DNA of 51,873 nucleotides from Flavobacteriales bacterium (GCA_018057455.1 JAGPDT010000018.1:1-51873); one strand, 5' to 3'. Counted from the first letter of the stretch, positions 1 through 51,873 are shown. The notes: generated by a model from the sequence alone, not told the origin. Made by a program: numbers and translations.

Positions 1-2237
1 AGTTCCAACAAGAAGCGCGGATCGATCTGTCCAACATCACGGATGTCAGCATCGCGGACTTCAATGGGGACCTTCTTCCCGACCTGTTCGTATCCCGCGG
101 GCTCATGCATGAAACGGATATCCAGCTCTTCAATGATTCTGCCGTCCACGCTTCCATCAACCTGGCCATGGGCATTCCTCCGGCCATGTTCGGCTTTCGT
201 ACGCAAGGCCCCATTGAGGTCCGTGTTTCAACCGAGAAGTATGCGCCTTACAGCGTGCATGTAGGAAGCGATTCGGGCTTCGTAGATCCCGGAGAACGGC
301 GGATCTTTACCCTATACCCGGACCAGGCGCAAGGCTTTCAGGACCCATCGGCCTTTCCCGGAGGTGTGCAGTGTTCTGTCGGTTTCCTCCCGGACAGCAC
401 ATGGCGCATAGAACTCGCCCATACCGGTACAGGCAAGGAGTCGGTCCTTCTGGAGATCAACAGTGGTTTCCCGATCACCGGACTCCAATCCACGGGCATG
501 CCTCAGCCGGATTCCGCCGTACGTGATCTCCTTTTGTTGAACCAAGGCGGTTTCCAGTTCAGCGCATCCACCAGCCCCGCCTTTATGCAGGACGAGTATT
601 CCGCCAACGTCACCTCCGGTGACTTGGACAACGACATGGACATCGACATCTTTGTGGTGACCACCGGCCGTGCCAAGAACCGAAAGACCCATCTCTATGA
701 AAACATGGGCAACGGCGATTTCCAGTTTCATGAGAACGGCTGGGGTACCAAGGGGGATGTGGCCGGCATAGGGGATGCGGTCACCACCACGGACTATGAC
801 AATGACGGGTTCCTGGACCTGTTCGTGACCAATGGCTCAACCAACAGCTTCCTGGACAGTGCCGGCGTGGACCTCTACCGGAACCTGGGCAATGGGAACA
901 ATTGGATCAAGCTGGACCTCAAAGGGGTGCAAAGCAATGCCGACGGGTTCGGGGCCCGGGTGATCGTTCAAGCCAACGGTGTCGAACAGGTGCGCGACAG
1001 GACTGGCGGCATTCATCTGGTCTCCCAGGATGATGCCCGGTTGCATGTCGGGCTGGGTACGGCGGACTCGGTGGACCTGATCACCGTGTACTGGCCCAGT
1101 GGCGTGGTGGATGTCCTTCATGACCAGGGGGTGAATGCGATCCTGACCATCGTGGAAGGTGAACACGCACAGACCGACTGCCTCGGTGTTCCCGGTGGGA
1201 CGGCCAACGTGGGGACCTTCTGCAATGACAGTGATCCCTGCACCACCGGCGACCGCTATGATGCCAATTGCAACTGCACAGGTTTGTTCGCGGACAGCGA
1301 TGCCGACGGAATTTGTGATGCCCTTGACCTATGCCCAGCAGGCCCGGATGAGGCTCTGCTGCTGAACATCAATCTGGATCCTTTCGGCTCACAAACCACG
1401 TGGAAGTTGTTCAGCTCAGATGGGGTTGTGCACGCTGGTGGGCCTTATGCCGATGGAGACACCTTGGTCGCTGATACCATCTGTGTTCCGGCAGGCTGCT
1501 ACAAGTTCAAGGTGTTCGATTCCAACGGAGATGGCCTCAGTGCTGGTGGCTATCTGCTCACCGACGGCAGGGGTGAGCACATCATTGATGCCAACGGGGC
1601 ATTCAGCGCCCTCAGCTTTGCCAGAACGGAATTCTGCCTGCCCCTTGGCGCACCGCACCTGATCGAGGAGGATTGCGACCAAGTGCTTACCGATGGTGAT
1701 GCCCTCACTTCGAGTACCGTGGCCGGGGCGACACAGTACCGGTTCTTGTTCTTTGATCCACATGGCAGCTACAAGCGGAGCTTCTTCAGGGCCAACGGCA
1801 TCTTGGGGTCCGGCGGCATGGCCACGCTTCCGAAGAACCTTGAGCTGAACGTCCGCGTAAGCGCAACGGGCCCTGGTTGGTCCACCGGTTACGGGCCAAC
1901 CTGTACCATCACCATCATCGAAAGCGGCGACTACGGCATTCAGAAACTTGCGACCAGCGACGCCGGCGCCGGCGCAGAGCGGATCGAGATCTGGCCCAAC
2001 CCGAACAAGGAAGGGCTGGTACATCTCTCGGTGGATGGGCTGGCCGATGATGTGGAAACAGCGCAAATCACGGTCCGGGACGCACTTGGCCACCTGATAA
2101 GGACACAGGTGCTGCCAGTTGTGGAGGGTGGCCTGACCACCCTTATGGACCTTCAGGGCATAGGTGCTGGGGTTTACCTCGTGCAGGTGACCTCAGGCCC
2201 CGTGGTTTGTCACCGGCGTTTGGTAATGACCCAATGA
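1..2237 (+). CDS. FG-GAP/VCBS and ASPIC/UnbV secreted protein with T9SS sorting domain (5' partial)
   Basis: The reading frame is open to the left edge (first full codon at base 3), so the N-terminus and any signal peptide lie outside the window. The visible part begins inside FG-GAP/VCBS repeats with Asp-rich calcium-loop motifs such as DFNGDLLPDL, DLDNDMDIDI and DYDNDGFLDL. An ASPIC/UnbV-type module follows (NWIKLDLKG to VYWPSGVVD, about bases 897-1160), then a Cys-rich stretch with CNDSDPCTTGD and DSDADGICD, and a beta-rich region. The C-terminus is a typical T9SS type A sorting domain starting at IWPNPN (about base 1990). It is predicted to be a surface or secreted beta-propeller-like protein; its ligand is unknown. 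It ends opposite a minus-strand gene (convergent). Family assignment is firm; the biological role is not. Confidence 0.9.
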   Translation, partial: FQQEARIDLSNITDVSIADFNGDLLPDLFVSRGLMHETDIQLFNDSAVHASINLAMGIPPAMFGFRTQGPIEVRVSTEKYAPYSVHVGSDSGFVDPGERRIFTLYPDQAQGFQDPSAFPGGVQCSVGFLPDSTWRIELAHTGTGKESVLLEINSGFPITGLQSTGMPQPDSAVRDLLLLNQGGFQFSASTSPAFMQDEYSANVTSGDLDNDMDIDIFVVTTGRAKNRKTHLYENMGNGDFQFHENGWGTKGDVAGIGDAVTTTDYDNDGFLDLFVTNGSTNSFLDSAGVDLYRNLGNGNNWIKLDLKGVQSNADGFGARVIVQANGVEQVRDRTGGIHLVSQDDARLHVGLGTADSVDLITVYWPSGVVDVLHDQGVNAILTIVEGEHAQTDCLGVPGGTANVGTFCNDSDPCTTGDRYDANCNCTGLFADSDADGICDALDLCPAGPDEALLLNINLDPFGSQTTWKLFSSDGVVHAGGPYADGDTLVADTICVPAGCYKFKVFDSNGDGLSAGGYLLTDGRGEHIIDANGAFSALSFARTEFCLPLGAPHLIEEDCDQVLTDGDALTSSTVAGATQYRFLFFDPHGSYKRSFFRANGILGSGGMATLPKNLELNVRVSATGPGWSTGYGPTCTITIIESGDYGIQKLATSDAGAGAERIEIWPNPNKEGLVHLSVDGLADDVETAQITVRDALGHLIRTQVLPVVEGGLTTLMDLQGIGAGVYLVQVTSGPVVCHRRLVMTQ

Positions 2238-2557
2238 CCGGACCCCGGAGAGACTGACCAAGCCAGGGGAGGCGCAAGATCTTCCACAAGAACACAAGCC
2301 CTTCTTTTCCGGGGCGATCATCGCCAACGGGTGACCAAGTCCTTGTGCAGGGCTTGGTACCTTTCAGGGTACCACGAAGAACTTCGCGCCGGCATCATCG
2401 TCGCTTTGCATCGGCCCATAGGACACAGGCCTCTCATTCGCCCCTGGTTCGTTGCTCCCCAGTCGGATACTTCGCCCCGCATCCTCCTTGCGCCACGCCT
2501 TGTCGGGAAAATTGAAAGGCATGTTTGCCACCCATCCGGGGCACTTCGGAGAGCTCC
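2238..2557. other. Intergenic gap between convergent genes, weak hairpins only
   Basis: No convincing gene is seen here; the reading frames present lack family features. Two overlapping inverted repeats could act in termination for the convergent genes. One has arms at 2334-2342 and 2350-2358 (one G-U pair). The other is a 7-bp pair TGGTACC/GGTACCA at 2355-2361 and 2368-2374. Neither has a clear T-run. Confidence 0.4.
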
Positions 2558-4213
2558 TTACTTTAACCAGCGGACCGCGGCGGCCTTCCCATCCATACCG
2601 ATCCGGATGGTGAACAGACCTTCCGGCAGATGTTCCAACGGCAGCCGAACGCGGTAGGCCGGTGGAAGTGGCGCGGAGTAGACCAATCGCCCTTGGGCAT
2701 CAAGCACCTGCACAACTGCACCACTTTTGAGATCGGGGGGGAGCAGGAGCACAGGTGAGGAGGCCGGGTTCTCCTCCAGGTGGAAGTCCATCCCCTGGTC
2801 GTGTCCGAATATTGCAGTACCGAGTTCCAGGCCGGTGATGTGCTGCGCATAGATGCCTTCCGGGCTGCGGTCATCCTTCCACACGGCCACTACCTGGCCA
2901 TCTTCCTCCTCGGTGAGCTGGAGGTCATCCTTGTTGCTGTTCGCCGTGCAGAGGTCCATTTGTGCCGGTACCCACACCGTGGCCCCGCTCAGGTCTACAC
3001 GGGTAGCTGCGAGGTGCACTTGGCCGAAGGCCCCGGACTGGTGCGCGATCACCGCCCCGTCATGGGTGGCGGCAATGTCCCAAGGTTGCACATACTGGGC
3101 ACTGACGGGGATCACTGTCACGGCTCCATTGCCCAACTGCCGCACACCGGCGGTATCCACGCGCTGCACCGCCACGCCGGATTGGCCTTGGCTTCCGTCC
3201 GTCACCTGCATGGGCACCATCAGGCCGTCCTGTCCATCGTTCTCCATCAGCACCAAGCCCTTTCCTGCCGTGAATTTCTGGGTGGTTGCGCTGTTGTCCA
3301 GCCGGGTCCCTTCGGCAGACCAAAGCGTGCCGTTGGCCCGCACACGTTGCACATACACGTCGGTGTAGCTGGCGTTGTCCGGGTTGCCGGTGTTGAAGGC
3401 CACGTAGAGACCATCCTCTTCATCGGAAACCGGTTGCGGGAAGAAGAAGCCGGAAATGGTCTTGGAGGAAACGGTCACCGGATCGGCCCAAACCGCAGTG
3501 CCTGCGGCGTTGAAACGCTGAGCCTTCATGGTGGCCGGCGCAAGGAAGCTGCTGCCTTCCAATGCGTATTGGAGGATGAATCCACCATCATCGGTGGCAA
3601 TGGGTACCGGCCGCGACAATCGTGTGCTGGCGGACAATGTCGCTGCCTCGGGGAGCAGCAGGCTTCCATTGGGTGTAATGAGCTGGTAGGCCACACGGCC
3701 GGGATCATGGTCGGTGCTCCATGTGACCACGGTATTGCCATTTTCCAAGGCGGCCACACGTGGGCTTAGGCCGGTACTGCCCGTGGTAGGCAGTTCCACG
3801 CCATCCGGCCCCCAAATGAAGGTTCCGTCGGGTGCGATCTTGTACGCCACGATGTCCAACACGCCGGTGCGCTCATCCTGAAAGGCCACGATGGCTTTGC
3901 CGTCCCCGTCGCTTTGCAGGTCATAGCGGAAGATGGCGCTGTTTTGCGGGTGGTCGCTCACCACCAGGCCGGCAATGTCCCATAGCCGGTTTCCACCGGC
4001 ATCCAAGCGTTGCATGCGCAGCTGGTATTCCCCGCTTCCATTCTCGAACCAGCACACATAGGTGCTGCCATCAGGGCCTTCGGTGGTGAGGGGCACGGCG
4101 GCTTCACCGGAGGTTACCGCACGCACGGTGGTGTTCACGGAAACATCGCTGGTCCATTGGGCTTGTACGGTGCTGGCCAGAGACAGGAAGAGGACGGGCG
4201 TAAAGAATTTCAT
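2558..4213 (-). CDS. Secreted beta-propeller-like protein with T9SS-like C-terminus
   Basis: The ATG at 4213 gives a clean signal peptide (MKFFTPVLFLSLASTVQA) and a 551-residue product; an ATG eight codons upstream would only add polar residues. The body is a series of beta-strand segments with recurring Gly, Asp and Trp (for example WENGSGEYQ-like and LWDIAGL-like blocks), suggesting a repeated-blade beta structure, although I do not recognise a named family. The last ~80 residues contain a T9SS-type beta-sandwich pattern (VVQVLDAQGRLVYSA, then LPEGLFTIRI and a final basic VRWLK). The usual xPNP motif is replaced by EENPASSP. It is predicted to be exported across the outer membrane. It lies about 100 bases upstream of, and on the same strand as, the dehydrogenase gene end. 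Function is unknown. Confidence 0.8.
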   Translation of the reverse strand: MKFFTPVLFLSLASTVQAQWTSDVSVNTTVRAVTSGEAAVPLTTEGPDGSTYVCWFENGSGEYQLRMQRLDAGGNRLWDIAGLVVSDHPQNSAIFRYDLQSDGDGKAIVAFQDERTGVLDIVAYKIAPDGTFIWGPDGVELPTTGSTGLSPRVAALENGNTVVTWSTDHDPGRVAYQLITPNGSLLLPEAATLSASTRLSRPVPIATDDGGFILQYALEGSSFLAPATMKAQRFNAAGTAVWADPVTVSSKTISGFFFPQPVSDEEDGLYVAFNTGNPDNASYTDVYVQRVRANGTLWSAEGTRLDNSATTQKFTAGKGLVLMENDGQDGLMVPMQVTDGSQGQSGVAVQRVDTAGVRQLGNGAVTVIPVSAQYVQPWDIAATHDGAVIAHQSGAFGQVHLAATRVDLSGATVWVPAQMDLCTANSNKDDLQLTEEEDGQVVAVWKDDRSPEGIYAQHITGLELGTAIFGHDQGMDFHLEENPASSPVLLLPPDLKSGAVVQVLDAQGRLVYSAPLPPAYRVRLPLEHLPEGLFTIRIGMDGKAAAVRWLK

Positions 4214-4316
4214 CGGTCTTGCATGTTGAACGGACAAGGTAGGACCCCTCCACCGCGCTCAGCCCCTGCGTTTGATCTGTTTCACAGTCCACGAATTTCC
4301 GTGGGGCGTGCAGGGC

Positions 4317-5126
4317 TTACCGGTACTCCTGCATCATCAGCCGCTGGAAGAAGCGGCCCGGCAGGAACTTCTTCAACAAAACGGCCAACCTTTGCTTGCC
4401 ATGAGCGGCGAAATACACCGTGCGCGGCCTTGGGTCGGCCATGATGCCCTCCACTAGGCGCGCCACTTCGTTGGGGTCGCGGCTATAATGGAGACTGCTG
4501 CCCAGCAGTTCCATCGCGCGCTCATAGCCGGCCTTGTAGGCTTCGCTGGTGATGGCCGGCCTTAGGCGGCTGGCCCCGATGTTGGTGTTGTACTCGCCCG
4601 GTTGCAGGCTGGCCACCCGGATGCCGAAGGCTTTCACCTCCATGCCCAAGGTCTCCGTGTACCGCTCCAGGGCGGCTTTGCTGGCGCTGTAGAAACCCCG
4701 GTAGGGAAGCCCGAAATTCGCGGCCAGGCTGGTGACATTGATGATCAGCCCGGAGCCCTGTTTCCGCATGTGTGGAAGCACGCTACGCACCATGCGGTGG
4801 GCGCCGATCACATTGGTGTCGAAGATGGCCGTCGCTTGTTCGGGAAGCAGGTCCTCAAGAGCTCCTTGGATGCCTTGCCCTGCATTGTTCACCAGCACGT
4901 CGATCCTTCCCGTTGTGTGTACCACTTCCGCAACAGCGCGTTGCACCGACCCGTCGTCACCCAGGTCCATGGCAAGCATCCGGTAGTTCCCCGGCTGAAG
5001 TTCGGCCTTGCGTGACGTGCCGAATACGGTATGGCCCTCAGCGGCCAAATAGGTGCAGATTGCTTGACCAATGCCGCTGGACCCACCGGTGACCAGCACG
5101 ACTTGTTGGCGGTTTTGCTCGGGCAT
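4317..5126 (-). CDS. Short-chain dehydrogenase/reductase (SDR)
   Basis: This is a 269-residue classical SDR. The NAD(P)-binding motif TGGSSGIG sits at residues 13-20, NNAG at 80-83, the catalytic Ser at 133 and YSASK (Tyr146, Lys150) at 146-150, so the active site is complete. Such proteins are cytoplasmic oxidoreductases of alcohols, ketones or lipid intermediates; the substrate cannot be told from sequence. I chose the ATG at 5126, because the only upstream in-frame alternative is TTG at 5132. The start lies just downstream of the SRP RNA U-tract (5131-5137), leaving almost no leader. Unless transcription reads through from the SRP RNA, the gene has no visible promoter of its own. Confidence 0.9.
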   Translation of the reverse strand: MPEQNRQQVVLVTGGSSGIGQAICTYLAAEGHTVFGTSRKAELQPGNYRMLAMDLGDDGSVQRAVAEVVHTTGRIDVLVNNAGQGIQGALEDLLPEQATAIFDTNVIGAHRMVRSVLPHMRKQGSGLIINVTSLAANFGLPYRGFYSASKAALERYTETLGMEVKAFGIRVASLQPGEYNTNIGASRLRPAITSEAYKAGYERAMELLGSSLHYSRDPNEVARLVEGIMADPRPRTVYFAAHGKQRLAVLLKKFLPGRFFQRLMMQEYR

Positions 5127-5130
5127 AGGC

Positions 5131-5137
5131 AAAAAAA
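5131..5137 (-). terminator. U-tract ending the SRP RNA
   Basis: Seven consecutive A residues on the plus strand read as U7 in the minus-strand transcript, two bases after the closing stem of the SRP RNA. The RNA's own terminal stem can act as the terminator hairpin. The ATG of the next gene begins four bases beyond the tract. Confidence 0.6.
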
Positions 5138-5139
5138 GT

Positions 5140-5237
5140 GGGGCAAGCTCCTCGTATCGCTCCGCTACAACCGCCTACCCTTGCTGCCTTCCGGCCCTGG
5201 GGGGTTCAGCAGGAGCTGGACGTACAAGACTTGCCCC
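5140..5237 (-). ncRNA. ffs: Small signal recognition particle RNA (4.5S type)
   Basis: Read on the minus strand, the ends GGGGCAAG (5237-5230) and CUUGCCCC (5147-5140) pair to close a long hairpin of about 98 nt. The apical part carries the strongly conserved SRP helix-8 sequence, including CCCAGGGCCGGAAGGCAGCA at about 5200-5181, which contains the GGAA tetraloop and the asymmetric A-rich loop that bind Ffh. The size fits the bacterial short SRP RNA without an Alu domain. A TACCTTTG box ends four bases before the 5' end and a U7 run follows the 3' end, so the transcription unit is well defined. It guides co-translational membrane targeting together with Ffh and FtsY. Confidence 0.93.
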
Positions 5238-5241
5238 GGCA

Positions 5242-5249
5242 CAAAGGTA
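5242..5249 (-). promoter_or_regulatory. -7 box of the SRP RNA promoter
   Basis: The minus strand reads TACCTTTG, a full match to the Bacteroidota -7 consensus TAnnTTTG, ending four bases before the closing stem of the SRP RNA. No clear -33 TTG is seen at the usual spacing. Confidence 0.7.
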
Positions 5250-5273
5250 TCCTTTCCGCTGGATCGTTGGTGC

Positions 5274-6710
5274 TTACCGTACAAATCGCCCGTGGTATAT
5301 GCTGTTGCCCCGTGCCACACGCACAGTCCAAAGGCCGGAGGCCAAGGTGGAGGCATCCAGCAGCAGTTCATTTCCGCTCACATGTGTCATCGCCGTGGCT
5401 CGGCGCCCCAGGGCATCGGTCAATTCCACCGCCAACACGGAAGCTTCCGTGGAAAACGGCAGCGCCAGGTGCGCCATGCCCACCACGGGATTCGGCCAGA
5501 CGTGGATGGCTTTATGGAGCTGAATGTCCGCGGGGCAGGAAAGGGCTGTGGCCAAATCTTCCAGGTTGGTATCTGAGGGGGATTTTCCAAGGAAGTGGAG
5601 GTCGCCGATGCCCGGACACTCATACACGTAAATGGTCAGCGTGGCCATATGCAGTTGGCCGTCCGGGTCGAGTACGGTGTACGTGTAGATGCCGGCGGCA
5701 TCGCTGCCCGGATTGAAGGTGCCGCTGACCTGCGGGTTGGCGGGGTTGGCCCAAGCACCGCCCGGGCAAGGCTCACCACCCAAATAGTCGATCATGGTGA
5801 ACGGCGGATCGTTCAGGCACACGGTGATGGTGCTGTCCGTACCGGCCGTGCATTCCATGTTGCATTGGACCGTGGTCATCGGTGCGCCGCTGATGTCCAG
5901 GCTGGCGCAGATGCTTCCACCACCCTGGAGCAGCAGGCTTTGCAGTTCGATCACCGTAGTTGTGCCCAAGGCCATGGTACCCGGATCAAGCGTTGCCGGG
6001 TGGTACACCAGGTTGTGGATCCGCCAACTATCCACGCCCGAGACCGTGAATGAAGGCATGCCCGAGATCTGTTCGATGATGAGCCCGTTGGTGCGGGAGA
6101 GCAGGAAGCGCTGCTCGAATCCAGCTGGCACGATGCCGGGACCCACGACTGTCGCGAACAAGGTGGCTTGTCCATCGACCAAGCAAACGGCGGTGCTGTC
6201 GGCGGCCATGCCCGCGGCGAATGCCGTGCACGGTTCCCCGCATTCCATGGTTTTTGCCGCCGCACCGGTCATGCTCAGGCTGCCGCAGGCCTCACCGCCT
6301 CCTTGGATGATCAGGTTTTGAAGTTCGTAGGCGCTGGTTTGCCCCAGTTGTACCAGGCCCAAGTCCAAGGTGGTCGGGTCAAAGACGAGGCGATGGATGC
6401 GCCAGACGTCCACACTGCCCACGAGGAAGGCTGGCATGGACCCCAATTGCTCTATGATCAGGCCGTTGGTGCGTGTGAGCAGGTAGGTGCTTGAGAAGCC
6501 GGCCGGAATGACGGCATCGGATGAAGGTGCACCGGTGAGCAGGGCTTCCCCTTGGACCAAACAGTGGGGGCCGAAGGCCACCTCAAGGGTACCTGCATAG
6601 GCGCTACAGGGTTGCGCTGCCGCAGGTAGGAGGTGGGCGGTAAGGAGCAGCCAGGCCAGCAACGAGGCCAGGTGCCGTGCCAAAATGGTGGGCGAAGCCA
6701 ACGCGTACAT
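5274..6710 (-). CDS. Secreted protein with two ~120-residue repeats and T9SS sorting domain
   Basis: The 478-residue product begins with a signal peptide (about residues 1-33, hydrophobic LLAWLLLTAHLLPAAA). Two homologous blocks follow at about residues 35-157 and 161-284. Both contain an IPAGF or VPAGF segment, then LLTRTNGLIIEQ or LLSRTNGLIIEQ, then a WRIH motif and an LxIQGGG or LLLQGGG motif ending in a Cys pair. A third segment (about 290-365) resembles an Ig-like or gliding-motility type module with a TYTVLDPDG motif. The T9SS domain starts at HVWPNPVVG (about 403) and ends in GRFVR. I do not recognise a named family for the repeats. The spacing to the SRP RNA promoter is only 24 bases. 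The protein is probably cell-surface or released; the role is unknown. Confidence 0.85.
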   Translation of the reverse strand: MYALASPTILARHLASLLAWLLLTAHLLPAAAQPCSAYAGTLEVAFGPHCLVQGEALLTGAPSSDAVIPAGFSSTYLLTRTNGLIIEQLGSMPAFLVGSVDVWRIHRLVFDPTTLDLGLVQLGQTSAYELQNLIIQGGGEACGSLSMTGAAAKTMECGEPCTAFAAGMAADSTAVCLVDGQATLFATVVGPGIVPAGFEQRFLLSRTNGLIIEQISGMPSFTVSGVDSWRIHNLVYHPATLDPGTMALGTTTVIELQSLLLQGGGSICASLDISGAPMTTVQCNMECTAGTDSTITVCLNDPPFTMIDYLGGEPCPGGAWANPANPQVSGTFNPGSDAAGIYTYTVLDPDGQLHMATLTIYVYECPGIGDLHFLGKSPSDTNLEDLATALSCPADIQLHKAIHVWPNPVVGMAHLALPFSTEASVLAVELTDALGRRATAMTHVSGNELLLDASTLASGLWTVRVARGNSIYHGRFVR

Positions 6711-6799
6711 CCTGGGAAGGGTCGGTGAAACGGGATGCCAAGCTAATGCTTCATGGCCGATCGGGGTTGCCCGGCCGGTTCGTGCGCAGCGCTGTTGGG

Positions 6800-7310
6800 C
6801 TATTCCACCTCAATGGCCAAGATGCCCTGTGGGCAGTCAGCGGGCTGGAGGACCACGCAGTCGCTTGCCCGTTTGCCCCCAAGGGCTTGGGCCAGCGGTG
6901 CGGTGCAGGCCATCCGGCCTTCGGCTACTTTGGCTTCGCCCACGCCCACCAAGGTGAAGGTGTGTTCAACATCCTGTTGCGGCCTGCCATGAGCCGGAAG
7001 GTGACCGTGGCGCCGAAGGGTACATAGGACGCTGTTTGGAGCTCCTGCCGCACGGGTCGTGCGTTGTGGATACACTCCTCAGCAACGCCAGCCGTCCGTT
7101 GATCTCGGCGAACTCCCCCCGCCGGGGCGCGCTATCGGGCAGGCCCACCGTGGACGTGCCGGAGCCAATACGTCGAGATCCGCATGCAATTGGCGGAGGC
7201 CGCGTGTGGTCACCAAGTGGTGGAAACCGGGCGGCAGGGGTGCGCGTGGAGGAATGAACACGGGTTCCTCTTGGTCATCGTCTTTCACGGATCCGCGGCT
7301 GCTGGTGCAT
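6800..7310 (-). pseudogene. Frameshifted GreA/GreB-family transcription elongation factor
   Basis: No single frame is intact, but joining minus-strand frames gives a recognisable protein. It runs from SRGSVKDDDQEEP, IPPRAPLPPG and LVTTRGLRQLHADLD, through RRGEFAEINGRLALL in the next frame, then ARPVRQEL and YVPFGATVTFRLMAGR in a third, then HTFTLVGVGEAKVAEGRMAC, PLAQALGGKRASDCVVLQ and GILAIEVE before a TAG at 6802. The order matches the N-terminal coiled coil and C-terminal GreA/B domain of the Bacteroidota version of this family (about 160-170 residues). Frame changes fall near 7150, near 7075 and near 6985. A fourth seems to separate the ATG at 7308-7310 from the SRG segment, unless a GTG at 7288 is used. 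Several independent disruptions suggest decay rather than one sequencing error. Confidence 0.75.
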
Positions 7311-7380
7311 GCTATTGGGGGGGCGGGACCTTCCCCAAGCGCGCGTGAAGGACGCCGATGAGCGGACGAACGGCCACGAA

Positions 7381-7408
7381 GAAGGCCGTTCCGGCAGGAA
7401 CGGCCTTC
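7381..7408 (-). terminator. Hairpin downstream of the FG-GAP gene
   Basis: A perfect 12-bp stem GAAGGCCGTTCC/GGAACGGCCTTC with a GGCA loop lies 20 bases after the stop codon of the gene ending at 7429. Only a weak T-rich stretch follows on the minus strand, so termination is likely but not certain. Confidence 0.65.
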
Positions 7409-7428
7409 CCATGGTGCGTAGAACCTGG

Positions 7429-9426
7429 TTATTGCTTGGTGAAGCGGACGGTGCGGTTGCCGGTGGAAGTCTCCACATTCAACAGGTACAGGCCGGTTGA
7501 GAGGTTGGACACATCGATGCTGCCTTGGCGCAGTGCGGGCCTTGCCACCACTTGGCCTGCCAGATCGGTGATGGTGGCCCATCGCCCCGTGATGCCGCCG
7601 GGCACCTGCACATGCAAGGTGTTCACGGCAGGTGATGGGAACAAGCTGATCTGGGCGGCGGGCAGTTGGGCAATGCCGGTGGTGGTGCCGGATTCACCTT
7701 CCACCACGGTGAGCGTTCCATTGATGGGCGGTGCAGGGATGCTGTCCACTACGCCCGATGGCCAACGGACCACCACGCTGGTGATCTCCGTGCCGGTGCC
7801 CAAGCCGAAGTGCGCCGTGAGGGTGCTCATGTACCGGAAACCGTCGCCGCTGACCACGTCGCGCACTTGGATCCCGGTGGGCGTGGTGAGCTCGATGCGG
7901 GCGCCGATGCCGTTGGCATTGCTTTCCGTGCCTTGGGTGATCACCTTGATCCAGTTGTTGTCGTTTCCGATGTTGAGGTACACGATGTTGTCGTTCTGCA
8001 CATCCACGAAGCCGTCGTTGTTCAGGTCGCCGGTGGGGCCGTTGTAGAACGGCACCACCATCGGGCTGAAGGTCATGTCGCCGTTGTTCCTCATCAGGGA
8101 ACCGCCGCCCAGTACGTCCACGTACCCGTCGTTGTCGAAGTCGCGTGCGATGAACTCGATGCTGGTGCCGTTGTACAAGTCGAAGCCTGAACCGGCGGAG
8201 ATATTGGTGAAGGAACCCAAGTCGTTGCGCAGGAGCTTGTGCCCGCCCCCGGTCATGGAGCTGGCCCCGATCATCACGTCCAGGTCACCGTCGTTGTCGA
8301 AATCGGCCCAGGCACTGGACCAGCTCTGGTGGAAATCCGCCATGTTGGCCATCTGGGAGGCCACGTTGGAGTAGGTGCCGTCGCCGTTGTTCTCCCACAA
8401 CTCGTCAATGCTCTCCGGCGAACTTGCCCCACGGCATTTGGCGATGAAGAGGTCCACCAGTCCGTCGTTGTTGTGGTCGATCCAGATGGAGCCGTAGTTG
8501 CCGCCATAGGCTTCATTGCCCAAGCCGCCCTGGTTCCAGTCCCAAGTGCCGTCGCCGTTGTTCAGGTAGTACACGTTGGGGGCCACGTCATGGCAGCTGA
8601 ACACGTCCAGCAGGCCGTCGTTGTTGATGTCCACCATGTTGGAGCGCTGGCAGAAGATGTATTCCGGCTGGTTGACCACGGAATAGCCCGTGCCCGTGCT
8701 GTTGGCCATCATGAAGGAAAGGCCGCTGCCTGCATAAACCAGGTCGTTGTAGCCATTGGCATCCAGGTCACCGGCACACAGGCTCCAAGAGGGCATGTTG
8801 CTCGCCGCGCTTGTGGTGTGGGTGGTGGTGGTGAAGCCACCGGTGGCCGCTTGGTAGTTGATGGTGACCGCATTGGGTTCCACCGAAACCACATCGTCCA
8901 ATCCGTCGCTGTTCATGTCCACCACGCAATAGGCATAGCCATCGGTGGGGATGTACTGGGGAAGGAAGCCGGCCACCGGTACAGGGGGCGGTGTTTTGAG
9001 CACCTTGAAGGTGAAGCCGCTGGAAGACCAGTTGTTGTCGAAGGCGATGTAGTACGTCTGGCCGGCCACAACGTTGAAGGTGACCACGGAGAGGTAGCCT
9101 TCCCCGGAGTCGTCGTCACCGGCGGAACAGACCAAGTTGCCGCAGGTGCCGGTGTAGATGTTTACGCGGGTATCGATACCCAGGTTTTGCGGCAGGTCGG
9201 TGGTCACGGTGATGGAGGTGTCCACCACGGCGGTGTATTTGTACCACTCCCCGGCGTCGGCATTGTTGCCACCGGTGGTACACACCGGCGCGGGCACCCC
9301 GCTGCCGTCAATCTGGGAGATGTAATAGGTGGCCAGCACCACCGGTACGGCGGTGGCGCAGGTGTTCTGGGCGTGCGCATGCCATGCGCAGAGGCCGATC
9401 GTGAGGGCGAGTACCGTTCTTTTCAT
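7429..9426 (-). CDS. FG-GAP/VCBS repeat protein with ASPIC/UnbV module and T9SS sorting domain
   Basis: The product has 665 residues. The signal peptide MKRTVLALTIGLCAWHAHA is followed by a beta domain (about 20-145) resembling pre-peptidase C-terminal modules, with a Cys pair and the motif YYIAFDNN. Seven FG-GAP/VCBS calcium-loop motifs then occur between about 165 and 480, for example DMNSDGLDD, DINNDGLLD, DHNNDGLVD, DFDNDGDLD and DFDNDGYVD. An ASPIC/UnbV module (NNWIKVITQG to VVRWPSGVVD) precedes the T9SS domain starting at LFPSPAVN. This architecture matches the truncated protein at the left edge, so the two are likely paralogues. The gene starts only 24 bases after the diheme cytochrome gene ends on the same strand and may share its transcript. 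The protein is secreted or surface-bound; its ligand is unknown. Confidence 0.92.
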   Translation of the reverse strand: MKRTVLALTIGLCAWHAHAQNTCATAVPVVLATYYISQIDGSGVPAPVCTTGGNNADAGEWYKYTAVVDTSITVTTDLPQNLGIDTRVNIYTGTCGNLVCSAGDDDSGEGYLSVVTFNVVAGQTYYIAFDNNWSSSGFTFKVLKTPPPVPVAGFLPQYIPTDGYAYCVVDMNSDGLDDVVSVEPNAVTINYQAATGGFTTTTHTTSAASNMPSWSLCAGDLDANGYNDLVYAGSGLSFMMANSTGTGYSVVNQPEYIFCQRSNMVDINNDGLLDVFSCHDVAPNVYYLNNGDGTWDWNQGGLGNEAYGGNYGSIWIDHNNDGLVDLFIAKCRGASSPESIDELWENNGDGTYSNVASQMANMADFHQSWSSAWADFDNDGDLDVMIGASSMTGGGHKLLRNDLGSFTNISAGSGFDLYNGTSIEFIARDFDNDGYVDVLGGGSLMRNNGDMTFSPMVVPFYNGPTGDLNNDGFVDVQNDNIVYLNIGNDNNWIKVITQGTESNANGIGARIELTTPTGIQVRDVVSGDGFRYMSTLTAHFGLGTGTEITSVVVRWPSGVVDSIPAPPINGTLTVVEGESGTTTGIAQLPAAQISLFPSPAVNTLHVQVPGGITGRWATITDLAGQVVARPALRQGSIDVSNLSTGLYLLNVETSTGNRTVRFTKQ

Positions 9427-9450
9427 CGCGTGCAGGTTATGGGGTGGTGT

Positions 9451-10554
9451 TCAGGAGCAAGTGTCTGGCATGGCATTGATCCATGTCTTGATCAGTTCCA
9501 GGGCGGCCGTGTCGCGTACGGTGCGCTCCAGCAGGGGCATACGTACGGCTTCTTCCACCGAGTTCATGCGGTAGTACAGCATGGAGCGGTTGGCGGAGCC
9601 GGCCTTTACGATGTAGTCCACGCCAGGAGCGAAAGGGTCATCGGGTGGAATGCAGATGCCCAAGTTGGCCGGGTTGGAGGAGTCGTGCCAGGCAAAGCGC
9701 ATGGGCCGGTAGCTGCAGAAGCCCCCATCGTAATGGCAGTGCGAGCAGTTCATGTCCAAGTAGGCCCTTACCCGGCGGTCCAGGGTCTCATTGGGGTCAT
9801 CCCATTTGGCGATCGTTTCTATGTTGGCCGGGTAGCCGCCCGCCAAGTAGCCTTGCGACGTCCATTTGGCCAGTTGGTTCATCGGGCCGCCCGCATAGGC
9901 GAAGGTGGAATTGAGGTTCTGCGGCTTGGCGCTGATGGGTGTTGGAGCGCTGTGGTCCATGTGGCAAGCCAAACATTCCCCGGCCGATGGGATGCGGAAT
10001 ACCTCTTCATGCGAACCGCCGTTGTCGTCCACCCAGGTCAAGGGGATGTTGGTGCCGGACATGTCCAAATAAGCTTCGGTCTGCTCCTCATTCCACACGT
10101 AAATGGCGAAGGTCCACGTGCCATTCTTCTTGATCATCAGCCGGGTGTCCAGCACGCGCCGGCCCAAGTTCGGGAGCACTTTGTCGTAGTATGGGCTCTT
10201 GATCAAGATGGTCCCTTCCGGGAAGTCCAAGGCCTTGTGGTCGGCCACATAATTGGCTTTGGCCCCGGGGGGCATCCAAACGAAACGCACCTTGTGGGCG
10301 TAGTCGCCGAAGGCGGGGGTGATGGGTGCATACGGCAGCACCCCGTGCACCGGCCGCAGTTCCGCCATGGGCGCTTCGAAGAAGTTGTAGGTGCTGAGGG
10401 TGGGGTAGGGCACCGAATCCATGTTGAAGACCACCGGGGATACCGGTGCGGGCACGGTAACGGGTTCCAACGGCACCGGCACATCCTTGCGGCAGGACAG
10501 GAATGCGGCGATAACGACGCCTAATACCAGCAGTACGGCCTTCTTTCCGATCAT
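9451..10554 (-). CDS. Diheme c-type cytochrome lipoprotein, SO2930 family
   Basis: The 367-residue product begins with a lipoprotein signal ending in FLSC (Cys21). Two CXXCH haem-binding motifs are visible: CLACH in the middle (about residue 198) and CSHCH (about 276). Their arrangement, with the conserved surroundings IPSAGECLACH and YLDMNCSHCH, fits the SO2930-type diheme c-type cytochromes, which are periplasmic or outer-membrane electron carriers of unclear partner. A TTG-N18-TACATTCG promoter lies just upstream. The FG-GAP secreted protein follows 24 bases downstream on the same strand. Haem attachment implies a cytochrome c maturation system elsewhere in the genome. Which oxidoreductase it serves is not evident. 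Confidence 0.85.
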   Translation of the reverse strand: MIGKKAVLLVLGVVIAAFLSCRKDVPVPLEPVTVPAPVSPVVFNMDSVPYPTLSTYNFFEAPMAELRPVHGVLPYAPITPAFGDYAHKVRFVWMPPGAKANYVADHKALDFPEGTILIKSPYYDKVLPNLGRRVLDTRLMIKKNGTWTFAIYVWNEEQTEAYLDMSGTNIPLTWVDDNGGSHEEVFRIPSAGECLACHMDHSAPTPISAKPQNLNSTFAYAGGPMNQLAKWTSQGYLAGGYPANIETIAKWDDPNETLDRRVRAYLDMNCSHCHYDGGFCSYRPMRFAWHDSSNPANLGICIPPDDPFAPGVDYIVKAGSANRSMLYYRMNSVEEAVRMPLLERTVRDTAALELIKTWINAMPDTCS

Positions 10555-10565
10555 CCTTGGTGGAA

Positions 10566-10573
10566 CGAATGTA
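10566..10573 (-). promoter_or_regulatory. -7 box for the diheme cytochrome gene
   Basis: The minus strand reads TACATTCG here, 11 bases before the ATG. A TTG at 10594-10592 gives a -33 element at 18-base spacing, close to the Bacteroidota promoter pattern. Confidence 0.55.
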
Positions 10574-10636
10574 TAAAATGCGCCGACGGACCAACAAGGA
10601 GACGGCCTAATATTTCCGTTCGTTGCCCGGTCAGGT

Positions 10637-12091
10637 TCAATGCCTTACGGTTCCAGCACGGGGGCTTGCCAGAGCCAGCCCGAGCAGGGTGGCCCCGGCC
10701 ACCACCAGCAGCACCTCGAAGCCCATTTTGTAGCCGAAGAACAACACCTCGGAATACAGGCGCAGGAAGTACGTGGCGAGGGGTGCAGCCACGCACACCC
10801 AAGGAACCCAAGCCTCGTTGGGCTTGCCCTTGAACAGAAGGCCGAAGGCGAACAAGCCCAACAACGGGCCATAGGTGAACCCGGCGATGTCGAACAAGGT
10901 CTTGATCACCGTGGGGGTGTCCAGCCAGTGGAAGTACAGGATGAAGGCCAGGAACAGCCCGGCCATGCCCAGGTGCACGCGCTGGCGGATTCGTTTCTGC
11001 CGGGCCTCATCCCATCCGCGGTCGCGGATGCCGATCAGGTCGATGCAGGTGCTGGCGGTCAACGCGGTGAGGGCACCGTCCGCACTGGGGAAGAGCGCGC
11101 TGATCAGGCCGATGATGAAGAGCAGCCCCAGCCACGGCGGGAATTGCTGCAACGCCAAGGAGGGGAACACATCATCGCTGTGGGTGGGCAGGGGCACCCC
11201 ATTGCGCTGGATGTACAGGTAGAGTAACGCGCCCAAGAGCAGGAACAACAGATTGACGCCCAGCAGGATCACGCTGAACACGCGCATGTTCTTCTGGCTG
11301 CCTTCCACCGTGGCCACGCTCAGGTTCTTCTGCATCATCTCCTGGTCCAGCCCGGTCATGGCGATGGTGATGAACATGCCTGCCAGCACCTGTTTGAAGA
11401 AGAAGCTGTCGCTGCGCCAGTCCAGGTCCAACATGCGCATGCTGCCATTTTCCTGCAAGGCCGCCCACCATCCATCCATGCCCGGGGTGCCGGTGATGTA
11501 GATGATGGTGCCGACCAACGCGCCGAGCATGAAGAGGGTTTGCAAGGTGTCCGTCCATACGATGGTCTTCACTCCGCCCTTGAGCGTATACAGCACGATC
11601 ATCACCATTACGGCAAACGCGGTGAGCTCGAACGGCACGCCCATGGCATCCAGGACAAACAGCTGGATCACGTTGAGCACCACGAAGATGCGGATGGTGG
11701 CCCCGGCCAAACGGCTGAGGATGAAGAATGACGCACCCGTGCGGTAGCTGAGCAGCCCGAAACGCTCCCGCAAATAGCCGTAGATGCTGGTGAGCTGCAT
11801 GCGGTAGTAGAGTGGCAACAACACCCCCGCCACGATCCAGTAGCCGATGGCAAAGCCGAACACCAATTGGAAATAGGTCCATGCCTTGGCCTCCACATAG
11901 CCCGGCACACTGATGAACGTGACCCCGCTGAGGGAGGTGCCGATCATGCCGAAGGCCACCACGTACCAAAGGCTTTTGCGGTCGCCACTGTAGAAACTGT
12001 GCTCGCCCGCCCCGCGCGAGGTGTACCAGGCGATCGCCAACAGCACCAGGAAATAACCGAAGACGATGGCGAGGAGCAGGGCGGGGCTCAT
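10637..12091 (-). CDS. Sodium:solute symporter (SSS family)
   Basis: The 484-residue integral membrane protein is predicted to have about 13 transmembrane helices. Landmarks of the SSS family are the N-terminal helix followed by YTSRGAGEHSFYSGDRK, the segment GTSLSGVTFISVPGY with SSS-type Ser and Gly residues, GGVKTIVWTDTLQ, and the GLISALFPSADGALTALT helix. It would couple sodium entry to uptake of a sugar, vitamin or organic acid; the substrate is not readable from sequence. I chose the ATG at 12091 (MSPALLLAIVFGY) because the open frame upstream adds 36 residues of polar, unconserved sequence. The gene ends 82 bases before the cytochrome gene start on the same strand. Confidence 0.9.
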   Translation of the reverse strand: MSPALLLAIVFGYFLVLLAIAWYTSRGAGEHSFYSGDRKSLWYVVAFGMIGTSLSGVTFISVPGYVEAKAWTYFQLVFGFAIGYWIVAGVLLPLYYRMQLTSIYGYLRERFGLLSYRTGASFFILSRLAGATIRIFVVLNVIQLFVLDAMGVPFELTAFAVMVMIVLYTLKGGVKTIVWTDTLQTLFMLGALVGTIIYITGTPGMDGWWAALQENGSMRMLDLDWRSDSFFFKQVLAGMFITIAMTGLDQEMMQKNLSVATVEGSQKNMRVFSVILLGVNLLFLLLGALLYLYIQRNGVPLPTHSDDVFPSLALQQFPPWLGLLFIIGLISALFPSADGALTALTASTCIDLIGIRDRGWDEARQKRIRQRVHLGMAGLFLAFILYFHWLDTPTVIKTLFDIAGFTYGPLLGLFAFGLLFKGKPNEAWVPWVCVAAPLATYFLRLYSEVLFFGYKMGFEVLLVVAGATLLGLALASPRAGTVRH

Positions 12092-12227
12092 GGGCAATGG
12101 AGTGGGAGCGCAAGTTGCATGGTGGGCAATCGTTCCCTTCAGGTCCGGCACGGTAGTTTTCAACGGGGCACCCGGCATGGCCTGAAGCTGGCTGACCATG
12201 CTCAGGTAGGGGTCCTCGGCCGTGGGC

Positions 12228-12235
12228 TATCTTTG
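12228..12235 (+). promoter_or_regulatory. -7 box for the plus-strand SDR gene
   Basis: TATCTTTG matches the TAnnTTTG consensus and ends 30 bases before the ATG at 12266. No good -33 TTG is seen. Confidence 0.45.
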
Positions 12236-12265
12236 GAAAAGGCCGGAACAAATCTGGAAACCAAG

Positions 12266-13075
12266 ATGCAAACCATGGAGAAAGGGACCATTGCCATCAC
12301 CGGTGGTGCAGGCGGTTTGGGGAGCAGCTGCGCCCACGCACTGAAGGACCACCAACTGGTCATCACCGACCATTCCGCCGAGGCGGTGGAACGGGTGGTG
12401 GCCCAATTGATGTCGAAAGGCATCGACGCGGTGGGCTTCGCCTGCGACCTCACCAACGAAAAGGCCGTGCAGGAGTTGAAGGAGTTCATCCGCAGGCAGG
12501 GCCGGTTCAAGGGATTGGTGCACACCGCCGGGGTAAGCGGTACCGTGGGAGACCCCAGGAAGGTGTTCACGATCAACCTGCAAGCCACGGCGATCCTGGT
12601 GGACACGTTTCATGAACTGGCCTGCACAGGCTCGGCGTTCGTGCTCTTCGCCTCCATGATGGGCCACAGCATCCCGCCGGACCCACGTTATGACGACGCC
12701 TTGCGTAACCCGTGCCAAGCCGGTGCCTTTGCCACCATCGAACCGTTCATTGGCGGCAGTGCGGACACGATGTACAACTTCTCCAAACGGGGTGTGATGC
12801 TCATTTGCAAGGACAACGCCATGCGCTACGGCAAGCAAGGGGCGCGGATCGTCACCGTATCACCCGGCGTGATCATGACCGCCATGGCAAAGAAGGCCTT
12901 GGAGGAACATCCGGCGGTGATGAAACAAACGCTGGACATGACGCCGGTGGGGCGGTACGGACAGCCGCAGGACGTGGCCAACCTGGTGAAGTTCCTGCTC
13001 AGTGAAGAGGCGGGCTTCATCACCGGCACCGACGTGGCCGTGGATGGTGGCGTGCTGTCGCAGATCCTGAAGTAG
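12266..13075 (+). CDS. Short-chain dehydrogenase/reductase (SDR)
   Basis: The 269-residue protein is a classical SDR with the nucleotide-binding motif TGGAGGLG at about residues 12-19, HTAG replacing the more usual NNAG at 86-89, the catalytic Ser130, and Tyr170/Lys174 in YNFSK. The C-terminus has the family ending GxxDVAVDGG followed by GVLSQILK. An insertion of about 25 residues between the catalytic Ser and Tyr (PPDPRYDDALRNP region) is longer than in typical members and resembles hydroxysteroid dehydrogenase-like SDRs with a substrate lid. A second ATG at 12275 is an equally possible start. It is divergent from the symporter gene. The substrate is unknown. Confidence 0.9.
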   Translation: MQTMEKGTIAITGGAGGLGSSCAHALKDHQLVITDHSAEAVERVVAQLMSKGIDAVGFACDLTNEKAVQELKEFIRRQGRFKGLVHTAGVSGTVGDPRKVFTINLQATAILVDTFHELACTGSAFVLFASMMGHSIPPDPRYDDALRNPCQAGAFATIEPFIGGSADTMYNFSKRGVMLICKDNAMRYGKQGARIVTVSPGVIMTAMAKKALEEHPAVMKQTLDMTPVGRYGQPQDVANLVKFLLSEEAGFITGTDVAVDGGVLSQILK

Positions 13076-13296
13076 GTAGGGCATCCGGCTTGCCCGAGCC
13101 GTCATCTGTCCCATGTGGAGGTACGGACCTGAAAGGGAGTGGTCTTGGACGGGACTGCCATGGGCGTGCCGATCGGGTTCAAACTTCGTGGGCTGTGCGA
13201 CCGGGGAACTGGAACGCATGACATGTGCCGATGCCGGGAGCCTGTGAAACGCCCAAGCGACATGCGCAGGATGGCCGATCGACCAAGTGCTGGAAC

Positions 13297-13335
13297 AAAT
13301 TGCCCGCACGGCCGCCATGGCCGTGCGGGCAATTT
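13297..13335 (-). terminator. Strong hairpin terminator of the secreted hydrolase gene
   Basis: A perfect 16-bp stem (AAATTGCCCGCACGGC and its complement) with a 7-base loop lies 13 bases after the stop codon of the minus-strand gene ending at 13349. The A/T-rich stem base gives AATTT followed by GTT on the minus strand. The structure is symmetric and could work in both directions. Confidence 0.75.
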
Positions 13336-13348
13336 CAAGGTGCGGGCA

Positions 13349-14602
13349 TCAATGGGCGATCACCACACGCTGGCCTTGGAGGGGCGCACCGGAACCGTTG
13401 TGCAACCAGTACACGCCATCAGGCAGCGCGCCGAGGTCCATGGTGTTTCCCGTGACCTGCCCCACTTGCACTGTCCGACCCATGGCATCCCGCACGGTAT
13501 AGGGCACGGTTCCCACCAAGGGCGGGTCTACCTGCAGCAGGCCGCTGGTGGGATTGGGGAACACGACGGGAGCGTGCACTTCCTCCGGCTGTGCAAGGCC
13601 TACCGTCATTGGGCAGAACAGGTTGCGCCCCCAGGAAACGGCGTCCAGGAACACGGCCATGGGATCATGCAGGATATGGGCACTGCCGCTGTAACTGTTG
13701 AATGCGTAGGAACCCGTGGGGAAACTTAAGCCTTGTGCATGGGCGTCGATGGAGCAGGAGCCGTCCATCAACGGGTAGTGGTTGGCGATGCTGAGGTTAA
13801 TGGCCCAATAGGGGCGTTGGCGGTCACAGGCCACCATGGGGTCGCCGGTCTGGTGGTAGAGGTACAAGGCCGGGCCTCCGTCCGTGATCCAGGCCTTTTC
13901 GGTGATCGCTCCCATAAAGCTCACCACACCCAGCACGGAGGCGTCAAAACCGCCCAGGTTCAGGTCGCCTTCCACAGGCCCCAGGTCCGGCCGTGGATGA
14001 TTCACGGCGTTGAGGACCACATCGTTGATCGCCCCACAGTATCCCGGCTTCTGTCCGGCTTCGGTGAGGTAGGCTGCTTCAAGGCCTGCAAAGGCGCCGG
14101 CGGTGAAGCCCACCAGAATGATGTTTCCGGTGCTCGTACTGTCCAAGCCATGCCGGCCTTTCAGGAAACGGACCGCTCCCTTAACATCCTGCATGGCCCG
14201 ATAGATGGTGCGGCCCACCTCCGCGGAATCATAAGCCCAAGGCATCGCATGCACACCATCGCTGTAAAACTGCTGGCGGTAGCTTACCGCAGCCGCCGCC
14301 CAGCCCGCTTTGGCCAGAGTTTCACACATGCCGTACATGTCCTGCCGTTCACCGTTCTCGAACCAACCGCCGTGGAGCAAAATGGCCAAGGGGCGTTCCA
14401 GTTGGCCGTCGCCCACCGGCTTAAAGAGCGTCAAGGCCAGTTCCACCGGATCCCCGTTGTAGGCCAAGGCTTCACCGTAGACCAGGTCGGGTTCCGACCG
14501 GAAGCCGAAATCGGGGTTGACGAAGGAGATGGAGCAATCCTGGGCCATCAACGCCACAGGAAACAGACTGAAGACCGCGGCAGCGAGTAGTGTTCGATTC
14601 AT
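13349..14602 (-). CDS. Secreted alpha/beta hydrolase-like protein with T9SS sorting domain; nucleophile Ser replaced by Thr
   Basis: The product has 417 residues. It has a signal peptide (MNRTLLAAAVFSLFPVALMA), then an esterase-like alpha/beta hydrolase domain with the oxyanion motif LLHGGWFENG. The nucleophile elbow reads GFTAGAF where the family has GxSxG, so the expected catalytic Ser is Thr. A T9SS domain starts at VFPNPTSG and ends with GQRVVIAH. Members with an intact elbow are carboxylesterases, lipases or feruloyl-type esterases; this one may be inactive, may use Thr, or may bind without catalysis. The ATG at 14602 was chosen because it opens the signal peptide. A strong terminator follows. 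It is divergent from the LLM oxidoreductase gene. Confidence 0.85.
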   Translation of the reverse strand: MNRTLLAAAVFSLFPVALMAQDCSISFVNPDFGFRSEPDLVYGEALAYNGDPVELALTLFKPVGDGQLERPLAILLHGGWFENGERQDMYGMCETLAKAGWAAAAVSYRQQFYSDGVHAMPWAYDSAEVGRTIYRAMQDVKGAVRFLKGRHGLDSTSTGNIILVGFTAGAFAGLEAAYLTEAGQKPGYCGAINDVVLNAVNHPRPDLGPVEGDLNLGGFDASVLGVVSFMGAITEKAWITDGGPALYLYHQTGDPMVACDRQRPYWAINLSIANHYPLMDGSCSIDAHAQGLSFPTGSYAFNSYSGSAHILHDPMAVFLDAVSWGRNLFCPMTVGLAQPEEVHAPVVFPNPTSGLLQVDPPLVGTVPYTVRDAMGRTVQVGQVTGNTMDLGALPDGVYWLHNGSGAPLQGQRVVIAH

Positions 14603-14761
14603 GGTGTCGATCGAGGCTGGTGAAACGAAAAGGGCGTTTGGAATGCCCGTAAATATAGCGGGATCCCATTGCGCTGCGCAAGCCTGCTGAACGCCTTGTG
14701 GCCGACCTGCATGGAGACGCGGCCGTGATCCAGCCCGGTCGTGCATGGCGGCCGGGACGGG

Positions 14762-14769
14762 TACCTTTG
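14762..14769 (+). promoter_or_regulatory. -7 box for the LLM oxidoreductase gene
   Basis: TACCTTTG matches the -7 consensus and ends 19 bases before the ATG at 14789. No clear -33 TTG at 17-20 bases. Confidence 0.5.
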
Positions 14770-14788
14770 GGGCGCACACCAACCCACC

Positions 14789-15823
14789 ATGCCCGGCACG
14801 ATCGAACTCGGCCTTGACACCTTCGGGGACATCACCGTGGATGCTGAAGGCAAGCCCTTGCACCATGCGGAAGTGCTGCGCAACCTGGTGGCCGAGGCCG
14901 AGCTGGCGGACAAGCTTGGGCTGGATTTCTTCGGGGTGGGCGAGCACCACCGCCCCGATTTCGCGGTATCGGCACCGGAAGTGGTGTTGGCTGCCATGGC
15001 CGCCCGCACCAAGCGTATCCGCCTGGGCACGGCCGTTACGGTGCTCAGCTCGGACGACCCCGTGCGGGTCTTCCAACGCTTCGCCACGCTGGACGCCCTT
15101 TCCAACGGCCGTGCCGAAGTGATCGTGGGGCGCGGTTCCTTCACGGAGTCATTTCCTTTGTTCGGCTTCGAACTGGAGCGCTACGAGCAGTTGTTTGAAG
15201 AAAGACTGGAGCTGTTCGCCGAACTGCTCAAGGAAGCACCGGTGACCTGGAGCGGGGAGACGCGGGCTGCCCTCCACAACCAGCGCGTATACCCGTCCAC
15301 CCGGAGCGGGCGCCTGAAAACCTGGGTGGCGGTGGGCGGCACCCCGCAAAGTGTGGTGCGTGCCGCACAGTTCGGCTTGCCGCTCATGCTGGCCATCATC
15401 GGCGGGGCACCGTCCGGCTTCAAACCCTTGGTGGACCTCTACCAACGGGCGCTGGCCGGGTTCGGCAAGGAGTCCTTGCCGGTAGGGGTGCATTCGCCCG
15501 GCCATGTGGCCAAGACCGATGAGCTCGCCCGCGAAGAACTTTGGCCGCATTATGCCGCCATGCACGCGCGCATCGGCAAGGAGCGCGGCTGGCCACCGCT
15601 GACACGCACCGGATTCGACCAGCTGGCCGGGCCCCATGGAGCGCTGTGCGTGGGGTCCCCCGAGACGGTGGCCCAGAAGATCGCGCAAACGGCAGCGACC
15701 TTGGGCTTGTCGCGCTTCGACCTGAAGTACAGTTCAGGCACGTTGCCGCACGTGGCCTTGATGCGCAGCATTGAACTTTATGCCACCGAGGTGGTGCCCC
15801 GCGTGAGGCAGTTGCTGGCTTGA
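14789..15823 (+). CDS. LLM class flavin-dependent oxidoreductase (luciferase-like)
   Basis: The 344-residue protein has the bacterial luciferase-like TIM-barrel layout. The N-terminal strand (IELGLDTFGD) is followed by the conserved GLDFFGVGEHH near residue 55, then RIRLGTAVTVLSSDDPVRVFQ, the ALSNGRAEVIVGRGS block, and the C-terminal GSPETVAQKI motif. Such enzymes use FMN or F420 in monooxygenase or dehydrogenase reactions; the substrate is unknown. I chose the ATG at 14789 because it follows the -7 box and matches family length. The next gene starts 45 bases downstream with its own -7 box, so it may be a single-gene unit. Confidence 0.92.
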   Translation: MPGTIELGLDTFGDITVDAEGKPLHHAEVLRNLVAEAELADKLGLDFFGVGEHHRPDFAVSAPEVVLAAMAARTKRIRLGTAVTVLSSDDPVRVFQRFATLDALSNGRAEVIVGRGSFTESFPLFGFELERYEQLFEERLELFAELLKEAPVTWSGETRAALHNQRVYPSTRSGRLKTWVAVGGTPQSVVRAAQFGLPLMLAIIGGAPSGFKPLVDLYQRALAGFGKESLPVGVHSPGHVAKTDELAREELWPHYAAMHARIGKERGWPPLTRTGFDQLAGPHGALCVGSPETVAQKIAQTAATLGLSRFDLKYSSGTLPHVALMRSIELYATEVVPRVRQLLA

Positions 15824-15855
15824 TCCAGAGCAGGGAGCGCCAATGCCGCGCCCGC

Positions 15856-15863
15856 TAGCTTCG
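15856..15863 (+). promoter_or_regulatory. -7 box four bases before the acyltransferase ATG
   Basis: TAGCTTCG fits the TAnnTTCG variant. It ends only four bases before the ATG at 15868, the same spacing that separates the SRP RNA box from its 5' end, which predicts a leaderless mRNA. Confidence 0.45.
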
Positions 15864-15867
15864 CCCC

Positions 15868-16974
15868 ATGGCCGGTTCCCGTTTCCCCAACTTGGACGGA
15901 CTGCGCTTCATCGGTGCCGGGCTGGTGATCATCTGGCATACGGAGAAGGCCAGGAATTTCCTCGGCCTCGGGCGTTGTGCCCGGCTTGGGCATTGGGAGC
16001 AGCTGGGCCAGGCGGGCGTGCTGCTCTTTTTTGTGCTCAGCGGCTTCCTCATCACTTGGTTGTTGCTGGCGGAAGAGCATCACCAAGGCCGCATCCACGT
16101 GCGCCGGTTCCTGGTGCGCCGTGCGTTGCGCATCTGGCCGCTCTACTTCCTCATGGTGCTGTTGGCCCTGTTCGTCATCCCGTTCTTTCCGCTGTTGCGT
16201 GCTCCGGGCATGCTTGCTGCGGAAGTGGCCCTGCACTGGCCGGTGAAACTGCTGCTGTTCCTGTTCTTCCTGCCCACCTTGGTGCCCGAGTTGACCAATG
16301 GGGTGCCTGACGCGGCGCACCTGTGGTCCATTGGCACAGAGGAGTACTTCTACGCCCTTTGGCCGTTCTTGATGGTCGGTTTCAAACGGTTCCGACCCAT
16401 GCTCATCATGGTGGTGTTCCTGGGCTGGCCGCTGGTCTTCTCCGCGCTCGCCCATGGCACCGCCGCGGAAATCCGTGGGGCCGGCCTGGCCTTTGCGTTC
16501 TGGCGCAACTTCAATATCGACGCCATGGCCGTGGGCGCCGGCATGGCCCTGCTGCTCTTCCGGCGCAGCATGGCCCTGCGCCTGCTGTTGGACCTGAGGT
16601 TCTTCTTCACCGCAGTGCTGGCCACCGGGGTGGTGCTGGCCTCCAACACCCTCCTTGGGGCCGTGGGTTTCCGCGCCATGTGCCTGCTGTTCGGGGTGAT
16701 CGTGCTCAACCTCGCCGCGAATGCGAAAGCCGCGCATGTGCTCGAATGGCACTGGATTCGATACCTGGGGCGGATCTCCTACGGGCTCTACGTGTTCCAC
16801 CCTCCCTTGATCGTCCTGGTGCTAAGCCTGCTGGCCCGTTCCAGCCTGCTCCCGGACCTGCTGGCCTACCCGCTCATTTTCCTGCTCACCACCTTGGTCG
16901 CGGCCACATCACATCGCTACTTTGAGGCGCCCTTCCTCAAACTGCGCGATCGGTCCATGCCATCCGCAATTTGA
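15868..16974 (+). CDS. Membrane acyltransferase, acyltransferase-3 family
   Basis: The 368-residue polytopic membrane protein shows the acyltransferase-3 (OafA/YrhL-like) signature. FPNLDGLRFIGAGLVIIWH places the catalytic-type His at residue 23, followed by GVLLFFVLSGFLITWLL, RRALRIWPLYFL and the WSIGTEEYFYALWP segment. About ten hydrophobic helices follow, with a late GRISYGLYVFHPP motif. Family members transfer acetyl or other acyl groups to envelope polysaccharides, lipid A sugars or peptidoglycan; the acceptor here is unknown. No neighbouring glycan genes help. The predicted start sits only four bases from a -7 box. Confidence 0.9.
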   Translation: MAGSRFPNLDGLRFIGAGLVIIWHTEKARNFLGLGRCARLGHWEQLGQAGVLLFFVLSGFLITWLLLAEEHHQGRIHVRRFLVRRALRIWPLYFLMVLLALFVIPFFPLLRAPGMLAAEVALHWPVKLLLFLFFLPTLVPELTNGVPDAAHLWSIGTEEYFYALWPFLMVGFKRFRPMLIMVVFLGWPLVFSALAHGTAAEIRGAGLAFAFWRNFNIDAMAVGAGMALLLFRRSMALRLLLDLRFFFTAVLATGVVLASNTLLGAVGFRAMCLLFGVIVLNLAANAKAAHVLEWHWIRYLGRISYGLYVFHPPLIVLVLSLLARSSLLPDLLAYPLIFLLTTLVAATSHRYFEAPFLKLRDRSMPSAI

Positions 16975-17111
16975 TCAAGGATCTGGCCTGCCTTCATCGA
17001 CGCACCCCGCCAGGGCCATCGCCTCCTATTGCCGCGATCCATGGGCCGATTCGCGTGGGACCTTCGGGGGTCGTTTACGTCGATGGGTGGACTTTTCAAC
17101 GCTGCGCCACA

Positions 17112-17155
17112 CCCTCCGGGGTCGCGCATTTGGTATTGGGTTTGACCCCGGAGGG
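17112..17155. repeat. Perfect 12-bp inverted repeat upstream of hisS
   Basis: Arms CCCTCCGGGGTC (17112-17123) and GACCCCGGAGGG (17144-17155) are separated by 20 bases. No T-run follows. It lies about 140 bases before the hisS -7 box, so it may end the upstream transcript, form part of a regulatory leader, or be a dispersed palindrome. Confidence 0.6.
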
Positions 17156-17294
17156 GGCATGGAGCGTGGCTTTTCATGCCAACGATGATGCACCACCCCG
17201 GGGGGGGCACTACATCACCCGATCGGCGGCGCGTTAAGAAGCGAGGGCCCTGCGCACCCCGCAAAAACGGACCACCCATCATCCGATCGGCCCG

Positions 17295-17302
17295 TACTTT
17301 CG
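17295..17302 (+). promoter_or_regulatory. -7 box for hisS
   Basis: TACTTTCG fits TAnnTTCG and ends seven bases before the ATG at 17310, implying at most a few leader bases. Confidence 0.45.
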
Positions 17303-17309
17303 CCGCGCC

Positions 17310-18689
17310 ATGGCCAACACGCCTTCCGTTCCCAAGGGCACACGTGATTTCTCCCCGCAGGAGATGCTCCGCCGCAAGTACATCTTCGGCACCATTGAGA
17401 GGGTCTTTCAGAAGTACGGCTTCCTGCCGCTGGAAACACCTGCCATGGAAAACCTGAGCACCCTCACCGGTAAATATGGGGAGGAGGGCGACCGCTTGAT
17501 CTTCAAGGTGCTCAACAGCGGCGATGCATGGAGGGCGGTGTCGCCCGCGGTGAAGGAACTATTGGCGGAAGGAGAGGAGGTACACCCCGGGAAATTGGCG
17601 GGCGAACTTTCGGACAAGGCGCTGCGCTACGACCTTACCGTGCCCTTTGCGCGGTACGTGGTGCAGCACCGCAATGAACTGGCCTTTCCCTTCAAACGCT
17701 ACCAGATTCAACCTGTATGGAGGGCTGACCGCCCGCAGAAGGGCCGCTACCGCGAGTTCTACCAATGCGATGCCGACGTGATCGGCAGCAAGAGCCTGCT
17801 GAACGAAGTGGAGCTGGTGGAACTCACCGCCGAGGTGTTTGCCGCACTGGGCCTGCACGTGGTGATCAAGGTGAACGACCGCAAGGTGCTCAGCGGCATC
17901 GCCGAGATCAGCGGACAGCCGGAAAAAGTGGTGGACATGGTAACGGCCATCGACAAGCTGGACAAGATCGGCCGCGAAAAGGTGGAGGAGGAGATGCGTG
18001 CCAAGGGGATCACCGATGAGGCCATCGGAAGGATCGCGCCGTTGTTCGAATTGAAGGGAACTTGGGCCGAACAAGAGCCGCAATTGCAGCGGTGGCTGAG
18101 CACTTCCACCATTGCGCAGGAAGGCCTGATGAACCTTTCCACCATGTTCGGTATGGCGGGAAACCTGCGCGGGGCCACACTGGAATTCGATCCCACCTTG
18201 GCCCGTGGCCTGGATTACTATACCGGCGCCATCTTCGAGGTGAAGGCCAATGAAGGCAGCCTGCAAAGCAGCATCTGCGGCGGTGGGCGCTACGACGACC
18301 TCACGGGCATCTTCGGCCTCAAGGACATGAGCGGCGTGGGCATCAGCTTCGGTGCCGACCGCATCTACGACGTGCTGCTGGAACTCGGCAAATTCCCGGC
18401 GGAACTCGGCAGCAGCACCCGCGTGCTCTTCGCCAACTTCGGCGGGAACGAGGCCCTGCACTGCCTGAAGCTCCTGCGCCAAGTGCGCGAAGCGGGGATC
18501 GCCGCCGAACTCTACCCCGATGCCGCCAAAATGGCCAAGCAATTCAAATACGCCGACGACAAGGGCATCCCCTTCGTGGCCATCATCGGCGAGAATGAGA
18601 TGAAGCAGGGCATCGTGACCGTGAAGGAGATGAAGAGCGGTGAGCAGCGGGTGGTGGAGGAGAGGGGGCTATTGACGGTGTTGGTTTAG
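17310..18689 (+). CDS. hisS: Histidyl-tRNA synthetase
   Basis: The 459-residue class II aminoacyl-tRNA synthetase charges tRNA-His. It opens with KGTRDFSPQE (typical HisS N-terminus), has motif 2 around YQIQPVWRADRPQKGRYREF, the histidine-specific LARGLDYYTGAIFEV segment near residue 300, motif 3 around GGGRYDDL to GVGISFGADRI, and a C-terminal anticodon-binding domain (about residues 365-459). The length fits the form found in Bacteroidota. It is probably monocistronic, with its own -7 box and a repeat-bearing spacer downstream. Nothing is unusual in the catalytic motifs. Confidence 0.97.
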   Translation: MANTPSVPKGTRDFSPQEMLRRKYIFGTIERVFQKYGFLPLETPAMENLSTLTGKYGEEGDRLIFKVLNSGDAWRAVSPAVKELLAEGEEVHPGKLAGELSDKALRYDLTVPFARYVVQHRNELAFPFKRYQIQPVWRADRPQKGRYREFYQCDADVIGSKSLLNEVELVELTAEVFAALGLHVVIKVNDRKVLSGIAEISGQPEKVVDMVTAIDKLDKIGREKVEEEMRAKGITDEAIGRIAPLFELKGTWAEQEPQLQRWLSTSTIAQEGLMNLSTMFGMAGNLRGATLEFDPTLARGLDYYTGAIFEVKANEGSLQSSICGGGRYDDLTGIFGLKDMSGVGISFGADRIYDVLLELGKFPAELGSSTRVLFANFGGNEALHCLKLLRQVREAGIAAELYPDAAKMAKQFKYADDKGIPFVAIIGENEMKQGIVTVKEMKSGEQRVVEERGLLTVLV

Positions 18690-18703
18690 GTTGAAAGTTG
18701 TCG

Positions 18704-18765
18704 GTTGTCAGTTGTCAGTGGTCAATGGTTCTTCGGAGATGGTCGGCAGCCTGACAACTGACAAC
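18704..18765. repeat. REP-like inverted repeat after hisS
   Basis: Arms GTTGTCAGTTGTCAG (18704-18718) and its exact complement (18751-18765) are separated by 32 bases. The left arm is preceded by a further TTGTCGG copy, so the core is a short iterated TTGTCAG unit. Sequences of this type occur as dispersed palindromic elements in many bacterial genomes; only one copy is in this window. Confidence 0.6.
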
Positions 18766-18860
18766 TTGAATCGAATTCACCTGCATAACTGCTGTACAGG
18801 TGGATCATGGTCCGCCCCAGAGAAGCATTTTCCCAATGAACCACACCATCGGCATCTGCC

Positions 18861-18868
18861 TATCTTCG
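18861..18868 (+). promoter_or_regulatory. -7 box four bases before the MNT gene
   Basis: TATCTTCG fits TAnnTTCG and ends four bases before the ATG at 18873, predicting a leaderless transcript for the toxin-antitoxin pair. Confidence 0.45.
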
Positions 18869-18872
18869 CTCC

Positions 18873-19178
18873 ATGCCAATAGTGGCAAATAGGATTCAAC
18901 TTTTGCAGGTCCTTCAAGGGCATGCAAGCGACATCATAGCCTTCGGCGTGCTGAAGCTTGACGTGTTTGCGCGGGATACGGCAACCCCGGACAGCGATGT
19001 GGACCTGTTTGTTGAGTTCGTGCCGGAGCGTAAGACGTTGAAGAGTCTATTGGGCTTGTCCCAATATCTCCAAGCACTCCTGGGCCGTAAGGTGGAACTG
19101 GTCACACCGGCGTCGCTCAACCCGTTCACGGGCAAGTACATTCTTGAAGCAGTAACGTATGTCCCTCTCGCTGCTTGA
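18873..19178 (+). CDS. MNT-type nucleotidyltransferase antitoxin (MntA-like) lacking the GS motif
   Basis: The 101-residue protein aligns with minimal nucleotidyltransferases. It has the second half of the active-site motif, ATPDSDVDLFVEF with Asp42 and Asp44, and the family's RKVELVTPASLNP strand. The expected GSx10DxD motif is incomplete: the segment reads LDVFARDTATPDSD where members have a form like LxLFGSxARGxATPDSD. Three residues including Gly-Ser are missing in frame, and the Gly after Arg is Asp. In characterised pairs MntA AMPylates the HEPN toxin HepT, and the GS pair positions the nucleotide phosphates, so this copy may be catalytically dead or may act by binding only. It overlaps the HEPN gene by 20 bases. 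Confidence 0.8.
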   Translation: MPIVANRIQLLQVLQGHASDIIAFGVLKLDVFARDTATPDSDVDLFVEFVPERKTLKSLLGLSQYLQALLGRKVELVTPASLNPFTGKYILEAVTYVPLAA

Positions 19179-19503
19179 CTTTTTGCGCCATATCGCGCAT
19201 GAGTGCGAGTGTTTGATGCAACTGAAGGAAGGTCGTGAGCGCGCCGAACTCCTGGAGGATCCCACATGCAGCCGGGCCATTGTCCGCAACCTGGAAGTGA
19301 TCGGCGGGGCCGTGAAAAGACTGCCTCCGGAGGTCCGCCTCAAATATCCGCAAGTGGAATGGGGCGATATGGCAGGCATGCGCGACGTGCTGATCCATCA
19401 CTATTCCGGCATTGACTATGACATTGGTTGGAGCGTGCTTCAACTGGAGATCCCCGAACTGCACCACGAGCTTCAACGCATCGTCTCTTTGGAAGCCGAA
19501 TGA
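19159..19503 (+). CDS. HEPN-domain toxin (HepT/DUF86-like)
   Basis: The 114-residue helical protein has the HEPN signature Rx4HxY as Arg75-DVLI-His80-His81-Tyr82, preceded by the typical MAGMRD turn. HepT proteins are RNases (reported to act on tRNA or mRNA ends) that are silenced by the partner MNT enzyme, which AMPylates the Tyr of this motif; here that Tyr is present. The ATG lies inside the MNT gene, so the two are translationally coupled. The toxin motif looks intact while the partner's active site is not. Divergence within the DUF86 family is large, so the RNase role is inferred from the motif and gene order. Confidence 0.85.
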   Translation: MSLSLLDFLRHIAHECECLMQLKEGRERAELLEDPTCSRAIVRNLEVIGGAVKRLPPEVRLKYPQVEWGDMAGMRDVLIHHYSGIDYDIGWSVLQLEIPELHHELQRIVSLEAE

Positions 19504-19669
19504 TATTGTCCAACGATCGTACGGGCGGATCATGATCCGACCAATTGATGAGCACTTGTGGAATTGAACATGCTGATCGCAAACCCATAGCCAAAGCAAA
19601 CCTGTAACGTCGCCCCACAGCGTCCGCCGAAGCCCGGTGAAGGCGGAACGGGCCGACAAAGCCAACAGC

Positions 19670-21169
19670 ATGAAACCCCACCCCATCGGCACCATCGGCC
19701 TCGAGCTCGCCGAGCTCGACCACATCCTTTCCACCCGCAGCCCCATCACCCTGGGCAAGGATGCCGTGGCCGCCATCAAGCGCAGCCATGCCTACCTGCG
19801 TGAACGCTTGAAGCAGGGCGACGCCCCGATCTACGGGGTGAACACGGGCTTCGGGTCGTTGGCAAACACACGTGTGCCCATGGCGAAACTCGCCGAGCTG
19901 CAAAAGAACCTGGTGATGAGCCATGCCTGCGGCAGCGGCGTACCGGTGCCGGAACGGATCGTGCGCGCCATGCTGGTGCTCAAGGTGCAGAACATGGCAT
20001 TCGGGCACAGTGCCGTGGCCCCGGCCACCGTACAGCGCATGATCGACCTGTACAACAACGACGTGCTGCCCGTGGTGTATGAACGGGGCTCCCTTGGGGC
20101 CAGCGGCGATCTGGCACCCTTGGCGCACTTGGCCTTGCCGTTGATCGGCCTGGGCGAGGTGACCGTTGGGGGCAAGCGCATGAAAAGCGCACAGGCCCTG
20201 AAGAAGTTTGGCTGGCAGCCGTTGGAGTTGGGCCCCAAGGAAGGCTTGGCCCTGCTGAACGGCACCCAGTTCATGAACGCCTACGCGGCCCTGATCACGC
20301 TTCAGGCCAACCGGTTGGCGGGCTTGGCCGACGCCATCGGTGCCATGAGCCTGGAGGCCTATGACGGACGCCCGGAACCGTTCCATGCCTCGGTGCATGC
20401 CGTTCGCCCCCACCCCGGACAGGGAGTGGTGGCCGCCAACCTGCGCAAGCTGCTGCTGGGCAGCAAACTCATCGCACAGCCCAAGGCACATGTACAAGAT
20501 CCCTATTCGTTCCGCTGCATGCCGCAGGTGCACGGCGCCAGCCGCGATGCCATCGCCTATGTGGAACGTGTGGTGGGGCGGGAACTTGAAGCGGTCACCG
20601 ACAACCCCACGGTGTTCGATGATGAGGACCTGGTGGTGAGCGCGGGCAACTTCCATGGCCAACCGCTCGCTTTGGCCTTGGATTTCCTGGCCATCGCCTT
20701 GGCCGAGCTGGGCAGCATCAGCGAGCGGCGCACCTACAAGCTGATCGGTGGGCAGCGTGGGCTGCCCGCCTACTTGGTGGCCGAACCGGGCATCAACAGC
20801 GGCTTCATGATCCCGCAATACACCGCCGCATCGCTGGTGAGCGCCAACAAGCAGCGCTGCATGCCCAACAGCGTGGACACCATCGACAGCAGCAACGGAC
20901 AGGAAGACCATGTGAGCATGGGTGCTGCGGCGGCCATCAAAACATGGCAGGTGGCGCAGGATGTGGAGCGCATCCTGGCCATCGAGCTGTTCACCGCCGC
21001 GCAGGCCTTGGATTTCCGCCGTCCGCTGCGATCGTCCAAGCCCCTTGAGGCGATGCACGCGGCCTTCCGGGCCAGCGTGCCTTTCGTGAAGCAGGACGTG
21101 GTGATGCACGAATTGATGGAGGAAGCCTTGGCTTTCGTGCGCCTTGCCGAAGAACCGCCCGCAACATGA
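19670..21169 (+). CDS. hutH: Histidine ammonia-lyase
   Basis: The 499-residue enzyme deaminates L-histidine to urocanate, the first step of histidine breakdown. The MIO cofactor triad Ala144-Ser145-Gly146 lies in GSLGASGDLAPLAH. Other family motifs are YGVNTGFGSLAN near residue 55, QNMAFGHSAVAP, GLALLNGTQ and SSNGQEDHVSMG. Related aromatic ammonia-lyases share these; the length and His-lyase-like motifs favour HutH, though tyrosine or phenylalanine specificity cannot be excluded. I chose the ATG at 19670 over a GTG at 19637 because the extra residues are unconserved. No hutU, hutI or hutG is nearby, so the rest of the pathway must lie elsewhere if present. Confidence 0.9.
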   Translation: MKPHPIGTIGLELAELDHILSTRSPITLGKDAVAAIKRSHAYLRERLKQGDAPIYGVNTGFGSLANTRVPMAKLAELQKNLVMSHACGSGVPVPERIVRAMLVLKVQNMAFGHSAVAPATVQRMIDLYNNDVLPVVYERGSLGASGDLAPLAHLALPLIGLGEVTVGGKRMKSAQALKKFGWQPLELGPKEGLALLNGTQFMNAYAALITLQANRLAGLADAIGAMSLEAYDGRPEPFHASVHAVRPHPGQGVVAANLRKLLLGSKLIAQPKAHVQDPYSFRCMPQVHGASRDAIAYVERVVGRELEAVTDNPTVFDDEDLVVSAGNFHGQPLALALDFLAIALAELGSISERRTYKLIGGQRGLPAYLVAEPGINSGFMIPQYTAASLVSANKQRCMPNSVDTIDSSNGQEDHVSMGAAAAIKTWQVAQDVERILAIELFTAAQALDFRRPLRSSKPLEAMHAAFRASVPFVKQDVVMHELMEEALAFVRLAEEPPAT

Positions 21170-21243
21170 TCCGTGGTTACCGCCCGGCCCACTGCCTCGT
21201 CTCCGGCCCTTCCACGAACGCTGCCGACGCCACCGGGGAGGGA

Positions 21244-22716
21244 TCAGAACCGGAACCGCAGGAAGCCCATGCTCAAGGAGATCGTGGGATTGGACTGGGC
21301 GAAGAACGTGACCACATCACGCGAGGCCACGCCCGCTTCCCAAGTGCCGTCGCCCACGATGAAGCACAGACCCACGGGCACCTTCAAGGCGTAGCCCCCA
21401 CCCGTGCTCAGGCCCGTGCTCAGTTGTAGCCAAGGCACCGGCCGGATGTTTCCGCCGATTCCGAATGACGGGTTGAGCAGGTTGCCGGGCTCGTCATTCA
21501 ACGGGGCCACCACCTCGGCGCCCACATCGATCCGCTCACCTACGGAAAGGCCAAGGCCGAAACGGGCATTGGTGGGCAAGGGGCGCGTGCTGCGTTGGTC
21601 CTCTTCCCACTTCAGGAAGCCGCTGTTGGTGACAAAATCCTCCAGCCCGTCGATCAGGTTGTAGTTCTCCAGCCCGGAAATGGCCAAGTCCACCAAGCTG
21701 CCGTCGCTCGCGGTGTACACATTGCCGGTCCAGGTGATCGAACCGATGTTGCACACCGAGGCCCCCAAGCGCCAGCGTTTGTGCACGATCATGCTCAGGC
21801 CTACGTCCATGCCGAAGCCTTGGCCCGCTGGTTTCGGTGAAAATCCCGCGCCTCCGTCGGGCAGCTGCATTTCCGTGTTGGTCTCACCCAATGGATCGAA
21901 GTCCAAGCTGGGCGTGATGGCCGTGAAGCCCGATGCTGTCCCGTCCTTCGACTCGATGTCCACCACGCCGATGCCCAGCAAGTATTTCAGGCCGATGCCG
22001 AGGTCGATCTCCAAGTCGTCGTTGCGGACCAAGTGGCGACCGTACGAAAAGTTGAACTCGCGGTACCAACTGGCGCGCAGGTGGGACCCGTCCAGCACCC
22101 TTGAAAGCAGCTGGGGTTCGGTGGCAATGCCCAGTGCGATCAAGGCGATCGAATCCGGGGACATGTTCGCATAGTTGCTGACCGTATCTCCGGTGACCAG
22201 CACCAGCAGGTCGAAATAGTCCGACCGGAAGCCGGTGAAGGCGAGTTCGGCCGTGAGTGGCCCGAAGCGGGAGGACACTTGTATGCGGTCGCGCACTTGG
22301 AAGGCGAATCCCCCGGCCTTCTCCGTGGTCACCGCGGCACCGAACAGCATCAGGTCCACATTGGCAATGGCACCGGCATTGGCGAACTGCCGCCCGGCTT
22401 CCTCCTTTTCCGCTTCGGTGAACCGGAAGTCCGTATTGATCAGGCGCTCCCGGATGTCCGTGCGGGTGATCGCATCGGAATGCACGCTGTAGCTGCCTTC
22501 CAACAGGCCGATGGCCACATGTTTGTCCTGATGCCGCCACGCCCAGCCCAGGTTGGCCGGGTTGATGCCCACGGCTTGGTAATCCATGACGAAGGTGGTG
22601 GCTGCGGCATTCCCTGTACTGGTGAACGCGCTCATTTCAGCTTGGCCTTGCACGCCCGCGGCAATGGTGAATGCCAAGCCGATGACCGTGCCGCGATGGT
22701 ATGCAAGGTGCTTCAT
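21244..22716 (-). CDS. Outer-membrane beta-barrel protein, DUF5723-like
   Basis: The 490-residue protein starts with a signal peptide (MKHLAYHRGTVIGLAFTIAAGVQGQA) after the ATG at 22716. Alternating hydrophobic and polar strands continue to a C-terminal aromatic residue (SMGFLRFRF), typical of an outer-membrane barrel recognised by BAM. The segment VMDYQAVGINPANLGW near the start and the long runs of Gly-rich strands resemble DUF5723/PorV-type barrels of Bacteroidota. No enzymatic motif is seen. It may be a transport or structural barrel. It is convergent with hutH and divergent from the small hydrolase gene. Confidence 0.75.
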   Translation of the reverse strand: MKHLAYHRGTVIGLAFTIAAGVQGQAEMSAFTSTGNAAATTFVMDYQAVGINPANLGWAWRHQDKHVAIGLLEGSYSVHSDAITRTDIRERLINTDFRFTEAEKEEAGRQFANAGAIANVDLMLFGAAVTTEKAGGFAFQVRDRIQVSSRFGPLTAELAFTGFRSDYFDLLVLVTGDTVSNYANMSPDSIALIALGIATEPQLLSRVLDGSHLRASWYREFNFSYGRHLVRNDDLEIDLGIGLKYLLGIGVVDIESKDGTASGFTAITPSLDFDPLGETNTEMQLPDGGAGFSPKPAGQGFGMDVGLSMIVHKRWRLGASVCNIGSITWTGNVYTASDGSLVDLAISGLENYNLIDGLEDFVTNSGFLKWEEDQRSTRPLPTNARFGLGLSVGERIDVGAEVVAPLNDEPGNLLNPSFGIGGNIRPVPWLQLSTGLSTGGGYALKVPVGLCFIVGDGTWEAGVASRDVVTFFAQSNPTISLSMGFLRFRF

Positions 22717-22828
22717 GGCGGAAAGGGGACCGGCCTTGCCGGCGTCGTTGCTTCGAACCACCCGAGATGGTGATGTTGGTGACTGATGCATGCGGGCGTT
22801 CTACGGGGATCCTCCCATTTTTGTGCGC

Positions 22829-23467
22829 ATGACCGTATATCTGCTTCCCGGGGTAGGCTGCGACCGGCGGTTGTTCAGCCGGTTGGACCTCCATGAAGTG
22901 AAGGTGAAGGTCGTGGAATGGCCACCCTTTCCGCCGGGCTGCAGCCTGCGGGAAATGGCGCTGGCTGTACTTCCGCAGGTGGATGCCACGCACCCGCATG
23001 TGCTGGCGGGAGTGAGCTTGGGCGGCATGGTGGCGCAGGAATTGGCCATGTTCACGAAGCCGGAAAAGGTGGTCCTCATCTCTTCTTGGACCGGCCCTTG
23101 GGAGTGGCCAAGATATGTGCATTGGGCCAGCACATTGCATCTGCCGGCGTTGATCAGCCCGTTCGCCATGTGGTTCGCATGGCCGCTGAAACGCGCCTTG
23201 GGCCCGCGCCCGGCCGATGTGGACCGGTTGCTGTGGGAAATGGCCTTGGCGCAAGGCGCAGGCAAGATCCGCAGGGGGGTGCAAGCCGTGTTGCGGTGGG
23301 AGGGCTCACGTTGGAGCGGCCCCGTGGTGCGCATCCATGGCAGCGGCGACCGGGTGATCCCCTTGCGCTTTCCGGTGGATCATGTGGTGCGCGGGGGCGA
23401 ACACATCATGGTGCTGACCCGGGCCGTGGAAGTGGGGCATGCAATTGAGCAGGCGATCCGGGCATGA
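22829..23467 (+). CDS. Alpha/beta hydrolase
   Basis: The 212-residue cytoplasmic-type hydrolase is short for the fold. The nucleophile elbow is GVSLGGMV with Ser63; the acid Asp is in IHGSGDRVIPL and the His is in EVGHAI or GGEHIM near the C-terminus. No signal peptide is seen. An ATG at 22829 follows a near-consensus -7 box (CATTTTTG, one mismatch) by five bases, while an in-frame ATG at 22790 lies upstream of that box and is less likely. Substrate unknown; small acyl esters or thioesters are typical for the family. Confidence 0.85.
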   Translation: MTVYLLPGVGCDRRLFSRLDLHEVKVKVVEWPPFPPGCSLREMALAVLPQVDATHPHVLAGVSLGGMVAQELAMFTKPEKVVLISSWTGPWEWPRYVHWASTLHLPALISPFAMWFAWPLKRALGPRPADVDRLLWEMALAQGAGKIRRGVQAVLRWEGSRWSGPVVRIHGSGDRVIPLRFPVDHVVRGGEHIMVLTRAVEVGHAIEQAIRA

Positions 23468-23501
23468 AGGGTCCGTTGGTGCACGGGCCACTTTGGGGGT
23501 C

Positions 23502-24161
23502 TCACTCCGAGCCGCCAAAGACGAACTGCACCAGGTTGGCCCCCATCTGCAACGCTTTTTGGTGGAGCTCCGGGGGGTCATTGTGCACATCGGGGTCCTC
23601 CCACCCGTCGCCAAGGTCGCACTGGAAGTCGTAGAAGCAGACCAAGCGGCCTTCCCACAGCAGGCCGAGGCCTTGTGCCGGAAGCCCGTCGTGTTCGTGG
23701 ATCTTGGGCAAGCCCTTGGGAAAGTCGTACCGCTGGTGGTAGACCGGATGCGCGAAGGGCAGTTCCACGAATTCGAGTTCGGGGAACACCATTTTCAGGG
23801 CTGGCCGCAGGAACTTGTCCATGCCGTAGTTGTCACTCACATGCAGGAAGCCGCCACCGATGAGGTAGTTGCGCAGGTTCTGGGCTTCCTGCGGACTGAA
23901 GGTGATGTTGCCGTGGCCGGTGGCATCCAGCCATGGGTAGTTGAAGATATCCGGGCTGCCCACTTCCACCTGGGGCACGTCAACGGAGATGTTCATGCCC
24001 AGCTGCGCATTGCAGAACTTCACCAGGTTGGGAACGGCGGTGGGGTTGGCGTACCAATCGCCGCCACCGTTGTACTTCAGCACGGCCAATGGGTAGGTGC
24101 CTTGGGCGCTTGCCGAAAGCACGAGCAGGTTTGCCAGGACCGTGGTGAGGACCGCACGCAT
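23502..24161 (-). CDS. DUF4159 domain secreted protein
   Basis: The 219-residue protein has a signal peptide (MRAVLTTVLANLLVLSASA). It contains DUF4159-type segments: LKYNGGGDWYANP, the VGSPDIFNYPWLDATGHG core, LRNYLIGGGFLHVSDNYG and HPVYHQRYDFPKGLP. The fold is related to glutamine amidotransferase-like/ThuA-like domains; no reaction is established. It is the last gene of the ABC transporter operon (87 bases after rsmE), so it may be co-expressed but need not be functionally linked. A GACCTTTG box with one mismatch lies four bases before the ATG and could provide an internal promoter. Confidence 0.8.
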   Translation of the reverse strand: MRAVLTTVLANLLVLSASAQGTYPLAVLKYNGGGDWYANPTAVPNLVKFCNAQLGMNISVDVPQVEVGSPDIFNYPWLDATGHGNITFSPQEAQNLRNYLIGGGFLHVSDNYGMDKFLRPALKMVFPELEFVELPFAHPVYHQRYDFPKGLPKIHEHDGLPAQGLGLLWEGRLVCFYDFQCDLGDGWEDPDVHNDPPELHQKALQMGANLVQFVFGGSE

Positions 24162-24247
24162 GGGGCAAAGGTCGGGCTTGGGAGCTTTGGGCCCATGGTG
24201 CGTGGTGGAACGCCGGGCAAGTTGACATTGGTCCGTGGCCCCTGCGG

Positions 24248-24943
24248 TCAGTGCTGCGCGAAGTTCATCCACGTGCAAGCCGCGATGGCGGCCGTTTCAG
24301 TGCGCAGGCGGGAACGGCCCAAGCCCACGGCGCGGAAGCCTCTTGCCGAGAGCATCGCGGCCTCTTCCGGAGTGAAGTCGCCTTCGGGGCCGATCAGGAC
24401 CAGGGTGTTCAGCGTGGGGTTGTAGGCGCCGGAGAATGCCTCATGTTCCTCTTCGCACCAGCCGAAGAAGCGCTGCGAAGGCGCGGTGGAGGACAGGTCC
24501 TGCAGGCCGGTCATGGCATCGAGGTGCGGCAGCCAACGGCGTTGGCTCTGCTTCATGGCGCCGATGAGCACGCGCTCCAGCCGGTCCATCCGTAAGTTGG
24601 TTCGTTCCGTGCGGCTGGTCTTCACGGGCGTGATACGGTCCACGCCCAGCTCGGTGGCCTTCTCCAGGAACCACTCGAAGCGCTCGATCTGTTTGGTCGG
24701 GGCCACGGCCAAATGGATGCGCGCCTTGCGCTCCGGCGGTGATCCCTCCCTGTGGTGGACCTGTACCGCGCAGTTGCGCTTGGTGATGCCCGTGATCCCA
24801 GCTTCGGCAAAGCCGCCCTTGCCGTCCAGCAGGCCGATCACTTGGCCTACCGCCAGGCGAAGCACATGAAGGGCATGGTGCGCTTCTTCCTCGGGCAGGT
24901 CGAAGCGGTCTTGCTGCAGGGAGGGACAATGGAAGAGATGCAT
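24248..24943 (-). CDS. rsmE: 16S rRNA (uracil-1498-N3) methyltransferase
   Basis: The 231-residue SPOUT-class methyltransferase methylates N3 of U1498 in 16S rRNA using S-adenosylmethionine. The PUA-like N-terminal part holds HHALHVLRLAVGQ. The SPOUT domain has EKATELGVDRITPVKTSRT and the knot motif GPEGDFTPEE followed by LRTETAAIAA. I chose the ATG at 24943 because the upstream extension adds an unconserved basic stretch. It lies 34 bases after the membrane fusion gene, on the same strand, so it is probably co-transcribed with the transporter. Confidence 0.95.
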   Translation of the reverse strand: MHLFHCPSLQQDRFDLPEEEAHHALHVLRLAVGQVIGLLDGKGGFAEAGITGITKRNCAVQVHHREGSPPERKARIHLAVAPTKQIERFEWFLEKATELGVDRITPVKTSRTERTNLRMDRLERVLIGAMKQSQRRWLPHLDAMTGLQDLSSTAPSQRFFGWCEEEHEAFSGAYNPTLNTLVLIGPEGDFTPEEAAMLSARGFRAVGLGRSRLRTETAAIAACTWMNFAQH

Positions 24944-24977
24944 GGTGGCCGGAAGGAACAGCAGCGCGTGAAGGATC

Positions 24978-26096
24978 CTACATCGCGGGCCCGCCCGGAC
25001 TGTCCTCAACGATCTTCATGGCTCCCTTCAGCGATGTGGTGTCCACCACACCACCCAATACCTGGATGTTCACACCGTCGCTCAGGCCGGTGTGCACGTA
25101 GGTCTTCTTCCACGCCTGCCCGTTGCGCACGTCCACGAATGCGCTGTCGCCCTTGTTGTTGAAGGTGATCACGCTCTCGGGAATGCTCAGCACGCTGTCC
25201 CTGCGGTCCAGCACGATGTCCGCGTTCGCGCTGTACCCTGCCCGCAGCGTCTGTCCTTCCTTTACGGCCACGGCGGCCCGGATCTCGAACTGGATGGCCC
25301 CGTTCTCCTCCACGCCCTTGGGGGCGATGTACTCCAGGTTGGCATCCCAGGTGGCGCTGTCTATGGCCCCCACGGTGATCACCACCGGCATGCCGATGCG
25401 CACCTTGCCCACTTCGCTTTCGTCCACCTTGCCCTTGAAGATCAGGTCGTTCATGTCGGCCACGGTGGCGATGGTGGTGCCTTCGTTGAAGTTGTTCCGC
25501 TCGATCACGCTGCTGCCCACCTTCACCGGCACGTCCAGCACCATGCCTTCAATGGTGCTTCGCACGATGGTGTTGGTGGCGTTGCCGCTGCTTCTGCTGA
25601 TGCCGTCGCGCACCAGCTGCAAGGCGTCCTGTGCGGCATCCTGTTCCTGCTTGGCGTTGCGCAGGGCGATGTCGAAGGTCTGCATCTCGCTGGCGGAGAT
25701 CACGCCTTTGTCGGCCAGGGGTTTGTTGCGGTCGAAGTTCATCTTGGCATTGGCCAAGGCGATGCCGGCACTGTTCACCCGGCTTTCCGCCTGGTTCAAT
25801 GAGAGCATGTCGGGCACGATCTGGATGGTGGCCAGCTTGTCGCCCTTCTGCACCTTCTGGCCCGCCTCCACGAAGAGTTCGCGGATCACACCGCTCACCA
25901 CGGGCTTGATGTCGATCTCCTGCCGTGGCTCAATGGTGCCATTGGCCACGGTCTTCTTCACAATGGTGCTCTTGCGGGGCTTCACCACCTCGTATTCGGG
26001 GGCTTTGGTGGCGTTTTTCTGGTACAGGAACCAGAGTGTCCAGATGAACAGGACGGCGAGCAGGACGAGGATGACGTACTTGAGGATGCGTTTCAT
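24978..26096 (-). CDS. Membrane fusion protein of a MacAB-type efflux system
   Basis: The 372-residue protein has an N-terminal transmembrane anchor (residues 6-25) and the periplasmic adaptor layout. A lipoyl-like half (GVIRELFVEAGQKVQKGDKLATI), a coiled-coil hairpin (about 95-170), the second lipoyl half (STIEGMVLDVPVKVGSSV) and beta-barrel segments (IFKGKVDESEVGKVRIGM) follow in order. MacA-like proteins connect an inner-membrane ABC transporter to an outer-membrane channel for export of peptides, lipids or siderophores. Here the gene follows two MacB-like permeases; no TolC-type channel is in the window. Substrate unknown. Confidence 0.92.
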   Translation of the reverse strand: MKRILKYVILVLLAVLFIWTLWFLYQKNATKAPEYEVVKPRKSTIVKKTVANGTIEPRQEIDIKPVVSGVIRELFVEAGQKVQKGDKLATIQIVPDMLSLNQAESRVNSAGIALANAKMNFDRNKPLADKGVISASEMQTFDIALRNAKQEQDAAQDALQLVRDGISRSSGNATNTIVRSTIEGMVLDVPVKVGSSVIERNNFNEGTTIATVADMNDLIFKGKVDESEVGKVRIGMPVVITVGAIDSATWDANLEYIAPKGVEENGAIQFEIRAAVAVKEGQTLRAGYSANADIVLDRRDSVLSIPESVITFNNKGDSAFVDVRNGQAWKKTYVHTGLSDGVNIQVLGGVVDTTSLKGAMKIVEDSPGGPAM

Positions 26097-26131
26097 GCGG
26101 TTTCCGGTTCTTTCGTCAGGTTCTTACTGGG

Positions 26132-27376
26132 CTATTCGGCGCGCAAGGCGTCCACGGGTTTGATGTTGAGGGCCCGCCGGGCGGGGACCCAGCCGGCCAC
26201 CAGCCCGCTGGCGATGAGCACGGCCAAGGCGATCAGCGCCACGTTCAGGCTCACTTCGGGGTTCTTGAAGAAGCCCGATTCGATCTGCATGCCGTCGATC
26301 AACTGCAAGGTGCCCACACCGGCCACCAGCCCGAAGTAGCCCGCCACGAACGTGAGGGTCATGGCCTCCAGCATGATCTGCCCGGTGATGTTGCCGGGCC
26401 GTGCGCCGATGCTGCGGCGGATGCCGATCTCCTTGGTCCGTTCCTTCACGATCACCAGCATGATGTTGCTGATGCCGATCACCCCGGCGATGAGGGTGAG
26501 GGTGCCCACGAACCAGCTCAGCGCCATGATGGCCTCGAAGAGCATGTTCATCTGCTGGTACATCTCTTCCATGTTGAACCCGCCGAAGGCCAACGGGTCG
26601 TTGGGGTCCACCTTGTGGCGTTTGGAGAGCATGCGTTTCACGCGTTCCTGCACCTGCGAGGCGGGTACCCCCGGCTTGGCGCTCACGCTGAACCAGTGCA
26701 CCATGTTCAGGCTGTTGAAGGCCTTTTGGAACGTGGTGAACGGGATGTAGATGGTGCTGGCCTCCCCATCATCGCCCATGGCGCTGGCCTTGGGTTCGTA
26801 ACTGCCCACCACTTGGAAGTACACGCCTTGTATGCGTATGTATTTCCCCAGCGGTTCTTCCGCACCGAAGAGGGTCTTCACCACCTCCGGGCCCAGTACG
26901 CATACTTTCCGTTCGTCCCGGATGTCCTTTTGGTTGAGGAAGCGGCCCCTGTCCAGGGTAACGGACTGGAAGTGCAGCACGGCGGGCATGTCCCCGTTCA
27001 CGCTGAAGCCGCCGTTCTTGTCCTTGTAGCTTACGTTGTTGGCGCCCATGTAGCCGCCCAGTTGCAGCCGTGGCGCCACTTGGTCCACGCCGTCAACGGC
27101 TTTGATGGCGGCGATGTCGCCGTTGTCGAAATCGAAGCTGCGGCCGCGTTTGAACCCCGCATAGGGCAGGGAAGTGCTCTGGGTCCAAATGAAGAAGCTG
27201 TTGGTGGCCCAGCCACTGAAGCCGCCCATGACGCCGTTGCTCAGGCCCTTGCCCATGCCCAGCATGATCACCAGCATGAAGATGCCCCAGAACACGCCGA
27301 ACATGGTGAGCCCGCTGCGCAGCTTGTTGCGGCTCAGGGTGATCCAGATCTCGTTCCAGCGCTCCTTGTCAAACAT
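26132..27376 (-). CDS. MacB-like ABC transporter permease (second copy)
   Basis: The 414-residue permease has an N-terminal transmembrane helix after RNKLRSGLTMFGVFWGIFML, a periplasmic MacB-type domain (about residues 60-270), and the C-terminal FtsX domain with three helices. The FtsX domain includes the conserved VKERTKEIGIRRSIGARPGNI. It ends with ARRALNIKPVDALRAE, the usual FtsX-permease tail. It is paralogous to the gene upstream, and the two may form a heterodimer served by the single ATPase. It is transcribed with them, after a 116-base spacer holding a hairpin. Confidence 0.92.
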   Translation of the reverse strand: MFDKERWNEIWITLSRNKLRSGLTMFGVFWGIFMLVIMLGMGKGLSNGVMGGFSGWATNSFFIWTQSTSLPYAGFKRGRSFDFDNGDIAAIKAVDGVDQVAPRLQLGGYMGANNVSYKDKNGGFSVNGDMPAVLHFQSVTLDRGRFLNQKDIRDERKVCVLGPEVVKTLFGAEEPLGKYIRIQGVYFQVVGSYEPKASAMGDDGEASTIYIPFTTFQKAFNSLNMVHWFSVSAKPGVPASQVQERVKRMLSKRHKVDPNDPLAFGGFNMEEMYQQMNMLFEAIMALSWFVGTLTLIAGVIGISNIMLVIVKERTKEIGIRRSIGARPGNITGQIMLEAMTLTFVAGYFGLVAGVGTLQLIDGMQIESGFFKNPEVSLNVALIALAVLIASGLVAGWVPARRALNIKPVDALRAE

Positions 27377-27421
27377 GGGGGGTTAGTTGACAATGGCCGT
27401 GTGAAGTTGGGCATAAGCAGA

Positions 27422-27462
27422 TGGCAGCGTGCGGTGGGCGTGCTGCCCGCTGCACGCTGCCA
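27422..27462. repeat. Hairpin between the two permease genes
   Basis: Arms TGGCAGCGTGC (27422-27432) and GCACGCTGCCA (27452-27462) enclose a further GGGC/GCCC pair. The structure is inside an operon, so it may modulate read-through or mRNA stability, or be a dispersed element. Confidence 0.5.
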
Positions 27463-27492
27463 CCTGCCGACTACGGTATTTGAGACCCATGC

Positions 27493-28737
27493 TCATTCGT
27501 CCCGCAGCGCTTCAATGGGCCTGATGGCGGCCGCCTTCCGCGCGGGGATCAGCCCGGCCAGCGCGCCGGCCACCACCAGCACGCCGGTGGCGGTGAGGGC
27601 CGTCCCCAGGTCCACGGTGGGGTTTCGGAACATCTCACTGCCCGGCACCTTGGAGGCGATCACTTCCAGGAGGCCAACACCGCAGATCAGGCCGCAGTAG
27701 CCCGCCACGGCGCTTGCGAAGATGGCTTCCATGATCACCTGGCCCACCACGTTGGCGGGGGTGGCCCCCAAGGCCTTGCGGATGCCGATCTCCTTGGTGC
27801 GCTCCTTCACGACGATCAGCATGATGTTGCTCACGCCCACGATGCCCGCCACGATGGTGCCGATGCCGATGATCCACAGGAAAGCGTTGATGCCGCCGAA
27901 GATCTGCCCGAAGAGCATGGCGTTCTTCACGTGGTTGTTCACATAGATTGCCCGCTCGTCCGTGGGGTCGAACCGGTGGCGGGCGGCCAAGACCGACTTG
28001 GTGCGCTGCTCCGCCTGTTCCGATCCCGCGATGGACCCATCGATGAAGCTGAAGGTGATCTTGTCCACGTTCTGCTTTTCGTTGAACACGCGCTGCACCA
28101 CGGTCAGTGGGATGAACACCTGGCTGTTCTGGTTCATGCCGCGGCCCCCGCTCTCGAACCGGTACACGCCCACCACCTGGAACGGGATGTTGTTCACTTG
28201 CACCCATTGGTCGATGGGGTCTTCGCCCTTGAAGAGGGCATCGCGCGAGTCCTCGGCCAGCACGATCACTTTGCGCGTGCGGTCAAGGTCCAGCTGGTTG
28301 ATGAACCGCCCCTGCAGGATCTGCTGGTGCTGGAGTTCGGTGAAGTCGGGCGTTACCCCGCTGATGGTGAAGTTGCCGTATTGCTTGCCCCGGCTCAGCT
28401 GGCTGTTGCCCCGCCACACGCGCAAGTTGCCGGTGATGTGCCGCAGGCCGGGGATCGCCGTGCGCAGCGCCTCCACGTCGCGGATGTCCAGCTGGATGTC
28501 GCGGTCAGCGGCCAGGCCCTGCCAGGGTTTGCTGGTCTGCCCGCCCCAGATATCGATGGTGTTCTTGGCCGTGTTGCGGAAGTTGTAGCTGAAGCCGTTG
28601 CTCAGGCCCTGGCCTGAACCCAGGAGCAGGATGAGCATGAAGATGCCCCAGAACACGCTGAAGCCGGTGAGCACCGTCCGCAATTTGTTCTTGCCGATGG
28701 TGTCGAAGATCTCCGCCCACTTTTCAGCGTCGAACAT
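27493..28737 (-). CDS. MacB-like ABC transporter permease (first copy)
   Basis: The 414-residue protein has the same layout as its downstream paralogue: an N-terminal helix in LTGFSVFWGIFMLILLLGSG, a periplasmic MacB-type domain with QLDLDRTRKVIVLAEDSRDA, and a C-terminal FtsX domain containing VKERTKEIGIRKALGATPANV and the tail ARKAAAIRPIEALRDE. I chose the ATG at 28737; the only upstream alternative is TTG at 28749. The start overlaps the ATPase gene end by 14 bases, so translation is coupled. Confidence 0.92.
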   Translation of the reverse strand: MFDAEKWAEIFDTIGKNKLRTVLTGFSVFWGIFMLILLLGSGQGLSNGFSYNFRNTAKNTIDIWGGQTSKPWQGLAADRDIQLDIRDVEALRTAIPGLRHITGNLRVWRGNSQLSRGKQYGNFTISGVTPDFTELQHQQILQGRFINQLDLDRTRKVIVLAEDSRDALFKGEDPIDQWVQVNNIPFQVVGVYRFESGGRGMNQNSQVFIPLTVVQRVFNEKQNVDKITFSFIDGSIAGSEQAEQRTKSVLAARHRFDPTDERAIYVNNHVKNAMLFGQIFGGINAFLWIIGIGTIVAGIVGVSNIMLIVVKERTKEIGIRKALGATPANVVGQVIMEAIFASAVAGYCGLICGVGLLEVIASKVPGSEMFRNPTVDLGTALTATGVLVVAGALAGLIPARKAAAIRPIEALRDE

Positions 28738-29431
28738 GCGCGGGCTCAACTATCGGTTCTCCGTCGTGGCTCTCGATCTCCCCGTCCTTCAACCGGATGA
28801 TGCGCTGGGTCATGGCCGCCACTTCCGGTTCGTGCGTCACGATCACCAGCGTCATGCCCAGGTCGCGGTTCACGCCTTTGAGCAGGTCCATCACCTCATG
28901 GCTGGTGCTGCTGTCCAGGGCGCCGGTGGGTTCGTCGGCCAGGATCATCTTCGGCTTGGCGATCAGTGCGCGGGCGATGGCCACCCGTTGTTTCTGCCCG
29001 CCGCTCATTTCATTGGGCATGTGCCGCGCCCAATCGCGCAGGCCGACATGGCCCAGCATCTCCGCGGCCATTTCGTTGCGTTTGCGGCCGCTGATGCCTT
29101 GGTAGTACAGCGGTAGCGCCACGTTCTCCATGGCGTTCTTGAAGGAGATCAGGTTGAAGCTCTGGAACACGAACCCGATGTACTTGCTGCGCAGCTCCGC
29201 AGCCCGTGTTTCCGTCAGGCCTTTCATCGGCAGTCCGTCAAGCAGGTATTCCCCGCTGTCCGCATGGTCCAACAATCCGATGATGTTGAGCAAGGTGCTC
29301 TTGCCTGAACCGGAAGAACCCATGATGCTCACCATCTCCCCATGCCGGATGTGCAGGTCGAGGCCCTTGAGCACGTGGAGGACGTTGTCCCCCATGCGGT
29401 AGGCCTTGCGGATGTTCTTCAGTCTGATCAT
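28724..29431 (-). CDS. ABC transporter ATP-binding protein, MacB/LolD type
   Basis: The 235-residue ATPase has a Walker A motif GSSGSGKST (residues 38-46), Q-loop in FVFQSFNL (near 90), signature MSGGQKQR (142-149), Walker B MILADEPTGALD (162-173) and H-loop VTHEPEVA (198-205). It drives the two adjacent permeases. The true start is the ATG at 29431; the frame is open far upstream, but that part is antisense to the divergent DUF4476 gene. A TACTTTCG box lies 13 bases before the start. It is the first gene of the six-gene minus-strand unit ending with the DUF4159 gene. Confidence 0.95.
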   Translation of the reverse strand: MIRLKNIRKAYRMGDNVLHVLKGLDLHIRHGEMVSIMGSSGSGKSTLLNIIGLLDHADSGEYLLDGLPMKGLTETRAAELRSKYIGFVFQSFNLISFKNAMENVALPLYYQGISGRKRNEMAAEMLGHVGLRDWARHMPNEMSGGQKQRVAIARALIAKPKMILADEPTGALDSSTSHEVMDLLKGVNRDLGMTLVIVTHEPEVAAMTQRIIRLKDGEIESHDGEPIVEPAHVRR

Positions 29432-29444
29432 GGGCGCGGTGGCA

Positions 29445-29452
29445 CGAAAGTA
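29445..29452 (-). promoter_or_regulatory. -7 box for the ABC transporter operon
   Basis: The minus strand reads TACTTTCG, ending 13 bases before the ATPase ATG. No clear -33 element. Confidence 0.45.
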
Positions 29453-29608
29453 CCGGGCGTTCCGGAACTGGTACGGTGCTCTACATGAACGGTCGCGGGC
29501 GGGGTCCTGCGGTGTGCGCCGCAAACCGGCCTGCAGCCGCGTGTGCCCGGCACCTGCAAGGCAGGTCCATCGGGGATATCCCGGCCATGACCGAACATGG
29601 CACAGCAG

Positions 29609-29636
29609 TTGCCCGTTGATGCCCACGTTACATTCG
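29609..29636 (+). promoter_or_regulatory. Promoter for the DUF4476-lipoprotein gene set
   Basis: A TTG at 29609-29611, 17 bases of spacing and TACATTCG at 29629-29636 form a good Bacteroidota-type promoter, 23 bases before the ATG at 29660. Confidence 0.55.
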
Positions 29637-29659
29637 CGGACCCCCGAACGTGCATCAAC

Positions 29660-30604
29660 ATGGAACGCCTCGCCTCCCTCGTGCTCGCAGCAGGTCTGTC
29701 CATGGCCGGGGTGTTCGCCCAAAGCCGCGACCTCATCATCTACTCCGAAGCGGGGGAGAAGTTCACCTTGGTGGTGGACGGCCATACAAAGAACGCGCAA
29801 CCTGCGGAGCGTGTCGTGGCCAGGGGCATCCGCAATGAAACACCCCTGCTGATGGTGCGGTTTGCCCATGCCGGCACGCCTGTGATCCAGCAGAACAGCT
29901 GGCTGGAGGCCGGCAAGGAGTATACCCTGCGGATCACCACCGACCGGCAAGGTGGGCGGGTGTTGCGCATGCAGGGTGCAGCCACTTTGGCGCCCGTGCC
30001 GGTTGCTTCTACCACCCCGCGCACCGGGGGGCATCCAGCGGGTGGTACCGCTACACATGGCGCAGCGGCACCAACTGGTTCCGATAAACAGGCCAAGGCA
30101 GGGTCGTCCATTGCCGACAAGCACATGGGCCACAACAAGCAACGCAAGGAACCCACCAGGGCACCGGTGGCCGGCGAAGCCCGCGCCGGTGATCCGGTAC
30201 AGGGCGGCTCCGCACCCTTTGGGACCGCGCCCGCCCCAGCATCGGTCCGGCATGCCTTGGCGAGCCCCCCGGTAAGCAACGTTGCCCCCCCCCCGGCCAC
30301 GGGTCCCGGTTGTGGTACGCCGATGCCAGCCGAGGATTTCGACGCCTTCTTGGCCGGTATCCAGACCAAGGGTGCCGAAGCGGCCAAGCTCATGGTGGCC
30401 AAGCAGATCGGCCAGAGCCATTGCCTTTCCACGGCCCAAGTGAAAGCCGTCCTGGGCCTGTTCGATTTCGAGGACAGCAAACTGGACTTCGCCAAATTCG
30501 CCCTTGACCACGTGACCGATCGCAGCGACTATTCCACGGTAAGTGCGTTGTTCCGTTTTTCAAGCTCCATGGAGGAGTTCAATGCGTACCTGCAGAGCCG
30601 TTGA
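29660..30604 (+). CDS. DUF4476 domain protein, exported
   Basis: The 314-residue protein has a signal peptide (MERLASLVLAAGLSMAGVFA) and a beta-rich N-terminal part with a repeated-strand pattern (IYSEAGEKFTLVVDG, AGTPVIQQNSWLEAG). A low-complexity Pro/Ala/Gly/Thr linker follows (about 105-220). The C-terminal helical DUF4476 domain (about 225-310) contains CGTPMPAEDFDAFLAGI, KLMVAKQIGQSHCLSTAQ and FDFEDSKLDFAKFALDHV. DUF4476 proteins are widespread in Bacteroidota without a known role. It starts a plus-strand set with three lipoproteins, 31 bases before the CsgG-like gene. The ATG at 29660 opens the signal peptide. Confidence 0.85.
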   Translation: MERLASLVLAAGLSMAGVFAQSRDLIIYSEAGEKFTLVVDGHTKNAQPAERVVARGIRNETPLLMVRFAHAGTPVIQQNSWLEAGKEYTLRITTDRQGGRVLRMQGAATLAPVPVASTTPRTGGHPAGGTATHGAAAPTGSDKQAKAGSSIADKHMGHNKQRKEPTRAPVAGEARAGDPVQGGSAPFGTAPAPASVRHALASPPVSNVAPPPATGPGCGTPMPAEDFDAFLAGIQTKGAEAAKLMVAKQIGQSHCLSTAQVKAVLGLFDFEDSKLDFAKFALDHVTDRSDYSTVSALFRFSSSMEEFNAYLQSR

Positions 30605-30635
30605 AGTGATCGATTCCCCTTTCTCAACCCACCAG

Positions 30636-32015
30636 ATGAGTCCACGTTTCCTTTCCATCGCAGCCACCGCGATCATTCTTGGAACCAGCTGCACAGGGTC
30701 GAAACCTTTGGCGAAGAAGGCCGCCAAATTGGACGGGAGCGGCATGTACGCGGAAGCCGCCGACCTCTACCTGCAAAGTGCCATGCGCAACCCGCGGAAT
30801 GTGGATGCCAAGATCGGGCTGAGGAGAACCGGGCAGATGCTGCTCAACGACAAGCTCAGTTCGTTCTTCAAGGCCTTCACCATGGGTGAAGACAAGGAAG
30901 CGGCCGTGAACGCCTTCCTCACCGCCAAGGACTACCAGGACCTGGTGCAGCGCGCAGGCGTTTCATTGGAAGTGCCCGAGAACTACAGCAACGATTTCAA
31001 GCAGGTGAAGGGCGAGTACCTGGTGCAACTCTATACCCGGGGCCAGGAGTTGTTGGACCGCAAGGAATACAACGCCGCGGAGGCCACCTTCGCGAAGATC
31101 GGCAAGCTGGAGCCCGGCTACAAGGATGCCACCAGCCTGCAGGACGTGGCGTTCCTGGAACCGTTGTACCTCGCCGGGAAAGCGGCGTTGGAAGCCGGGC
31201 AATACCGCAAAGCTTACGCGGACCTTGCCCGCGTGACCGAACGCAACGGGCAATACAAGGATGCCACCTCGCTCAAGCAGCGCTGTGTGGAAAAGGGACG
31301 CTATCCCATCGCCGTCATGCCCTTCAGTTCCACCGGTGGCGCGTCCAAAGCACAGGCCCTCACCATGCAGGCCTATGTCACGGCGGCACTCACCGAACTC
31401 AATGATCCATTCATCAGCGTGGTGGACCGGGACAACATCCAGAAGATCCTGGATGAGCAGAAGCTGGGCATGAGCGGTGTGGTGGATGAGGCTTCCGCCG
31501 TGAGCGCCGGTAAGCTCATGGGTGCCCAAGCCGTGCTCATGGGCACCGTGATCGCCTTCCAGGAAATCCCTGGCCGCACCCAACGCAGCTCCAAGGAAGG
31601 GTACGAAGCGTACCAAGTGAAGGAGCTCAATGCCGAGACGAACCAATACGTGTATGTCACCCGCTACCGGCCGGCGCATTACACCGAACTGGCCTTGATG
31701 AACAGGGCACAACTCTCCATCAGCTACAAACTGGTGTCCTTGGAGACCGGCCAAGTCCTGCTCAGCAAGGTGCTGGAGCGCGAAGCCTCCGACCAGGCCC
31801 GGTACGCCAGCTATGAAGGCAATGCCCAAGCACTGTACCCCAAACTCAACGGCAACGTGGACACCCGGAGCAGTGCGCGCCGTGAGCTGGCCGCCTTGTT
31901 GGGCGCAACCCATGAGGTGAAGCCCACAGCCGTACTGGCCAACGAGCTGGTGCGCTCCAGTTCAGCCCTGCTGGCCAGCGGCATATCCAAGGAACTTATG
32001 GAAAGGCTTCCATGA
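30636..32015 (+). CDS. CsgG-like lipoprotein
   Basis: The 459-residue lipoprotein has the signal MSPRFLSIAATAIILGTSC with lipid-attachment Cys19. TPR-like helical repeats follow (AEAADLYLQSAMRNP, ELLDRKEYNAAEATFAKI, AGKAALEAGQYRKAYADL). The C-terminal half is a CsgG-type domain: IAVMPFSSTGG, AYVTAALTEL, ISVVDRDNIQKILDEQKLG and AGKLMGAQAVLMGTVIAF. CsgG proteins form outer-membrane or periplasmic ring complexes for secretion; the TPR fusion is common in Bacteroidota. It overlaps the next gene by four bases (ATGA). The partner protein and secreted cargo are unknown. Confidence 0.88.
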   Translation: MSPRFLSIAATAIILGTSCTGSKPLAKKAAKLDGSGMYAEAADLYLQSAMRNPRNVDAKIGLRRTGQMLLNDKLSSFFKAFTMGEDKEAAVNAFLTAKDYQDLVQRAGVSLEVPENYSNDFKQVKGEYLVQLYTRGQELLDRKEYNAAEATFAKIGKLEPGYKDATSLQDVAFLEPLYLAGKAALEAGQYRKAYADLARVTERNGQYKDATSLKQRCVEKGRYPIAVMPFSSTGGASKAQALTMQAYVTAALTELNDPFISVVDRDNIQKILDEQKLGMSGVVDEASAVSAGKLMGAQAVLMGTVIAFQEIPGRTQRSSKEGYEAYQVKELNAETNQYVYVTRYRPAHYTELALMNRAQLSISYKLVSLETGQVLLSKVLEREASDQARYASYEGNAQALYPKLNGNVDTRSSARRELAALLGATHEVKPTAVLANELVRSSSALLASGISKELMERLP

Positions 32016-33448
32016 TGGGCAACCTGTTCGATCCGGCGCCGTACGGTCTGTTCCGCACATGGCCGGGCTACCTGCTGATCATGGCCATGGCCTGCTTGCC
32101 GGCGTGCAAGGCCCGGCAAGCTGCCGCACCCGTGGAAGTCCCGGTCACTAGGGAACCGCCCAAACCTGATTGGGTCACTGCAAGGCCGGTGAGCAGCGCG
32201 GCTTACACCGGTATCGGACTGGCCTCCAAAAGCCGGCCGGACTATCAGGAAACAGCCAAGAAGAACGCGCTGAACGACCTTGCCAGTGAGATCAGCGTAA
32301 GGGTGGAAGGCAACAGCCTGCTCCATACCCTGGACCGCAAGTACAAGTTCGATGAAGAGTTTACCAGCACCATCCGCACCAGCACACAGGAACGGCTGGA
32401 AGGCTACGAGCTGGTGGATACCTATGAGAATGCGGACGAGTACTGGACCTACTATCGCCTGGGCAAGGAGGAGCATGCGCGGATCAAGGCCGAACGAAAG
32501 CGGCAAGCGATCGAGCAGGCCACGGACCTGTACCAACGGGCTGTCTCCGCGTTGGCCACTGGCGACCTGCGTACCGCCTTCGATCTGGACCTCCGGGCAT
32601 TGGTGGCCATGAAGGACTATTGGGGCGAGAACGACCAGGTAGTGGTCGCTGGGCGCACTGTGCCCTTGGCCAATGAGCTGTTCAACGACCTGCAGCACAT
32701 GGCCGGTGGCGTGCGCTTGGCGGCCTTGCCCGAACGCTGTGCGCTGGACTGGTCCAACCATTTCCGGCGCGAGCTGCTCATCACCGCCACCTTTGCCGAC
32801 GGCGGCCGGTCCCTGCCCCAGTTGCCCATCACCATCCGCTTCCCAGGTGCGGCAGGCAGGGTGGTGGAAAGCAGGAATACCGATGCCGAAGGACGAGCCC
32901 GCACCACCATCCAGCGGGTGGACCTGCAAGCACCTGCGCTGGAAGTGGTCGTCGCATTGGACATCGAGGCCTTGGTGAGCAAAGAGCTCGACCCTGCCTT
33001 TACCGCACCGTTGCTCGGCAGCCTCACCGTGCCCGAAGTGCACGTGCCCATTGACCGCATCATGCCCAAGGTGTATTTCAAAGGCACTGAGAACAACCTG
33101 GGCCAGGCCATGGGCGGCGCACCGCTCGCGTTGGCCATGAAGGAGGAACTGACGGCAAGAGGGTTCCGGACCGTGGAGCGGGCCGCTGATGCCGACTTGG
33201 TCGTGGACCTGGAGGCGGACACGCGGACCGTGGGCGAGAGCAACGGGTTCCACACCGTGGTGCTGCACCAAACACTGAAGGTCACCGATCGGCGTACCGG
33301 GGAAACGGTGCATGAGGCCGGCAAGCAGGACGTGAAGGGCATCCAACTGGATTTTTCCAAGGCCGGCCTGGACGCCTACAAGAAAGCGGCATTGGATGTA
33401 CGCACCCAACTGGTGCCCGCCCTGCTCAACACGCTTTTCCAAAGGTGA
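32012..33448 (+). CDS. LPP20-like lipoprotein
   Basis: The 478-residue protein has a lipoprotein signal ending in LPAC (Cys32). The segment PDWVTARPVSSAAYTGIG followed by TAKKNALNDLASEISVRVEG is the LPP20/FlgP-like signature in which a small alpha-beta domain follows the lipid anchor. After it come an Ig-like or beta-sandwich region (about 250-330) and a C-terminal alpha-beta domain beginning near MPKVYFKGTENNLGQ with RRTGETVHEAGKQDVKG. A start at 32015 is also possible. It overlaps the CsgG-like gene by four bases and precedes another small LPP20-like lipoprotein. Confidence 0.8.
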   Translation: MMGNLFDPAPYGLFRTWPGYLLIMAMACLPACKARQAAAPVEVPVTREPPKPDWVTARPVSSAAYTGIGLASKSRPDYQETAKKNALNDLASEISVRVEGNSLLHTLDRKYKFDEEFTSTIRTSTQERLEGYELVDTYENADEYWTYYRLGKEEHARIKAERKRQAIEQATDLYQRAVSALATGDLRTAFDLDLRALVAMKDYWGENDQVVVAGRTVPLANELFNDLQHMAGGVRLAALPERCALDWSNHFRRELLITATFADGGRSLPQLPITIRFPGAAGRVVESRNTDAEGRARTTIQRVDLQAPALEVVVALDIEALVSKELDPAFTAPLLGSLTVPEVHVPIDRIMPKVYFKGTENNLGQAMGGAPLALAMKEELTARGFRTVERAADADLVVDLEADTRTVGESNGFHTVVLHQTLKVTDRRTGETVHEAGKQDVKGIQLDFSKAGLDAYKKAALDVRTQLVPALLNTLFQR

Positions 33449-33516
33449 CGGGCCCTGGATACTTTGGCACGGCATTGGAACATCACACCATCAACCAGCG
33501 CAAACTCAAACACCAG

Positions 33517-34116
33517 ATGAACATGGCAAGCACTACATCAAAATTGGCATCGGCAGCCCTTATGGCCTTGATGCTCGCAGGCGGAATGAGCGCCTGTAAA
33601 AGCAAGAAGAAAGCAGCGGAGGCCGCCGCACCTCCCAGCGGTGAGACCGAAGTGAAGGTGCTGTGCTCAGGGCCGGAGTTCTTCACCGATGACAAGAACT
33701 TCCGGGCCAACAACCTCGGCGAAAGCATGGACCAGGCCACGGCCAAGAAGAAGGCACTCTCCAACGCACGGGCGGACATGGCCAGTGCCATCAACACGCA
33801 GGTCAAGGCGGTGATCGACAATTACGTGAACAGCCGCGAAATGAACAACAAGGAGGAAGTGGCCGAGCGCTATGAGAGCCTCGCCCGTGAAGTGGTCGAC
33901 CAAAAGCTCACCGGAACGCGCACCATCTGCGAAAAGCTCATGAAGGTGGAAGCTACCGGCAACTACAAGTGTTACGTGGCCATCGAGCTCAGCGCACAGG
34001 ACCTGCTGGCCGCTTACAACGAGCGCCTCAGCAAGGATGACAAGCTGAAGATCGACTACGACTACGAGAAGTTCAAGGAGACTTTCGACAAGGAAATGGA
34101 GAAGCTCGGCAAATAG
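33517..34116 (+). CDS. Small LPP20-like lipoprotein
   Basis: The 199-residue protein has a lipoprotein signal ending in GGMSAC (Cys27) and a Lys/Ala-rich linker. An LPP20-type domain follows, with RANNLGESMDQATAKKKALS and ARADMASAINTQVKAVIDNY, then Glu-rich helices and a basic C-terminus. It echoes the N-terminal domain of the preceding protein, so the operon seems to carry two versions of this fold. I chose the ATG at 33517 rather than GTG at 33445, because it gives the compact signal peptide; an ATG at 33523 is also possible. A strong terminator hairpin follows. Confidence 0.8.
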   Translation: MNMASTTSKLASAALMALMLAGGMSACKSKKKAAEAAAPPSGETEVKVLCSGPEFFTDDKNFRANNLGESMDQATAKKKALSNARADMASAINTQVKAVIDNYVNSREMNNKEEVAERYESLAREVVDQKLTGTRTICEKLMKVEATGNYKCYVAIELSAQDLLAAYNERLSKDDKLKIDYDYEKFKETFDKEMEKLGK

Positions 34117-34137
34117 ACCGCCCCTTCGAAGGCTGAA

Positions 34138-34168
34138 AGGCCCCGACTGCCAAGTGCAGTCGGGGCCT
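34138..34168. terminator. Terminator hairpin between convergent genes
   Basis: A perfect 13-bp stem (AGGCCCCGACTGC and its complement) with a 5-base CAAGT loop is followed on the plus strand by CTTGGTT. It sits 21 bases after the lipoprotein gene and six bases before the minus-strand lytic transglycosylase stop, so it probably serves both. Confidence 0.8.
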
Positions 34169-34174
34169 CTTGGT

Positions 34175-35617
34175 TCAATGCTCCTGGGCCAGGGCCGCAC
34201 TTCCCCGTGCAGCCGGTTGGGGCTTGCCGCTTACCCAGCCATAGACACCCAGGACATCGCGTACATACCAGTAGGTGTCCTGGCCGCGGCAATAGCCGTT
34301 GCGGGCCGCCTGCCCGGTGAAATAGCGGGGCCTGTTCAGCAACACGATCGCGCGTTCCACGTGGCCGTCCCACCGATCGGGGTCCAAGCCCAGTTCCACG
34401 GCCAGGCGCTGGGCATCCTTCACATGGCCCGGGCCGGCATTGTACGAGGCCAGCACGAATTTCAGCCGCTGCCCGGTGGCCTTGATGCGGCTTCGCCAGA
34501 TCCCGTCCAAACGCGCCAGGTAGCGTGTAGCCCCTTGGATGTGCTCATTCACACCGCTGCCTTCAGGCACGCCCATGAACGCAGCCGTCTTGGGCATCAG
34601 CTGCATCAAGCCTTGCGCGCCCATGTACGACCGGGCCGTGGTGTCGAAGCTGGACTCCTTGTAGGCCACCGCGGCCAGGAGTTTCCAGTCCCAAGCCGAG
34701 CTGTCCGCGTGCGCTTGAAAAAGACTGTCGAACCGGGAAATGCTGTCCGTGCCGTAGGCCCATGCCCCTTTGGGCTGGCGGGCGCCACGGGTATCAAGTC
34801 CGTTGTTGTATGCGGCAAGCAAGGCATTGCGTTCTTCCTGATGGCCAGCGGAGGCGAGCCATGTATCCATGGCATGCAGGAGATGGGTGGCATTGGAGCG
34901 GACGGCAAAAGCCAATGGAACCTGATCGCCTTGCAAACGGACGAATTGGACCAAGGGAAGCCGCTTGGCCTCCAGGGTGGCCGTGGCGTCGCTGACCAGC
35001 AGGGGTTGCTTGCCGCCCAGGGCCGTGGCCATCAGCAAATCGTCCGGGATCGAATCCGCAATACGGAAGCGTACCGCGCTATCCCCAAACGAAATTCGCT
35101 GAAGGCTGTCCAGGAACGGTGACCATGAGCTCATGAGGATGGCATCCTGCGGGGCGGTATGTTCCTTGGGCCGGTCACCGGTCCGCATCAGGGCCAAGCC
35201 CGGCGCAATATGGCGATAGGGCCGGGTGAACCCCACGTACGGCGCTGCCCAGCCATGCGCCGATAGCTGGGCCGCGATCACATCGCCCTCACCCATCTGC
35301 AACATGAGCAACATGGTGTCCTGGTCGGTTACCCGGATGGCCTTGATGGCCAGTTTGTGCCTTCGCGCGAACCGTTCCAGCAGTTCCCATTCCAGGCCGG
35401 TGGTGGCTTTGGGCCGCGGTTCCCACGTCAATGGGTCCGGCAGCACGAGCACCCGCAGCGTATCGTGCTTGATCTGCTCCAAGTCGCGCCGTACATGCGG
35501 GCGGGCCCATGGGGCTTCTTCCGGCAAATTGCCGGCAACACCGCCCGGTCCTTCCACCAGCGGTAAGGCCAGCATGGCCGTGAAAAGGCCGGTGCCGATG
35601 AATTCCGCCTTACGCAT
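34175..35617 (-). CDS. MltF-like membrane-bound lytic transglycosylase
   Basis: The 480-residue protein has an N-terminal hydrophobic signal (IGTGLFTAMLALPL) without a lipobox, a solute-binding-like domain (about 50-265) and a lytic transglycosylase (SLT) domain (about 305-430). The catalytic Glu321 lies in AVAYKESSFDTTA, followed by GAQGLMQLMP and ASYNAGPGHVKDAQ. MltF-type enzymes cleave the glycan strand of peptidoglycan, with the substrate-binding module modulating activity. I chose the ATG at 35617; the gene overlaps the ACP phosphodiesterase-like gene by eight bases. Export and catalysis fit a periplasmic cell-wall role. Confidence 0.88.
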   Translation of the reverse strand: MRKAEFIGTGLFTAMLALPLVEGPGGVAGNLPEEAPWARPHVRRDLEQIKHDTLRVLVLPDPLTWEPRPKATTGLEWELLERFARRHKLAIKAIRVTDQDTMLLMLQMGEGDVIAAQLSAHGWAAPYVGFTRPYRHIAPGLALMRTGDRPKEHTAPQDAILMSSWSPFLDSLQRISFGDSAVRFRIADSIPDDLLMATALGGKQPLLVSDATATLEAKRLPLVQFVRLQGDQVPLAFAVRSNATHLLHAMDTWLASAGHQEERNALLAAYNNGLDTRGARQPKGAWAYGTDSISRFDSLFQAHADSSAWDWKLLAAVAYKESSFDTTARSYMGAQGLMQLMPKTAAFMGVPEGSGVNEHIQGATRYLARLDGIWRSRIKATGQRLKFVLASYNAGPGHVKDAQRLAVELGLDPDRWDGHVERAIVLLNRPRYFTGQAARNGYCRGQDTYWYVRDVLGVYGWVSGKPQPAARGSAALAQEH

Positions 35618-36188
35618 GGCCGTGGTCCAAGTGGTTGCGCAGGTCTTCCAGGAAAAGCAGGCATTCCTGCTCATAGGCGGATCGATGGGCCGAAAGCACA
35701 ACCTCGGCACCGCGTAGAACGCCTCCGCCCGGCACTCGGTCGGCCAAGCCGCCCAAGGCGCGGGCAAGGCCATCCAGCCGGGCGTAGGAACCGAGCCAAT
35801 CGTTGGCGACCATGTAGGGCAACATGTGCCGGGTCCGGGCGGGCATCAGGTGGCTGTGGGCCTTCAAAAGATCATACATGCGCTGCGCGAATTCCGGCAG
35901 GGGCTCTGCGCTCAATTGCCCCCAGTTGCGCGCGATGGCATGGTCATAGAACAGGTCCAAGGCCACACCGGCGTACTTGCCGCAATGCGCCCTTATCCGC
36001 TCCCTGCCTGCCAGGGTCAGCGGGTGGTCATCTGTGAAGGTATCGATGCGCCGATGCATGCGGATGCCTGTTTGCAACCCCGGCGACCAAGCGGAAAGGT
36101 CCCGGCCCTTCACCGCATCGGCCATGAAATTGCCGACGATCACCAAGGGGTCGTTGCCCGATACGAGAAGATGGCCCAAAAAGTTCAT
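35610..36188 (-). CDS. Acyl carrier protein phosphodiesterase-like protein (AcpH family)
   Basis: The 192-residue protein begins MNFLGHLLVSGNDPLVIVGN, a typical AcpH/YajB start, and carries GNFMADAVKGRDLS, IRMHRRIDTFTDDHP and LDLFYDHAIARNW. These segments place conserved His and Asp residues expected for metal binding. The family removes phosphopantetheine from holo-ACP or is a related HD-like phosphodiesterase. An ATG at 36188 was chosen because upstream residues are unconserved. A TACCTTTC box (one mismatch) lies nine bases upstream. It is the first gene of a two-gene unit with the transglycosylase, although the two roles are not obviously linked. Confidence 0.85.
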   Translation of the reverse strand: MNFLGHLLVSGNDPLVIVGNFMADAVKGRDLSAWSPGLQTGIRMHRRIDTFTDDHPLTLAGRERIRAHCGKYAGVALDLFYDHAIARNWGQLSAEPLPEFAQRMYDLLKAHSHLMPARTRHMLPYMVANDWLGSYARLDGLARALGGLADRVPGGGVLRGAEVVLSAHRSAYEQECLLFLEDLRNHLDHGHA

Positions 36189-36340
36189 CCGCGACCGGAA
36201 AGGTAGGCCGACCGGCCTTCCTCTGCTGTCCACCCCGGCCCGTTGCGGGCCGAATGCACCGAATGGCCAACCATCGCCCCATGCATCCGGCCATGGATCA
36301 TCCACCGGTCATTTGTGGCGCCCCGGGTAATTTGGCGGCC

Positions 36341-37432
36341 ATGGCCACGGCACGCTCCCGCATGGTGCTCTACTGGGTCACCCAAGTGGTGGCCTGGACC
36401 GGCTATATGCTGCTGCTTGGCCTGCCTACCTTGTTGGAAGGTGGCCATGTACCCCGTTTTGGGTGGGTCACCTTGGCCATGGTATGCATCGGCCTTGCGG
36501 GCAGCCATGCCCTGCGGACTTGTTTCAAGGACCTCCGCTGGTTGGACCTGCCGCTGGGTGCCTTGGTACTACGCATGGTACTGGGTGCCGTGGCGTTGGG
36601 CGTATTGGCGGGCCTGTTGCAAGCGGCCGTTCACGACGCCGTTTTTCCTGAAGCGGAAGGCTTGATCGGCGGCGGCGGGCGCCGGTTGGCGGAAGTGTTG
36701 CTCAGTTGGGTGGTGCAACTCTTCGTATGGTCCATAGCCTATGTGGCCTACCACTACATTGTGCGCAGCCGGCTGGAAATGTTGCGCGCCTTGCGCCTGG
36801 AGGCCGCCAACCGCGAGGGCCAATTGGCCAACTTGCGCAGCCAGTTGAACCCGCATTTCATGTTCAACGCGCTCAACAGCATCCGCGCGCTCATCGATGA
36901 GGACCCCGACCGGGCCAAACGATCGATCACGCTACTGAGCTCACTGCTGCGCAATGCCATGTCCACGGTGAAACGAAGGACCGTCCCCTTGGGTGAAGAA
37001 GTGGATACGGTGCGTACCTATCTTTCCCTGGAGGCCATGCGGTATGAAGAGCGGTTGCGCGTACGTTTTGAGATCGATCCCCTGCTCGAACGCAGTCCGG
37101 TGCCCCCCATGATGTTGCAGACCTTGGTGGAAAATGCCGTGCGGCATGGCATTGCCCGCAGCAAGCAGGGGGGTGAGATCCGGGTGGAGGCCGTGCCCAC
37201 CGAGGCAGGCATGCGCCTGACCGTGCGCAACACCGGGCGGTTCGAGGAGCGGTCGTCCCGCGAACTGGGCCTGGGCTTGCGCAACACCAGGGAACGCTTG
37301 TACCACCTGTATGCCGGCAAGGCCACCTTGGACATGCGCAACGACGGCAACATGGTGGTCTGTGAACTCTTCCTGCCCCATGCACCGGCCCTGATCGACC
37401 GCGAACTGCAAGAACAACCAGCACAACCATGA
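36341..37432 (+). CDS. LytS-type sensor histidine kinase
   Basis: The 363-residue protein has four or so N-terminal transmembrane helices (about residues 8-140) and then a His-kinase domain of the LytS/YehU type. The phospho-acceptor His172 sits in SQLNPHFMFNALNSI. The ATPase part includes LQTLVENAVRHGI and a Gly-rich segment GLGLRNTRERLYHLY. Stimulus is unknown; no extracellular sensor domain is visible beyond short loops. The start is uncertain: an ATG at 36254 is also in frame. It overlaps the response regulator gene by four bases. Confidence 0.92.
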   Translation: MATARSRMVLYWVTQVVAWTGYMLLLGLPTLLEGGHVPRFGWVTLAMVCIGLAGSHALRTCFKDLRWLDLPLGALVLRMVLGAVALGVLAGLLQAAVHDAVFPEAEGLIGGGGRRLAEVLLSWVVQLFVWSIAYVAYHYIVRSRLEMLRALRLEAANREGQLANLRSQLNPHFMFNALNSIRALIDEDPDRAKRSITLLSSLLRNAMSTVKRRTVPLGEEVDTVRTYLSLEAMRYEERLRVRFEIDPLLERSPVPPMMLQTLVENAVRHGIARSKQGGEIRVEAVPTEAGMRLTVRNTGRFEERSSRELGLGLRNTRERLYHLYAGKATLDMRNDGNMVVCELFLPHAPALIDRELQEQPAQP

Positions 37433-38139
37433 AAGCACTGATCGTAGACGATGAACGGTTGGCCCGCAAGGAATTGATGCGCCTGTTGGAAGCCCACGGC
37501 ACAATCGAAGTGGTGGGCGAGGCCACCAATGCGGATGAAGCCGAGAAGCTCACCACCGAGCTCAAGCCGGACCTGCTCTTCCTGGACATCAACATGCCGG
37601 GAAGGGATGGCTTCGAGTTGCTCGAAGCGCTGGACCCCGCGCCGCACGTGATCTTCATCACTGCCTATGACGAACACGCGGTGAAGGCCTTTGAGGTCAA
37701 TGCCTTGGACTATCTGCTCAAGCCCATCGACCCGGAGCGGCTCTCGGCGGCCTTGGCCCGGTTGGCCGCGCTGCCCAAACCAGGCGATGCTGAACGGGGC
37801 CTGCTCACCACGACGGACCGCATCTTCATCAAGGACGGTGAGAAATGCTGGTTTGTGGCCATGAAGGATGTGCGTTTGCTGGAAAGCGAAGGAAATTATG
37901 TGCGGGTGCGGTTCGGTGAGAACAAACCGCTGGTGCTCCGGTCGCTCAACAGCTTGGAGAAGAAGCTGGACCCGCACGTCTTCTTCCGGGCCAACCGCAA
38001 ACAGATGATCAATTTGGCCTGGGTGGCCAAGATTGAACCGTGGTTCAGCGGAGGGCTCAATTGCACGCTCACAACGGGGGAAGTAGTGGAAGTGAGCCGC
38101 AGGCAGGCCTTGCGGTTCAGGGAGATCATGAGCCTCTAG
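37429..38139 (+). CDS. LytTR-family response regulator
   Basis: The 236-residue protein has an N-terminal receiver domain (1-115) with the phospho-acceptor Asp53 in LFLDINMPGRDGFELL and a conserved Lys in LLKPID. A C-terminal LytTR DNA-binding domain (about 130-236) carries SEGNYVRV, RSLNSLEKKLD, FFRANRKQMINL and the tail VEVSRRQALRFRE. LytTR regulators bind short direct repeats upstream of target genes. The partner kinase is directly upstream. A large secreted adhesin-like gene follows 108 bases downstream and is a candidate target. Confidence 0.93.
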   Translation: MKALIVDDERLARKELMRLLEAHGTIEVVGEATNADEAEKLTTELKPDLLFLDINMPGRDGFELLEALDPAPHVIFITAYDEHAVKAFEVNALDYLLKPIDPERLSAALARLAALPKPGDAERGLLTTTDRIFIKDGEKCWFVAMKDVRLLESEGNYVRVRFGENKPLVLRSLNSLEKKLDPHVFFRANRKQMINLAWVAKIEPWFSGGLNCTLTTGEVVEVSRRQALRFREIMSL

Positions 38140-38247
38140 CGGCGCCTCGTGCACCTCCTGGGCGGGTTGCGGCTGCAGCTGCGCCCACCACCGCTTGCGG
38201 CTCGGGGATATGTTTTCTTGGTATCTTGTTGCACAAATCCATCGGCC

Positions 38248-40347
38248 ATGAAGAGAGCATGTACCCTGTTTATCCTCCTTGGTGTGGTTTTTCGGATCCT
38301 GGCGGCCACCGGCGGCCCTGACCAGTACGGCTACCTCTGGAAGGACAGCGCCGAACCCGATGGTCCGGTGTATGCCTGGATCGATATCACCGCGGACGGG
38401 ATCCCTGTGACCGGCCTGGCGGACGACAACACGTTCGGTCCATTCATCATGTCGGGCAACATGCCCTACTACTGGTACGATGTGAAGAAAGTATGGATCG
38501 GCAGCAACGGTTACGTGGCCTTTGGCGGGGGCAATATCGCAGCCAATTTCCCCATGCTCCCCGCAGCTGGCGGCACGGACAACTACACGGCGGTGTTCAT
38601 GGCGGACCTCACCTTCGGGGGGACGGGCAACCCGGCCCAGTGCTTCCTCCGGGATGAGGCCACGCAACTGATCATCTCCTGGATCAACGTGCCGTTCTGG
38701 AACGTGAACGCACCGGGCTACTCCGGCAGCAACACCTTCCAGCTGATCCTGGACAAACAGGACAGCACCATCACCATGCAGTACCAAAGCACGGCGGGCT
38801 CCAATGGCAGCAACGGACCGGTGATCGGCATTGAGAGCATCACAGGGAGCATCGGCCTGGCGCGCAGCCAAAGCCTGATGCCCGCGGCCGGCTATGCCGT
38901 CCGTTTCTACAATCCCTCCAACCCACTGCTGGAGGTGAAAGACGCTGCCGTGGACTGGGTGGGCGTGGAAGGAACCGGCGGGACCGCCATGGCCGTGGGT
39001 GCAGCCCTGCCGTTGGCCACCCAGGTGCACAATACGGGCAATCAACCGCTCGATCCCTTCACGCTCACAAGCACGGTGATCGGGCCTTCCGGGCAAAGTG
39101 TGCTCACTGAGACCAGCACCGTTCCGGCAACTTCCCCGGACGGGAACGTCGGGTTCGATATGACGGAGGACTTTGTTCCCACTGCCACCGGCACCTACCG
39201 CCACCAGGTTTCCCTCTCGGGGATCAACGATGAAATGATCGCCACCAACAACACCCTGGAACGGGAGATCACGGTGTATTCGCCTACGGCCGCCTCCAAC
39301 GTGGTCAGCTGGGCCGGTCCTTCGGACAACGGCGTGGGCCTGGCATGGAATGGTGGTGACGGGGGCATCGCCGCGTACATCATCCCACCGTTCCAGCCCT
39401 GCCAGATCACCGGCACCACCGTACGCATCACCAGCAACAGCGGCAGTGGGTTCGCCATGATGATCTATGATGATGACGGCGCCGACGGCGGTCCCGGCAC
39501 CTTGTTGGACAGCACCGTGGTCACAGCGGCCAATGGCGGCCCGGGCGACCACGTCTACCCGCTGCTCAACGCGGTCCAATCCACCAGCGGAGGCTACTAT
39601 GTGGTGTGGTACATGTTGGGGCCCAACGTGAACATCGCCGTGGACAACCTGGCACCCTTCTCCTTGCAATGCTTCGAAGTACTGGGTGGAGCATGGGCCG
39701 CCTACAGGGACCGTACCACCACGGATTTCCACCTCGGTTTGCAGATCACCTTGCCGCCGTTCCAGGATGTGGGCGTGGTAGGCCTGGTAGGCATCAACAG
39801 TGGCCAACAGATCATCGGGGCCACCACCGTGCAAGCCTTGGTGCAGAACTTCGGCAATACCCCCATCAGCAACTTTCCCGTGCACTACGGCCTCAACAAC
39901 ATGACCCTGGCCACACAGAACTACGCGGGCAACCCCATTGCACCGGGCAATTCAGCCCTGGTCACCTTCGGCCAGCAGTTGGTGCCCCAAGCCAACAGCT
40001 CCGGTGACCTTTGCGTGTGGACGGCAGCCCCCGCCGATCTGTTGGCCGGCAATGATTCCACCTGCTTGGGCGTGGACCTGTTCGTGGGCATGCACGAGAT
40101 CACATCCAGTGCGTTGTCCTTGTGGCCTTCACCGGCCAGCCAGGTGGTCCTGGTGGAAGGGCTGCCTGCCGCCAACGCCCGTTACCAAGTGTTGGACGCC
40201 TTGGGCCAGGTGGTGCAGGACGGCCCGGTGCCCGGGGGAGGCCATCGCATGGAGCTGGACATCCGGTCACTGCCAAGTGGCCACTACGTGGTGCGGTGCG
40301 TGGCGGACGGCACGGTATGGCGCGGGCGGTTCATTGTGGAGCAGTGA
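38248..40347 (+). CDS. Large secreted adhesin-like protein with T9SS sorting domain
   Basis: The 699-residue protein has a signal peptide (MKRACTLFILLGVVFRILAA). An N-terminal beta domain resembles a phytanoyl or lectin-like sandwich with DVKKVWIGSNGYVAFGGG and NYTAVFMADLTFGG. Two CARDB-like Ig modules follow (about 235-345 and 515-620), with VHNTGNQPLDPFTL and NFGNTPISNFPVHYG, and between them a beta-rich region with IYDDDGADGGPG. The T9SS sorting domain starts at LWPSPASQ and ends GRFIVEQ. It is likely a surface or released structural protein. The gene is downstream of the LytS/LytTR pair. Confidence 0.85.
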   Translation: MKRACTLFILLGVVFRILAATGGPDQYGYLWKDSAEPDGPVYAWIDITADGIPVTGLADDNTFGPFIMSGNMPYYWYDVKKVWIGSNGYVAFGGGNIAANFPMLPAAGGTDNYTAVFMADLTFGGTGNPAQCFLRDEATQLIISWINVPFWNVNAPGYSGSNTFQLILDKQDSTITMQYQSTAGSNGSNGPVIGIESITGSIGLARSQSLMPAAGYAVRFYNPSNPLLEVKDAAVDWVGVEGTGGTAMAVGAALPLATQVHNTGNQPLDPFTLTSTVIGPSGQSVLTETSTVPATSPDGNVGFDMTEDFVPTATGTYRHQVSLSGINDEMIATNNTLEREITVYSPTAASNVVSWAGPSDNGVGLAWNGGDGGIAAYIIPPFQPCQITGTTVRITSNSGSGFAMMIYDDDGADGGPGTLLDSTVVTAANGGPGDHVYPLLNAVQSTSGGYYVVWYMLGPNVNIAVDNLAPFSLQCFEVLGGAWAAYRDRTTTDFHLGLQITLPPFQDVGVVGLVGINSGQQIIGATTVQALVQNFGNTPISNFPVHYGLNNMTLATQNYAGNPIAPGNSALVTFGQQLVPQANSSGDLCVWTAAPADLLAGNDSTCLGVDLFVGMHEITSSALSLWPSPASQVVLVEGLPAANARYQVLDALGQVVQDGPVPGGGHRMELDIRSLPSGHYVVRCVADGTVWRGRFIVEQ

Positions 40348-40378
40348 TAGGGCACGGTTCTTGACGGCCGCTGCGGGC

Positions 40379-40386
40379 TACCTTCG
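40379..40386 (+). promoter_or_regulatory. -7 box for the OmpH-like gene
   Basis: TACCTTCG fits TAnnTTCG and ends 19 bases before the ATG at 40406. A TTG at 40361-40363 lies 15 bases upstream, slightly closer than usual. Confidence 0.45.
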
Positions 40387-40405
40387 CGCCTTCTCCCACA
40401 CCAGT

Positions 40406-41080
40406 ATGTCCAAACGATTTCTGCTCCTCCTGCTCGTTGCATGGAACGTCCTTTTGACCAGTGCGGTCGTGTGGTCGCTGAGCCGTTCACGGGTGCCTGA
40501 TCGGATCCTGAAGGAAAAGTTGACGGGATTGCAGCATGGCGGGGACACGCTGGACCAAACAGCGGTATCGGGCAGCCACGTGGACAGCATCCGGCCGCCG
40601 CAGGCGCGTATCGCCTATTTCCAGATGGACTCCGTGCAAGCCAACTATGAATTGGTGAAGGAGAGTGCCGCCCGGGTGCGCAGCGAAGGCCAACGCATGG
40701 AGGGCAACCTGCAACGCGAAATGCAGAAGGCCCAGGCCCGCTACAACGAACTCATGGGCAAGGACCACACCTACAGCACCCAGGCCCAGCTGAAAGCCGA
40801 CCAGGCCGAAGTGGAGCAGTTGGCCGGCAAGATCCAGGAGTTGCAAGCGGCCTCGCAGGTACAGCTGGACGAACTGCAGGTGAAGATGCTCAAGGAAATC
40901 GCCGGCCAGCTGCAGGAATTCCTGGATGAATACAACAGGACCGCAGGTTTCGACTACATCTTCAGCATCCAGGATGCCGGCCAGATCTGGGTGGGCAACA
41001 AGGGCCTGGACATCACCGCGGACGTGATCCGGGGCCTCAACGCCAAGCACCAAAGCCGTAAAGCGCGGATCGCCAAGTAG
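40406..41080 (+). CDS. OmpH/Skp-like outer-membrane chaperone
   Basis: The 224-residue protein has a signal-anchor or signal peptide (FLLLLLVAWNVLLTSAVVW). The OmpH/Skp region starts at ARIAYFQMDSVQANYEL (about residue 70), with a long alpha-helical, Gln/Glu/Lys-rich coiled coil (about 85-165), and ends in the conserved FDYIFSIQDAGQIWVGNKGLDIT. Skp-type proteins hold unfolded outer-membrane proteins in the periplasm. In Bacteroidota this family often occurs near outer-membrane biogenesis genes; here it is followed 26 bases later by an OstA-like gene, supporting an envelope-assembly pair. Confidence 0.85.
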   Translation: MSKRFLLLLLVAWNVLLTSAVVWSLSRSRVPDRILKEKLTGLQHGGDTLDQTAVSGSHVDSIRPPQARIAYFQMDSVQANYELVKESAARVRSEGQRMEGNLQREMQKAQARYNELMGKDHTYSTQAQLKADQAEVEQLAGKIQELQAASQVQLDELQVKMLKEIAGQLQEFLDEYNRTAGFDYIFSIQDAGQIWVGNKGLDITADVIRGLNAKHQSRKARIAK

Positions 41081-41106
41081 GCTGCCAAGGCCGTAGGCGG
41101 GCTACC

Positions 41107-42684
41107 ATGTGGCAAACGCAACAACGGATGCGGATCCATGGCAGCCGGGCCATCATGGTAGGGCTGTGCTTGCTGGGTGTGCTGCAAGGCAGGGCCCAAG
41201 GAAATGACCGTGTGGAGATCCTCAATGCCGACCGGTGGGTGTTCGACAAGGAAGTGGCCACTGGCGCGCAACGCTTGTTGGGCAACGTGCGCTTCCGGCA
41301 AGAAGACGCCACCATGGCGTGCGACAGCGCCTATCTGTACGAGGACAACCGGGTAACGGCATTCAGCCGCGTTGTGCTCAACCAAGGAGATACCCTGCGG
41401 ATCCATGGCGACCGCTTGGAATATGCCGGCTCCAACCGGGTGGCGCGCATGAGCGGCCGTGTGCGGTTGAGCGATCCGGGCATGGAACTCACCACGGACG
41501 CCCTGACCTATGACGTACGCGCCCATCAGGCGACGTACACCACCTTCGCCCGTATCGAGAATCGGCGGGACGGCAGTACCCTCACCAGCAGGAACGGGGT
41601 GTACGATGCCGGCCGGCATGTGTTTGACTTCACCGACAGCGTGCGGATCCTGCACACGGACTACAGCATCCGATCCGATACCGTGCGCTATGCCACCAGC
41701 TCCGGACAAGCTGATTTCATTGGCCCCACGTGGATCCTCCAGGACGATGTCCGCATGTACTGCGAACGGGGCAGCTACACCACCGGCAGCGGGATGGGGA
41801 TGTTCACCAAGCAGGGGCGCATCCTGCACGGGGCGCAAGAACTCACCGGTGACAGCTTGGTGCACGACCGGGCCAAGGGGATAGGCCGTGGTTGGGGCCA
41901 TGTGGTCATCAAGGACACCGTGCAAAGGTTGGTGATACGTGGTGGCCAAGGCCTTCACCGCCAAGCCGATGACCATTCCATGGTCACCGGACATGCGGAA
42001 TTGGCGATGCTGATGGGGGCGGATTCCCTCCATCTCCATGGGGATACGCTCTTTGCCGACCAAGACCTCGCTGGGCGGAGGGCGGTCACCGCCCGCGAAA
42101 ACGTGCGCTTCTTCAAGCAGGACATGCAGGGCGTATGCGATACGATGCGCTACGCACACGGTGATAGCCTGATCACCTTGCGCGGAGCACCGTTCCTGTG
42201 GAACTTGGGGAATCAGCTGTCTGGCGATTCCATCCGCATCCAACTGCGCAACGGGCAAGCTGACCAGCTCCATGTGGAAGGGCATGCTTTCCTCACCGCC
42301 CAAGCGGACAGCCTCCACTTCGACCAGATCACCGGCACTACGCTCACCGGCTATTTCCGCCACAATGAACTCCACCGGTTGATCGCGGATGGGAACAGCC
42401 GTTCCGTGTACTTTGCCAGGGAAGTGCGGGACAGCGTGGAACAGGTCACCGGTGTGAACCGGGTGGATTGCAGCACCATTTCCATCGGGTTGGACAGCGG
42501 GCAGGTGCAAACCGTGAGTTTCATCACCCAACCCGCGGCCACGCTCTTTCCCTTGGACAAGGCACCGGTGGAGGAACTCCGCCTGGACGGGTTCCGATGG
42601 AACGCGGCTGCCCGCCCGCAGGACCAAGCGGACATCTTCCGCCGGACCCCACCACCGCCCACCGCATGGGGCGCGGCCGAATAG
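41107..42684 (+). CDS. OstA-like (LptA/LptD N-terminal type) periplasmic protein
   Basis: The 525-residue protein has an N-terminal signal (GSRAIMVGLCLLGVLQGRA). OstA/LptA beta-jellyroll repeats follow, each with a pattern such as ADRWVFDKEV, LLGNVRFRQEDATMACDSAY, HGDRLEYAGSNRVARMSGRV and TDALTYDVRAHQATYTT; similar blocks recur to about residue 480. LptA-family proteins bridge lipopolysaccharide transport across the periplasm. This one is longer than LptA and lacks the outer-membrane barrel of LptD, fitting the Bacteroidota OstA-like group. A Pro-rich tail ends the protein. It is co-oriented with the OmpH-like gene. Confidence 0.85.
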   Translation: MWQTQQRMRIHGSRAIMVGLCLLGVLQGRAQGNDRVEILNADRWVFDKEVATGAQRLLGNVRFRQEDATMACDSAYLYEDNRVTAFSRVVLNQGDTLRIHGDRLEYAGSNRVARMSGRVRLSDPGMELTTDALTYDVRAHQATYTTFARIENRRDGSTLTSRNGVYDAGRHVFDFTDSVRILHTDYSIRSDTVRYATSSGQADFIGPTWILQDDVRMYCERGSYTTGSGMGMFTKQGRILHGAQELTGDSLVHDRAKGIGRGWGHVVIKDTVQRLVIRGGQGLHRQADDHSMVTGHAELAMLMGADSLHLHGDTLFADQDLAGRRAVTARENVRFFKQDMQGVCDTMRYAHGDSLITLRGAPFLWNLGNQLSGDSIRIQLRNGQADQLHVEGHAFLTAQADSLHFDQITGTTLTGYFRHNELHRLIADGNSRSVYFAREVRDSVEQVTGVNRVDCSTISIGLDSGQVQTVSFITQPAATLFPLDKAPVEELRLDGFRWNAAARPQDQADIFRRTPPPPTAWGAAE

Positions 42685-42779
42685 TCCGGGGTCCTAGGCC
42701 GCGGCGACAATCCGCCGGACCGCGCATCACCACCGCGGACGCTTGCCCCCCAACACGACCGAGGCATCTTCGGGCCGGT

Positions 42780-43367
42780 TCATTCCTCCATGTACCGCAC
42801 CATGTCCGGCAAAGGCTTGCGATAGCCTTTGGGCCATTCCATGGCCGGATAGCCCAAGTAGAAAAGGCCCAGGCAACGATCCTCCTTGCCCAGCCCGATG
42901 AACTGCACCAGGGCTTCCCCGGTGGGCACCGCGCCGGTGCTCCAAAATGCGCCCAAGCCGTACGCCGCACAGGTCAAGTGCATGTTCTGGACGGCACAAG
43001 CCAGTGCAAAAAGCTCTTCCTGCAGCGGGATCTTGCCTTTCGGGTCAGGGGTCATCCCCAATGCGATCACCACGCTGCTTTGGAGGGGCCGTTGCACGTG
43101 GTTGTCGTACTTGCGTTGTAAAAAACGCCCGGCCGGCGTAGTCCGTTGGTATTCGCGGCCCAGGAAACCGGAAAGCCGTTCGCGTGCCTTGCCGGTGAAG
43201 ACCACGAAGCGCCAGGGCTGGGTCATGCCATGGGTGGGGGCCCAGATCGCGTTGCCGAGCACTTGGTCGATCACGTCGCGCTGCACCTCACGCGGGCTGA
43301 AGTCCTTGGGCTGGATGGTCCGCCGGTCGCGGATGAGTCCGGTGATCTCACTGATGCTGTATCGCAT
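42780..43367 (-). CDS. Nitroreductase family protein
   Basis: The 195-residue flavoprotein shows nitroreductase-type motifs. RDRRTIQPKDFSPREVQ gives the N-terminal Arg-rich FMN phosphate site, then NAIWAPTHGMTQPWRFVVFTG, then ALACAVQNMHLTCAAYGLGAFWSTG near residue 140. A C-terminal LGLFYLGYP segment completes the fold. It would reduce nitro or quinone substrates with NAD(P)H and FMN; the physiological substrate is unknown. The ATG at 43367 was chosen because upstream codons lack family similarity. It is convergent with the OstA-like gene and divergent from the secreted protein gene. Confidence 0.9.
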   Translation of the reverse strand: MRYSISEITGLIRDRRTIQPKDFSPREVQRDVIDQVLGNAIWAPTHGMTQPWRFVVFTGKARERLSGFLGREYQRTTPAGRFLQRKYDNHVQRPLQSSVVIALGMTPDPKGKIPLQEELFALACAVQNMHLTCAAYGLGAFWSTGAVPTGEALVQFIGLGKEDRCLGLFYLGYPAMEWPKGYRKPLPDMVRYMEE

Positions 43368-43457
43368 GTTGTTCAATTGGAGGTGCAAATTGACGATGAT
43401 CCGCTCGATCGCCGTGACGGGGTCTTCAGGGCAACGTTCCGGCACCGGCCCCTGTCT

Positions 43458-43465
43458 TAGGTTTG
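43458..43465 (+). promoter_or_regulatory. -7 box for the secreted protein at 43489
   Basis: TAGGTTTG fits TAnnTTTG and ends 23 bases before the ATG. A short A-run (CAAAAAAG) lies between the box and the start. No clear -33 element. Confidence 0.5.
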
Positions 43466-43488
43466 AACCCCAAAAAAGCAGCCTTCAG

Positions 43489-44538
43489 ATGGTTCTTGGA
43501 CGATATACAGCGTCGGTCTTGTTCTGTTCAATCGTTGGTGCCGCCACTGCGCAGATCACCCTGGCCCCCGAAGACAACCTGCCCGTGACCGGCACTTCAT
43601 TCCCGGCCCATCGCGGGGCGTATGTACCGCCGGTGGCCGGTGGGGCCGGTCTGTTGTTCGATCTCAGCGCTGCAACGCCCACCTCGGTGGCCACCTATCA
43701 GTGGCAAGATCCCGCCATGCTGCCCAACGGAGCGCTCTTCCCTGCTGCGCAGTTCGCCCTCACCAATGCCGGGGCGGACACGGTTTTCACGCAAGCCACG
43801 GCCAGCGGGATGGAACGCCTGGGCGATACCCAGACCATCTCGTTCCTGCTGCTGGGCGAGGAGTTCCATTTCACCACCGAATTCAGCGATCCCGTGCTGG
43901 AACTGGCCCTACCGGTCACCTATGGCCATGCGCCCTGGACGGACCTCTTCTCCGGCACATTCACCGTGGACGGCACCACCGCCACCCGCAGCGGCTCCAT
44001 CACCGGCGAAGCCGACGCATGGGGCTATTTGATCACGCCCGGCGGTACGGACACCGTGGAGGTGCTGCGTGTGAAAACCCGGATATCGGAAACAATCCCA
44101 TTGAACCTGAGCGGTTTCCTGGTCACCGCCACCCATACCCGGAACACCCACGCGTACTACCCCATGTGGGGTAAATACCCGCTGCTGAGCACTGTGTCCG
44201 ATACCTTGTCCTCTCCCTTCCTGACCCAGAATTTCGCTTACACGGAATGGATGGACAGTTCAGCCGTGGGAATTGCGGATCATGCCAGGGCCATGTACAA
44301 CCTGCTGATTTCCCCCAATCCGGCGTTCGAACGGGCTGCCGTGCAGGTGCCCGGTGCCATGCCGTTGCCCGCGGTTGCAACGGTCTTTGACCCACGGGGA
44401 ACAAGGGTGTCGCAGTACGTCGTGGGCGAGCGTAGGGTCGAGCTCAACGTGCAAGATTGGAAGGTCGGTGTTTACCAAGTGGTGTTGACCGGAAGTGATG
44501 GACGGCGGAGCACTGCACGCATGGTGGTTGCCCGTTGA
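43489..44538 (+). CDS. Secreted protein with T9SS sorting domain
   Basis: The 349-residue protein has a signal peptide ([21 protein letters not shown]). A beta-rich body follows, in which motifs such as [20 protein letters not shown] and [15 protein letters not shown] recur. The T9SS domain starts at [17 protein letters not shown] and ends with TARMVVAR. I recognise no named family for the body. The gene has its own -7 box. The downstream gene is fur-like, after a gap of about 200 bases. Confidence 0.82.
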
Positions 44539-44729
44539 TCGTTGCATGGGTTGGCGGCACGAACCGACGCAATGTGACGTGGTGCGCCCTGGAAGACGCA
44601 GTTCAAACAGCGGATGACCGGCGGCCACCAGCCTATGGGGCGGGCCCGGTTCTTGGAGGCCTATGGACCGCTTGTTACGCCCCGCAATGCCAGCCGCCAT
44701 GCCCAAGGCCGCCCTTGCATTTCAAGAGC

Positions 44730-44737
44730 TACCTTCG
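44730..44737 (+). promoter_or_regulatory. -7 box for the fur-STAS-purA set
   Basis: TACCTTCG fits TAnnTTCG and ends seven bases before the ATG at 44745, implying a very short leader. Confidence 0.45.
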
Positions 44738-44744
44738 CCACGCC

Positions 44745-45245
44745 ATGAAGGCCCCGGAGATCCAGCAGAACGTGCACCACCTCTTCAGCGATTACCTCGA
44801 ACAGCAGGGGCATCGGAAGACGCCCGAGCGTTTCGCCATACTCAACGAGATCTACGCACAGCCGGGGCACTTCGACATCGAACGGCTCTACGTATCGATG
44901 AAGCGGAAGAAGTACCGCGTGAGCCGGGCCACCCTTTACAACACCATGGACCTGTTGTTGGATTGTAAACTCGTGCGCAAACACCAGTTCGGTTCCAACC
45001 AGGCCCAGTTTGAACGGGCCCACAGCTTCCGCCAGCACGACCATGTGATCTGCACCAACTGCAGCAAGGTGATGGAATTCTGCGACCCCCGCATCCAGCA
45101 CATCCGCAGCACCGTGGCCGAGGTCATGGGCTTCGAGGTGAGCCACCACGCCATGCATATCTACGGGCTTTGCCCCGACTGCATCAATGAACGCAAGCGC
45201 AAACATGACCAGCACAGCAACGGACAAACCCGCATTCAGCCTTAA
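44745..45245 (+). CDS. Fur-family metal-responsive regulator
   Basis: The 166-residue protein has an N-terminal winged helix (about 1-85) with [20 protein letters not shown] and [15 protein letters not shown]. The C-terminal dimerisation part has [20 protein letters not shown] and LCPDC, in which two CxxC pairs bind structural zinc. The regulatory metal cannot be read from sequence; Fur, Zur and PerR are all possible. A basic tail of about 15 residues follows the second CxxC. The STAS gene starts inside its last 41 bases. Confidence 0.92.
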
Positions 45246-45579
45246 CGTCACCGACCAGCAGGGCGCCAAGGTGTTCCATCTCCATGGCCGCCTGATGGAC
45301 CAGCAGCAGGCCGACCACCTCATGCAGGTGCTCGACACCCATTTGAAAAGCAACGAGGGCGTGAACGTGGTGCTGGACATGGGTGAACTGGTGTACATGA
45401 ACAGCACCGGCCTGAACATCATGATCAGCGTGTTCACCCGCACCCGCAACGCCGGAGGCCAGGTCGTGTTGGCCGCCATCTCCCACGGTGTCCGCCAACT
45501 CTTCGTGGTCACCAAGCTCGATACCGTATTCCCCATATTGGACACCGTGGAACTGGCCTTGGCCAAGTTGCGCGCCTGA
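45205..45579 (+). CDS. STAS-domain anti-sigma factor antagonist
   Basis: The 124-residue protein has the STAS fold: beta strand [11 protein letters not shown], helix [11 protein letters not shown], then [20 protein letters not shown]. The phosphorylatable Ser67 stands in NSTGL, where characterised members have D-S-S/T-G-L. The phosphorylation partner (anti-sigma kinase) and sigma factor are not in this window. I chose the ATG at 45205, 41 bases inside fur; the next ATG would remove the first strand. purA begins three bases after the stop, so the three genes are likely co-transcribed. Confidence 0.85.
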
Positions 45580-45582
45580 AGC

Positions 45583-46857
45583 ATGGCAGCACAAGTGGAC
45601 GTTATCCTCGGCGCCCAATGGGGCGATGAGGGAAAGGGCAAGGTGGTGGACGTGGTCGCCCCGGACTACGCCGTGATCGCCCGTTTCCAGGGCGGGCCCA
45701 ATGCGGGGCACACACTCATTTTCGACGGTAAGAAGCACGTGCTCCACACTATCCCCAGCGGGGTGTTCAGGCCGGGCGTTTGGAACCTGGTGGGCAACGG
45801 CGTGGTGATCGATCCGGTGATCTTCATGGCCGAAGTGAAAGGGTTGGAAGCCGCCGGCGTGGATGTACGCGCCAAGCTGCTCATCAGCCGGCGGGCACAC
45901 TTGATCCTCCCCACGCACCGGGCCCTGGATGCCGCCAGCGAGGCCGACAAAGGCGCGGGCAAGATCGGCAGCACCCTCAAGGGCATCGGGCCCACCTACA
46001 TGGACAAGACCGGCCGCAACGGCCTGCGGGTGGGCGATATCGAACACCCCGATTTCAGGGAACGCTACCAGGCCTTGGTAACCAAGCATGAACGGCTCTT
46101 CGCCATCCATCACCACCAGCCCGAATGGAAGAGCAAGGAAGCCGAATGGCTCAAGGCCATTGAGGCCTTGAAGGATTTCAACCTGGTCGATAGCGAGCAA
46201 TGGCTCCACGAACAGCTGAACGCCGGGCGTTCCGTGATGGCCGAAGGCGCCCAAGGCACCTTGCTGGACATCGATTTCGGCACTTATCCGTTCGTGACCT
46301 CAAGCAACACCATCAGTGCCGGCGCCTGTACCGGATTGGGCGTAGGGCCCTCGCGTATCGGCAAGGTCATCGGCATCTTCAAGGCCTACAGCACCCGCGT
46401 GGGCAGCGGTCCGTTCCCCACCGAGCTGCATGACCATACCGGCGAGGCGATCCGCGTGGCAGGCAAAGAGTTCGGGGCCACTACGGGGCGGCCGCGCCGT
46501 TGCGGCTGGCTGGACCTCCCGGCCCTGCGCTTCGCCGTGATGATCAACGGTGTCACTGAGCTGGCCATGATGAAGGCGGACGTGCTCAGCGGCATGGATT
46601 CCGTGCGGGTCTGCACCGGTTATCAGATCGGCGGACAAGAGCGCGGGAGTTTCCCCTTCGAACTGGCCGATGATGTGATACCGGTCTACGCCGACTTGAA
46701 AGGCTGGGCTGCCCTGGATGCCAACCGGCCCCTGCCGCAAGAGGTGGAAGCGTACATCGCCTTCATTGAACAGGCCGTGGGCGTACCGGTGCGCATCGTG
46801 TCCGTGGGGCCGGACCGGGCAGCGACCATGGTGCGCCATTCCGCCATGGCGCACTGA
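45583..46857 (+). CDS. purA: Adenylosuccinate synthetase
   Basis: The 424-residue enzyme makes adenylosuccinate from IMP, aspartate and GTP in AMP synthesis. Family motifs are GAQWGDEGKGKVVDVVA at the N-terminus (nucleotide loop), GGPNAGHTL, KGIGPTYMDK, MAEGAQGTLLDIDFGTYPF and GRPRRCGWLDLPALR. The length is standard. The start is near the STAS gene stop and an ATG at 45583 fits the conserved N-terminus. Confidence 0.97.
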   Translation: MAAQVDVILGAQWGDEGKGKVVDVVAPDYAVIARFQGGPNAGHTLIFDGKKHVLHTIPSGVFRPGVWNLVGNGVVIDPVIFMAEVKGLEAAGVDVRAKLLISRRAHLILPTHRALDAASEADKGAGKIGSTLKGIGPTYMDKTGRNGLRVGDIEHPDFRERYQALVTKHERLFAIHHHQPEWKSKEAEWLKAIEALKDFNLVDSEQWLHEQLNAGRSVMAEGAQGTLLDIDFGTYPFVTSSNTISAGACTGLGVGPSRIGKVIGIFKAYSTRVGSGPFPTELHDHTGEAIRVAGKEFGATTGRPRRCGWLDLPALRFAVMINGVTELAMMKADVLSGMDSVRVCTGYQIGGQERGSFPFELADDVIPVYADLKGWAALDANRPLPQEVEAYIAFIEQAVGVPVRIVSVGPDRAATMVRHSAMAH

Positions 46858-46867
46858 CCCCTCCAGC

Positions 46868-48220
46868 ATGGCGGGCAAGCGGGCGCGAAGGCAAGGACCG
46901 CCGCGTGCAGCGGTAGTACTTCCACCCTCCGTGCAGCAGCTATTGGGCACGGAGGCCGGTGACTTGCTCAAGGCCTTGCATGCACCCGCTCCGGTGAGCA
47001 TCCGGCTCAACCCGGTGAAGCACGCGGGCATGGAGGCCGAATGCGTGCCTTGGTGCGGCCAGGGCAGGTACCTGGGCGAACGCCCTGTGTTCACCTTGGA
47101 CCCCCTGCTCCATGCCGGTGCCTATTACGTGCAGGAGGCCTCCAGTATGCTCGTGCAACAAGCCTATCGCGCCTGTTGCGGCCTCCCGGCCGATCCCGTG
47201 GTGCTTGACCTGTGCGCGGCGCCCGGCGGAAAAACCACGCATCTGGCCGCCTTGCTGCCCGAACGTGCCTTATTGATCGGCAATGAACCGGTGCGCAGCC
47301 GGATCCCGGCCCTCAGCGAGAACCTTTGGAAGTGGGGCAGGCCCAACACCGTGATCACGGCGGCGGCACCCGGGCAATTCCTGCCCATGGGCGCGTTCTG
47401 CGACCTCATTCTGGTGGATGCACCCTGCTCCGGCGAAGGCATGTTCCGCAAAGACCCGCAAGCCCGGGCACAATGGGGGGCCAACTTGGTACGCACCTGC
47501 GCCGCGCGCCAGCAGAACATCCTCGATTCCGCTTGGGCCTTGCTGAAACCGGGCGGCTATCTGATCTACAGCACCTGCACATGGGAGATGGCCGAGAACG
47601 AGGGCCAGGTGGAGCGGTTGCAGGGGCACGGGGCGGACCCGGTGCCGATCCCGGTGGAGCAGGATTGGGGCGTGGTTGCCACACCGGTTGGCCTGCGCTG
47701 CTACCCGCACCGCCTGCGTGGCGAAGGTTTCTTCATCTCCCTCTTGCGCAAACCGATGCCGGACAACAGGCCGGAGACAGCTCAAGCTGCCGGCAAGGAT
47801 GGCCCTGATCTGCCGCCGGAACTGGTGCCGTGGTTCCGGGAGCCGGATGACCAATGTGCTATTGCGCATAGTGCGCTGCTGCATGTGGTGAACAAACGGT
47901 GGCACCAGGTGGTGCACGGGCTGGGCGCAACAGTGCCCCTGGTGGCACCTGGTATCCCTGTGGCCCTGCGCAAGGGTGAGGCCTGGTTCCCGCATCCCGC
48001 ACTGGCGCTCAATGGTCTGTTGCGCCATGCGGCATTCACCCGGCTCGACCTGGACCTGGACCACGCACGGCGCTACCTGCAGGGCGAGGCAATACAGGCT
48101 ACGGGGGCCATGGGAACGGCCTTGGTGCGCTACAACGCGCTGGGCCTGGGATGGGCCCATGGTGCGGGCAACAGGTGGAACAATTTATGGCATCCGGCCT
48201 GGCGGATCCGCATGCGGTAG
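46868..48220 (+). CDS. RsmF/NOL1-NOP2-sun-type rRNA methyltransferase
   Basis: The 450-residue protein has the SAM-binding motif VLDLCAAPGGKTTHLA, the Asp-containing DAPCSGEGMFRKD (with the second catalytic Cys) and STCTWEMAENEGQVE (catalytic Cys in TCT). These mark RNA cytosine-C5 methyltransferases of the RsmF group. A C-terminal extension (about 310-450) likely includes the RNA-binding part. The specific rRNA position is not read from sequence. It starts ten bases after purA and is probably part of the same transcript. Confidence 0.93.
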   Translation: MAGKRARRQGPPRAAVVLPPSVQQLLGTEAGDLLKALHAPAPVSIRLNPVKHAGMEAECVPWCGQGRYLGERPVFTLDPLLHAGAYYVQEASSMLVQQAYRACCGLPADPVVLDLCAAPGGKTTHLAALLPERALLIGNEPVRSRIPALSENLWKWGRPNTVITAAAPGQFLPMGAFCDLILVDAPCSGEGMFRKDPQARAQWGANLVRTCAARQQNILDSAWALLKPGGYLIYSTCTWEMAENEGQVERLQGHGADPVPIPVEQDWGVVATPVGLRCYPHRLRGEGFFISLLRKPMPDNRPETAQAAGKDGPDLPPELVPWFREPDDQCAIAHSALLHVVNKRWHQVVHGLGATVPLVAPGIPVALRKGEAWFPHPALALNGLLRHAAFTRLDLDLDHARRYLQGEAIQATGAMGTALVRYNALGLGWAHGAGNRWNNLWHPAWRIRMR

Positions 48221-48254
48221 GCTTGGATCTTGCAGCCGTTATTTTGCACCAGCC

Positions 48255-49013
48255 ATGTCCATGCTCGATCGATCCCTGGTCCTGTTCGACCGCCACAAGT
48301 ATGGCATCATCGGCACGCTCATGGTGCACACCTTGGTGCTGATGGTGCTCAACCTCAGCCTCGTTCGGGCTACCAACTACCCGGCCAAGGCCGAGCCGAT
48401 CGAGCTGGTGCTGGAGGCCGAGCTGCCTCCTGTTGCGCAAGCCGAGGAGCAGCAACCGCTGGCGCAGGATCCCTCCACGCCACAGCCGGTCACCAATTTG
48501 GCCAGCAACAGCACGGCCACCACCAGCCCGCTGCTATCACGCGGGGCGCAACAACGCATGGCCGAACATGTGGAACGCGACCTGCTGGACATGGAGAAGG
48601 CGGAGTTTGACCGGCTGGCTGCACAGCGAAAGGCCGAAGGCAAGGAGATCACCGTGCCTACCCTGGATCCCAGCAAATTCGACAAGAGCAATTACATGCA
48701 GAAACAGGCCCCGAAACCGGTGAAAGTGGAAGGGCTGACCACCGTGGCGTACGACTTGGTGGGCCGATCACATCTGGTGTTGGACGTGCCTGCTTATCTG
48801 TGCAAGGGCAGCGGAAGGATCGTTGTACAGGTGGCCGTGGACCGGTCCGGGGTAGTGACCAAGGCGGAACTGGACCCGGCTGCCAGCTCGGCCACCACAG
48901 GCTGTATTGCCGAGCATGCATTGGCGTCCGCAACACAGGCCCGCTTCACTAACCTGGCTTCCGCACCGCAGCCACAGCGGGGTACCATAACCTATGTTTT
49001 CCTAGCGCAATAG
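48255..49013 (+). CDS. TonB-like energy transducer protein
   Basis: The 252-residue protein has a single N-terminal transmembrane helix (about 18-38, IIGTLMVHTLVLMVLNLSL). A Pro/Gln/Glu-rich linker (AELPPVAQAEEQQPLAQ and PSTPQPV) and a charged helix (about 95-150) follow. The C-terminal domain has GSGRIVVQVAVDRSGVVTKAEL and ends GTITYVFLAQ, similar to TonB C-termini. TonB-type proteins transmit proton motive force to outer-membrane receptors. A second ATG at 48261 is possible. A near-consensus TTATTTTG box lies eight bases before the ATG. Confidence 0.8.
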   Translation: MSMLDRSLVLFDRHKYGIIGTLMVHTLVLMVLNLSLVRATNYPAKAEPIELVLEAELPPVAQAEEQQPLAQDPSTPQPVTNLASNSTATTSPLLSRGAQQRMAEHVERDLLDMEKAEFDRLAAQRKAEGKEITVPTLDPSKFDKSNYMQKQAPKPVKVEGLTTVAYDLVGRSHLVLDVPAYLCKGSGRIVVQVAVDRSGVVTKAELDPAASSATTGCIAEHALASATQARFTNLASAPQPQRGTITYVFLAQ

Positions 49014-49016
49014 GAC

Positions 49017-49053
49017 ATTATGGCATGTGCTATGCGTGGATGCTTGCCATAAT
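49017..49053. repeat. AT-rich inverted repeat after the TonB-like gene
   Basis: Arms ATTATGGCA (49017-49025) and TGCCATAAT (49045-49053) are perfect and flank a 19-base spacer. The area around it is unusually AT-rich for this GC-rich window. It could be an operator or terminator between the TonB-like gene and hsp20. Confidence 0.5.
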
Positions 49054-49160
49054 AACACATGTTACAGTGTAGATTGGTTCATTCCGGCAGTTGAAGCCCA
49101 ACGGCATTGGGTTGGATGGCGGGGCATCACAGACCCTGATCAACCATAAGCCAACTCAAA

Positions 49161-49601
49161 ATGACCTACACCAAAGACCTTGCGTTCCCCACCACGATCC
49201 GGCCCTTTACCGATGTGCTGGACCGTTTTCTGGGTGAGCTGGACCCCTTCAACGGCGGCACCACGCTGAAGCACATCACGCCACGGGTGAACATCATTGA
49301 AGATGAAAAGGCCTATCAACTGGAGGTGCAAGCACCCGGTTTTGCCAAGGAGGACCTGAAATTGAACCTGGAACAGGACGTGCTCACCATCCGTGGGGAG
49401 AAGGAGCAACGTGCACAGAAGGAGAGCGGCCGCTACACGCGGCGGGAGTTTGCCAGCCAAGCCTTCAGCCGCAGCTTCCGTTTGCCCGAGCTGGTGGACA
49501 GCGAAGGCATCCGTGCCGATCATGTGGACGGAGTGCTCAGCATCACCCTCCCCAAGAAGGCCGCCGTGAAACCGGCCACCAAGCAGATCAGCATAGGCTG
49601 A
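49161..49601 (+). CDS. Hsp20-family small heat-shock protein
   Basis: The 146-residue protein has the alpha-crystallin domain: PRVNIIEDEKAYQLEVQAPG, then DLKLNLEQDVLTIRGEKEQ, then YTRREFASQAFSRSFRLPE and the IRADHVDGVLSITLPKKA ending. Such proteins bind unfolded proteins as oligomers. The upstream AT-rich repeat could be part of its control. The next gene, an uncharacterised small protein, lies 99 bases downstream beyond a hairpin. Confidence 0.95.
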   Translation: MTYTKDLAFPTTIRPFTDVLDRFLGELDPFNGGTTLKHITPRVNIIEDEKAYQLEVQAPGFAKEDLKLNLEQDVLTIRGEKEQRAQKESGRYTRREFASQAFSRSFRLPELVDSEGIRADHVDGVLSITLPKKAAVKPATKQISIG

Positions 49602-49611
49602 ACAGGTGCGT

Positions 49612-49638
49612 CCGGGCCCCGGTACCGCCGGGGCCCGG
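49612..49638. terminator. GC hairpin after hsp20
   Basis: A perfect 11-bp stem CCGGGCCCCGG/CCGGGGCCCGG with a 5-base loop lies ten bases after the hsp20 stop. No T-run follows, so termination is tentative. Confidence 0.55.
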
Positions 49639-49700
49639 CACGGCCCGGTGGCTTGCCAGGCCTGCAACTTCATCCACCCGATCACGTTGAAACGACCACC

Positions 49701-49907
49701 ATGGCCATAGCATTGATCGACTATTACAAAGAGGTGTTATCGAAGATCAGCTTTGCGGACCGGGCGGTGTTCCGCAAGGAATTGCGCAAGGCATTCCGCC
49801 GTTTGCTTCCCGAGGAGCGGGAAGACTTGAAGCAATGGTACCGTTCCTTCTGCGTGTGCAGGGTGGAGGAGCAAGGATCGGACGAAAGTGCGCGGATGCA
49901 AGCCTGA
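49701..49907 (+). CDS. Small uncharacterised protein
   Basis: The 68-residue product starts MAIALIDYYKEVLSKISFAD and has a basic central helix (RKELRKAFRRLLPEERED) then a Cys pair in FCVCRV. I recognise no family. The ATG at 49701 is preferred over an upstream in-frame ATG at 49653 that would overlap the hairpin spacer. It sits between hsp20 and a convergent membrane-protein gene. Small basic helical proteins of this size occur in many bacteria, so a real gene is plausible but not proven. Confidence 0.55.
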   Translation: MAIALIDYYKEVLSKISFADRAVFRKELRKAFRRLLPEEREDLKQWYRSFCVCRVEEQGSDESARMQA

Positions 49908-49918
49908 ACGGGACAAGT

Positions 49919-50626
49919 TCAGTTGAAGTGCTTGCTGCGCCAAGCCTCCGCGCTGAACTGCCCGAAGAAGGTGAACCAGCACAAGGAGGTGGCTGCACCA
50001 GCCAATGAGGCGATGCAGACGAAAGCACCGAACCGGTGGAGTCCCCACCAATCCGCCATGGGGTCGGAGGCCAGCAAACGGGTGGGGAGGAGTGCGGCCA
50101 ACACCACCGCAAACACCGTCACCGTTCCCACCAGGTGCGCCCAATTGCGCACGGGCCAGCCCAGCACCGCACGCAAGGGGTGCATGTCGCGTCCCCAACG
50201 GTGCAGGAGGTAGTAGGAGCCGTTGCTCAATGGGATGAACAGAACGGGGTCGGCATCACTATCGCACAACTGGAACCGTTGGGCCGGTGCCAGCATCATA
50301 AAGCCATGAACGGGTTTGCCCATCTCGTGTTCCAAGTGCCGCACAGCTTGGACGGCCTGGGCGGGCAGGCGGCCTTTGTATCGACCGGACGGGAGGAAAC
50401 GCAACCTGTACTTGATGCAGGTGCGCCGGATATCCTCAAGGCCGAACATCCGCTCCGGGTCCAAGCCATCGAGTTGGTTCCGCCGGTGCTTCAGGCTGGC
50501 ATGAATGGCTGCACGGACCAACTGGTCCTGTTTCTCCTCCTGTTCCAGGATGGAGTAGGTTTCCTGCATGACAGCCCCTTGGCCCCTGAGCAGGCTGGTC
50601 AGTTCATCCACCTTGGTGCGTGCCAT
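49919..50626 (-). CDS. Uncharacterised protein with two C-terminal transmembrane helices
   Basis: The 235-residue protein has an N-terminal helical, coiled-coil-like part (about 1-60, LLRGQGAVMQETYSILEQEE), a central region with RFLPSGRYKGRLP and FELCDSDADPVLFIPLSNGS-like strands, and two hydrophobic helices at about 165-182 and 197-220. I do not recognise a family. No signal peptide is visible, so the membrane anchor is C-terminal. It is in a cluster with stress-type genes, which gives at best a weak hint of role. Confidence 0.65.
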   Translation of the reverse strand: MARTKVDELTSLLRGQGAVMQETYSILEQEEKQDQLVRAAIHASLKHRRNQLDGLDPERMFGLEDIRRTCIKYRLRFLPSGRYKGRLPAQAVQAVRHLEHEMGKPVHGFMMLAPAQRFQLCDSDADPVLFIPLSNGSYYLLHRWGRDMHPLRAVLGWPVRNWAHLVGTVTVFAVVLAALLPTRLLASDPMADWWGLHRFGAFVCIASLAGAATSLCWFTFFGQFSAEAWRSKHFN

Positions 50627-50675
50627 TCCGGGCTGGTTTACCGGAGCTGTTCCGGTGGTTCACGGCAAACGGCAG

Positions 50676-50984
50676 TTAGGCCTCCATGTTCTCGGGGCTG
50701 GCCTGGGCCTGCAGTTCCAGCCCGGGTTGCGGTGCGCGCAGTTTGCAGGTGGCCCGGATCGTTCCCGGCCCATTCTCCACCACGGCGTGCCAAATGCCAT
50801 CAAAAGGCAAGGCGAAGCGGATCATGTTGTCCTCTTCCTTCCCTTTGAAATACGTGTGTGTGCGCCCTGCGCCGTAATGCTTGAATTCCTTGGCGGTCAT
50901 GAACTTCACCTTGGCCGGTGCGTTCAATTCCACTTCGATCACTTCATGCCGCTTGGCCGGGTATTTCCTGTAGAGGAACTTCAT
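50676..50984 (-). CDS. DUF1883 domain protein
   Basis: The 102-residue protein matches the DUF1883 pattern: MKFLYRKYPAKRHEVIEVEL, NAPAKVKFMTAKEFKHY, the GRTHTYFKG turn, and IRFALPFDGIWHAVVENG. DUF1883 proteins are small cytoplasmic or secreted proteins of unknown function, some linked to TIR-type domains. The ATG at 50984 gives the conserved N-terminus. It is co-oriented with the membrane protein gene and 55 bases after the tandem UspA gene. Confidence 0.8.
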   Translation of the reverse strand: MKFLYRKYPAKRHEVIEVELNAPAKVKFMTAKEFKHYGAGRTHTYFKGKEEDNMIRFALPFDGIWHAVVENGPGTIRATCKLRAPQPGLELQAQASPENMEA

Positions 50985-51039
50985 GTGTCGGGGGTTGGCA
51001 GGGCTAAGTTAAGCGACGTGTGCCATGGTGCCCAAAGGC

Positions 51040-51840
51040 TTACAGTTTAATGCTCAGCACGGGGAAGTTGGTGCGGTTCACGATGTCCTCCGTCACGCTG
51101 CCGTTCACGACATGGAAAAACCCTTTGCGGCCATGGGTGGCCATGGTGATCAGGTCCGCATCGATGCCCCGGGCGAAGTTGAGGATGCCTTCCTCGATGC
51201 TGAGGTCGTTGTAGATGGTGGTGCTGAACTTGCGCAGTTCGTACCGCTGAAGGAAGCGGTCGATGGCCTTGTAGGTGTCGGCACTGCGCTCAAAACTGCC
51301 CGGGGTGTTCACCTTCAGCAGGTGGATCTTGGGGTTGAACAGGTTGACGATGGGCCGGAAGGCATCGAATTTCTCAATGTCCAGGGGCGTGAAGTTGGAG
51401 GCATACACCATGTCCTTCACGTCGAAGTCCTCCACATTGTGCTTGATCACCAGGATGGGCATGGGGGCGATGCGCACCACCCGCTGGGTATTGGAGCCCA
51501 CCATGCCGCCCAAGCCACGGGCCCCGTTGCTGCCCATCACGATCAAGTCCATGCCGCGAAGCTGCTGGTTGCGGAACATTTCCGTGATGCCGAATTGGCG
51601 CAGCATGAACCGCTTCATGGGGATGCCCTTGAGGAAGGCCAACTCAGGTACATGGTCCAGCCGCCGCTCCAGGTCTTCCCGCTTCCAATGGTTGCTGGAA
51701 TGGAAATCGGTCATGTCCTCATAGACATGGACCAAGTGCAGCGTTGCACCGGTGAGCTTGGCCAACTTGGCCGCTGCGCGCAGGGCATGGGTGGCGCAAT
51801 CCGAGAAATCGTACGGGACAAGGATGTTGTTGATGGCCAT
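51040..51840 (-). CDS. Tandem universal stress protein (UspA x2)
   Basis: The 266-residue protein has two UspA domains. The first (about 1-135) starts MAINNILVPYDFSDCATHAL and includes LIVMGSNGARGLGGMVGSNT; the second (about 140-266) includes ITMATHGRKGFFHVVNGSVT and ends FPVLSIKL. Both Gly-rich segments fit the ATP-binding G2xG9xGS pattern, so an ATP-binding dimer-like fold is expected. The gene ends near the window edge and starts at 51840; no promoter is seen in the last 33 bases. Confidence 0.92.
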   Translation of the reverse strand: MAINNILVPYDFSDCATHALRAAAKLAKLTGATLHLVHVYEDMTDFHSSNHWKREDLERRLDHVPELAFLKGIPMKRFMLRQFGITEMFRNQQLRGMDLIVMGSNGARGLGGMVGSNTQRVVRIAPMPILVIKHNVEDFDVKDMVYASNFTPLDIEKFDAFRPIVNLFNPKIHLLKVNTPGSFERSADTYKAIDRFLQRYELRKFSTTIYNDLSIEEGILNFARGIDADLITMATHGRKGFFHVVNGSVTEDIVNRTNFPVLSIKL

Positions 51841-51873
51841 TGCAGAGGTGTATTTTCTCCCGGCCTGAAGATA

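Follow-up and report, generated by a model that had tools for sequence, protein, structure and literature searches.

The window analysed here is a stretch of 51,873 nucleotides on contig C2 of the 3.3-Mb draft genome of a Flavobacteriales bacterium, whose near relatives are uncultured Flavobacteriales. It contains a group of four genes, all on the plus strand and separated, according to their reading frames, by a 31-base gap, a 4-base overlap and a 68-base gap (Table 1). Positions and spacing are exactly those reported in a first-pass annotation, made from the sequence alone, which had described the group as an envelope set composed of a DUF4476 protein, a CsgG-like lipoprotein and two LPP20-like lipoproteins, a large and a small one. 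The lipobox-like cysteines of genes 2, 3 and 4 are invariant across the alignments.

Table 1. Features identified at the four-gene locus (positions counted from the first base of the window).
Feature	Position	Strand	Evidence
Promoter-like sequence TTG-N17-TACATTCG, Bacteroidota type, directly 5' of gene 1	29609-29636	+	Direct reading and pattern scan; weak
Gene 1: secreted, DUF4476	29660-30604	+	Pfam, E = 4.7e-16
Gene 2: lipoprotein (Cys19), TPR-type repeats and CsgG/FlgT_M/PelC-like domain	30636-32015	+	Pfam CsgG, E = 2.5e-13; AlphaFold2
Gene 3: large LPP20 lipoprotein (Cys32)	32012-33448	+	Pfam LPP20, E = 1e-12; AlphaFold2
Gene 4: small LPP20-like lipoprotein (Cys27)	33517-34116	+	Pfam LPP20, E = 0.005; profile-profile comparison
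Terminator-like 13-bp hairpin, shared with the converging neighbour	34138-34168	.	Whole fold -34.1 kcal/mol, z = -4.4
MltF-type lytic transglycosylase (solute-binding and SLT domains), converging neighbour	34175-35773	-	Pfam SLT, E = 4.1e-19; SBP_bac_3, E = 5.4e-7

A single promoter for the four genes, as initially proposed, is plausible on sequence grounds: a motif of the Bacteroidota type is present, but the promoter scan detected no E. coli-type (sigma-70) site upstream of gene 1, and counterparts of the motif are patchy in the relatives searched with the same pattern. Where the first-pass annotation placed a strong terminator, at the end of the set, there is a terminator-like hairpin with a weak U tail, located between two converging genes.

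The converging MltF-type gene was considered as a further member of the set and rejected, its position being kept in seven near relatives only. Downstream of it, at 36254-38139, a LytS/LytTR-type histidine kinase and its response regulator overlap by four bases. Upstream of the set, on the minus strand (24978-29437), lies a MacAB-like exporter, composed of an HlyD-type fusion protein, two MacB-type permeases and an ABC ATPase, which is kept in near relatives.

Most domain assignments were supported by Pfam searches, with scores above the cut-offs for DUF4476 in gene 1 (PF14771, 59.3 bits against 22.5), CsgG in gene 2 (PF03783, 50.3 against 20.8) and LPP20 in gene 3 (PF02169, 48.7 against 25.9). 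Gene 4 alone, in contrast, scores 17.7 bits, under the LPP20 cut-off; profile-profile comparison, however, connects it to the gene 3 family (E = 1e-7) and to small LPP20 proteins from a different class, family f44 (E = 6e-11), one of which reaches 35.7 bits with LPP20. These sequence comparisons support the classification of gene 4 as an LPP20 relative. When PDB sequences were searched with profiles, genes 2 and 4 yielded no informative match, and gene 3 retrieved only HP1454, of the LPP20 family (E = 0.04).

The product of gene 1 comprises a signal peptide, a conserved N-terminal part, a proline-rich linker and the C-terminal DUF4476 domain. The gene evolves fast, with 44-54% identity and dN of 0.38-0.52 in comparisons with near relatives. 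Although its place in the gene order is kept in its own family (f1) and in f29, it accompanies the set in these two families only: its inclusion in the set stands within this range, while its role as a core component was rejected, since it falls outside the widely conserved part. The DUF4476 protein would be a lineage-specific periplasmic accessory.

Structures of genes 2 and 3 were modelled with AlphaFold2, using 34-36 family members as input. In the gene 2 model (pLDDT 89), helical TPR-type repeats (residues 22-221) precede a CsgG/FlgT_M/PelC-like domain (222-459). The best structural match of the latter is FlgT (3w1e; Z 15.6, 147 residues, 3.1 A), followed by the Vibrio LPHT ring (8z5n; Z 15.3) and the PelC dodecamer (5t11; Z 15.0), values within 1 of each other being regarded as tied; CsgG comes below FlgT and PelC, with Z 13.3 at 7.2 A. 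In many genomes of the same genus a second TPR-CsgG-like paralogue was observed, with about 30% identity and a match ending near residue 315 (G010:C1:883178-884107, G017:C31:5656-6570 and G025:C1:3821798-3822721, among others); none was found in the genome of the window.

The gene 3 model (pLDDT 85) features an LPP20/SHS2 domain (50-164), helices, an Ig/macroglobulin-like domain (232-350) and a CsgG/PelC/TolB-N-like domain (350-478). Its LPP20-like domain resembles H. pylori Lpp20 (5ok8; Z 10.6, 98 residues), and its C-terminal domain resembles CsgG (Z 11.4) and PelC (Z 10.7). Residues 100-132 form an insert that follows the SHS2 helix and precedes the second strand; it is disordered in the monomer model (block pLDDT 33-60). 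Cys32 is invariant in 15 sequences. Unrelated folds, which the first-pass annotation had named as one outcome that would speak against it, were not encountered in these two models, gene 2 being FlgT-like and gene 3 combining Lpp20 with a CsgG/PelC-like domain. Elsewhere in the phylum (L125:6086-7996), LPP20 was observed as a fusion with ARPP-1.

No other gene of the set is nearly as constrained as gene 4: in near relatives its dN is 0.03-0.08, while genes 2 and 3 reach 0.14-0.31 (the range for gene 2 leaves out locus L038) at broadly similar synonymous divergence.

Conservation of the gene order beyond close relatives was the other point on which the initial reading had been made to depend, and it was found for genes 2-4. 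Within the genus, the order DUF4476, CsgG-like, large LPP20 is kept in the examined loci, with the small LPP20 gene next wherever the contig is long enough; all four genes in the same order were found in one other family, f29. Genes 2-4 occur together in at least six families of the Flavobacteriia class, sometimes rearranged: besides f1 and f29, the order CsgG-like, large LPP20, small LPP20 is found in f79 and f92, the small LPP20 gene comes first in f84, and in f5 (G428) the CsgG-like and large LPP20 genes face the small one in a divergent arrangement. Partial arrangements feature adjacent small and large LPP20 genes (f10; large before small in f14) or a CsgG-like and large LPP20 pair unlinked from the small gene (f11). 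Pfam matches to CsgG and LPP20 are adjacent in 4 of the 15 genomes containing both, with a probability by chance of about 2e-6. The order kept in the sampled genomes of the genus that hold the region, together with the recurrence of genes 2-4 in several other families, indicates that the clustering is not due to chance, and the survival of adjacency through rearrangement argues for a joint function of these three genes.

Gene 4, present in 32 of the 149 genomes sampled from the class, is also found alone (f23, f75, f90 and f99); from these cases and from the unlinked copy in f11, it follows that it can act without the others. A solitary paralogue is located in the same genome as the window (contig C27, 6628-7140), and similar ones were observed in other families (L128 and L129). 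No relative of gene 4 was found in viral contigs, and only two plasmid records contain one, from a Bacteroides and a Phocaeicola, so that nothing points to an origin from mobile elements.

Outside the class, related genes are found next to genes for peptidoglycan enzymes. In f44 (L138-L140) an operon encodes LpoB, a 440-aa lipoprotein, an LPP20 protein, a small LPP20 protein and MltC, and f36 (L145) has LpoB, a lipoprotein and LPP20. Profile comparison connects the f44 operon to the set through both the small (E = 6e-11) and the large (E = 1.9e-8) LPP20 proteins; the similarity of the helical part of gene 2 to the 440-aa lipoprotein (E = 8e-5, probability 61%) is only suggestive of a relationship. 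In locus L122, from another member of the phylum, the order is MltC, large LPP20, PrsW, small LPP20-like, LPP20. MltC was found in 13 of 296 genomes of the phylum, all of them among the 39 with LPP20, and in 5 of the 13 both are in one locus; these counts ignore kinship, and the genomes with MltC belong to f42, f44, f51 and f71 only. Bacteroides finegoldii has an LpoB/CsgG/FlgT_C-like gene followed by DUF6175, LPP20 and a small LPP20 gene, the last sharing 51% identity with gene 4 where the two align. DUF6175 recurs directly 5' of LPP20 genes, in Bacteroides (L148:699-1964) and in f51 (L126:6830-8113), and may replace part of the set. Within the genus of the window, the sole link with a peptidoglycan enzyme is the MltF-type neighbour, on the opposite strand, of near relatives.

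We propose, with moderate confidence, that genes 2-4 encode a periplasm-facing scaffold complex of outer-membrane lipoproteins, which couples the outer membrane to peptidoglycan enzymes; complex formation, periplasmic orientation, ring geometry and the role in peptidoglycan are what we infer from the evidence above. The three lipoproteins, assumed to face the periplasm, would be assembled in one structure, perhaps a ring. Gene 4 would provide the abundant and possibly polymerising subunit, forming a ring, disk or belt as FlgP does, while genes 2 and 3 would pack via their CsgG/PelC/FlgT_M-type domains, a kind of domain known from several proteins to assemble into rings. Partners, most likely peptidoglycan enzymes, would be recruited by the TPR repeats and by the loops. 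Such a complex would link outer membrane and cell wall and position or regulate peptidoglycan synthases and lytic transglycosylases, in the way an H-ring anchors a flagellum, but without the flagellum. The uncharacterised outer-membrane complex with two LPP20 copies envisaged at first is thus retained as a lipoprotein set containing two LPP20 proteins and kept beyond close relatives, but not as an export ring.

Among other explanations, the set could be a peptidoglycan-synthase activator complex, where gene 2 plays the role of LpoB, stimulating a class A penicillin-binding protein, and the LPP20 proteins serve as positioning lipoproteins. LpoB does hold the corresponding slot in the f44 and f36 operons, its fold matches gene 2 (Z 9.9), and the f79 homologue of gene 2 exceeds the LpoB cut-off with 33.9 bits. 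Gene 2 itself, however, stays below it (PF13036, 13.5 bits against 22.3), its profile comparison with the f44 LpoB is weak, and folds of the LpoB type also occur in proteins with other roles; we judge this explanation unlikely.

A less probable one is that the three lipoproteins share a general role in outer-membrane maintenance without forming a single complex, their clustering reflecting co-regulation. The frequently solitary occurrence of gene 4, including the paralogue on contig C27, agrees with this; the adjacency that survives rearrangement in several families favours, instead, a joint function.

The reading of gene 2 as a CsgG-type export pore, with the LPP20 proteins as accessory ring and a secreted cargo, comes close to the export ring of the first-pass annotation, and we consider it improbable. 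It is suggested by the Pfam score of gene 2, by the presence of CsgG structures among its fold matches and by a long beta-hairpin in its model. However, gene 2 covers columns 6-160 of the 210 of the CsgG profile at 50 bits, whereas curli-type CsgG proteins of the phylum exceed 200 bits over the whole profile, and FlgT and PelC outscore CsgG in the structural comparison. Across the genus both faces of its hairpin (316-356) are polar, with mean hydropathy from -1.8 to -1.1, while the strands of curli-type CsgG, at their generally accepted hairpin positions, have one apolar face, above +0.3. Since the hairpin lacks a lipid-facing side and no match to CsgF (PF10614) was found in the genome, an export pore is unlikely. 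Cargo genes, which the first-pass annotation had suggested looking for in other genomes, were not seen; the recurrent neighbours elsewhere are peptidoglycan genes (LpoB, MltC). Because relatives keep the set beside genes for cell-wall enzymes, a scaffold between outer membrane and cell wall is more probable than an export pore.

The type IX secretion and gliding machine includes lipoproteins that form rings, and the genome contains GldL, but the idea that the set is an accessory of this machine, serving as its anchor at the outer membrane, is very improbable and its link to type IX secretion was rejected: GldL is present in all 14 tested genomes, seven with and seven without gene 4, and no gld or por gene was recognised beside any examined locus.

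If the scaffold is taken one step further, non-flagellar Bacteroidota would build an outer-membrane ring, disk or belt from the near-invariant small LPP20 protein and FlgT_M-like lipoproteins, a cousin, possibly ancestral, of the H-ring and basal disk that scaffolds cell-wall enzymes. We advance this only tentatively, as a possibility on the unlikely side. If true, the parts of H-rings and basal disks would belong to a general outer-membrane scaffold kit extending beyond flagella, which bears on the origin of these rings. The set is, in any case, a candidate complex for outer membrane-cell wall coupling in Bacteroidota, and the LPP20 pair is present in gut Bacteroides. Within our incomplete coverage of the literature, we found no paper treating the Bacteroidota set.

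The set was compared with the closest known systems. With the CsgG curli exporter it shares a lipoprotein recognised by the CsgG model and the fold, but gene 2 lacks the apolar membrane hairpins, the end of the profile and a CsgF partner, and has an extra TPR domain. PelC is a lipoprotein that forms a ring at the periplasmic face of the outer membrane, and its fold recurs in the CsgG-like domains of both gene 2 and gene 3; unlike PelC, the set has extra domains, and no Pel genes were seen nearby. LpoB, the penicillin-binding protein activator, has a related fold and in other classes is encoded at the corresponding position, but gene 2 is under the LpoB cut-off.

The Campylobacter basal disk is formed by FlgP, which has the SHS2/LPP20 fold and whose ring-forming beta-hairpin is inserted after the SHS2 helix, ahead of the second strand (PMC12222027). 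The insert of gene 3 occupies the same position in the same fold, but contains no ordered hairpin in the monomer model, and there is no flagellar motor as in the FlgP/FlgQ basal disk.

In the Helicobacter/Campylobacter group, H. pylori HP1457 and HP1456 are, respectively, an LpoB homologue and Lpp20, and the TPR lipoprotein HP0018 co-purifies with MltD and AmiA; its deletion causes hypervesiculation, and in several Helicobacter its homologue adjoins that of LpoB (PMC11394524), findings in favour of the proposed scaffold. A deletion mutant of Lpp20 does not differ from the wild type in flagellation, motility or bacitracin resistance (PMC11756786), which speaks against it. In C. jejuni one operon, cj0089-cj0091, encodes three lipoproteins (PMC3100323). 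This group (HP1454, HP1456, HP1457, HP0018 and cj0089-cj0091) resembles the set in having LPP20 lipoproteins, an LpoB homologue and a TPR lipoprotein, HP0018, with an envelope phenotype and a link to a lytic transglycosylase. Its genes, however, are partly scattered, whereas gene 2 unites TPR and CsgG/LpoB-like parts and gene 3 has extra domains.

The Vibrio H-ring is composed of FlgO, FlgP and FlgT (PMC7990780), and the likeness to these proteins noted in the first-pass annotation is confirmed by the best match of the C-terminal half of gene 2 and by the architecture of gene 3. Common traits are a CsgG/TolB-like domain (FlgT_M being the best match of gene 2), the SHS2/LPP20 fold and outer-membrane lipoproteins; gene 3 has both parts of the FlgT-type architecture, SHS2/LPP20-like and CsgG-like, with the Ig domain between them, by fold and not by FlgT Pfam models. 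In contrast, the ring of the set is putative, gene 2 adds TPR repeats and gene 3 an Ig domain. The genome, moreover, has no match to FlgI (PF02119), the flagellar P-ring protein, and so shows no sign of a flagellum, in accordance with the earlier remark that flagellar genes are absent. In our best reading, the set has its relatives among the Lpp20-LpoB lipoproteins of Helicobacter/Campylobacter and in the Vibrio H-ring toolkit.
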